Source: a virus. Taken from it: a stretch of DNA of 27,563 nucleotides. The notes under the pieces were generated by a model. The model had not been told where the DNA came from. It saw only the letters and a program-made list of their open reading frames with translations, and searched no databases. Within the stretch, counting starts at the first letter, position 1. Each line of letters opens with the position of its first letter. Positions 1 through 27,563 of the stretch are shown here, piece by piece. Location: positions 1 through 27,563 of the IMG/VR virus record IMGVR_UViG_3300021197_000710. One strand, 5' to 3'. The position numbers and the translations under genes are program-made.

Positions 1-45
1 ACGTTTTTTAATGCGAAATTGGTGAATCCGAGGTGGCAGCCTGGC

Positions 46-60
46 TTACCAAATTGGTAA
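46..60. repeat. 15-bp palindrome upstream of the terminase genes
   Basis: TTACCAAATTGGTAA is a perfect inverted repeat with 7-bp arms around a single central base. Its right half, AAATTGGT, also occurs as a direct repeat at 16-23. It lies just before the zinc-ribbon/terminase genes, where cos or pac recognition sites usually sit. It could be a terminase, HNH or repressor site; the role is inferred from position only. Confidence 0.4.
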
Positions 61-71
61 AGAAAGAGAAC

Positions 72-263
72 ATGGCAAAGTATAGATGTAAGTGCAAAGA
101 GTTTGAAATATCAAAAGCAACTATGACGATAGTCGAAGGAAAAGTTGTGACTCGCGAAGCTTACTGTGAAGACTGTAAGTCCTATGGCTCTTACGTTAAA
201 GAACATGAAGGCTTTGGTGGCATCATTAAGAAACCTAATGGAACAGTCAGCAAAAAGTTCTAA
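72..263 (+). CDS. small zinc-ribbon protein beside the packaging genes
   Basis: This predicted protein has 63 residues. A CxC pair (RCKCKEF) near the N-terminus and a CxxC pair (CEDCKSYG) about 25 residues later would make a short zinc ribbon; the rest is basic and glycine-rich. A longer reading from GTG at 33 is open, but the ATG at 72 follows an A/G-rich leader (AAAGAAAGAGAAC) and starts directly at the compact domain, so I prefer it. It ends 2 nt before the small terminase and was probably preceded by the HNH gene at the other end of the window. I do not recognise a named family. A role in DNA binding or packaging is inferred from the metal-binding pattern and position. Confidence 0.7.
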   Translation: MAKYRCKCKEFEISKATMTIVEGKVVTREAYCEDCKSYGSYVKEHEGFGGIIKKPNGTVSKKF

Positions 264-265
264 CT

Positions 266-742
266 ATGGCAAAGGGAAGAAAGAAGAAACCAACTAAGAT
301 TAAGGAGATGCAAGGCACGTTAACGCCTGGCCGATTCCTTGAGAACGAAATGCAGGTTGAGTTAGTAGACAAAGTTCCTACTCCTCCGGACTATCTAAAC
401 GAAAAAGGGAAAGTAGAGTGGAATCTAGTTGCGCTAGAGTTACACTCAAAAGGAATGTTGCACTTTGTAGATCTAGCTTTGCTATCTGCATACTGTAATG
501 AGATGGGTATTTACTTAGAGAATTCTGAGTACTTAAAAGAAAATGGGTCAGTGGAAAGAACTTATCGAGACGGTAAGATGTATAGTTCTAAGCTAAGACC
601 CGAAGTAAAAATAGCAAGAGACGCGTTAGTAGCAGCAATGAAACTAGCAACTCAATTTGGATTTACTCCTTCATCACGAGCGAGCATTCCACAACCAGGA
701 GCAAAAGAATCAAATGACGACGAGTACCAGTTCTTCCAGTAA
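266..742 (+). CDS. terS: terminase small subunit, P27 family-like
   Basis: 158 residues. The N-terminus is basic (KGRKKKPTKIKEMQGTLTPGR), with the 'lys-rich, KxxQGT, arg' opening typical of P27-type small terminases. It is followed by a helical region rich in Lys and Glu and a C-terminal tail ending in acidic and Phe residues (DDEYQFFQ). Small terminases recognise the packaging site on phage DNA and recruit the large subunit. The gene sits immediately upstream of the large subunit, whose start lies inside its last 29 nt, so the two are probably translationally coupled. The start at 266 is 2 nt past the previous stop. The family call rests on the N-terminal signature, the size and the position. 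Confidence 0.85.
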   Translation: MAKGRKKKPTKIKEMQGTLTPGRFLENEMQVELVDKVPTPPDYLNEKGKVEWNLVALELHSKGMLHFVDLALLSAYCNEMGIYLENSEYLKENGSVERTYRDGKMYSSKLRPEVKIARDALVAAMKLATQFGFTPSSRASIPQPGAKESNDDEYQFFQ

Positions 743-2291
743 ATACTATTTTGATGAGGTTGCTGCCAACAGAGCAGTAACGTTTATTGAAAGACATGTC
801 ACGCACGTGAAAGGAGAGTTAGCTGGAGAGCCGTTCATCTTAGAGGAGTGGCAAAAGGAGGAGATAATTAAACCACTCTTTGGCTATAAAAACAGAAAGA
901 CTGACATAAGAAGATACAACACTGCTTACATTGAAATACCAAGGAAGAATGGGAAAAGTAATTTGTGTGCAGCGATAGCATTGTACTTACTTTTTGCTGA
1001 TGGAGAAAAAGGTGCAGAGGTTTATTCTGCGGCAGGAGATAGAGCTCAAGCTGGAATTGTTTTTGATTTAGCAAGACAAATGTGTCTCAATGATAAAGTA
1101 ATATCTAGCAATTGTAAGATCTTCAAAAACTCAGTTGTGCATGAGAAGTCCGGTAGTTTTTACAAAGCCATTTCTGCAGATGCTTCTACTAAGCACGGGT
1201 TCAATGCCAGCGGAATTATCTTTGATGAGTTGCACGTCCAACCTAACCGAGACTTATGGGATACGCTAACCACATCGACTGGGGCTAGGAAACAACCGCT
1301 CACGATAGCAATTACAACGGCTGGTTATAACAAGAACTCGATATGTTGGGAAGTGCATGAGTATGCAGTTAAAGTACAAAAGGGAATAATTAAAGACGAA
1401 GGCTTCCTAACGGTGATATATGCAGCAGACGAAGAGGATGATTTTACGAAAGTATCGACTTGGAGAAAAGCAAATCCTGGTTTTGGTACAATTGTCAAAA
1501 AAGAATACTTAGCTAAAGAGGCAGAGAAAGCACAGAAGATAGTATCGTATGAGAATACCTTTCGCAGATTGCATCTGAATCAATGGACTACTAACGAGAC
1601 CAAATGGCTTAGCGACCAGCAGTGGATGACATGTGACCTCAATGAAATCAAAGAAGAAGATTTTGTTGGAAGAGAATGCTACGCTGGACTTGACCTCGCT
1701 AGCGTTAGAGATGTTACTGCATTGGTTTTGATATTCCCATCAGAAGATCGCGTCGATGTTTTACCATACTTCTTTACTCCTAGAGACAATGCATTCATAA
1801 GAAGCAGAAGAGATGGAATAGATTATCTAGGTTGGGAAAAGAAAGGCTTAATGGAATTGACAGATGGAGACGTAACAGACTACAACTTCGTTAAGGATAA
1901 AGTGAAAGAGTTAGCTGAGAAGTTCGTTGTGAAATCTATAGCTTATGACCGTTGGAATTCTTCTCAGTTAGTAATTGACCTTTTGGCGGAAGGTTTACCT
2001 ATGGCACCATTCGGACAAGGATTTGTCTCGATGAGTGCACCGACAAAGGAACTAGAGAGATTGGTTCTAGCAAAACATCTTAACCACGGAGGGAATGAAG
2101 TCTTGAGATGGATGTGTTCGAATCTACAAATGAGATTAGACCCTGCTGGCAATATAAAGATGGACAAAGGGAAATCAAAAGAAAAGATTGACGGCATGGT
2201 ATCATTAGCTATGGCGTTAGGAAGAATGATGAATCCAGGAGACAAGTCTGGACCATCTGTTTATGAAGAAACTGATATTACATTTATTTAA
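714..2291 (+). CDS. terL: terminase large subunit, HK97-like (Terminase_1)
   Basis: 525 residues from the ATG at 714; an ATG at 657 in the same frame would add 19 residues inside terS and is less likely. The ATPase half shows a Walker A-like PRKNGKS (about 76-82) and a Walker B IIFDELH (Asp171-Glu172), followed by a TTS/ITTAG coupling segment. The C-terminal RNase H-like nuclease half has its acidic residues in GLDLASVRDVT, in AYDRWNSS and in KIDGMVSLAMA. The protein pumps DNA into the prohead and cuts the concatemer. All key motifs look intact. The portal gene follows after a short gap holding a promoter-like element. The start is chosen for minimal overlap and the upstream AGGAG. Confidence 0.95.
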   Translation: MTTSTSSSSKYYFDEVAANRAVTFIERHVTHVKGELAGEPFILEEWQKEEIIKPLFGYKNRKTDIRRYNTAYIEIPRKNGKSNLCAAIALYLLFADGEKGAEVYSAAGDRAQAGIVFDLARQMCLNDKVISSNCKIFKNSVVHEKSGSFYKAISADASTKHGFNASGIIFDELHVQPNRDLWDTLTTSTGARKQPLTIAITTAGYNKNSICWEVHEYAVKVQKGIIKDEGFLTVIYAADEEDDFTKVSTWRKANPGFGTIVKKEYLAKEAEKAQKIVSYENTFRRLHLNQWTTNETKWLSDQQWMTCDLNEIKEEDFVGRECYAGLDLASVRDVTALVLIFPSEDRVDVLPYFFTPRDNAFIRSRRDGIDYLGWEKKGLMELTDGDVTDYNFVKDKVKELAEKFVVKSIAYDRWNSSQLVIDLLAEGLPMAPFGQGFVSMSAPTKELERLVLAKHLNHGGNEVLRWMCSNLQMRLDPAGNIKMDKGKSKEKIDGMVSLAMALGRMMNPGDKSGPSVYEETDITFI

Positions 2292-2311
2292 TAACCAATT
2301 GTGGATGGGCT

Positions 2312-2319
2312 TATATTTG
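2312..2319 (+). promoter_or_regulatory. candidate Bacteroidota -7 element (TATATTTG) before the portal gene
   Basis: TATATTTG matches the Bacteroidota primary sigma factor -7 consensus TAnnTTTG exactly. It lies in the 47-nt gap between the large terminase and the portal genes, about 20 nt before the start codon. A good -33 TTTG or TTG at the usual distance is not obvious (a TTG at 2300 is too close), so this may be a weak late promoter or a chance match. Confidence 0.45.
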
Positions 2320-2338
2320 TACTATCCTATAAGAAACT

Positions 2339-3544
2339 ATGGCATCTATATTTGACTTATTCAGAAGAAAGGAAAAGAGATCTAATAACTTCCTAAGATC
2401 AGCTCTAGGAGGCGGCACTAATACTGGCGTGACAGTAAGTGAAGACTCTAGTTTAACTTATAGCACGGTGTATGCTTGTGTCCGAGTTCTTTCGGAATCA
2501 GTTGCATCATTACCAATCAACGTCCTTAAAAAAGAAAGCGACGGTGATAGAACAAATGATACTACTCATCCAGTTTATAAGCTATTAGCAAAACGTCCTA
2601 ACAACTACATGACTAGTTATACATGGAGACAAATCCTCATGACAAATTTAGTCTTGAATGGTAACAGTTATTTTAAGATCGAACGTGATGCAAGCGCGCG
2701 TCCAATAGCCTTACATTATATACCTAGCGACATTGTTTCTTGCAAGCTTGTTGACGGGGAATTGTATTACGATATTAAAGGATCAGAAGGCGAAGTTGTT
2801 TCCCACGAGAACATGTTGCACTTCTTAGGACTAGGATATGATGGCATCAAAGGTAAGAGTGTAATACAAACACATGCAGATACTATAGGATTAAGTATTG
2901 CAGCAAACAAATATGGTGGAAGCTTTTATGGTAACGCAGCTTCTCCATCTGGTATCTTGTCCCACCCTGGGAAACTATCTAAAGAAGCAGCTGAAAGATT
3001 GAAATATAGTTGGAATTCAACTTACGCAGGAGGACCTAACAATGCACATAAGACTGCTATCTTAGAAGAAGGTATGGCATTCAAGCCAGTTTCATTAAGC
3101 CCTCAAGATGCAGACTTCTTAAACACTAGAAAGTTCCAGGTATCAGAGGTAGCAAGGATTTTTAGAGTCCCACCACACATGATAGGAGATTTAGAGCGAG
3201 CTACCTTCTCAAACATAGAGCAACAAAGTCTCGACTTTTTGATTCATACACTAAGACCTTATTTGGTCAACCTAGAACAAGAGTTGGAGAGAAAACTATT
3301 TAGAGAGAATGAGCTAGACTCTTATTATATTAAATTCAACACCAATGGCTTATTAAGAGGAGACTCTGAAGCTAGAGCTAAATTCTATAAAGACATGAGT
3401 TCAATAGGTGTTCTATCTGTAAATGAAATAAGAAGACTAGAAGATCTTAATGACATCGGAGAAGTTGGAGACCAACATTACTATGCTCTTAACTATGCTC
3501 CTATTGGAGAAACAAAAGAAGACGATGCCAATACCGAATCCTAA
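2339..3544 (+). CDS. portal protein, HK97 gp3-like (phage_portal)
   Basis: 401 residues. The start has the family's 'short basic leader, then hydroxyl-rich stretch' pattern (FDLFRRKEKRS...), followed by the conserved STVYACVRVLSESVASLP segment. Later motifs are GNSYFKIERD, LHYIPSDIV, a segment at GLSIAANKYGGSFYGNA, and DFLNTRKFQVSEVARIFRVPPHMIGD, the usual portal core ending. Portals form the dodecameric ring at one capsid vertex through which DNA passes. Length is in the usual range. The last 20 nt overlap the start of the protease gene. No defect was seen. Confidence 0.95.
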   Translation: MASIFDLFRRKEKRSNNFLRSALGGGTNTGVTVSEDSSLTYSTVYACVRVLSESVASLPINVLKKESDGDRTNDTTHPVYKLLAKRPNNYMTSYTWRQILMTNLVLNGNSYFKIERDASARPIALHYIPSDIVSCKLVDGELYYDIKGSEGEVVSHENMLHFLGLGYDGIKGKSVIQTHADTIGLSIAANKYGGSFYGNAASPSGILSHPGKLSKEAAERLKYSWNSTYAGGPNNAHKTAILEEGMAFKPVSLSPQDADFLNTRKFQVSEVARIFRVPPHMIGDLERATFSNIEQQSLDFLIHTLRPYLVNLEQELERKLFRENELDSYYIKFNTNGLLRGDSEARAKFYKDMSSIGVLSVNEIRRLEDLNDIGEVGDQHYYALNYAPIGETKEDDANTES

Positions 3545-4475
3545 ACCTAACGAAACATCTGAAGAATTCATCGAAAGATGTATGTCTGATGAAACAATGC
3601 AAGAGTACGATGACGAGCAAAGACTCGCAATATGCTCTAACCAATTAGATGATGATATGGAAAATAACAAAGAAGTAATTGATACAAAAAGACACATTCA
3701 AAAAATAGAAGAAACCGAAGATTCTATTATAATTTTCTATGCCAAGCATGAAGACGAAGTCCCTATGGAAGACGAAGTCTCAGAAGAATTAGAAGATGAG
3801 ATCGAAGATGAGGTTGAAGACGAGGACTATCCTTTGTATCAAAGATCAAATCATAATAAAGAGATCAGAACTTTTGATGTTCAAAATTTAGAACTAAGAG
3901 AAGTTGGTGACAAGAAAACAGTTGTTGGATATGCTAGTGTGTTTAATACACTATCTAACGACATGGGATTTAGAGAACTTATTTCTCCAGGTGCATTTGA
4001 TGGTAGGCTGAAAGACGATGTACGTTTTTTAATCAATCACGAAGGACTACCTCTTGCTCGTACAACTAATGATACCTTAAGGCTGTCAACAGATAAGACA
4101 GGATTAAGATATGAAGCAGATGTTGCCGATACTTCTATGGGTAGAGATCTTATGGAGTTAATGAAAAACGGAACCATCAACCAAAGTTCTTTTGCTTTTA
4201 CTGTTGATGATGATTCATGGGAAGTTAAAGATGGAGTGAATGTAAGAACTATTAACAAAGTATCAAGACTTTATGATGTGTCTGCCGTTACTTATCCAGC
4301 TTATGAAGAGGCATCAGTTGGACTACGTTCTATGGAAGCTTGGAAGAAAGAAGAGGATGATAAGGTAATGAAAGAAAACTTAGAAAAAGAACAAGAAGAA
4401 AGAAAGAAGGAAGAAGTGGATTTAACTAAACGTTCTCTCAGTGAGCTACGTTTGTCAATCATAAAAACAAAGTAA
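3525..4475 (+). CDS. prohead protease (HK97 family) with an acidic N-terminal extension
   Basis: 316 residues from the ATG at 3525, which overlaps the portal end by 20 nt; an in-frame ATG at 3450 would overlap the portal by 95 nt and is unlikely. The C-terminal two thirds carry the herpes/HK97 prohead protease features. These are VGYASVFNT, SPGAFDGRL, the catalytic His in FLINHEGLPLA, the catalytic Ser in NQSSFAFTV and the closing VTYPAYEEASVGLRSM. The first 40 residues hold a separate 'MPIPNPKPNETSEEFIERC...QRLAIC' type motif with two Cys. A very acidic stretch (about residues 80-105) follows, then a charged C-terminal coiled-coil-like tail. It matures the capsid by cutting the delta domain. 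HK97 gp4 lacks such an extension, so a scaffold-like role is possible. Confidence 0.93.
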   Translation: MPIPNPKPNETSEEFIERCMSDETMQEYDDEQRLAICSNQLDDDMENNKEVIDTKRHIQKIEETEDSIIIFYAKHEDEVPMEDEVSEELEDEIEDEVEDEDYPLYQRSNHNKEIRTFDVQNLELREVGDKKTVVGYASVFNTLSNDMGFRELISPGAFDGRLKDDVRFLINHEGLPLARTTNDTLRLSTDKTGLRYEADVADTSMGRDLMELMKNGTINQSSFAFTVDDDSWEVKDGVNVRTINKVSRLYDVSAVTYPAYEEASVGLRSMEAWKKEEDDKVMKENLEKEQEERKKEEVDLTKRSLSELRLSIIKTK

Positions 4476-4500
4476 CTAATTATTAAAAACTGAAACTAAG

Positions 4501-5718
4501 ATGAAAACATCTAAATTCTACACAGAGGAGAGAGCGTCAGTTGTTGAAAATATGGAAGCAATCGTAGACACGGCGAAAGTCGAAGCACGAGAGCTTACAG
4601 ATGACGAGACAACTAACTTCGATTCTCTAAATGACAAAGCTACTGCTCTAGAGGCACAAGCTAAAAGAGCTGCATCTTTTGAATCTTTACAAGCTTCTAA
4701 AGCTAGTAAGGTTGAAGAAGTAACTAACACACCAAAAGAAATTCGTAACTACTCTTTCCAAGACGCTATGAAAGCTGCTTACTCTGGTAAGTTAGAAGGC
4801 TTGATTGCTGAGATGGATCAAGAAGCTAGACACGAAGCTCGTTACACTGGCCAATCTTATAAAGGTATCGGTATTCCAGCTTCTATCCTAACTCGTGCTG
4901 CTGTAACAACTGCTGCTTCTGCCGCTACTGAAGTTATGTCTTTCACTGACCAATTAGATGCTAACCTAGTATTGACTAGCGCTGGTGCAAATCTTTACAC
5001 AGGAGTAAATGATGCTAAATTCCCAGTTGTTTCTGGAATTACATCATCTTGGGTAACTGAAGATTCTGGTTCAGATGTTGCAGCTACTGGCGCAACTGGA
5101 AGCTTAACCTTAGAGCCTCACAAACTTATTTCTGTTGTTGATATGTCTGCTGAAGCAATGACTCAAAACCCTGGTCTTGAGGCTGCTATCCGTAGAAACA
5201 TGGCGCAATCTATCGCTGCTACTTGGGAAAAAGCTTTACTAGCTAAAACTGATGTAGGTGGTGCTGCTCCAGTATCTATCTTTGCTGATGCTGCTGCTGG
5301 TGCGACTGGCGTAACTGCTGCTGATTTTATCGCAATGGAAGCTACTGTATTAGGAAACAATGTACCTTTAGAAGGTTCTAGAATGGCATACTTGTTTGAC
5401 AAAGACGCTTATTCTTCTATCCGTACTTTACTTCAAACAACTGGAGTTGCTGCTCTTTGGGATCCAAATGACAAGAGATTGAATAACTACTTTGGATTCT
5501 TTAGCACAAACGCTGGTAACGGTGGAACTGCTGACAAAGCTCACGCTTTATTCGGAGACTTCTCGAAAGTGCACCTTGCTCAGTTTGGTGGCTTGGACAT
5601 ACTTTTCGATCCGTACACGAAGTCACGTCAAGGACTTGGTTCAATGGTTGTTACTAGTCTTGTTGATGGAGATGCTGTTCAGAATGACAAAGCTTTCTCT
5701 ACATTGATTGAAGCGTAA
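4501..5718 (+). CDS. major capsid protein, HK97 fold
   Basis: 405 residues. The first ~75 residues are a charged, Ala/Glu-rich coiled-coil-like delta domain (EERASVVENMEAIVDTAK, LTDDETTNFDSLNDKATALE). The HK97 core follows from about residue 110, opening with GIGIPASILTRAA and containing ITSSWVTEDSG, LEPHKLISVVDMSAEAM, IAATWEKALLAKT and a C-terminal LGSMVVTSLVDGDAVQN. The delta domain is probably removed by the protease encoded just upstream, likely near the R/K-rich QEARHEARYTG segment. Codon use is unusually biased toward GCT, ACT and TCT, as expected for the most highly expressed phage protein. A hairpin terminator follows directly. Confidence 0.95.
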   Translation: MKTSKFYTEERASVVENMEAIVDTAKVEARELTDDETTNFDSLNDKATALEAQAKRAASFESLQASKASKVEEVTNTPKEIRNYSFQDAMKAAYSGKLEGLIAEMDQEARHEARYTGQSYKGIGIPASILTRAAVTTAASAATEVMSFTDQLDANLVLTSAGANLYTGVNDAKFPVVSGITSSWVTEDSGSDVAATGATGSLTLEPHKLISVVDMSAEAMTQNPGLEAAIRRNMAQSIAATWEKALLAKTDVGGAAPVSIFADAAAGATGVTAADFIAMEATVLGNNVPLEGSRMAYLFDKDAYSSIRTLLQTTGVAALWDPNDKRLNNYFGFFSTNAGNGGTADKAHALFGDFSKVHLAQFGGLDILFDPYTKSRQGLGSMVVTSLVDGDAVQNDKAFSTLIEA

Positions 5719-5746
5719 TAAGAATTCCTTTTTTCTGTTTGTTGTT

Positions 5747-5790
5747 TTATCGGGAGGGCTTGGGCACGTCCCTCCCTCCTGATAATTCTT
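5747..5790 (+). terminator. hairpin terminator after the major capsid gene
   Basis: An 11-bp stem pairs TTATCGGGAGG (5747-5757) with CCTCCTGATAA (5775-5785), including one G-T pair, and is followed by TTCTTT. Its position 28 nt after the capsid stop suggests it tunes capsid expression relative to the downstream connector genes. The T-tract is short, so it may be leaky. Confidence 0.7.
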
Positions 5791-5802
5791 TAAAAAAAAA
5801 CT

Positions 5803-6426
5803 ATGAGCGACTACTTACCATATTTTAGAATAAAGCCACAAGAGGATAGAACTACTTATGCGGTTACCCTTGACGAAGCTAAAGCTCATTTGAGAATAGT
5901 TAACACGCACACAGATGATGATGCTTATATTACGGAACTAATAAAGATTGCACAAGCTTTAGTTGAGACAGAGTGCTCTTTTACTTTAACACCACAAGAA
6001 ATGATAGCCATTGGAGACGAATGGCCAGATAATGATGTTATTGATTTAGGAATATCTTGCTCGGGAACTGTTGCGGTTAAGTATTACAACACTAGTAATG
6101 TTCTTACTACACTAGTCTTAAACACTGACTACTATGTTTCAATGCCAATAGGAAGCGTACAAGGCATTAGAATCTACCCGGTAACTTCATGGCCTGACTT
6201 ATATGACAAGCCTGATAGTATAGAAATCACTGTTACCACTGGAATGCGAAGTGTGTTAGTGGCAGATAACCCTGCACAATACTTACTTGCTAAACAATGC
6301 ATGTATCTTATCATCGGTAGATACTACGAGATGAGACAAGACGTTGTTACTGGAACCATGGTAAGTGAAATGCCTTTAGCAGCTAAGCACATAATAAATC
6401 AAATAAGGAATGTCACGATATGCTAA
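5803..6426 (+). CDS. head-tail connector, gp6-like
   Basis: 207 residues. The N-terminal TLDEAKAHLRI...DDAYITELIKIAQALVE is the signature of the HK97 gp6/phage head-tail connector family, which forms the ring under the portal. The rest is beta-rich (VAVKYYNTSNVLTTLVLNTDYYV) and ends with a helical segment (AQYLLAKQCMYLIIGRYYEMR), as in longer gp6-like proteins. The start follows an A-run leader 12 nt after the capsid terminator. The gene overlaps the next one by 7 nt, and together they make the neck. Confidence 0.88.
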   Translation: MSDYLPYFRIKPQEDRTTYAVTLDEAKAHLRIVNTHTDDDAYITELIKIAQALVETECSFTLTPQEMIAIGDEWPDNDVIDLGISCSGTVAVKYYNTSNVLTTLVLNTDYYVSMPIGSVQGIRIYPVTSWPDLYDKPDSIEITVTTGMRSVLVADNPAQYLLAKQCMYLIIGRYYEMRQDVVTGTMVSEMPLAAKHIINQIRNVTIC

Positions 6427-6773
6427 ACATAGGAAGGTTAGATCTTAAGTTTCGTTTTTATACCGGTAGTTCTGCTTTAAACGCTTACGGAGAAGAAGTA
6501 GAGTCTTTTGCTGCAGGACAGTATTTCTATGCTAGAAGAGTTTATAAAAAATTTGAAACAAATATGGATGCAGCTGCTTATCACGGAGAATCAACTTTAG
6601 AGTTGATAATAAGATTTGATGATGCTGTGAAATTAAACACTCAAATACGTGGCCCTATATTTTCAGGAGATGGGGAAACACAGGTGTATACAATAACAGG
6701 AATTGAAGAATTAGGAAGAAGAGAGGGAATGAAACTTTATGCAACAAGATTAGTGTCACAAGAAAGTAATTAG
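6420..6773 (+). CDS. head closure / head-tail joining protein
   Basis: 117 residues. Size, position and the pattern 'GRLDLKFRFYTGSSALNAYGEEVESF ... YARRVY' followed by 'GESTLELIIRFDDAV...R' and 'YTITGIEELGRREGMKLYATRL' match the small beta-barrel head-tail joining (SPP1 gp16-like / phage_H_T_join) family. These proteins plug the neck after DNA filling and make the surface on which the tail docks. The start overlaps the upstream connector; the stop shares one base with the GTG start of the next gene. Confidence 0.85.
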   Translation: MLNIGRLDLKFRFYTGSSALNAYGEEVESFAAGQYFYARRVYKKFETNMDAAAYHGESTLELIIRFDDAVKLNTQIRGPIFSGDGETQVYTITGIEELGRREGMKLYATRLVSQESN

Positions 6774-7348
6774 TGGACAAAGTACAAGTACATATCGAAA
6801 AGCAGTCAATGCTTCAAATAAAGAATAGTCTAGCCAAATTATTTCCAACTGATGCTAAGCAAAGACGAGCCTTGACTAATTCAGCTAAGAGATCTGCTAA
6901 GCCAATTCAAAGAGCTTTGAAAGATCTTATTAAAGCTAAAGCATCTAAAACTGCTAAAGAAAGAAGAAGATTAGGTTACTCGGTAGGTAAACTTAGAAAG
7001 TCTATAAGGATATTCCCTTCTAAGAAAGGTATGAAGTCCGGTAAGGTAGGAGCTTACGTTGGACCAATGATTAAAGTACCAAAGTCTATAAAGAAAAAGA
7101 AAGGGCAAACAGAAATACAAAGAAGAAAAGCAGCTCAGGAATGGGTAAAGAAAAGATCTGGATTTTACTTCTACATGTTAGAGTATGGATTTGGACCAAG
7201 AGGATCTTCACAAAAAGTAGGTGGATTAGGCTTACTCCCTAAGACTGCAGATAAAGCAGGATCTGCTGCTCTTAATCTTTTTGAAGGTGAAGTATGGAAG
7301 GAGCTAAATAAAAAGAGTATGAAACTATTTGGAACATCAGTAAAATAA
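6773..7348 (+). CDS. tail completion / neck protein, HK97 gp10-like
   Basis: 191 residues, very Lys/Arg-rich. The apparent start is GTG, overlapping the previous TAG by one base; no nearby ATG keeps the conserved N-terminus except the Met 12 codons in. The arrangement is a helical AKRSAKPIQRALKDLIKAKA, then KLRKSIRIFPSKKG, then 'GAYVGPM' and 'FYFYMLEYGFGPR', ending in an Ala-rich helix. This is the usual order in the HK97 gp10 family, which links connector to tail tube. The basic charge is notable but not unusual. The gene abuts the next ATG exactly. Confidence 0.82.
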   Translation: MDKVQVHIEKQSMLQIKNSLAKLFPTDAKQRRALTNSAKRSAKPIQRALKDLIKAKASKTAKERRRLGYSVGKLRKSIRIFPSKKGMKSGKVGAYVGPMIKVPKSIKKKKGQTEIQRRKAAQEWVKKRSGFYFYMLEYGFGPRGSSQKVGGLGLLPKTADKAGSAALNLFEGEVWKELNKKSMKLFGTSVK

Positions 7349-7762
7349 ATGAATCCAGGAAAATACATATATGACGAGCTCTCTACTGACGTAGGTATTG
7401 CTGCTATGGTAGGAACTAGAATTAGACCTCAGCTGAATCTTACAGCAGAAACTATAGACCTTCCGTACATTGTTTATACTGTAGACAGTAACCAGCCTAG
7501 TAATGAAAAAGGGACACTTACCGGAGCTTCTAATCTTGATGTTGTAAGCGTTACTATATCAATTTTTAACAATAACTACAGCAACTTAGCGGACGGCGGA
7601 GCAGCGGTAAGAAGAGTTTTGGATTATTCTGTAGGTTCAGGCGACTACGCTAATATACAACACGTATCTTTTCAAGGAGAAGGATATGAATTTGACGAAG
7701 ACTATAAACCAAGGGGATTGTACATTCTGAATCAGAGTTACCAATTCCGCATAACAAGATAA
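7349..7762 (+). CDS. tail terminator / completion protein, DUF3168-like
   Basis: 137 residues. The opening 'KYIYDELSTDVGIAAMVGTRIRPQLNL...DLPYIVYTVDSNQPSN' and closing 'YILNQSYQFRITR' follow the DUF3168/gp17-like pattern (short helix, val-gly-x-arg-I, then 'lPYIvY', later beta strands). Such proteins cap the tail tube and set its end against the neck. Position between the gp10-like protein and the tail tube gene agrees. The ATG begins at the base after the previous stop. No alternative call fits better. Confidence 0.82.
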   Translation: MNPGKYIYDELSTDVGIAAMVGTRIRPQLNLTAETIDLPYIVYTVDSNQPSNEKGTLTGASNLDVVSVTISIFNNNYSNLADGGAAVRRVLDYSVGSGDYANIQHVSFQGEGYEFDEDYKPRGLYILNQSYQFRITR

Positions 7763-7766
7763 AGAT

Positions 7767-7985
7767 ATGAAAGTTAGATTTTTAAAGACACACGTTCTTC
7801 ACAGTGCTAAGCCTTTTAAAGAAGGAATGGAGATGAACTTCAACCCTAAGGTTGCTGAAATACTTTACGCTAAAGGAGTTGTAGAGATACTCGAAGAACA
7901 CAACTTCGAAACACCTAAAAAAACAAAGGTTGAAAAACCTAAAAAAGAAGTAATTAAACCACAAGTAAATAACTCTAAAAACTAA
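7767..7985 (+). CDS. small lysine-rich protein of the tail operon
   Basis: 72 residues. The first half (KVRFLKTHVLHSAKPFKEG, then NPKVAEILYAKGVVEILEE) resembles the short 'value-added' beta/helix proteins found between tail completion and tube genes, with an 'A..L...GVVE' ending. The second half is a Lys/Pro/Val-rich disordered tail. Function is unknown. Position, 4 nt after one structural gene and 6 nt before the tube gene, suggests a minor structural or assembly role. Confidence 0.75.
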   Translation: MKVRFLKTHVLHSAKPFKEGMEMNFNPKVAEILYAKGVVEILEEHNFETPKKTKVEKPKKEVIKPQVNNSKN

Positions 7986-7991
7986 ATAAAA

Positions 7992-8426
7992 ATGGCTACT
8001 ACTGGTATTGTAAATGGAACTAGCATTATTGTCGGTATCGACTCTACTGCTGGAGGTGCTGGAACAACATTTGTTCCGGTAACACACTCAACATCTGCGT
8101 CAATAAGTTTCTCAATGGAAACAAGAGACGCAACAACAAAAGGATCTGATGGATATAAAGAAGTCTTAGAAGGTCTACGAAGTCTTACGATTGATTGTGA
8201 GGCAATGACTGCTCTAGATGCTGCATTCGGATATGAAGAAATGTATGCACTATGGAACAATAGAACTTTATTTAATCTTGAATTCGGTACTACCGCAACG
8301 GGTGACACTGTTTATCAAGTTAAAGGATATTTGACTTCATTGTCAGTGTCTTCTGGTGTAGAAGATTCAAGCACATTCTCAGCAAGCTTTGAGTGTACTG
8401 GAACTGTTACTACAGCGACTAACTAA
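7992..8426 (+). CDS. major tail (tube) protein, TP901-1-like
   Basis: 144 residues. The order 'NGTSIIVGIDS', 'SASISFSMETRDATTKGSDGY', 'EVLEGLRSLTIDCEAM' and 'GYLTSLSVSSGVEDSSTFSASFECTG' is the standard tail tube signature: a beta sandwich with the 'metrDatTKgSdGykevlpG' loop and a C-terminal 'disvtfsatfqgtG' type strand. Hexamers of this protein stack along the tape measure. It is followed by a strong hairpin terminator, consistent with high expression. The start is 6 nt after the previous stop. Confidence 0.92.
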   Translation: MATTGIVNGTSIIVGIDSTAGGAGTTFVPVTHSTSASISFSMETRDATTKGSDGYKEVLEGLRSLTIDCEAMTALDAAFGYEEMYALWNNRTLFNLEFGTTATGDTVYQVKGYLTSLSVSSGVEDSSTFSASFECTGTVTTATN

Positions 8427-8429
8427 TTT

Positions 8430-8461
8430 AAAGGAGGGGGGTAAAACCTCCTCCCTTTTTT
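8430..8461 (+). terminator. intrinsic terminator after the tail tube gene
   Basis: A G-rich arm (8430-8441, AAAGGAGGGGGG) can pair with CCTCCCTTTTTT (8450-8461) through C, T and wobble pairs. The T-run that forms the 3' arm also gives the U-tract. The purine 5' arm and pyrimidine 3' arm are typical of an intrinsic terminator. It probably lowers expression of the tail assembly genes relative to the tube protein. Confidence 0.75.
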
Positions 8462-8484
8462 ACTAACTAACAACAAAAAGAAAT

Positions 8485-8829
8485 ATGTACGAACTAATAG
8501 AAATTGAAGGAAAGCAGCTGCCTATACGCTTTGGAATGAATGCGCTAAGATTATTTTGCAAAGAAACGAAAACAAGCCTAAATGAATTTGCCACGTTGGC
8601 TAATGATTTAGATTTAGATAAGGCATGTGTACTTATCCTTTGCGGATTAAAAGATGGAGCAAGAAAAGCAGGCAAAGAATGTTCTTATAAAGTTGATGAC
8701 ATAGCAGATATCCTTGATGATGATTTTGGTATTCTAGAAACAGCCATGGGATATTTGAGAAATAGCTTTGACACTCCTGCATCGGGAAACTCAAAGGGGG
8801 GCAAGCCAGTTCCCAAGAAGAAAAAGTAG
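8485..8829 (+). CDS. tail assembly chaperone, short (G-type) product
   Basis: 114 residues when translated without slippage. Helical segments 'MNALRLFCKETKTSLNEFATLAND' and 'ACVLILCGLKDGARKAG' followed by 'DIADILDDD' resemble the short chaperones that coat the tape measure during tail assembly. The protein ends in a Gly/Lys/Pro tail (GKPVPKKKK). Overlap with a -1 frame that encodes the T-type domain, and a slippery heptamer within the overlap, mark it as the first part of a frameshift pair. It lies between the tube and tape measure genes, as in lambda-like tails. Confidence 0.85.
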   Translation: MYELIEIEGKQLPIRFGMNALRLFCKETKTSLNEFATLANDLDLDKACVLILCGLKDGARKAGKECSYKVDDIADILDDDFGILETAMGYLRNSFDTPASGNSKGGKPVPKKKK

Positions 8830-9215
8830 AATTCCACGATCTAGAGAAGATCGCTTATGGAAGGCTAGGGCTAATGCCGGACCAGTTCTGGAATCTAACG
8901 ATGAGAGAATTCCGTTTAATGCAAACGGGGTATCTAGAAATGTTGGCAGATGAACAGGTTCACAATTGGGATTTGACAAGAACCCTTTGTGCTTATATTC
9001 TTTCACCTCACTTAAAGAAGGGTAAAAAGATAACGCCAAAGGATATTATCAAGCTGCCAATAGATAAAAAGAGAGATGCTGAAGATGATTTAGCTACAAG
9101 AAGACAAAAAGCAATCTTTGACCTCAAAAGACATGAGAAGATTAAAGCCAAACAGACAAAAGAAAAGAAAGAAGGAAAGAATATGAACCCTTTTATAGGA
9201 AACAAAAATGGCTAA
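8485..9215 (+). CDS. tail assembly chaperone, frameshifted (G-T-type) fusion
   Basis: A -1 shift near 8802 would join the upstream frame (8485-8802) to the frame open from 8772 to 9215, giving about 243 residues. The second part starts well before the in-frame ATG at 8874 and carries conserved-looking sequence upstream of that ATG (VEFHDLEKIAYGRLGLMPDQFW). An independent start at 8874 would therefore cut the domain. The rest is 'NLTMREFRLMQTGYLE', then a long helical, Lys-rich tail. The 'DL...AYG.LGL.P.eFw.LT..E' pattern is typical of the T part in many siphoviruses. The tape measure start overlaps the end by 8 nt. Confidence 0.82.
8793..8802 (+). promoter_or_regulatory. programmed -1 frameshift site
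   Basis: The run AAAGGGGGGC contains two overlapping X_XXY_YYZ heptamers in the correct phase of the upstream frame: A_AAG_GGG (8793-8799) and G_GGG_GGC (8796-8802). A second weaker candidate is AAAAAG directly before the TAG at 8827. A 6-bp hairpin (CGATCT 8837-8842 with AGATCG 8848-8853) lies 10 nt past the second candidate and could stimulate either. Confidence 0.75.
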
Positions 9216-11748
9216 CAAAAAAAGTATCAACTTATTCTTAGGGCTGAATTCTTCTCAGTTCCAAAAAGGATTGACTAAGGCTCAAAGAAGACTAAAGAGA
9301 TTCGGATCTTCTATGAAAAGAGTTGGTAGGTCTATGACCACTTCTTTGACTCTTCCTTTAGTTGGTATTGGAGCAATAGCAGGAAAAACCTTCATGGACT
9401 TTGAGCAATCAATGCTTAAAGTAAAAGCAATATCTGGTGCAACAGGAGAAGAATTTAAAGCATTAGAAGCTAACGCTAAAGCATTAGGATCTTCTACAAT
9501 GTTCACCGCTTCTCAAGTAGCCGGTCTTCAATTAGAACTTTCCAAGTTAGGTTTAACTCCTGGCCAAATAAATGAGTCGACTAGTTCGATACTAAGTTTA
9601 GCACAAGCAACTGATTCAGATCTTTCTCAAGCTGCAGAAGTAGCAGCAAAAACAATGAACGCGTTTGGCTTAGAAGCTACTGACATGAATCGTATTGCTG
9701 ATGTGATGGCTGATTCATTTAGTTCGTCAGCATTAGACATGACTAAGTTCGAAACAGCAATGGCTTCTGTCGCTCCAGTAGCAAAACAAGCAGGATCTGA
9801 TATAGAACAAACAACAGCTATCCTTGGTGTACTTGTAAACAATGGTGTTGAAGCATCAACTGCTGGTACTGCTCTTAGAAATATCTTCCTAGATCTTGCT
9901 AAAGAGGGTCAGACAATGGGAGAAGCAATGGCGGAGATTCAGAACTCTACGAATCCTCTAGCTACCTCGATGGAAATGTTTGGGAAAAGGGGAGCTACCG
10001 TTGCAACTATCTTAGCGAACAACGGAAAAGAGATCCAAGCTCTGAATGAAGACTTTAAAGATTCAGAAGGAGAAGCTAAGAGAATGGCAGACATTATGGA
10101 CTCCGGATTAGGTGGTTCATTAAGAAAACTAAAAAGCCAATTGGAAGGCGTGGCCATACAATTAGGTGCAATCCTAGTACCTATATTCCAAAAGTTGATT
10201 GGGTTCGTTAAAAATGCTCTAGATGCGTTTAATGGATTAACTGGAGAACAAAAGAAGTTAGCTGTTGGATTAGGTCTTGTAGCAGCAGCTATTGGCCCTC
10301 TTCTTTCTTTATTCGGATTCTTAGCTACTACACTTGCTGGACTAATGAGTCCGGTGACTTTAGTGATAGCGGCTTTGGCTGGAGCTGGATATGCAATTTA
10401 CAAAAACTGGGAGCCTTTCAAAAAGTTGCTAGTAGACCTTATCAACTATTTTATAGACTTATATAATGAGTCTATGTTGTTTAGAGGTGTTGTTGAATTG
10501 ATATCTTTAGCATTTAAAAACGCTTGGGCAAACATTAAGTTGTTCGGCAAAGCTGGTTGGGCGATAATAAGTGCATTCGGCGAAAACATACGTAGCCTTT
10601 TTGGTGGCATTGGTAAGATTATCAAAGGAGCGTTTACAATGGACAAAGATCTTTTTAAAGAAGGTCTTTCCGGAATGAGCGAAGCCATGGGTGATGTATT
10701 TGATCCAAGTAAAAACACAGCACTTGGTGAAGCAGTTGATGAACATGGGAAAACAATTGCAGAAAACTTAGATACCGCAATAAAGAATACTCTAGGAGAA
10801 AGAGAAAAGATAGAATTCGTCACAGAAGAAGATATACAAGGCGGAGTTGATGCTGTTACCGACATGGTAACTAGAATGAAAAATAAGCTGACAGGAGTAT
10901 TAGGTGGTGGAGGAGGAGGAGAAGCCGAGCCTTCTACATCTGGGTTTTCGCTTAATATACCGGACATGGCTAGCGGAGGTGGTTTGTTGCCGTCTACAAC
11001 TCCAGAAGAAGGTGACGGAGGATTTTGGAGTAAGAGTGCTGACGAGATTGCTGAATGGGCCAGTTCCGCACAAGAAAACATTGGTAAGTTCCAAGCAACT
11101 TGGGGGAAAGCTATCAACCAAGCAGCTGACATATATAGCCAATTTATCGACGGTCAAATAGAAAAAGACAGACAAAAATTAGATGCGGATCTAAGTAAAT
11201 TAGAAGAAGACAGAGAAAGATCAATATCGTTTGCGGAAGCAACTATATCGGATGAAGAAGAATTAGAGCAAGCCCTTTTTGATATTAACGAAAACTTTGA
11301 TAATCAATCGGAGGCTTTGCAAGAAGAGCAAGGTAAGAAGGAAAGAAAGTTACTACGTAAGCAAGCGTCTGCACAGAAAGTGGCTTCTCTTTTTAGCGTT
11401 GCCGCAAGTACGGCGGATGCAGTTATGAAGGCTGTAGCAGCGTTCCCGGCAACTGCTGGTCAGCCATGGGCTGGTATTGCAGGAGGAATGGGAGTAGCTC
11501 AAGCTGGAGCAATCTTAGCGGCTCCACTTCCGGCTCTTGCAACAGGAGGTTTAGCATTCGGACCAACCGCAGCGTTAGTAGGGGATAACCCTAATGCATC
11601 AGTCGATCCAGAGGTTATTGCACCGTTATCTAAATTACAATCAATGATGGGAGGAATGCAAAAGGTAGAAGTTCAAGGTGTAATTAGAGGAGAAGATATT
11701 TGGTTGACAAACAATAAACAAATAACAAGACAAGCTAGACTAGGATAA
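9208..11748 (+). CDS. tail tape measure protein, TP901 type
   Basis: 846 residues. The PhageMin_Tail/TP901 region spans roughly residues 60-280 (FEQSMLKVKAISGATGEEF, LGSSTMFTASQVA, AKTMNAFGLEATDMNRIADVM, TTAILGVLVNNGVEASTAGTALRN). A hydrophobic stretch around 345-395 would insert in the membrane during DNA ejection. A poly-Gly linker sits near 566-571 and a charged coiled coil near 650-725. The C-terminus has the common 'TGGLAFGPTAALVGDNP...DPEVIAPLSKL' ending. Tape measure length sets tail length; at about 0.15 nm per residue this predicts a tail near 125 nm. It overlaps the T-type frame by 8 nt and the next gene by one base. Confidence 0.93.
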   Translation: MANKKSINLFLGLNSSQFQKGLTKAQRRLKRFGSSMKRVGRSMTTSLTLPLVGIGAIAGKTFMDFEQSMLKVKAISGATGEEFKALEANAKALGSSTMFTASQVAGLQLELSKLGLTPGQINESTSSILSLAQATDSDLSQAAEVAAKTMNAFGLEATDMNRIADVMADSFSSSALDMTKFETAMASVAPVAKQAGSDIEQTTAILGVLVNNGVEASTAGTALRNIFLDLAKEGQTMGEAMAEIQNSTNPLATSMEMFGKRGATVATILANNGKEIQALNEDFKDSEGEAKRMADIMDSGLGGSLRKLKSQLEGVAIQLGAILVPIFQKLIGFVKNALDAFNGLTGEQKKLAVGLGLVAAAIGPLLSLFGFLATTLAGLMSPVTLVIAALAGAGYAIYKNWEPFKKLLVDLINYFIDLYNESMLFRGVVELISLAFKNAWANIKLFGKAGWAIISAFGENIRSLFGGIGKIIKGAFTMDKDLFKEGLSGMSEAMGDVFDPSKNTALGEAVDEHGKTIAENLDTAIKNTLGEREKIEFVTEEDIQGGVDAVTDMVTRMKNKLTGVLGGGGGGEAEPSTSGFSLNIPDMASGGGLLPSTTPEEGDGGFWSKSADEIAEWASSAQENIGKFQATWGKAINQAADIYSQFIDGQIEKDRQKLDADLSKLEEDRERSISFAEATISDEEELEQALFDINENFDNQSEALQEEQGKKERKLLRKQASAQKVASLFSVAASTADAVMKAVAAFPATAGQPWAGIAGGMGVAQAGAILAAPLPALATGGLAFGPTAALVGDNPNASVDPEVIAPLSKLQSMMGGMQKVEVQGVIRGEDIWLTNNKQITRQARLG

Positions 11749-13757
11749 TGGCATTAGGAAACTTATACGCTTACTCGGAATTCACATCAGACCAAGATGT
11801 TACTTATAAACTATCGATCTATGATTCTGAATACGCTGCAGGAACTAGTTACGAATTTACTAGTGGCGTGGATGGGTTTAGCTTAACCTACAAAGGTAAT
11901 GGAGACGAAAGGTATCAACCTATAAAATCTTCTAGCGTAAGTTTCAACATGAACGTTCCTAGCACCTCTAGCCCTCTTTACACAATCATCAACAACTTAC
12001 AATCTTCGAGCCAAGATAGGTATAAGTTAAAAATTGAAAGATCGATAAATGGAGGATTGGTTTACGCTGATTTTTGGCACGGCATTATAGTAAGCGACAT
12101 TGCAGAATTTGCAGATGTTTCATATCCAGCTTTTCACCAACTAACCGCAACTGATGGCTTGGGTTTAATGAAAGACATTGACTTTAATAGAGATGTTTAC
12201 GATGGCACCAACGGGACTCTAGATGGTTCATATACAATGGCAAATATCTTTTCTAATATGCTTCGGTATTACAATCCGATAGTTGACTTTTTTGGAGCTG
12301 ACGATCTTTTTACCACAGAACTTTGTCATTGGTACGAAGACACTATGCCAACACCCGCTGAAGTTCAGAGCCCATGGGATTTAGCCGCTGCATATCCCTA
12401 TGCTTTCACAAAAATAAAACGAAATAATGAAGGCGAAGTAGAAGAGGTCAATCCTATATCTGCATACAAAGTTCTTGAGGAATTGTTGAAAGCCTGGGGA
12501 ATGAGAATATGGCAGCAAGACGGTCATTGGTGGGTGGCTCATGTTGGGATGTGGGCAGATCTGGCAGGGTTTAGTTTATGGTATCGAACAAGGAAACAAA
12601 CCGGGGTTATTATAGCGTCAGGAGAGTATGCAGAAGGAGACTTCCAAAAAGAGCTTGGAGATATTGGTGACGGTTATGACATAACAAAGCTTTCTGGAGG
12701 TGTTGATTCGTTCCTGCCAGAAGTGAGATCTGTTCAAGCTGAGTATTCTAACTGGGAAAATAATGGAGTTTACCCACCTGGTGATGGCATGTGGGGAATA
12801 CAAAATTTAGTTAGTTGGACTTCGAATGCTGACATGGAATCGAACCTAATTGATTTTGGTTATTTTGTTGCTGGTGCAAATAATTCTTTTTTATTGCAAG
12901 ATTTGATTCAAGGTAGACTTGACGCAAGTGGAACCGCTGTCTATCCTGATAGGGTTTCGGCGGTGTATATGATTAAGATTGGAGCTTACTATTGGAATGG
13001 CGACGAGTGGACAACTACACAATCAGTTTTTACTTCACCTCTTTGGAACGCGTGGACTCTTAGTGGAACGTATTTTAATTCTTTCACTCCAGTAGGGTTT
13101 GCAGGATCTAACTTCCAACAAGAGATGCCGGCAGTTCCAGCAAGTGGCCAGCTATATTATGCTGTTAGAAAAAGAGAGACGAATGCTTTTTTTGGTGATG
13201 GCGGCAATGATTATGACGTGAGAATTTGGCCAGCTCCTCCATTTCAATTCCTTATAGACGGAGAGACTACTTCGGGAAGAATCTTTGGAGCTGCTCAAGC
13301 TTCTACTGATGCTAACCTTGTTTTAGATCTTGGAGAAATACTTTTAGGAGATGGGCCTACCACATCGGCCCCTAACTGGGGACGCATTAGAGTAAGTAAC
13401 GGAACTACTTTCCAGCCTACAGTTCAAGAAACCTGGCAAGCTTGGCAAACAGGAACCACGGGAAGGATCACACAAATTTTGGTTCAAGAATGCTTAGCGG
13501 GTCAACAAGAGTTTACTCCCTTGAATAATTATAATTTTATTCTCAGAAACAAAGCAGCTTTTAGATTTGGAGATGCGTTAGACGATAACACAAGAGGGGG
13601 TAATAGAATGCTTGCTAACGGATGGACTTTAACTGCTAACACCGACCAAGTCAGTGGCGAGTTTTTTAAAGCTTCTAAAGATGCTACTGGAGTAAATGTA
13701 ACCACTGATGAAAACGGAGACAGTTTTGCTGGCGGAGAATTAGGAACAGAATTTTAA
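11748..13757 (+). CDS. large tail-tip / baseplate hub protein
   Basis: 669 residues, no named family recognised. The N-terminal third is beta-rich (DVTYKLSIYDSEY, FTSGVDGFSLTYKGNGDERYQPIKSSSVSFNM) and reads like a distal-tail or hub domain. Around residues 230-290 is a Trp-rich segment (AYKVLEELLKAWGMRIWQQDGHWWV) of the type seen in Bacteroidota phage tail-tip proteins. The C-terminal half is Gly/Thr/Trp-rich beta structure with no obvious enzymatic motif. The start overlaps the tape measure stop (TAATG). Position directly after the tape measure, and before a fibre-like gene, supports a tip role in which the protein closes the tube and contacts the envelope. Confidence 0.7.
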   Translation: MALGNLYAYSEFTSDQDVTYKLSIYDSEYAAGTSYEFTSGVDGFSLTYKGNGDERYQPIKSSSVSFNMNVPSTSSPLYTIINNLQSSSQDRYKLKIERSINGGLVYADFWHGIIVSDIAEFADVSYPAFHQLTATDGLGLMKDIDFNRDVYDGTNGTLDGSYTMANIFSNMLRYYNPIVDFFGADDLFTTELCHWYEDTMPTPAEVQSPWDLAAAYPYAFTKIKRNNEGEVEEVNPISAYKVLEELLKAWGMRIWQQDGHWWVAHVGMWADLAGFSLWYRTRKQTGVIIASGEYAEGDFQKELGDIGDGYDITKLSGGVDSFLPEVRSVQAEYSNWENNGVYPPGDGMWGIQNLVSWTSNADMESNLIDFGYFVAGANNSFLLQDLIQGRLDASGTAVYPDRVSAVYMIKIGAYYWNGDEWTTTQSVFTSPLWNAWTLSGTYFNSFTPVGFAGSNFQQEMPAVPASGQLYYAVRKRETNAFFGDGGNDYDVRIWPAPPFQFLIDGETTSGRIFGAAQASTDANLVLDLGEILLGDGPTTSAPNWGRIRVSNGTTFQPTVQETWQAWQTGTTGRITQILVQECLAGQQEFTPLNNYNFILRNKAAFRFGDALDDNTRGGNRMLANGWTLTANTDQVSGEFFKASKDATGVNVTTDENGDSFAGGELGTEF

Positions 13758-13765
13758 AAGTATAT

Positions 13766-14578
13766 ATGAGTAGTCTAGTTCAATACAAAGAGATATCGAG
13801 AGTTTCTTCAGCTGTCGCAGCTGGAACACTTGGCGGGATCATAAACATCAATGCTTTGACCGTTCCATTAAAGACTGGTGACGATATTTGGATAAGAACA
13901 CCAAGGGGAGAAAGTATAAGGTTTCAGATTACTGGTGATGCTCCTATCGGAACGACTGCTATTAGAGTAGATATTAGCGGATCTTATCCAGGTATCACTA
14001 GTACGTTGTCAGGAATACCAGTAAACTCGGCTGTGATGCTCCCAGATGTGTCAACAGCTTTACTTGCTCGAACGTCTTATCAATACTTAAATTGTACAGG
14101 AAAAGTCAACGCCGGCACAAGTCAAAATTGGAAGTTCGGCCATTTGTACGGAGTTCAGTATTACAATTGGAATCAAGATTCTGGAGACAATGGGGTAACA
14201 GTAGACAGCTCAACTGTTGCAATAGATAGAAGCTTTCAACATATCGGATTTAGAGTACCTTACGATTGTGAGCTTGTAGGATGGAGCGGTTCAGGGAAAA
14301 ACTCAAACGGAAACAGAGATTTTGCTGGTGGCTTATATGTAGGAACTCCGCAATGGGGAACGACTAATGATATGACTATGACCTTGAGAGCATACTCCTC
14401 TGCAAGTTTTGCTCCAGGAACGGCGTATACTAACCGAGCCGCAAAGTTTGAGGACTTGACTCGTTCCTATTCCATAAGTGCTGGAGATGTCATTTACCCA
14501 ATGATAAAAGGATTGACAGCAACAAATGACTCTTTGATAATTAACTTTACCATCGTACTCAAAACCATACAAGCATAA
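13766..14578 (+). CDS. putative tail fibre / receptor-binding protein
   Basis: 270 residues. The first ~100 residues (SSLVQYKEISRVSSAVAAG, TGDDIWIRTPRGESIRFQITGDAPIGTTAIRV) look like a small beta domain for attachment to the tail tip. The remainder is Gly/Asn/Ser-rich beta structure (FRVPYDCELVGWSGSGKNSNG, GGLYVGTPQWGTTNDMTMTLRAYSSAS) ending in LIINFTIVLKTIQA. This resembles C-terminal head domains of short fibres or jelly-roll receptor-binding proteins. No catalytic motif is visible. It is the last large structural gene, so host recognition is the natural inference, but this is not proven by sequence. Confidence 0.6.
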   Translation: MSSLVQYKEISRVSSAVAAGTLGGIININALTVPLKTGDDIWIRTPRGESIRFQITGDAPIGTTAIRVDISGSYPGITSTLSGIPVNSAVMLPDVSTALLARTSYQYLNCTGKVNAGTSQNWKFGHLYGVQYYNWNQDSGDNGVTVDSSTVAIDRSFQHIGFRVPYDCELVGWSGSGKNSNGNRDFAGGLYVGTPQWGTTNDMTMTLRAYSSASFAPGTAYTNRAAKFEDLTRSYSISAGDVIYPMIKGLTATNDSLIINFTIVLKTIQA

Positions 14579-14706
14579 TGAAAACACTTACTGAAATACT
14601 AGAAGAGGCTGGAATAAAAATTGATGATGTAACAACACCGGAAATGGTGGATGTATTGGAAAAGATAATTGAAAAGATTGATGAACTTATAATAAAACAA
14701 AAATGA
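14578..14706 (+). CDS. 42-residue acidic helical protein
   Basis: The ATG overlaps the previous TAA by one base and the stop overlaps the next ATG (ATGA). The protein is almost entirely predicted helix (KTLTEILEEAGIKIDD, MVDVLEKIIEKIDELIIK) with a heptad-like spacing of Ile/Leu, so a short coiled coil is likely. Family is unknown. Gene-like coupling on both sides is the main evidence that it is real. It may assist fibre trimerisation or belong to the lysis cluster that follows. Confidence 0.6.
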   Translation: MKTLTEILEEAGIKIDDVTTPEMVDVLEKIIEKIDELIIKQK

Positions 14707-14873
14707 AATCATTCCTAAAAGAAATAAGCGACGTGTTGTTCTTAAACATTGGAACACTATCATTTGTATCATTAGCCAATGTTGAAGTGATGCTAAAGAT
14801 AGTTGCTTTGGTTTTGACCATACTTTACACTGCTGACAAATATATCTACAACCGCAAAAGGAGAAATAAGTAA
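14703..14873 (+). CDS. 56-residue membrane protein of the lysis region
   Basis: A hydrophobic span covers about residues 11-45 (VLFLNIGTLSFVSLANVEV and MLKIVALVLTILYTA), enough for one or two transmembrane helices, followed by a basic tail (KYIYNRKRRNK) that would stay in the cytoplasm. Size and charge pattern resemble small phage holin or anti-holin proteins. It overlaps both neighbours by 1-4 nt and sits upstream of several other small membrane proteins. Function is inferred from topology and context only. Confidence 0.6.
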   Translation: MKSFLKEISDVLFLNIGTLSFVSLANVEVMLKIVALVLTILYTADKYIYNRKRRNK

Positions 14874-15001
14874 TGTCTACTAAAAGAAACACGTTATCTT
14901 TCGTACAAAAAAAACGAGTTAAGCGGAAGGGAGTACACTCGAAGAACTCTTCAAAAGGACAAAATGGGTACAAGAAAAAAACAATCGGGCAAGGGTCTTA
15001 G
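14873..15001 (+). CDS. 42-residue highly basic protein (KRKGVHSK motif)
   Basis: A short, very basic protein containing VKRKGVHSKNSSKG, then YKKKTIGQG near the end. I recall similar short 'KRxGVHxKxxxSxxKxxxxYKKxxxGQG' peptides in Bacteroidota phages and genomes, function unknown. The start overlaps the previous stop (TAATG), and the 3' end overlaps the next small frame by 38 nt in another phase. A role binding nucleic acid or ribosomes would suit the charge, but nothing in the sequence shows it. Confidence 0.6.
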   Translation: MSTKRNTLSFVQKKRVKRKGVHSKNSSKGQNGYKKKTIGQGS

Positions 15002-15071
15002 CGAATCAACTAAGCTACTGATAGCATATCTTATTTTGCTTGCGAGCATAGTAATGTGTAATCTTACGTGA
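14964..15071 (+). CDS. 35-residue single-span membrane peptide
   Basis: A basic N-terminus (GTRKKQSGKG) precedes one hydrophobic helix (LLIAYLILLASIVMC) and a very short tail (NLT), the layout of a tiny type-II membrane peptide. The Cys lacks the small residue at -1 expected for a lipobox, so a lipoprotein (outer spanin) is unlikely. It overlaps the basic protein in a different frame and its stop overlaps the next ATG (TGATG). It is too short for a firm call; coupling to both neighbours favours a real gene. Confidence 0.45.
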   Translation: MGTRKKQSGKGLSESTKLLIAYLILLASIVMCNLT

Positions 15072-15295
15072 TGCAAAAAGACTTTACAATAAACATAGGT
15101 AACATCATTTGGGTGATAGGGATCATCTTCACAATGGGTATAGCTTACTCTCAGATCGGACAGCTAGGGGAAGACATTGATGTTTTAGAGCAACGCTTAG
15201 AAAAGAAAATAAAAATTATCAATGAGTGTGAAGATAGGATTGTGGAGATTGAGAAAGATTTGGCCACATTCAAAGGATGTAAACACCATAAATAA
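15071..15295 (+). CDS. membrane-anchored coiled-coil protein (inner-spanin-like topology)
   Basis: 74 residues from the ATG at 15071; a GTG one codon earlier is also open. One transmembrane helix (IIWVIGIIFTMGIAY) is followed by about 45 residues of strong coiled coil (QLGEDIDVLEQRLEKKIKIINECEDRIVEIEKDL) and a short His-rich end. An N-terminal anchor with an external coiled coil is the shape of inner spanins, which disrupt the outer membrane at lysis, although this one is short. No outer-membrane lipoprotein partner was found. Neighbours are other small membrane proteins and a holin. Confidence 0.6.
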   Translation: MQKDFTINIGNIIWVIGIIFTMGIAYSQIGQLGEDIDVLEQRLEKKIKIINECEDRIVEIEKDLATFKGCKHHK

Positions 15296-15501
15296 TGGAA
15301 GAGATATTAAAATTGATTGAGGGCTATGGATTACCATTGGTTCTATTGCTAGGGGCTTTGTATGCCTTATACAGATTCCTGGTTTTTAGTTTATATGAAG
15401 TTAAAAACCAATTCTCACGCCATCACGAAAAAGCTGCAGACAATATAAACGAGATGCAGAAAAAGATAGACATTATTTTAGAATTTATAAAGAGAAAGTA
15501 A
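15295..15501 (+). CDS. small membrane protein with C-terminal amphipathic helix
   Basis: 68 residues. A hydrophobic helix (YGLPLVLLLGALYALYRFLVF) near the N-terminus is followed by a charged amphipathic helix (AADNINEMQKKIDIILEFIKRK). The layout is common among small phage lysis-associated proteins. It overlaps the previous TAA (TAATG) and the next ATG (TAATG), so it belongs to the same coupled string. It could be a second holin, a holin regulator or a superinfection-exclusion peptide. Confidence 0.6.
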   Translation: MEEILKLIEGYGLPLVLLLGALYALYRFLVFSLYEVKNQFSRHHEKAADNINEMQKKIDIILEFIKRK

Positions 15502-15968
15502 TGGAACTAATAGTCTTGAGATTTAGTAGCCAATCAGATTCAACTTCCGGTCTATTATTTGAAAAGACTGATGTCAAGCTTGAGTTCTTATGTTACACAC
15601 TAGAAGACGAGCGACGAGCTTTAAAAGTACAAGGAGAAACTAGAGTGCCTGCTGGCACATACGAAATTAACTTAAGAAAAGAAGGAGGGTTCCATGAAAG
15701 ATATACTAAAAAGCATCGTAGTATTCATCGCGGCATGTTGCATATATGTGATGTGCCTAATTTTAAGTGGATTCTTATTCATACTGGCAACACTGACGAG
15801 CATACTTCTGGTTGTCTTATCATCGGGGATTCGCAAGAGAATAATACAATACTTAAAGACGGGTTCGTAGGCAAAAGCAACAACGCTTACAAAAGAATAT
15901 ATCCGTCAATAGCTAAACAACTTGAGCTAGGAAACAAGGTGACAATACAATACATAGACTATGATTAG
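15501..15968 (+). CDS. DUF5675-like protein, candidate cell-wall lytic enzyme
   Basis: 155 residues. The pattern 'CYTLEDE......VPAGTYEINLRK ... MLHICDVPNFKWILIHTGNT..HTSGCLIIGD' fits the DUF5675 family as I know it. His94, His101 and Cys105 in the IHTGN...HTSGC region resemble the His/Cys active site of L,D-transpeptidase-like folds. Such genes often replace a recognisable endolysin beside holins in Bacteroidota phages. No lysozyme, amidase or CHAP gene is visible elsewhere in the window, and a three-TM holin follows with 8 nt overlap. This makes it the best candidate for the peptidoglycan-acting enzyme. The catalytic role is inference. Confidence 0.72.
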   Translation: MELIVLRFSSQSDSTSGLLFEKTDVKLEFLCYTLEDERRALKVQGETRVPAGTYEINLRKEGGFHERYTKKHRSIHRGMLHICDVPNFKWILIHTGNTDEHTSGCLIIGDSQENNTILKDGFVGKSNNAYKRIYPSIAKQLELGNKVTIQYIDYD

Positions 15969-16347
15969 CAACATACTAGGAGGACTATTTGGAAAGGTGT
16001 TAGACAACACTGAGGGAATTCTCGACAAAGTAATCACAACAGATAAAGAGAGAGACGCTGCTAAGATCGAACTCAAGCAACTACTACTAGACTATGAGTC
16101 TAAAATTGAGAGCGAGATAACAACAAGATGGGAAGCAGATATGAAGTCCGATTCATGGCTATCTAAGAACATACGACCTTTGGTTTTAGCATTCTTAGTT
16201 ATTAGCTCAGTGATACTTATCTTCATTGACGCTGGAGCTATTAGTTTTGTAGTTGATGATAGTTGGAAGAATCTTCTTCAAATGGTGCTTATGACAACCA
16301 TAGGTGCCTACTTCGGTGGAAGATCTTATGAGAAAATCAAAAAGTAA
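15961..16347 (+). CDS. holin, three-transmembrane family-like
   Basis: 128 residues. An N-terminal helical part (GKVLDNTEGILDKVITTDKERDAAK, LLLDYESKIESEITTRWEADM) leads into the signature 'SDSWLSKNIRPLVLAFLVIS' and two further hydrophobic helices (VILIFIDAGAISFVV, LQMVLMTTIGAYFGG), ending RSYEKIKK. This is the pattern of the 3TM holins of gene-transfer-agent and phage type. It forms the inner-membrane hole that times lysis. It overlaps the DUF5675-like gene by 8 nt. Confidence 0.85.
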   Translation: MISNILGGLFGKVLDNTEGILDKVITTDKERDAAKIELKQLLLDYESKIESEITTRWEADMKSDSWLSKNIRPLVLAFLVISSVILIFIDAGAISFVVDDSWKNLLQMVLMTTIGAYFGGRSYEKIKK

Positions 16348-16350
16348 TAT

Positions 16351-17046
16351 ATGGACTACATAGAACAATTAAGAAAGGAAGACAATAATGTATTAGTAGT
16401 AGGAGATCTTCACGCTCCGTTTGTTAGAGAAGGATATTTAGAACATTGTGAAAAGGTATACGACCTCTACAATTGCAATCAAGTTTTGTTTATCGGCGAT
16501 ATTATCGATAACCATTATAGTAGTTTTCATGACCCGGATCCCGATGGCTTTGGAGCTGGTGAAGAATTAGATAGAGCTATCGCAAGCATAAAACCTTGGC
16601 ATGAATTATTCCCAAAAGCTAAAGTATGTATTGGCAACCACGACGCCATAGTCTCAAGGAAAGCTTTCGCAAGTGGAGTATCGAAGAGATGGGTTAGAGA
16701 CTATCACGAAGTATTAGGTACTCCAGGCTGGGAATTCGCACAGCAACATATAATTGACGATGTGCTTTACGTACACGGAACTGGTAGCTCTGGTAAAGGA
16801 GCAACTAAACGAATAAGAGAATGGCAAGTATCAGTAGTGCAGGGACACATACACACGGAGGCGTACGTGGATTGGTATTGTAATAAGGACAAGAAACTAT
16901 TTGCCATGCAAGTAGGATGTGGCGTAGATGACCGTAGCTATGCCATGGCCTATGCTAAGAACTTCACAAAGAAGTATATTGTATCTTGTGGGGTGGTTAC
17001 ACAAAAGGGAACGCTTCCAATAGTAGTTCCAATGACCTTAGATTAG
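16351..17046 (+). CDS. calcineurin-like metallophosphoesterase
   Basis: 231 residues with the complete set of metal-binding blocks: GDLHAP (18-23), GDIIDNH (49-55), GNHD (95-98), VHG (141-143) and GHIH (165-168). These bind two metals and hydrolyse phosphoesters. Phage versions include protein phosphatases and nucleases or nucleotide phosphatases. The substrate cannot be told here. It starts 3 nt after the holin stop and is the last gene before the early control region, so it is likely transcribed late. Codon use is like its neighbours. Confidence 0.9.
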   Translation: MDYIEQLRKEDNNVLVVGDLHAPFVREGYLEHCEKVYDLYNCNQVLFIGDIIDNHYSSFHDPDPDGFGAGEELDRAIASIKPWHELFPKAKVCIGNHDAIVSRKAFASGVSKRWVRDYHEVLGTPGWEFAQQHIIDDVLYVHGTGSSGKGATKRIREWQVSVVQGHIHTEAYVDWYCNKDKKLFAMQVGCGVDDRSYAMAYAKNFTKKYIVSCGVVTQKGTLPIVVPMTLD

Positions 17047-17086
17047 CGCACTTGCACTAAGGAACTCTCCGAAACTCTCCGTCTGT

Positions 17087-17111
17087 AGCCTAAAATAGTT
17101 CTATTTTTAGG
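17087..17111 (+). terminator. AT-rich inverted repeat at the end of the late operon
   Basis: CCTAAAATAG (17089-17098) is followed after 2 nt by CTATTTTTAGG (17101-17111), an inverted repeat with one bulged T. It lies 40 nt after the last late gene. With little T-tract behind it, this could be a weak terminator or a protein-binding site. Its right arm is also the left edge of the duplicated control segment. Confidence 0.35.
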
Positions 17112-17257
17112 TTAAATTCACTAAATTGTATGTAACTTTTAACAGTAAGAGGTATGCTTTCTTATCAAGGGAATGTACTTTTATTGAAAATAATGTCAAA
17201 TTGTTTTAACAGTTTGGAGAAAGTATGTATATTAGCACTAACAATAACAACAAACAA
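17107..17257 (+). promoter_or_regulatory. early promoter/control region, copy A
   Basis: This shares a series of motifs with copy B at 18517-18677, exactly 1420 bases apart over the last ~110 positions. They are TTAACA-TAAGA, CTTATCAAGG (17161-17170), AATGTCAA, TTAACAG and TGTATATTAGCACTAACAAT. TATATTAG (17228-17235) is one base from the Bacteroidota -7 consensus TAnnTTTG. The leader after it is A/C-rich and ends directly at the ATG of the first early gene. Confidence 0.75.
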
Positions 17258-17259
17258 TT

Positions 17260-17463
17260 ATGACAACTTGCACAAACGGAACACCAAAAGAAGTTAGAAG
17301 ATACGAAATTATGATGGCAAAATATGTATGCAGCCTAAAGAGTGCCTTCACAGTTAAGATGTATGAGAGCAACAAATACATGAAACTTCAACAAGGATAT
17401 GAAGCTGTTTGCGAAAAGCATAACTACACACCGAATTATTCAATAGCAGACTTCTGCTCATAA
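17260..17463 (+). CDS. first early gene, 67-residue unknown protein
   Basis: The product starts MTTCTNGTPKEVRRYEIM and contains a run of charged helix (LKSAFTVKMYESNKYMKLQQGYEAVCEK) with four Cys that are not arranged as a zinc finger. No family recognised. The ATG lies about 25 nt downstream of the -7-like element with an AACAAACAATT leader. First genes behind an early promoter in phages often encode host-takeover or anti-defence proteins. That is a positional inference only. Confidence 0.7.
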   Translation: MTTCTNGTPKEVRRYEIMMAKYVCSLKSAFTVKMYESNKYMKLQQGYEAVCEKHNYTPNYSIADFCS

Positions 17464-17496
17464 CAAACAAACATTAACAATAACAAACAAACATTA
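17461..17496 (+). repeat. tandem leader repeat (two 16-nt copies)
   Basis: TAACAAACAAACATTA occurs at 17461-17476 and again at 17481-17496, giving a 20-nt period. The second copy ends in the A of the next gene's ATG. Similar unstructured A/C-rich leaders precede other early genes. It probably serves translation initiation without a Shine-Dalgarno sequence. Confidence 0.6.
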
Positions 17497-17864
17497 TGGA
17501 AACTATCCACTTTACTAGGAACTACAAGCCGACACAAGCTGAAACACTAATTAGAACAAAATTAGCATTACTAGGATTTGACTTCACTAAGCGATACTGG
17601 TACGACGAAGAGAAAAAGTCGTATGTTGCATCACAAGAATTTGAGATCGACCCAAAAACATTAGGACAATTTGGACCTGCTATAAAATCAATGGGAGCTA
17701 AGGTTACTTGCTCATTCATAAAAGCTGAGGATGCTCAAGAAGATAGAGTTTATCTAAACGTAATAATTATTCGCTATGACTATAAACACCCTAATGGATC
17801 TAATGGTTACACTGTGACACTTGTGTCTAAAGATGGAGTAGAGTGGATAGATAGAAGCTTCTAA
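17496..17864 (+). CDS. 122-residue early protein of unknown function
   Basis: A compact alpha/beta pattern is visible: a helix (TQAETLIRTKLALLGFDF), a strand with aromatic residues (KRYWYDEEKKSYVASQEFEI), another helix (KTLGQFGPAIKSMG) and beta strands (AKVTCSFI, RVYLNVIIIRYDY, GYTVTLVSKDGVEWI). No catalytic or metal motif and no recognised family. It follows the tandem A/C-rich leader. The layout would suit a small protein-binding inhibitor of the anti-defence type, but nothing proves that. Confidence 0.7.
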   Translation: METIHFTRNYKPTQAETLIRTKLALLGFDFTKRYWYDEEKKSYVASQEFEIDPKTLGQFGPAIKSMGAKVTCSFIKAEDAQEDRVYLNVIIIRYDYKHPNGSNGYTVTLVSKDGVEWIDRSF

Positions 17865-17876
17865 AGATCTAAAACC

Positions 17877-17956
17877 CAGGGTGAACCTGAGGCTAATGAC
17901 CTCGCACTCTGTAACCCCTACCGCCCCACGCTGAAATAAACGTGGGGGTTTGGTGG
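17877..17956 (+). ncRNA. candidate structured RNA element (two adjacent hairpins)
   Basis: Hairpin 1: CAGGGTG (17877-17883) pairs with CACTCTG (17905-17911), enclosing GAGG/CCTC (17889-17892 with 17900-17903). Hairpin 2: CTACC plus CCCCACG (17918-17930) pairs with CGTGGGG plus GGTGG (17941-17956), with a 10-nt loop and an asymmetric internal loop. The GC content is well above the surroundings. The element lies in the 128-nt gap before the gene at 17993. It could be a leader element, a small RNA or a terminator without a clear T-tract (only GTTT). Confidence 0.55.
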
Positions 17957-17992
17957 TATAAAACAAACATCAATAAAACTAAAACAACACAA

Positions 17993-18418
17993 ATGAAAAA
18001 GCACCAGGTAGTATTGCAAAGAGCTATAGGAGAAATCCTTGGCAAATTAGAAAAAGAAGATCGAGACTTCTTAGAAGAATACATGGACATGTTAGAACAA
18101 TACACTTTTAAGTATGAGTCTGACACTCCAGTGAAAACGTCAAGAGTGGAATACTCAACGACTAAACCAACTCAAGATAGTTCTTGGACTAAACTTATCA
18201 CAGACGAATTCAAAGGTAAAAAGAAACCATTGAAAAGCAAGTCTTTCAACGAAGACCAAATCAACTTAGCGATATTTGATATTGTTGAAGATACTAAGGT
18301 TGATACAATCTTGATAACTCAACCTCTAGACCTTAAAGATCTTAGTAGAGACACATACATGAAGTTACGTAATGTGGCTTTGATAGGGTTGCACAACAAG
18401 AAGAAACAATACCGTTAG
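17993..18418 (+). CDS. 141-residue early protein of unknown function
   Basis: The ATG at 17993 is preferred; an upstream in-frame ATG (17942) would begin inside the hairpin. N-terminal helix KKHQVVLQRAIGEILGKLEKEDRDFLEEYMDMLEQ looks like a short coiled coil. A disordered Thr/Ser/Lys middle follows, then a predicted alpha/beta C-terminus (DQINLAIFDIVEDTKVDTILITQPLDL, SRDTYMKLRNVALIGLHNKKK). No family recognised. It closes the first early block and is followed by a long hairpin. Expression may depend on the structured RNA before it. Confidence 0.7.
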   Translation: MKKHQVVLQRAIGEILGKLEKEDRDFLEEYMDMLEQYTFKYESDTPVKTSRVEYSTTKPTQDSSWTKLITDEFKGKKKPLKSKSFNEDQINLAIFDIVEDTKVDTILITQPLDLKDLSRDTYMKLRNVALIGLHNKKKQYR

Positions 18419-18430
18419 TACGTGTTTGTT

Positions 18431-18494
18431 AGCCTAGGAGAGGGTAGTACACTAGCGGTAGTTTTCATAGACTATCCTCTCCATATAGGCTTTT
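18431..18494 (+). terminator. long hairpin ending the first early block
   Basis: AGCCTA (18431-18436) pairs with TAGGCT (18486-18491), and AGAGGGTAGT (18439-18448) pairs with ACTATCCTCT (18471-18480) with one G-T pair. This leaves a 22-nt loop, and TTTT follows. It lies 12 nt after the stop at 18418. Most simply it is an intrinsic terminator separating two early operons; the large loop is unusual. Confidence 0.65.
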
Positions 18495-18516
18495 CTCTCC
18501 GAATTAACACTTATTC

Positions 18517-18677
18517 TTAGGTTAGATCTAGTAGAATAGCACTAAAAAATAGCAATTCTTAACACTAAGAAAGACTAATCCTTATCAAGGAAACACAAAA
18601 AAACTAAAATAAATGTCAATTATTGTTAACAGAGTCAATTATACTTGTATATTAGCACTAACAATAACAACAAACAC
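18517..18677 (+). promoter_or_regulatory. early promoter/control region, copy B
   Basis: This is the diverged second copy of the segment at 17107-17257, aligned without gaps from about 18561 onward and carrying one 10-nt indel upstream. It contains two palindromes, TTCTTA-acac-TAAGAA (18557-18572) and CCTTATCAAGG (18580-18590), and the -7-like TATATTAG (18648-18655). It precedes the replication operon. The palindromes look like operators for a shared regulator or initiator. Confidence 0.75.
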
Positions 18678-18697
18678 TAACCTAACAAACAGAAATT

Positions 18698-18829
18698 ATG
18701 GAATTTAGAGACGTGTTATCAAATACAATTTGGGATTTAAACTATAAAGATCTTACCATTGTACAACAACAGAAAGTTTGTAGTATCATATTAAAGACAA
18801 GACAATGGAAGAACAAGAATCATTCTTAG
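18698..18829 (+). CDS. 43-residue early protein
   Basis: This small protein (EFRDVLSNTIWDLNYKDLT then VQQQKVCSIILKTRQWKNKN) opens the replication operon about 40 nt after the -7-like element, with an ACAAACAGAAATT leader. It is predicted mainly helical and basic at the end. Its 3' end overlaps the next small frame by 25 nt. No family recognised. Its position as first frame after a promoter with the usual leader is the main support. Confidence 0.6.
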   Translation: MEFRDVLSNTIWDLNYKDLTIVQQQKVCSIILKTRQWKNKNHS

Positions 18830-18930
18830 AAATGGCCTTAGGAACATTAGTAGTATTCTTTCCTTTTTGGTTAGTATTTACTTATAGCGGTCATAGCACA
18901 ATCAATTATTTTATTAAACTATTAAACTAG
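18805..18930 (+). CDS. 41-residue membrane peptide
   Basis: An acidic start (EEQESFLEMALG) precedes a hydrophobic helix rich in Phe/Trp (TLVVFFPFWLVFTYS) and a short tail ending in NYFIKLLN. One transmembrane helix is likely. It overlaps the 43-residue protein in another frame and ends 6 nt before the SSB-like gene. Small membrane peptides recur in the early operon (also at 20704 and 21419). Function unknown. Confidence 0.5.
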   Translation: MEEQESFLEMALGTLVVFFPFWLVFTYSGHSTINYFIKLLN

Positions 18931-18936
18931 AACAAC

Positions 18937-19407
18937 ATGGCAATTAAAGAAAGCAAAGTAACAAGCGCAAAGTTTGTTACTCAAAAAGAATTAAAGTTCG
19001 GAACGTTTTACGAGCACGAAGTTGAATTTGAAAACGGAGACAAAGGATTCTATTTGTCAAAGACACAAGACCAAGCTAAGTTCGTTGTTGGAGAAACTGC
19101 AACCTTCGAACATACTCCTCATGACAAATGGCCTAAAGTTAAGCCGGTAGACCCGAACTTTGTGAATTCACTACATGTAGAAAACACTAGCTCTAATGGA
19201 TTTAATGCTCCGGCTAACGTATCTTATCAGAATAATAACAAAGATGAGCTTATATGCCGCCAAAACGCGTTAACGTCTGCTGTTAGATCTTTAGGTGAAG
19301 GGTGTACTACACAAGAATATATTGAAAGAGCCGAACAGTTCAAGCAATATACTTTTAATGGAGTGACACAAGCTAAAGAAGAAAAGCCTACTGGTTTACC
19401 GTTCTAA
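18937..19407 (+). CDS. putative single-stranded DNA-binding protein
   Basis: 156 residues. The first ~70 residues are a predicted five-strand beta region (KVTSAKFVTQKELKFGTFYEHEVEFENGDKGFYLSKTQ) that could form an OB fold. A flexible Asn/Ser linker follows, then a helical part (ELICRQNALTSAVRSLGEG). The chain ends EEKPTGLPF, recalling the acidic-to-PF tip that SSBs use to recruit partners. It is the first larger gene of the replication operon. Length suits an SSB. The call is inferred from fold pattern, tail and context; no SSB signature is strong enough to be certain. Confidence 0.55.
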   Translation: MAIKESKVTSAKFVTQKELKFGTFYEHEVEFENGDKGFYLSKTQDQAKFVVGETATFEHTPHDKWPKVKPVDPNFVNSLHVENTSSNGFNAPANVSYQNNNKDELICRQNALTSAVRSLGEGCTTQEYIERAEQFKQYTFNGVTQAKEEKPTGLPF

Positions 19408-19655
19408 TGGAAACGAAAGATACAACTATATACAAATGGATGCTAGTCTTTAAGAGACCTCAGATGAATATAGAAAAGAAATACGTAAAAAGCTTTAAGT
19501 TATGGGATAACGACTTAGTGTTTGGTTCTGACAACGTTACTTTCACAGGAACAAATGATGATTGCGGAAAGATGTATGACTATTTCTTAGAACAAGGGAT
19601 ATGTATTAGAGACGACTATAACCTAGGGGAGTTTGATCCTCTCAAAGACTTTTAA
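19407..19655 (+). CDS. 82-residue unknown protein of the replication operon
   Basis: Start overlaps the previous stop (TAATG). The chain is beta-rich with an opening strand (TIYKWMLVFKRP), a Lys/Phe-rich middle (KKYVKSFKLWDNDLVFGSDNVTF) and an acidic C-terminus (GKMYDYFLEQGICIRDDYNLGEFDPLKDF). No recognised family or motif. Coupling to the SSB-like gene and the 1-nt gap before the DnaA-like gene suggest it takes part in, or is co-regulated with, replication. Confidence 0.65.
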   Translation: METKDTTIYKWMLVFKRPQMNIEKKYVKSFKLWDNDLVFGSDNVTFTGTNDDCGKMYDYFLEQGICIRDDYNLGEFDPLKDF

Positions 19656-19656
19656 T

Positions 19657-20082
19657 ATGAAACTAGATGAACTATTAGTAGAGACTAAAAAGAGAAATAT
19701 GGATAATGTGGTGAACGCTGTTTGCTATCATACCAAAACCTCTAAAACACGGGTGCTTTCGAAATCACGTGAAAGACATTATGTTGATTGTAGGAGATTG
19801 ATATTTACTTTGATACGTGAGATCTATAACTACCCACTTTTAACTATAGGTAGACACTTTAAGAAGAATCATGCTACGATTATTCACCAACTAAAAGTAC
19901 ACAAGCAATTGTGTGGATATAGCAACGAATATAGCAAGAGCTACCACATAATAAAGAACTTACTTATTGTTGACCAAGATTCTTTCACGGTATCTAAGAT
20001 CTTAGTCGAAGAAAGAGAATACTACCAAAAGATGTTGAACAGTGTAAACGACCAAATACTCGCGAACAATGAAGAGGATTAA
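19657..20082 (+). CDS. DnaA domain IV-like DNA-binding protein
   Basis: 141 residues from the ATG at 19657 (an in-frame ATG at 19633 overlaps the previous gene). Residues about 33-90 follow the DnaA C-terminal (domain IV) pattern: SKSRERHYVDCRRLIFTLIRE, then 'YPLLTIGRHFKKNHATIIHQLK', where NHATIIH matches the RDHTTVxHA signature of host DnaA. The AAA+ domain is absent. The rest is helical and charged. It could bind DnaA-box-like sites in the control regions and steer host replication proteins, or act as a regulator. Overlap with the next initiator-like gene by 14 nt supports a replication role. Confidence 0.82.
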   Translation: MKLDELLVETKKRNMDNVVNAVCYHTKTSKTRVLSKSRERHYVDCRRLIFTLIREIYNYPLLTIGRHFKKNHATIIHQLKVHKQLCGYSNEYSKSYHIIKNLLIVDQDSFTVSKILVEEREYYQKMLNSVNDQILANNEED

Positions 20083-20707
20083 AGTAGTTAAGGACAAAAA
20101 TTACACAACAATTTGTAATGAGTTTGTGTTTAATCCTAAACTATCTTTGAAGTCTAAAGGATTATTGTGTCACTTGTTAGCCGTTCCGAATGATTGGAAG
20201 CTATATGTTGAAGAGGTAACTAAATGGCACAAAGATGGCAAGTCAAGTATTTACTCAGCTTTCAAAGAGTTAATGGCAAATGGTTATTTAGAAAGGGAAG
20301 TTATTAGAGAGAAAGGTAAGATAGTGGAGTGGGAGTATATCGTTTACGAAAAGCCACTTATGCAAAAGCTAGATGTAGAAAAGCTAGATGTAAAAAAAGA
20401 AGCACTACTAAGTACTAATGATACTAAAGACTTATATAAATTAAAGGTTATATATAAGGACAACTTTGAAAACGATTCTAAATTGATAGCAGAAGAATTA
20501 GGATTCCAAGATCTAACTAATTTTATAGACTACTGGACAGAGAAAAGTCCTAATGCAAAAAGATGTAGATGGGAGAAGCAAACATCTTTTGATATTAAGA
20601 GAAGAATGCAAAGATGGATGAAGACAAATAAGAATACTAAAACGAAAGTGCAATCGAGTTTAGATACTTGGCAAGAAGCACGTAACTTAATAAACAAAAA
20701 CCAATGA
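20069..20707 (+). CDS. winged-helix replication initiator-like protein
   Basis: 212 residues. The N-terminal ~100 residues have the HTH_36-type pattern 'FVFNPKLSLKSKGLLCHLLAVPNDWKLYVEEVTKWHKDGKSSIYSAFKELMANGYLER', which binds DNA at phage origins. A linker rich in Lys/Asp follows, then a C-terminal helical domain (FENDSKLIAEELGFQDLTNFIDYWTEKS, SFDIKRRMQRWMKTN) like those that meet the helicase or its loader. No primase or helicase motif. With the DnaA-like gene it probably forms the initiation module. The stop overlaps the next ATG. Confidence 0.82.
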   Translation: MKRIKVVKDKNYTTICNEFVFNPKLSLKSKGLLCHLLAVPNDWKLYVEEVTKWHKDGKSSIYSAFKELMANGYLEREVIREKGKIVEWEYIVYEKPLMQKLDVEKLDVKKEALLSTNDTKDLYKLKVIYKDNFENDSKLIAEELGFQDLTNFIDYWTEKSPNAKRCRWEKQTSFDIKRRMQRWMKTNKNTKTKVQSSLDTWQEARNLINKNQ

Positions 20708-20868
20708 GCAAAGCACTAATTATTTTTTTGGCAATCGTTACTGTAAGTCTAATAGGAATATCCCTGGTTTTATGGGATATAATATCTGACTACAAACAAG
20801 ACACAAAAGAATTAGAAAAATGGAGAAAAGATTTTAGAGATAAGTACCACTATGAAAAACAAGACTGA
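20704..20868 (+). CDS. 54-residue single-span membrane protein
   Basis: One N-terminal transmembrane helix (LIIFLAIVTVSLIGISLVLW) is followed by a charged helix (DTKELEKWRKDFRDKYHYEKQD) that would face one side of the membrane. The ATG overlaps the previous TGA (ATGA) and the 3' end overlaps the next frame by 17 nt. No family recognised. It may anchor replication or block superinfection; topology is all that is visible. Confidence 0.6.
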   Translation: MSKALIIFLAIVTVSLIGISLVLWDIISDYKQDTKELEKWRKDFRDKYHYEKQD

Positions 20869-21031
20869 TAGAGCATCAAACATTGAAATTGTTTATGCTA
20901 TTAAAAAAGAAGTTGAAACAATGGAGGATTTGATTGAGCAAGCTAAAAAAATTCAAGAGCTGATAGAATATAAAAACCAACTCATTGAAGAAATTTGTGA
21001 TGAAATAGCAAAACAAAATGGACAAGACTAA
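20852..21031 (+). CDS. 59-residue coiled-coil protein
   Basis: Predicted entirely helical, with heptad-like hydrophobics (IEIVYAIKKEVETMEDLIEQ, KIQELIEYKNQLIEEICDEI) and acidic overall charge. It overlaps its neighbours on both sides (17 nt and 14 nt), as most genes of this operon do. No recognised family. It could be a partner or inhibitor of the adjacent replication proteins. Confidence 0.6.
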   Translation: MKNKTDRASNIEIVYAIKKEVETMEDLIEQAKKIQELIEYKNQLIEEICDEIAKQNGQD

Positions 21032-21416
21032 GCAAATTTGGTATCGATATTCAAATGATATTGAGAACCTAAAAGTTGATTGCGTTGATGTATTAAGCAA
21101 ATGTTATTTAATGCTAGGACAGAAACCAGATGTGCAACAAGTCGTACTTATGTCACAACTTTTACTTTCAGACTTAGCTAACTATTATGGCTCGATGACA
21201 ATTGATGAAGCAAGATTTGCAATTGAGAAAGGTATAAGAGAAGGAGAAGATACGAGTTGCTTTATTAATGTAAGATCTTGGAACTTATGGATAAAAACAC
21301 ACAAGAAATCTGAGCAACTAAAGAGACAACAGAGGGTTATAACAGACTATGAAAAAGATAAGAAGAATCAGAAACTAATAGGTGCAACTATTAACAAAGC
21401 AAAAAAATTAAAGTAG
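21018..21416 (+). CDS. 132-residue helical protein of the replication operon
   Basis: The conserved-looking core is 'PDVQQVVLMSQLLLSDLANYYGSMTIDEARFAIEKGIREGEDTSCFINVRSWNLWIK', with the 'T.dEa..Ai..GirG..g..f.nvrs...W.K' layout I have seen in unnamed Bacteroidota phage proteins, some adjacent to replication initiators. A basic helix follows (KKSEQLKRQQRVITDYEKDKKN). No P-loop, so it is not a DnaC-type ATPase; a helicase-loading adaptor is possible by context. I do not recognise a named family. Confidence 0.68.
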   Translation: MDKTKQIWYRYSNDIENLKVDCVDVLSKCYLMLGQKPDVQQVVLMSQLLLSDLANYYGSMTIDEARFAIEKGIREGEDTSCFINVRSWNLWIKTHKKSEQLKRQQRVITDYEKDKKNQKLIGATINKAKKLK

Positions 21417-21418
21417 AT

Positions 21419-21535
21419 ATGGAAATAATAATACAAATAGTTCTTATTCTAGGAATATCATACACTGGATTGACACTTTATTTTCAACATAGGTGGGATA
21501 AGAAACACAAAGAATTCAAAAATAAATTGAAATGA
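21419..21535 (+). CDS. 38-residue membrane peptide
   Basis: A hydrophobic helix (IIIQIVLILGISYTGLTLYF) then a basic tail (QHRWDKKHKEFKNKLK). The leader AAGTAGATATG repeats the one used by the PLP gene at 23832, and the stop overlaps the next ATG by 4 nt (ATGA). Function unknown. Its coupled position between two conserved genes is the main support for it being real. Confidence 0.55.
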   Translation: MEIIIQIVLILGISYTGLTLYFQHRWDKKHKEFKNKLK

Positions 21536-21858
21536 ATATATTAGAAAAAGCAAACGAGATCATAAACGATAGAAAAGAAGAGAAGGAGAGAATGTACGGT
21601 CCTTTCGAATCAGGTATGGATCGAGCAGCACAAATAGCCAAAGGAATGACTGGTAAAGACTTCACCGCTGAGGATGTATACGCATGTATGGTTGCGCTTA
21701 AACTATCACGACATAGTTATCACTACAAAGAAGATAATTTATTAGACGCGGTAGCTTACATTGGATCACTTAATAACTATATAAACAATAAAGGAAATGG
21801 AAAAGAAGAAACTAGGAATTGTGGGTGTGCTGAGCAATCCTGCAAAAAGAGACACTAG
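21532..21858 (+). CDS. DUF6378-like phage protein
   Basis: 108 residues. The arrangement 'EKANEIINDRKEEKERMYGPFESGMDRAAQIAKGMTGKDFTAEDVYACMVALKLSRHSYHYKEDNLLDAVAYIG' matches the DUF6378 pattern as I recall it: an 'R...YG' turn, a helical middle and a 'lKl.R......DN..Da.aYi' ending. This family often lies near phage nucleotide-metabolism genes and has an all-helical MazG-like look. It overlaps the next gene by 62 nt in another frame, the longest overlap here. The Cys-rich tail (CGCAEQSCKK) comes from this overlap and may be dispensable. Confidence 0.7.
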   Translation: MNILEKANEIINDRKEEKERMYGPFESGMDRAAQIAKGMTGKDFTAEDVYACMVALKLSRHSYHYKEDNLLDAVAYIGSLNNYINNKGNGKEETRNCGCAEQSCKKRH

Positions 21859-22768
21859 TCACAACGGAGGTTGGACTTATGTACTAAAAGCAATTACTGA
21901 ACATTGGGGCAGAGATGTTTCGGTAATGACAGAAAAAGATGATTGGAATAACTGCGATGAGTTATTGTTGAATGAAGGAGTTAATTACAAGGAAGGAGTT
22001 TATAATTTATTCGGAGGAGTTAATGAATCGCTACTAACAAGACTTGCTAAGCTTAACGAATTCAAAGGAGAGATATTCTGCTTAGGAGAACACATTGACT
22101 ACGTAGATCTTTGTGAAAAGAGAGACATAGACTTTAAGTTCACTAAAGAGATAACTTATTTAGATCCGAAATACCTAGGAAACAAATTGGTGTATGGAGA
22201 TTCTCATTCCATTTCAGTATTTAAACCAGGATTAGCAATTAGCAGAAACGACGGAGCAACACTTCATGGAATGCTAGAAACAGGACTGAGAAAACTAATC
22301 CCATCAGGACTCAAAGAATTAACTTTCTACGCTGGTAACATTGATGTAAGACATCACTTGTGTAGATATTGGACAGAAGGCACGTCGTCTGAATTCATAA
22401 AACCAATGATAGATAAACTAGAACAACAGTTGTTAGATCTAGAAATCGATCAAATCAACCTAGTATGTCTATTACCAATAGAGAACGAAAGCAGAAAGAT
22501 ACCAGGAACAGGAATGTACAAAGGAACACCGTACTATGGATCGTTCGCTAAAAGATCAGAACTAGTGAGTGCATTCAACTCAATGATTTTCCACATTTGT
22601 TACAAGAACAATTGGACACCACTATCTTGGCCTTGTGGATTTAAGAATAACGAAGGAGAGCTTAGATTTGAAGTAATGGAAGCGAGGCAATCTGTACACT
22701 TAGCTCCTAAGAGTTATATGTTCGCAGACGAATTACTATTTAGAAAACAACTTAACCTCTTCGAATAA
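21797..22768 (+). CDS. SGNH/GDSL hydrolase-like protein with Rossmann-like N-terminus
   Basis: 323 residues. The N-terminal ~115 residues (KLGIVGVLSNPAKRDTSHNGG, CDELLLNEGVNYKEGVYNLFGG) look like an alpha/beta sugar- or nucleotide-binding domain. From about 132 the SGNH blocks follow: GDSHS (134-138), a Gly in the 'DGATLHGM' turn, GNIDVRHH (180-187, the GxND block) and His301 in SVHLAP (the DxxH block, with the Asp replaced). Such enzymes hydrolyse or transfer acyl or phosphate esters. The start of MEKKK at 21797 is the only good ATG. It ends on the start of the next gene (TAATG). Inside a base-modification-like operon it may trim or transfer a group on the modified base; this is inference. 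Confidence 0.6.
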   Translation: MEKKKLGIVGVLSNPAKRDTSHNGGWTYVLKAITEHWGRDVSVMTEKDDWNNCDELLLNEGVNYKEGVYNLFGGVNESLLTRLAKLNEFKGEIFCLGEHIDYVDLCEKRDIDFKFTKEITYLDPKYLGNKLVYGDSHSISVFKPGLAISRNDGATLHGMLETGLRKLIPSGLKELTFYAGNIDVRHHLCRYWTEGTSSEFIKPMIDKLEQQLLDLEIDQINLVCLLPIENESRKIPGTGMYKGTPYYGSFAKRSELVSAFNSMIFHICYKNNWTPLSWPCGFKNNEGELRFEVMEARQSVHLAPKSYMFADELLFRKQLNLFE

Positions 22769-23829
22769 TGAAACAATACGGAAAACTATTAGTAGACGAA
22801 GATATATTAGAAGGACTAGACGACTATCACGTGAAATCTAGAATCGTCCAAGAGTATCACTTCGAAGGAAACCCTAAACGAATGAAGGACAAAGAGTTCA
22901 AATCACTTATTGATGACGATCTTATCTACAACGTTCCTATCTATGACGTCTTGCATAGGAGATATGCAGCTTTTAGTTCTTTAGTAGAAGCATTATGGTA
23001 TGGAGAACAAGATCCTAAAGGCAATGGAGAATACTTCCCAAAGTTTGAGAGATATGACTTAGATGTGATAGAATGGATGTATCTGTTTTATACGTTTAGA
23101 CTATGTGGATCTGGGATAAACTATAAGCCCAAAAAATCTGAAGGCTTTTCACCGTTTGGCACTCATGGCTTTGGCAACTTTTGGATAATAGATGACATAA
23201 GATTAGGTAGATTAGGAATTGAAAACTGGGAAGATTCGTTACAAGACAGGAATAGACCTTTTACAAACAACAAAGGCTATTTGCTACCTCAATTCTCATT
23301 CCCTCATTTAAAGAATAGCCATCTAAAGTATTTCATATTGAGGTGGTCTAAAAGATTCATAGATGATTTGTTTAGATTCATTTCAAGAAATCCAGGATTG
23401 TCGATCTATGAAATAACAGACTATGGAAACGATTGGCTAATGGATAAAGGATTTAAGAGACAGAACTTTGTTATGACAGCATTCGCTATGGACATGGCAG
23501 AATATTTCCCTCATTTGGTAAACAAAGAAAGCAAGGTGTATGCAGGTACTAATGCAACTAAATGCATTAAGCAGATATTTAGAAAGGTCGGTAAGATGAG
23601 CGAGTTTGATTTTATCAATGAAGCTTTACAATTCTTAGCAGATAGATATGGTGCAAACCCCTATGACGTAGAGGACTCTAGAGCATGCGATCCTATTAGA
23701 TACTTTCAAGAATATCAAAGTGCGGACCACGTGGCTAAGAACAACGGAATACGGTATAAGAATAACTCTATCTTAAAAGAGAAATGGGGATTAGATAAGT
23801 ATTATGAGTGGGCAAACAATTTAAAGTAG
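22768..23829 (+). CDS. helical glycosylase/pyrophosphorylase-like protein (possible base-hypermodification enzyme)
   Basis: 353 residues, mainly helical. Conserved-looking motifs are FYTFRLCGSGINYK (107-120), HGFGNFW (133-139), 'QNFVMTAFAMDMAEYFPHLV' (232-251), VYAGTNATKCIKQIF (257-271) and 'VEDSRACDP' (301-309). The RxxGSGxxY and HGxxN motifs in an all-helical frame recall the DNA-glycosylase-related families reported with phage thymine hypermodification (the putrescinyl-thymine pyrophosphorylase-type and hmdU-kinase-associated helical domains). I am not certain of the exact family. Coupling to the PLP and hydroxymethylase genes supports that reading. Confidence 0.45.
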   Translation: MKQYGKLLVDEDILEGLDDYHVKSRIVQEYHFEGNPKRMKDKEFKSLIDDDLIYNVPIYDVLHRRYAAFSSLVEALWYGEQDPKGNGEYFPKFERYDLDVIEWMYLFYTFRLCGSGINYKPKKSEGFSPFGTHGFGNFWIIDDIRLGRLGIENWEDSLQDRNRPFTNNKGYLLPQFSFPHLKNSHLKYFILRWSKRFIDDLFRFISRNPGLSIYEITDYGNDWLMDKGFKRQNFVMTAFAMDMAEYFPHLVNKESKVYAGTNATKCIKQIFRKVGKMSEFDFINEALQFLADRYGANPYDVEDSRACDPIRYFQEYQSADHVAKNNGIRYKNNSILKEKWGLDKYYEWANNLK

Positions 23830-23831
23830 AT

Positions 23832-24707
23832 ATGGCACACAATAAACATATAGTAGATGGACAGAATAGAGAACTCAATTTAGTTTATCCAAATAGAGAA
23901 TCTTATTTAGATCTTACTAAAGATTTTGTAAGTAAGCTTCCACCTATAGAGATAAGAAAGCATGAGGGAATCACTGTAGTAAGAGAAGATCTTGTATTAA
24001 AGGGTGGAACGAAGACTAGAGCAGCAGAGTTCTTGTTTAGTCAAATCAAAGAAGACACAGTTGTATACGTTGCTCCTAGAGTTGGGTTAGCACCTTGCGC
24101 GATTATGGAATTAGCTAAGTTGTATGACAAAAAGGTGATACTCTTTATGCCAGCGTGCAAAGAAATAAGTGAACACCAAGCATACGTAATTAGTGAAGGA
24201 GCAGAAGCAAGATTTGCTAGAATAGCAGCAATGCCCAATTTAAATAAAATAGCTAAAGATTATGCCGATAAGAACGGCTACAAGTTTCTTCCTTTTGGAT
24301 TAGCACATCCGTATGTGATAGCAGGATTTGTTAGAATATGTGAAACACTATTAGAACAATACAAAATGCCAGAGGAGATATGGACCGTTGTGTCTACAGG
24401 AGTATTGACTAGAGGTTTACAAATAGGATTTGAAGAAACTAATATGAAAGGTGTCTGCGTAGCTAGAAATATGAAGCAAGGAGAACTAGGTAGGACAGAG
24501 ATCTTATCAGAGCCTTTAGCATTTACACAATTAGAAAAACAATTACCTCCTTTCAATACAGTTAAAAGCTATGACGCGAAAGCATGGAAGTACATACCTA
24601 AAAACACAGGAAGAGACATTTGGTTTTGGAATGTAGCAGGAGAACTCGAAGCTCCTAAATACTTCGACAAATCAACGATAGATAGTTACAGAGAATGGGG
24701 ACAATAG
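23832..24707 (+). CDS. PLP-dependent enzyme, fold type II (TrpB / ACC deaminase-like)
   Basis: 291 residues from the ATG at 23832; an in-frame ATG at 23808 overlaps the previous gene. Residues 50-75 (VVREDLVLKGGTKTRAAEFL) match the 'RDDL...GGNKxRKLE' segment that carries the PLP lysine in ACC deaminase-type enzymes, here Lys61. VYVAPRVGLAPCAIMELAKLYDKK and the phosphate-binding STGVLTRGLQIG (about 188-199) complete the fold-type-II picture. The reaction (beta-replacement, elimination or amino-acid transfer) cannot be told. The stop overlaps the hydroxymethylase start by 13 nt. In this setting it may supply or attach an amino-acid-derived group to a hydroxymethyl base. Confidence 0.72.
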   Translation: MAHNKHIVDGQNRELNLVYPNRESYLDLTKDFVSKLPPIEIRKHEGITVVREDLVLKGGTKTRAAEFLFSQIKEDTVVYVAPRVGLAPCAIMELAKLYDKKVILFMPACKEISEHQAYVISEGAEARFARIAAMPNLNKIAKDYADKNGYKFLPFGLAHPYVIAGFVRICETLLEQYKMPEEIWTVVSTGVLTRGLQIGFEETNMKGVCVARNMKQGELGRTEILSEPLAFTQLEKQLPPFNTVKSYDAKAWKYIPKNTGRDIWFWNVAGELEAPKYFDKSTIDSYREWGQ

Positions 24708-25342
24708 AATTTGAAAATGCTACTAGAGCTTTCGAGCACTACATGAGAATGATTATGACTTTAGGTCACAAATTTGCTGATACAAAAACATTATTCAATG
24801 TTGGCTTTCTAATTAAGAATCCAACGGACAACATAATCACTACTGACTATAGAAAGTTTAGTACTAAATATGCTGAAAGAGAATGGGATTGGTATATGTC
24901 TGGAAATAGGAACGCAGAGAAGATATCGTTGTACGCACCTATATGGGCAAATCACATGGATGAAGATGGAAACGTCAATAGCAACTATGGTTGGCAATGG
25001 AAACGTGAAAACCAATTAGAATATGTAGTAGAGCAATTAAGATCTAATAAGGAAACGAGACAAGCAGTGGTAAGTATCTATGATGCTAAAGAACACTCAG
25101 AATACAAATACGATACTCCTTGCACACTTTCAATTCATTTTCAAGTACTTCATGACAAACTTAACATGACGGTAAACATGAGGTCTAACGATCTTTGGTA
25201 TGGTTTTTGCAATGACCAATATCAATTTAGTAACCTATTGCAAATGGTGGCTGAGATGGTAGACTTAGACGTAGGAACCTATTATCACTTTGCATCAAAT
25301 TTACATTTATACAACAAAACAATTAAAGAACAGAAACTATGA
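24695..25342 (+). CDS. deoxynucleotide hydroxymethylase, thymidylate synthase family (dCMP-type active site)
   Basis: 215 residues. Thymidylate synthase landmarks are EREWDWY (Glu63), 'NVNSNYGWQW' (94-102), ETRQAVVSIYD, catalytic Cys143 in DTPCTLS, NMRSND (161-166) and 'HLY' (204-206). The segment NMRSNDLWYGFCND puts Asp174 where thymidylate synthase has the Asn that selects dUMP. T4 dCMP hydroxymethylase has Asp at this place and a similar 'NMRSND...GF.ND'. This suggests 5-hydroxymethyl-dCMP as the product, although hydroxymethyl-dUMP is not excluded. The protein lacks the last ~30-40 residues of the usual C-terminus. It is coupled to the PLP enzyme upstream and MazG downstream. Confidence 0.82.
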   Translation: MGTIEFENATRAFEHYMRMIMTLGHKFADTKTLFNVGFLIKNPTDNIITTDYRKFSTKYAEREWDWYMSGNRNAEKISLYAPIWANHMDEDGNVNSNYGWQWKRENQLEYVVEQLRSNKETRQAVVSIYDAKEHSEYKYDTPCTLSIHFQVLHDKLNMTVNMRSNDLWYGFCNDQYQFSNLLQMVAEMVDLDVGTYYHFASNLHLYNKTIKEQKL

Positions 25343-25632
25343 GAAGATTCGAACTAATTAGAGAATGGGCAGACGAAAAAGGTATCTACGAAAAAGGAGA
25401 TCCTAAGACTCAAACGTTAAAGCTTGTAGAAGAAGCTGGAGAACTAGCTAAGGCTATTCTTAACGACGATCAAGATGAGGTAATAGATGCAATAGGTGAT
25501 TGTGTCGTGGTTCTAACCAACCTAGCCCATTTACGTGGGATAACCATTGAGAGTTGTATTGACGAAGCTTATAGCGTAATAGCTAAGCGAAAAGGAAAGA
25601 TGATTAACGGAACATTTGTAAAACAAGAATAG
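25339..25632 (+). CDS. mazG: MazG-like nucleotide pyrophosphohydrolase
   Basis: 97 residues. The EExxE (Glu31, Glu32, Glu35) and ExxD (Glu47-Asp50, then Asp54) metal-binding motifs of the MazG fold are present in 'KLVEEAGELAKAI' and 'DEVIDAIGD'. The enzyme converts NTPs or dNTPs to monophosphates plus pyrophosphate. It starts 4 nt before the hydroxymethylase stop (ATGA), which fits a role in removing the canonical dNTP or producing dNMP substrate. A role in countering the host (p)ppGpp response is the other common idea. Confidence 0.88.
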   Translation: MRRFELIREWADEKGIYEKGDPKTQTLKLVEEAGELAKAILNDDQDEVIDAIGDCVVVLTNLAHLRGITIESCIDEAYSVIAKRKGKMINGTFVKQE

Positions 25633-25634
25633 CT

Positions 25635-25925
25635 ATGTTACATCAATTCGAAGCTACCTATAAAGGTATGCAAGCAAGGAAATCAAAGCATGGTGGTAAC
25701 TTCTACTACCTATTCTTTGAAGATAAACAAGGAAAGAAGTATAAGACTATGGCTTACGAAAAGCTTAGGAACTTTAGATATTGGAAACCTTTATTAGTAG
25801 AAACACGAGGTTGTATTGTGGGTGGTCTTACTTTAGTCAAAGGAAACTTAATTGATGGCAATTCAAAACCGGTTGTCTTAAGAAGACAGAATGTCAATCA
25901 ATTTAAGATGGAATTCGATGATTAG
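25635..25925 (+). CDS. 96-residue beta-rich protein of unknown function
   Basis: The chain alternates short strands and turns (HQFEATYKGMQARKSKHGGNFYYLFFEDKQGKKYKTMAY, then KPLLVETRGCIVGGLTLVKGNLIDGNSKPVVLRRQ), much like a small OB-type barrel. This would suit DNA or RNA binding. It lies 2 nt after MazG and overlaps NinG by 8 nt. No family recognised. Role in recombination or DNA modification is inferred from the neighbours. Confidence 0.62.
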   Translation: MLHQFEATYKGMQARKSKHGGNFYYLFFEDKQGKKYKTMAYEKLRNFRYWKPLLVETRGCIVGGLTLVKGNLIDGNSKPVVLRRQNVNQFKMEFDD

Positions 25926-26295
25926 CAAACTTAAGAAGAAATTGGATCAACTGTTTTCGCAGTATATTCGCAGACGTAACGCCAGTGATGGTATGTGCGT
26001 CTGTTTCACATGTGGATGTAACAAACACTACAAAGAGATGCATGCAGGCCATTTTCAGAGCAGAAGGCATATAGCAACACGATGGGATGAGGTTAACGTT
26101 CAAGTGCAATGTCCTAAGTGTAACCTATTCAACCAAGGAGAGCAATACAAGTTTAGTGTATATCTAGATCAGAAATATGGTGAAGGAACTGCAGAGGAGT
26201 TGAGGGTAAGAGCAAACACAGTAGTAAAGCTATCAAGAATAGATTATGAGGAAGCAATTAGAAACATTTCCAATAAGCTTAAGCAATTGGATTAA
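25918..26295 (+). CDS. ninG: NinG-like recombination protein
   Basis: 125 residues from the ATG at 25918 (an in-frame ATG at 25891 would overlap the previous gene by 35 nt). A zinc-binding 'CVCFTCGCNKHYKEMHAGHFQSRRHIATRWDEVNVQVQCPKCN', then 'YKFSVYLDQKYG', matches the lambda NinG family pattern (Cys pairs, aGHf.sR, N-x-q-Cx2C, Y...L...YG). NinG proteins are HNH-type nucleases that act in phage recombination. It is the last gene before a short non-coding gap. Confidence 0.85.
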   Translation: MISKLKKKLDQLFSQYIRRRNASDGMCVCFTCGCNKHYKEMHAGHFQSRRHIATRWDEVNVQVQCPKCNLFNQGEQYKFSVYLDQKYGEGTAEELRVRANTVVKLSRIDYEEAIRNISNKLKQLD

Positions 26296-26365
26296 CGATG
26301 TGTTGTTCAAAACATTACAAGAAGAAGAATGGGAGATAGAAACGATTTTGTATATTGTCCGCTAA
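26246..26365 (+). CDS. possible 39-residue protein overlapping NinG
   Basis: A short frame (KQLETFPISLSNWINDVLF then EEEWEIETILYIVR) starts inside NinG and extends 70 nt into the otherwise non-coding gap. It has no known relative and overlaps the promoter-like element at 26351. Its composition is plausible for a small helical protein, but it may be chance. Confidence 0.3.
   Translation: MRKQLETFPISLSNWINDVLFKTLQEEEWEIETILYIVR
26351..26358 (+). promoter_or_regulatory. promoter-like element before the last operon
   Basis: TTGTATATTGTCCGCTAAT shares the TTGTATATT core with the early control regions (TTGTATATTAGCACTAAC in copy B). It lies about 50 nt before the next ATG, in a 114-nt gap that otherwise has no sure gene. 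It probably drives the final small-gene operon that leads into packaging. Confidence 0.5.
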
Positions 26366-26409
26366 TAGTATTAAGTCTTACTATAAGAGTGTAATTATAT
26401 ACATGAAAC

Positions 26410-26775
26410 ATGAAAAAGACCGTTATATTTGAAGGAGGAGTGAATAAGGTTAGCACATTAAGTGATGGCTCTTTGTCTATAAACATTCACACACAGGAGC
26501 TACCAGACGACACCATGATGAGGATCTTTAACCTTAGAAAGAAACCAGGAATGGTGATGATAAGCTCAGAAGGTATAAGTGAAGAAGACATTAAGTTGGT
26601 TGAAGAGTACACGTCAGAGTTTGAAGTAGGCAAAGGTAAGACACCAAGTCAACGACTTAGATCTGTATTGTATGTAGTATGGGAGCAAGGAGACCAGAAA
26701 TACGATTTTCCTATTTGGTATGAGACCCAGATGGAAAGAATAATCAATAAGTACAAGGTTACCTTAGATGCCTAA
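26410..26775 (+). CDS. 121-residue unknown phage protein
   Basis: The first half is beta-rich (KTVIFEGGVNKVSTLSDGSLSINIHTQEL), and the second half has the 'TPSQRLRSVLYVVWEQ...YDFPIWYETQMERIINKYKVTL' layout that I have seen in unnamed phage proteins near HNH and NinG genes. The C-terminal helix with regularly spaced basic residues could bind nucleic acid. Start follows the promoter-like element; the stop overlaps the next gene by 8 nt. Confidence 0.68.
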   Translation: MKKTVIFEGGVNKVSTLSDGSLSINIHTQELPDDTMMRIFNLRKKPGMVMISSEGISEEDIKLVEEYTSEFEVGKGKTPSQRLRSVLYVVWEQGDQKYDFPIWYETQMERIINKYKVTLDA

Positions 26776-26998
26776 ACTAACTAAGCATAGTGTTATCTGG
26801 AAGCGTGAGGGCACAGAGCACGATGACTTAGTTTTGACAATACCTAAGATAATAACAGACGACATTGGCTTTCAATTGATGTTCGGTGTGATACCAGATC
26901 CAGGAGAGGATGATGAGAAGATAAAGAGACACCATAACAACTATAGAATAGAACATAAGATCTATGACGTTAACGAACTAAAAGAACTGTACAGATGA
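26768..26998 (+). CDS. 76-residue unknown protein
   Basis: Mixed strands and turns (HSVIWKREGTEHDDLVLTIP, DIGFQLMFGVIPDPGEDDEKIKR) with a charged C-terminal helix (YDVNELKELYR). It overlaps the previous gene by 8 nt and the next by 4 nt (ATGA). No recognised family. Confidence 0.6.
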   Translation: MPKLTKHSVIWKREGTEHDDLVLTIPKIITDDIGFQLMFGVIPDPGEDDEKIKRHHNNYRIEHKIYDVNELKELYR

Positions 26999-27198
26999 AA
27001 CTCACAGCAACTATAAGCGCAGAGGTAAAGATAACAAAGGATAACGAACCTCATGAGATGGTAAGAGATAGAGTGGTAAGAGAACTAATAAAGACTGTAG
27101 ATGAATGGCTTAATGGTGATGTACCACCGGTAATAAAGTTTCACTATGAACTTAACGATGATATGAATGATGAACTAAAAGTATCATACCTTAACTAA
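26995..27198 (+). CDS. 67-residue unknown protein
   Basis: The chain (KLTATISAEVKITKD then DRVVRELIKTVDEWLNGDVPP then VIKFHYELNDDMNDELKVSYLN) reads as beta-alpha-beta, a small acidic fold. The ATG overlaps the previous stop. It ends 11 nt before the HNH gene. Function unknown. Confidence 0.6.
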   Translation: MKLTATISAEVKITKDNEPHEMVRDRVVRELIKTVDEWLNGDVPPVIKFHYELNDDMNDELKVSYLN

Positions 27199-27209
27199 GA
27201 TAACATCCT

Positions 27210-27539
27210 ATGCCAACACTACCTAAGCCAATAAGATCTAAACCCATTCAACCTAATAACAAGAAGACTGGTTACAAGAGTGACAAACATAGGTCTATCA
27301 ATAGTAAGTTCTACAATAGCAAACAATGGAGAGAACTAAGAGCAATGCATATCAAACAGAAACCTTTATGTGAATGGTGTGAAGAAGAAGGTAGTGTAGT
27401 ATCGGCTGATGTAGTTGACCACATCAAAGAAATAAGAGATGGAGGTGAGAGATTAGACCAAGAGAACCTAATGAGCATGTGCCACGCACATCATAATCAA
27501 AAAACAAATTGGCAGAGACAAAAGAGGAGAAAGGGGTAG
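27210..27539 (+). CDS. HNH endonuclease, packaging-associated type
   Basis: 109 residues. A basic N-terminus (PTLPKPIRSKPIQPNNKK) precedes 'FYNSKQWRELRAMHIKQKPLCEWCEEEG', then the HNH core 'DVVDHIKEIRDGGERLDQENLMSMCHAHHNQKT'. DHI supplies the first His, Asn in ENL and the final His complete the site, and the CxxC/CxxH pairs bind zinc. Such HNH proteins are encoded next to terminase genes in HK97-like phages and are needed for cutting at cos. Being the last gene here and next to terS if the ends are joined, it probably works with the terminase. Confidence 0.92.
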   Translation: MPTLPKPIRSKPIQPNNKKTGYKSDKHRSINSKFYNSKQWRELRAMHIKQKPLCEWCEEEGSVVSADVVDHIKEIRDGGERLDQENLMSMCHAHHNQKTNWQRQKRRKG

Positions 27540-27563
27540 CCATATTGAATGTCTGGAGACGAC

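Follow-up and report, generated by a model that had tools for sequence, protein, structure and literature searches.

A cassette of six phage genes probably directs the hypermodification of cytosine in the DNA of its phages, with an SGNH protein replacing the kinase as the activating enzyme. The whole stretch of viral DNA analysed (27,563 nucleotides, IMG/VR record IMGVR_UViG_3300021197_000710) is referred to here as the window, and its ends suggest a near-complete genome. In the phage systems described, it is hydroxymethyl-uracil that undergoes amino-acid hypermodification, after activation by a DNA kinase, and hydroxymethylcytosine (hmC) is mainly known as a target of sugar transferases. A previous interpretation of the window (the sequence-only reading) proposed a pyrimidine-hypermodification cassette, perhaps making an undescribed base. 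This proposal fits the tests run, except that the system seems to be an hmC system rather than a variant of the thymidine pathway, because of its hydroxymethylase signature (Asp174) and its parallel with phages T4 and 44RR.

Organization and conservation of the cassette

All six open reading frames are present on the + strand, at window positions 21532–25632. They encode a DUF6378 protein (108 aa, 21532–21858; Pfam PF19905, 3.9e-13), an SGNH-like two-domain protein (323 aa, 21797–22768; recognized from profiles, AF2 and Foldseek), a helical protein (353 aa, 22768–23829; AF2, Foldseek), a cysteine-synthase-like fold-type II PLP enzyme (23832–24707), a predicted dCMP hydroxymethylase of the thymidylate synthase (TS) family (215 aa, 24695–25342; Pfam Thymidylat_synt, 2.4e-28) and a MazG nucleotide pyrophosphohydrolase (97 aa, 25339–25632). 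The genes overlap by 62 nt (DUF6378/SGNH), 1 nt (SGNH/helical), 13 nt (PLP/TS) and 4 nt (TS/MazG). The earlier description of six consecutive, mostly overlapping genes thus stands, with a shift in the start of the PLP gene: the homologues of this enzyme start at M9 of the window ORF (motif M[AS]H[ND]KH), making ATG 23832, 2 nt past the stop codon of the helical gene, a likelier start than the alternative GTG at 23808. The HMM searches suggested in the sequence-only reading matched DUF6378, Thymidylat_synt and MazG in Pfam, with PALP just below its cut-off (34.8 bits vs 35 bits); the SGNH-like and helical proteins of the window, each searched as a single sequence, had no match in Pfam or in the PDB.

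The gene set recurs in 145 non-redundant loci, namely the window and loci retrieved from viral contigs; 61 of them are complete. The lack of a conserved neighbourhood was part of what would have refuted the sequence-only reading, and on this point the reading survives. Helical and PLP sequences served as the queries in collecting these loci, so the counts for these two genes (139 and 143 of 145, respectively) hold partly by construction, unlike those for the SGNH (134), DUF6378 (107), TS (90) and MazG (72) genes. A scan of viral contigs with a single SGNH sequence gave no match. Neighbouring cassette genes are usually separated by no more than 20 nt; the SGNH gene, where present, nearly always adjoins the helical and PLP genes, in 105 loci it is immediately preceded by DUF6378, with a median gap of −4 nt, and in 71 loci the TS gene has the MazG gene on one side or the other. 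The identical six-gene order is found in dozens of uncultured phages, and three gene orders are seen in all. The SGNH, helical and PLP genes stay together even between widely different phages, the helical proteins of which have only ~27% identity. Cassettes adjoin replication genes in many phages. This recurrence is not due to chance. MazG, TS and DUF6378 genes are common in phages, and the cassette might be seen as a set of unrelated nucleotide-metabolism genes clustered with replication genes, without a joint pathway; however, the linkage of the SGNH, helical and PLP genes across such different phages, their fusions (see below) and the three gene orders make this scarcely credible. The gene set was not found described in the open-access literature searched.

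The hydroxymethylase and the nucleotide pool

The TS-family enzyme has a Cys143 nucleophile and an Asp174, each found in 88 of the 88 homologues with the corresponding column. Asp occupies this cytosine-specifying column in T4 dCMP hydroxymethylase, whereas the hydroxymethyl-dU enzyme of phage M6 and the thymidylate synthases checked, Td among them, have an Asn. The dCMP-type residue noticed in the sequence-only reading is therefore confirmed. The window enzyme and T4 gp42 (1b49) also have an MRSND..GF.ND motif in common, in aligned positions. These features point to a predicted dCMP hydroxymethylase of the T4 gp42 type. Three large phages (G003, G005 and G009) have the core genes with no hydroxymethylase nearby; they encode an Asp-type enzyme elsewhere, and two of the three also encode an Asn-type ThyA. 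Against this, six of the nine large phages searched gave only an N-type or C-type TS (two phages) or no TS (four, possibly fragments). For a TET/JBP route to hmC, PF12851 had no match in the large phages, but it did not match the control either, so this result carries little weight.

The MazG protein matches Pfam MazG (PF03819) above the cut-off (1.3e-8) and PHROG MazG-like proteins (1e-33), and has the EExxE/ExxD motif. It is proposed to be a dCTPase supplying dCMP to the hydroxymethylase, the role of gp56 in T4, with dCTP as its presumed substrate. DUF6378, a small helical protein, is perhaps also related to the nucleotide pool; no relationship to MazG was detected (hhalign E=0.36). No gene for a gp1-like kinase acting on hm-dCMP or for a DNA polymerase was seen in the window, so phosphorylation and the polymerization of hm-dCTP would have to be performed by host enzymes.

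The SGNH protein and the place of the kinase

The label "SGNH-like" proved correct but incomplete: the protein has an SGNH-hydrolase-like domain (residues ~129–310), and its gene is widely kept, but residues ~1–128 resemble the N-terminal (acceptor/DNA) domain of T4 beta-glucosyltransferase (bGT). Alignment with the T4 bGT family was significant (hhalign E=4.2e-9, prob 96, vs 0.2–1 for controls), N-terminus on N-terminus, over bGT residues 1–99; PF09198 matches 13 of the 85 SGNH homologues (best 8.3e-5) and Lipase_GDSL matches nine. The AF2 model (pLDDT 95) is matched in Foldseek by T4 BGT (1j39) and by SGNH esterases (1bwp, 6njc). The T4 bGT motif N70-x-F72-G73-G74 is found at identical residue numbers in the SGNH protein, N70 and G74 being present in 82/82 sequences. 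In the SGNH domain, G134-D135-S136 and H301 are found in 82/82 sequences, and G180 and the block III N181 in 81/82; where SGNH enzymes usually have an Asp, three residues N-terminal to the catalytic His, position 298 is Q or K, with an invariant E295 nearby. The bGT-like domain ties this protein to hmC in DNA.

The same domain would also be expected if the protein were a diverged glycosyltransferase-like enzyme transferring a sugar or another group, the base being a glycosyl-hmC with a sugar tailored by the PLP and helical proteins. A UDP-galactopyranose mutase gene lies near the SGNH gene in phage 25, and Lactobacillus phage ATCCB has consecutive TS, bGT and UDP-galactopyranose mutase genes. 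However, the likeness to bGT ends at about bGT residue 100, the SGNH domain stands in place of the UDP-sugar-binding C-terminal domain, and no sugar-nucleotide gene is recurrent in cassettes of the window type, making a glycosyl-hmC distinctly improbable.

The SGNH protein is proposed, instead, to be the enzyme activating hmC in DNA in the kinase's place, with a predicted catalytic activity. The suggestion that the kinase is absent holds for this record: no ORF in the window encodes a Walker A P-loop kinase, and PF18723 (HMUDK) had no match in the record (1.3e-84 for the ViI control). Similarly, there is no kinase among the recurrent neighbour families of the cassette loci. In phage M6, a P-loop ORF lies immediately 5' of the helical gene, the slot occupied in the cassette by the SGNH gene, which is fused to the helical gene in three loci (L026, L036 and L056). 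The F10 family (25 loci, between the helical and PLP genes, in large phages) was considered as the missing kinase and rejected: a G....GKT string is found in only six members and is not conserved, and the family instead resembles the helical proteins (hhalign 1.6e-4 to the cassette helical family, 3.2e-3 to HMUDK_hel).

Structurally, the SGNH domain most resembles esterases (PAF acetylhydrolase, sialate O-acetylesterase). This would suit an esterase active in the same hmC hypermodification at a late editing or tailoring step, downstream of the helical enzyme, where it would take off or put on an acyl group. Activation would then depend on a host or unrecognised kinase, and there is room for host kinases or for kinases lacking a Walker A motif. 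We consider this unlikely, given that the SGNH gene adjoins the helical gene or is fused to it (in 44RR, the fusion partner is a helical domain of the HMUDK type), in the kinase's place in hmdU systems, and that no kinase recurs in the neighbourhoods.

Proposed pathway and relation to known systems

The helical protein was initially labelled glycosylase/pyrophosphorylase-like; its helical fold is upheld, but it is better placed in the HMUDK-helical/amino-acid:DNA-transferase (AADT) superfamily, by predicted fold and weakly by sequence. Its AF2 model (pLDDT 91) matches proteins annotated as amino acid:DNA transferases (E=8e-15 and 1.1e-4) and the SP10 5-hmdU DNA kinase (1.8e-3) in Foldseek BFVD, with nothing below E 0.7 among PDB structures. 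PF18723 weakly matches two members of the family (0.001 in the L025 genome and 0.031 for A6), and the comparison of the family profile with six HMUDK_hel proteins was not significant (hhalign E=0.19). This protein is the proposed transferase onto activated hmC. The PLP enzyme matches PALP at 1.5e-8, and its profile (50 homologues) matches cysteine synthases (3.6e-5) in an alignment that pairs the Lys residues; Lys69 (GTKTR; numbering of the longer reading) is invariant and is the predicted Schiff-base lysine. In Erythrobacter phage ZS04, a relative carries a fused N6_N4_Mtase domain.

Pathways for nucleoside natural products often include PLP enzymes, the TS-family enzyme aligns with MilA, the CMP hydroxymethylase of mildiomycin synthesis, as well as with T4 gp42, and the window has no visible phage DNA polymerase gene. 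The product might, thus, be a modified free nucleotide or small molecule rather than DNA, but this is very improbable, as two core proteins have DNA-acting relatives (bGT and AADT/HMUDK), one phage has a fusion of a PLP enzyme with a DNA methylase, and the cassette is spread over many phages, beside replication genes.

The gene set and its order, the cytosine-type hydroxymethylase signature, the bGT-like domain, the SGNH and helical-superfamily folds and the fusions all come directly from the computations; we infer action on DNA, acyl activation, the order of the steps and the identity of the product. MazG, perhaps with DUF6378, would convert dCTP to dCMP, which the TS-family enzyme would convert to 5-hydroxymethyl-dCMP, to be phosphorylated by host or other kinases and incorporated into DNA. 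The SGNH protein would bind DNA via its bGT-like domain and its serine centre would target the hydroxymethyl of hmC, in the simplest case acylating it to create a leaving group, the counterpart of the P-loop 5-hmdU DNA kinase step in thymidine systems. The helical protein would then swap the leaving group for an amino acid or amine, the amino-acid part being supplied or tailored by the cysteine-synthase-like PLP enzyme.

Thymidine hypermodification takes place after replication, on a hydroxymethyl handle (PMC6449724), as would that proposed for the cassette. Like the thymidine systems of M6, ViI, PhiW-14 and SP10, the cassette combines a TS-family hydroxymethylase, a helical HMUDK/AADT-type protein and a PLP enzyme, but its hydroxymethylase has the cytosine-type Asp, it has no P-loop 5-hmdU DNA kinase, the bGT-like/SGNH protein is added, and its helical and PLP proteins have no detectable close sequence kinship to their counterparts. 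With hmC glucosylation in T4 (gp42, gp56, beta-GT) it shares the dCMP hydroxymethylase signature, a dCTPase-like pyrophosphohydrolase and the bGT-like N-domain; unlike T4, it has an SGNH domain instead of the glycosyltransferase C-terminal domain, and additional helical and PLP enzymes. ORF233c of Aeromonas phages 44RR2.8t and 31, annotated only as hypothetical, is a homologous bGT-like/SGNH protein, fused in 44RR to a helical domain of the HMUDK type (hhalign 3.2e-7), and the 44RR genome, like the cassette, encodes a gp42-type hydroxymethylase. No A6-type helical gene or A3-type PLP gene was found in 44RR, the system of which is, therefore, related but not the same. In Synechococcus phage S-B43, 5-carboxymethylcytosine and CmoX-CmoY provide a two-stage cytosine hypermodification in which an amino acid is joined to a C5 handle; a methyltransferase using Cx-SAM forms this handle on the DNA, and the system includes an ATP-dependent ligase (PMC12783734). 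The scheme proposed here is likewise two-stage, with an amino acid joined at a cytosine C5 handle, but the cassette lacks genes for a Cx-SAM methyltransferase or an ATP-dependent ligase.

We tentatively suggest, as a serious possibility, a widespread and unprecedented route in which an SGNH serine enzyme built on a bGT-like domain activates hmC, probably by O-acylation, and an AADT relative and a PLP enzyme build an undescribed amino-acid-derived cytosine. If this is true, there would be a common hmC branch parallel to that of hmU, with a different activation chemistry and a new use for a glucosyltransferase domain, and the base would be one that current tools for restriction and sequencing do not know. 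A likely function would also emerge for genes that have long lacked annotation in cultured Aeromonas phages (44RR ORF233c), in which the reading is directly testable.

Conservation and layout of the cassette

All six cassette genes (DUF6378, SGNH-like, helical, PLP, thymidylate-synthase-family [TS] putative dCMP hydroxymethylase and MazG; window 21532-25632) lie on the + strand where the sequence-only reading had placed them, the sole correction needed being the start codon of the PLP gene, which becomes ATG 23832 because its homologues start at M9. The window proteins matched the Pfam profiles DUF6378, Thymidylat_synt, MazG and, marginally, PALP, with no Pfam match for the SGNH-like and helical proteins. 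IMG/VR was scanned with helical and PLP profiles and every ORF was then mapped by HMM, which yielded 145 non-redundant loci with PLP (143), helical (139), SGNH (134), DUF6378 (107), TS (90) and MazG (72) genes, all six together in 61; the helical and PLP counts are biased by the choice of queries, a bias from which the linkage of the other four genes is free. The conserved gene neighbourhood sought in the sequence-only reading is seen across these loci, and the cassette is real and conserved. There are three layouts: DUF6378-SGNH-helical-PLP-TS/MazG in small phages, including the window; DUF6378-SGNH-helical-(x)-PLP beside dUTPase, DNA polymerase B and ribonucleotide reductase genes in large phages; and TS-helical-(x)-PLP-SGNH. 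Adjacent cassette genes usually overlap or lie ≤20 nt apart, and the SGNH and helical genes are fused in L026, L036 and L056. Helical proteins from the most distant layouts are about 27% identical to that of the window; the linkage has therefore outlasted much divergence.

Some window-type cassettes carry, between PLP and TS/MazG, a 187-aa protein (F33; L017:3890-4453 and 10 more loci) without a Pfam match, which, from its sequence, with conserved motifs YG.CFPIS, SHWF and IIDL, looks like a Cys-His-Asp enzyme (transglutaminase or papain-like). The window also encodes a calcineurin-like phosphoesterase (16351-17046; family F34, kept in 11 relatives). The window and a second contig, G001 (29,851 bp), share a break in the interval from the HNH gene to that of the small terminase, to a precision of tens to a few hundred bases, as would two near-complete linear genomes. 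Inverted repeats, ACCAAATTGGT(A), found near the contig ends beside terminase genes (window 1-60 and the start of G001), may mark a packaging site.

The hydroxymethylase and its target base

Matches to the TS-family profile include T4 dCMP hydroxymethylase, MilA CMP hydroxymethylase and thymidylate synthases. The residue distinguishing cytosine from uracil enzymes is Asp179 in T4 gp42. The dCMP-type residue noticed earlier was confirmed, as Asp174 of the window enzyme occupies this position and Asp is present in 88/88 homologues with the column; Asn is found there in 44RR Td (Aeromonas phage 44RR2.8t) and in the enzyme of M6, a phage with hmdU-derived bases. When TS genes were sought in nine large-phage contigs, an Asp-type enzyme was found distant from the cassette in three (G003, G005 and G009) and close to it in G007; G004 has an Asn-type thymidylate synthase only, and no TS gene was found in the other four, the contigs possibly being fragments. 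The cassette most likely targets cytosine, not thymidine, judging by this residue.

Upstream of the cassette lie genes for a DnaA C-terminal-domain-like protein (19633-20082; Bac_DnaA_C, 2.6e-14) and a replication-initiation/DnaD-like protein (20069-20707), and no phage DNA polymerase gene was noticed in the window; hm-dCTP synthesis and polymerisation would fall to host enzymes, a gap in the model. Lactobacillus phage ATCCB (L169) has TS, beta-glucosyltransferase and UDP-galactopyranose mutase genes in that order, a set that suggests galactofuranosyl-hmC, and Aeromonas phage 25 (L008:4764-8035) has a UDP-galactopyranose mutase gene two genes upstream of its SGNH gene.

The helical and PLP proteins

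The AlphaFold2 model of the window helical protein (pLDDT 91) had no match in the PDB; its annotated matches in a viral fold library were amino-acid:DNA-transferase proteins (8e-15 and 1.1e-4), the SP10 5-hmdU DNA kinase (1.8e-3) and, more weakly, W-14 and other proteins. PF18723, the Pfam profile searched for this kinase, weakly matched the L025 helical gene (22288-23337; 0.001, whole-record search) and one other family member (0.031), and direct profile comparison of the helical family with HMUDK_hel, the helical domain family of the kinase, gave a non-significant 0.19. F10, a second helical family of ~350 aa, is encoded between the helical and PLP genes of large phages (L138:8172-9311 and 24 more loci); it lacks a conserved P-loop and, linked to the cassette family at 1.6e-4, is a remote relative.

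The PLP enzyme is of fold type II, with cysteine synthases as its nearest solved relatives (3.6e-5), their Schiff-base Lys aligning with K69. Erythrobacter phage ZS04 (L010:2182-4764) encodes a relative as a fusion with an N6_N4_Mtase domain, which is independent evidence for a DNA-modification setting. In Microcystis phage Mae-JY30 (L009), the PLP gene lies downstream of two ParB/sulfiredoxin-annotated genes.

The SGNH protein and the proposed activating step

In the thymidine route, hmdU is incorporated, then phosphorylated by 5-hmdU DNA kinase and then modified (PMC6449724); for cytosine, carboxymethylation and glycine ligation have been described (PMC12783734). The suspected absence of the kinase holds, with no Walker A kinase ORF and no PF18723 match in the window, and no kinase among the recurrent cassette neighbours. 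In hmdU phages the kinase lies beside the helical protein, as in M6, where a P-loop ORF is immediately upstream of the helical gene, whereas here the SGNH module is in that place. In 44RR, ORF233c (795 aa) joins an SGNH protein to a C-terminal domain matching HMUDK_hel proteins (3.2e-7); the M6 gene order and this fusion thus put the SGNH module where the kinase sits. This phage has an Asp-type gp42-type hydroxymethylase (L163), and no helical or PLP gene of the cassette families was found in it.

The AlphaFold2 model of the window SGNH protein (pLDDT 95) matched both SGNH esterases (2hsj, 1bwp and 6njc) and T4 beta-glucosyltransferase (BGT; 1j39 and 1qkj) in the PDB at ~1e-4, and its 85 homologues include 13 matching Pfam T4-Gluco-transf (best 8.3e-5) and nine matching Lipase_GDSL. 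Aligned by hhalign with seven beta-glucosyltransferases, the family scored E=4.2e-9 (probability 96; unrelated family pairs score E 0.2-1), in a match that pairs the two N-termini and covers BGT residues 1-99. The BGT motif N70-F71-F72-G73-G74, in a loop that in T4 BGT touches the DNA next to the flipped base, reads N70-L71-F72-G73-G74 in the window protein, N70 and G74 being invariant among 82 family sequences. Also invariant are S136, H137, D183, R185, H187, E229, R233, R253, E295 and H301; the usual Asp three residues before the His is absent from the family. Because it holds the kinase's place beside the helical protein, we infer that the SGNH module may be the activating enzyme.

No description of the six-gene set was found in the open-access papers searched, and this alone does not prove novelty. 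Most likely, the cassette hypermodifies cytosine by way of an activating enzyme of new architecture; its product and mechanism are putative.

Follow-up and report, generated by a model that had tools for sequence, protein, structure and literature searches.

The gene at positions 24695-25342 of the window (the whole stretch of viral DNA analyzed, 27,563 nt) very probably encodes a dCMP-type hydroxymethylase with putative activity on dCMP, judging from its conserved residues, and it lies in a run of overlapping genes on the same strand (21532-25632). The main explanation, which we consider likely, is that a dCMP hydroxymethylase is combined with a co-operonic decoration of 5hmC by amino acid transfer. 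The first-pass annotation missed the operon around the gene, the part of greatest interest. The genes of the run are as follows:

21532..21858, + strand, DUF6378 protein, opening the overlapping run (PF19905, E=3.9e-13)
21797..22768, + strand, SGNH/GDSL-hydrolase-like protein, 323 aa (phrog_13881; GDSHS, GNID and SVH motifs)
22768..23829, + strand, 353-aa protein, called X353 (amino acid:DNA transferase / 5-hmdU DNA kinase superfamily by predicted fold)
23808..24707, + strand, PLP-dependent (PALP) enzyme, 299 aa (PALP, E=1.5e-8)
24695..25342, + strand, putative dCMP-type hydroxymethylase of the thymidylate synthase (TS) family, 215 aa (PF00303, E=2.4e-28)
25339..25632, + strand, MazG-like nucleotide pyrophosphohydrolase (PF03819, E=1.3e-8)

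The conservation of this gene set was analyzed in 102 viral loci carrying the 353-aa gene, among which an SGNH gene was present in 97, a PLP gene in 99 and a hydroxymethylase gene in 87. The SGNH and PLP genes nearly always stood on either side of the 353-aa gene; the three were encoded on one strand and mostly touched each other, and the hydroxymethylase genes lay on that strand too. Nearly all absences of cassette genes corresponded to contig ends, and in the 15 loci (of 102) without a hydroxymethylase gene the contig ended no more than 3.5 kb downstream of the 353-aa gene. The spacing between the 353-aa and hydroxymethylase genes varied, with MazG, DUF6378, dUTPase or dCMP deaminase genes intervening; the dCMP deaminase and dUTPase genes of some cassettes could serve either base, which counts against the main explanation. 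Homologs of MazG, which possibly hydrolyzes dCTP, were found in the loci of 75 of 80 relatives, and DUF6378 homologs in 40 of the 80. A gene of cluster c4, with a GroEL chaperonin-like start, adjoined the cassette upstream of the SGNH gene in 31 loci (e.g., L171:4594-6216). The terminase matched those of phages of many hosts, at below 50%.

Amino acids are reportedly put on 5-hmdU in thymidine hypermodification and then trimmed by PLP enzymes. The PLP enzyme of the window was assigned to phrog_7093 (E=7.6e-36), the family of gp052 of Pseudomonas phage M6 (gp052 itself, E=2e-159), and a profile–profile comparison with the gp052 family gave E=1.3e-10. The M6 amino acid:DNA transferase (PF18724) is gp051 and its PLP enzyme is gp052, the two genes adjoining each other, and gp055 carries a 5-hmdU DNA kinase domain. 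The DNA of M6 contains 5-(2-aminoethyl)deoxyuridine and that of ViI contains 5-(2-aminoethoxy)methyldeoxyuridine (PMC6449724). A PLP-like stretch was also observed inside a large ORF annotated as a DNA methyltransferase in Erythrobacter phage ZS04 (L104:2326-4764), with similar cases in R6L and Mae-JY30.

The 353-aa protein had no match in Pfam or PHROG, and no homolog of it was found among the bacterial and archaeal genomes scanned or in any isolate phage record. Its AlphaFold2 model was fairly confident (pLDDT 81). When this model was compared with BFVD, the best match was A0A6J5L8T5, named amino acid:DNA transferase (E=3.9e-14, TM 0.74, 22% identity), followed by A0A6J5LCY1, with the same name (1.3e-4), and the SP10 5-hmdU DNA kinase (5e-3). 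Comparison with the PDB gave modest matches (Z about 6.5-8) to a queuine salvage enzyme and to AGOG DNA glycosylases, and a Foldseek search against the PDB returned nothing significant. One relative of X353 weakly matched HMUDK_hel by sequence, and PF18724 gave no match in X353 of the window, in 23 family members or in 25 contigs. No signal was obtained in profile–profile comparisons with the families of M6 gp051 (ADDT) and gp055 (HMUDK), a weak test because these two known families barely found each other (E=0.015). Through its predicted fold, the 353-aa protein was read as a putative new clade of the amino acid:DNA transferase / 5-hmdU DNA kinase superfamily.

The motifs of the SGNH protein (GDSHS-like, GNID and SVH) were invariant, and its AF2 model (pLDDT 88) matched GDSL/SGNH hydrolases and esterases of the PDB at E about 4e-5. 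One locus (L129:6876-9017) contained a single 713-aa ORF in which the SGNH and 353-aa proteins were fused, and this fusion accounts for an apparent profile match between the two proteins. In Aeromonas phage 44RR2.8t (L233:4950-7337; NC_005135 160422-162809), whose gp42 is Asp-type, a 795-aa protein combined an SGNH domain related to that of the window with a C-terminal half weakly matching the helical domain of 5-hmdU DNA kinase (HMUDK_hel). These two fusions hint that the SGNH protein works with the transferase/kinase superfamily on hydroxymethylcytosine.

Other genes neighboring the relatives were also inspected. A gene of ~570 aa beside many of them was considered as a 5hmC carbamoyltransferase and rejected, as Pfam identified it as a Toprim/DnaB primase-helicase; the gene of ~254-267 aa found in its slot is a SAM methyltransferase. 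In other relatives (L029:4997-5800, L032:1062-1826, L050:5235-5999 and L059:1716-2519), the place of the cassette between the DUF6378 and hydroxymethylase genes was taken by a SAM methyltransferase-like gene, which may represent an alternative modification of 5hmC.

It is reasonably probable that the cassette uses 5hmC, and the chance that it transfers an amino acid appears to be about even or slightly better. A less probable but substantial alternative is that the dCMP hydroxymethylase is real, with the 353-aa, PLP and SGNH proteins modifying 5hmC, or some other base, without adding an amino acid. This would fit the lack of a sequence-level match between the 353-aa protein and the amino acid:DNA transferase family, the usual action of SGNH enzymes on esters, and the finding that no 5-hmdU DNA kinase (PF18723) matched above the cut-off in 25 contigs, which are possibly fragments. 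It is opposed by the top named structural matches of the 353-aa protein, which come from the thymine-hypermodification superfamily, and by the membership of the PLP enzyme in the M6 gp052 family, M6 having its transferase and PLP genes likewise adjacent.

The base acted on by the hydroxymethylase was assessed from alignments. MilA (CMP 5-hydroxymethylase), TS and T4 dCMP hydroxymethylase were among the top solved-structure matches of the protein, and its key residues were Glu63, Ser96-Asn97-Tyr98, Arg122, Asp140, Cys143, Ser164, Asp166, Asp174, His204 and Tyr206. The segment R163-S164-N-D166-L-W-Y-G170-F-C-N-D174 aligned with RSCDVFLGLPFN177 of E. coli TS (EcTS) and RSNDVVFGFRND179 of T4 gp42; the first-pass annotation had placed Asp174 at the selecting position that is Asn in TS and Asp in the T4 enzyme, and the alignments confirm this, the position being Asn177 in E. 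coli TS and Asp179 in T4 gp42. The T4 catalytic residues Glu60 and Cys148 and the ribose-binding His216 and Tyr218 correspond to Glu63, Cys143, His204 and Tyr206. Previous work has described three marks of dCMP hydroxymethylases (PMC6400193), namely Asp179, the Ser94-x-Tyr96 motif and an acidic residue, Asp145, three positions ahead of the nucleophile, and all of these signatures were present. The residues typical of other members of the family were replaced: Asp174, Thr144 and a 9-residue tail were found in place of Asn177, His147 and the long folate-closing tail of TS, and Asp174 in place of the Asn of dUMP hydroxymethylases of the SPO1, ViI and M6 type. Ser164 and Arg122 were found instead of the Ala176 and Lys133 of MilA, which favor the ribonucleotide, and equivalents of Ser164 and Arg122 fit a deoxyribonucleotide over a ribonucleotide (PMC5175136).

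In environmental phages, positions 177 (Asp) and 147 were the most associated with modified cytosine (PMC8670742); the protein of the window has Asp at position 177 and Thr at position 147. Thr occupied position 147 (149 in T4 numbering) in 111 relatives and Asn in 31; this position does not separate cytosine- and uracil-types within the clade, so the base call rests on 177. At this position Asp was found in 142 of 142 full-length viral relatives, which indicates that Asp174 is not a chance occurrence. As the relatives are not independent of each other, some loci coming from the same contig, these counts describe a pattern and are not a probability. Every full-length hydroxymethylase read among the 102 loci with the 353-aa gene was Asp-type, as were the divergent hydroxymethylases adjoining the cassette in L116 and L165.

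As an internal control, the 4 Asn copies in the relative set were canonical TS genes located in the same contigs. The enzymes of SPO1, ViI, CBA120, M6 and phiW-14, which are uracil/thymine-modifying phages, all carried Asn. In a further control set of 39 viral loci encoding a protein related to the M6 amino acid:DNA transferase, 29 of the 29 readable TS-family enzymes had Asn, and the loop around it contained one extra residue; Asn or Asp was read straight from the motif, since the longer uracil-type loop moved the MAFFT column by one. A quick maximum-likelihood tree separated the Asp-types (support 81), the Asn-type hydroxymethylases (support 98) and TS onto different sides, with T4 gp42 as a long branch. 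No uracil-type hydroxymethylase was found among the copies read in 25 long contigs of cassette phages (up to 183 kb), in which the extra copies were canonical TS.

A dUMP hydroxymethylase feeding thymine hypermodification, with Asp tolerated, is therefore improbable according to these comparisons: the partner genes do resemble thymine-hypermodification enzymes, but every uracil-type enzyme examined had Asn and the longer loop, and the protein of the window lay on a separate side of the tree from the Asn-types. In addition, the D179N substitution in T4 gp42 lowered kcat with dCMP by ~3600-fold, and Asn/Asp swaps shifted base preference (PMC6400193, PMC8670742). The earlier suggestion of cytosine specificity is thus well supported at the sequence level by the selecting Asp, the other published signatures and the Asn of the uracil-type controls. 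The clean split between Asp and Asn also allows the base modified by a phage to be called from the sequence by a simple rule.

Canonical thymidylate synthase (Asn177) was also observed in the cassette phages L139, L140, L160, L170, L184, L185 and L186. Bacteroides phage BF503P4 carried another Asp-type copy of the TS family (L001:5163-5924), highly divergent and with Glu60 unaligned, near its first copy and a dUTPase.

The signature for hydroxylation was found as Asp140-T-P-Cys143 together with Ser96-Asn-Tyr98. That the enzyme is a dCMP methylase yielding 5-methyl-dCMP would be in line with a TS that makes this product after a change of Asn to Asp (a result cited in PMC8670742); it is a poor prospect, as the Asp140 and Ser-Asn-Tyr equivalents required for hydroxylation by T4 gp42 are conserved and the TS tail is absent.

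The protein ends soon after the conserved HLY, as had been noted earlier: 9 residues follow Tyr206, vs. 28 after Tyr218 of T4 gp42 and 55 after Tyr209 of EcTS. The stop codon shares a 4-base ATGA overlap with the start of the downstream MazG gene, and all of the 80 closest viral-contig relatives stop 4-18 residues past HxY; the stop is therefore genuine and the short C-terminus is a trait of the clade. The T4 enzyme itself is devoid of the folate-sealing TS tail and binds folate by other residues, notably Arg177 (PMC6400193). The description of the protein as a "reduced version" accordingly held for the short tail but not for a reduction particular to this enzyme, the tail being clade-wide and the T4 enzyme already lacking that of TS; the tail is an extreme of a trait already known from T4 gp42. 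Arg177, the folate-tail binder that replaces the absent C-terminus in T4, corresponds to Cys172 here (Cys in 135 relatives as well), which counts against the main explanation. An inactive, truncated TS relic, to which the short C-terminus might point, is hardly credible, because catalytic residues and length are kept across the clade and the gene sits in a tightly overlapping operon.

For the favored combination of a dCMP hydroxymethylase with amino acid decoration of 5hmC, the following pathway is proposed, its hydroxymethylase steps being modeled by analogy on T4 gp42 and the conserved residues. Cys143 would attack C6 of dCMP, Asp174 would read and protonate the cytosine N3, and Glu63 would help to activate methylene-tetrahydrofolate, after which Asp140 and the Ser-Asn-Tyr motif would activate water and the exocyclic methylene would become a hydroxymethyl group. 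The 5-hydroxymethyl-dCMP would be phosphorylated and then incorporated into phage DNA, where the 353-aa protein may put an amino acid (or a similar nucleophile) on the hydroxymethyl carbon. The PLP enzyme could then reshape the attached amino acid; decarboxylation, which has been proposed for M6, is one example. An activation or an acyl-transfer/hydrolysis step may fall to the SGNH protein. MazG would provide dCMP and reduce the level of dCTP, and the modification would presumably shield the DNA from host nucleases. More tentatively, the loci may represent a widespread phage system of amino-acid-derived cytosine hypermodification, in which an Asp-type enzyme is followed by a new transferase-like clade, no recognizable DNA kinase takes part, and the PLP and SGNH proteins finish the product. 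No description of amino-acid-type cytosine hypermodification was found in the literature at the level of titles and abstracts.

The hydroxymethylase alone is an ordinary addition to a known kind of enzyme. It shares with T4 gp42 (EC 2.1.2.8) the fold family, the equivalents of Asp179, Asp145, Ser94-Asn-Tyr96, Cys148, Glu60 and Trp82, and the absence of a folate-sealing TS tail, but the two are only ~23% identical, the tail in the window is 19 residues shorter, T4 Arg177 is replaced by Cys172, and the partner genes are different, no cassette gene being annotated as a glucosyltransferase. The closest isolate homolog (52% identity) is the "deoxycytidylate 5-hydroxymethyltransferase" of Bacteroides fragilis phage BF503P4 and its relatives (OP172672), which is also Asp-type with a short tail, although the isolate phage records yielded no homolog of the 353-aa protein. 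In environmental phages, the 5hmC carbamoyltransferase system (MetaGPA, PMC8670742) similarly pairs an Asp177-type enzyme of the TS family with genes for dCMP deaminase and PRA-PH/MazG-type proteins, whereas neither the cassette genes nor the alternative neighbors scanned included a carbamoyltransferase. The thymine pathway of M6 (and Salmonella phage ViI) resembles the cassette in having a hydroxymethylase (in M6) and transferase and PLP genes next to each other (gp051-gp052), the PLP enzyme of the window belonging to the gp052 family and the 353-aa protein having a predicted transferase/kinase fold. It differs in that the hydroxymethylase of the window is Asp-type, an SGNH protein is added, the 353-aa protein forms a separate clade, and no 5-hmdU DNA kinase was found over the cut-off (25 contigs, possibly fragments). 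The groups known to decorate 5hmC are sugars and carbamoyl, and to our knowledge amino-acid-based hypermodifications are known only on thymine. The gene set is conserved and undescribed, and it resembles the thymine-decorating pathways of phages transposed to cytosine; if this is true, such a modification of cytosine would represent a new class of DNA base, supply new DNA-modifying enzymes and test whether the transferase requires a separate kinase.
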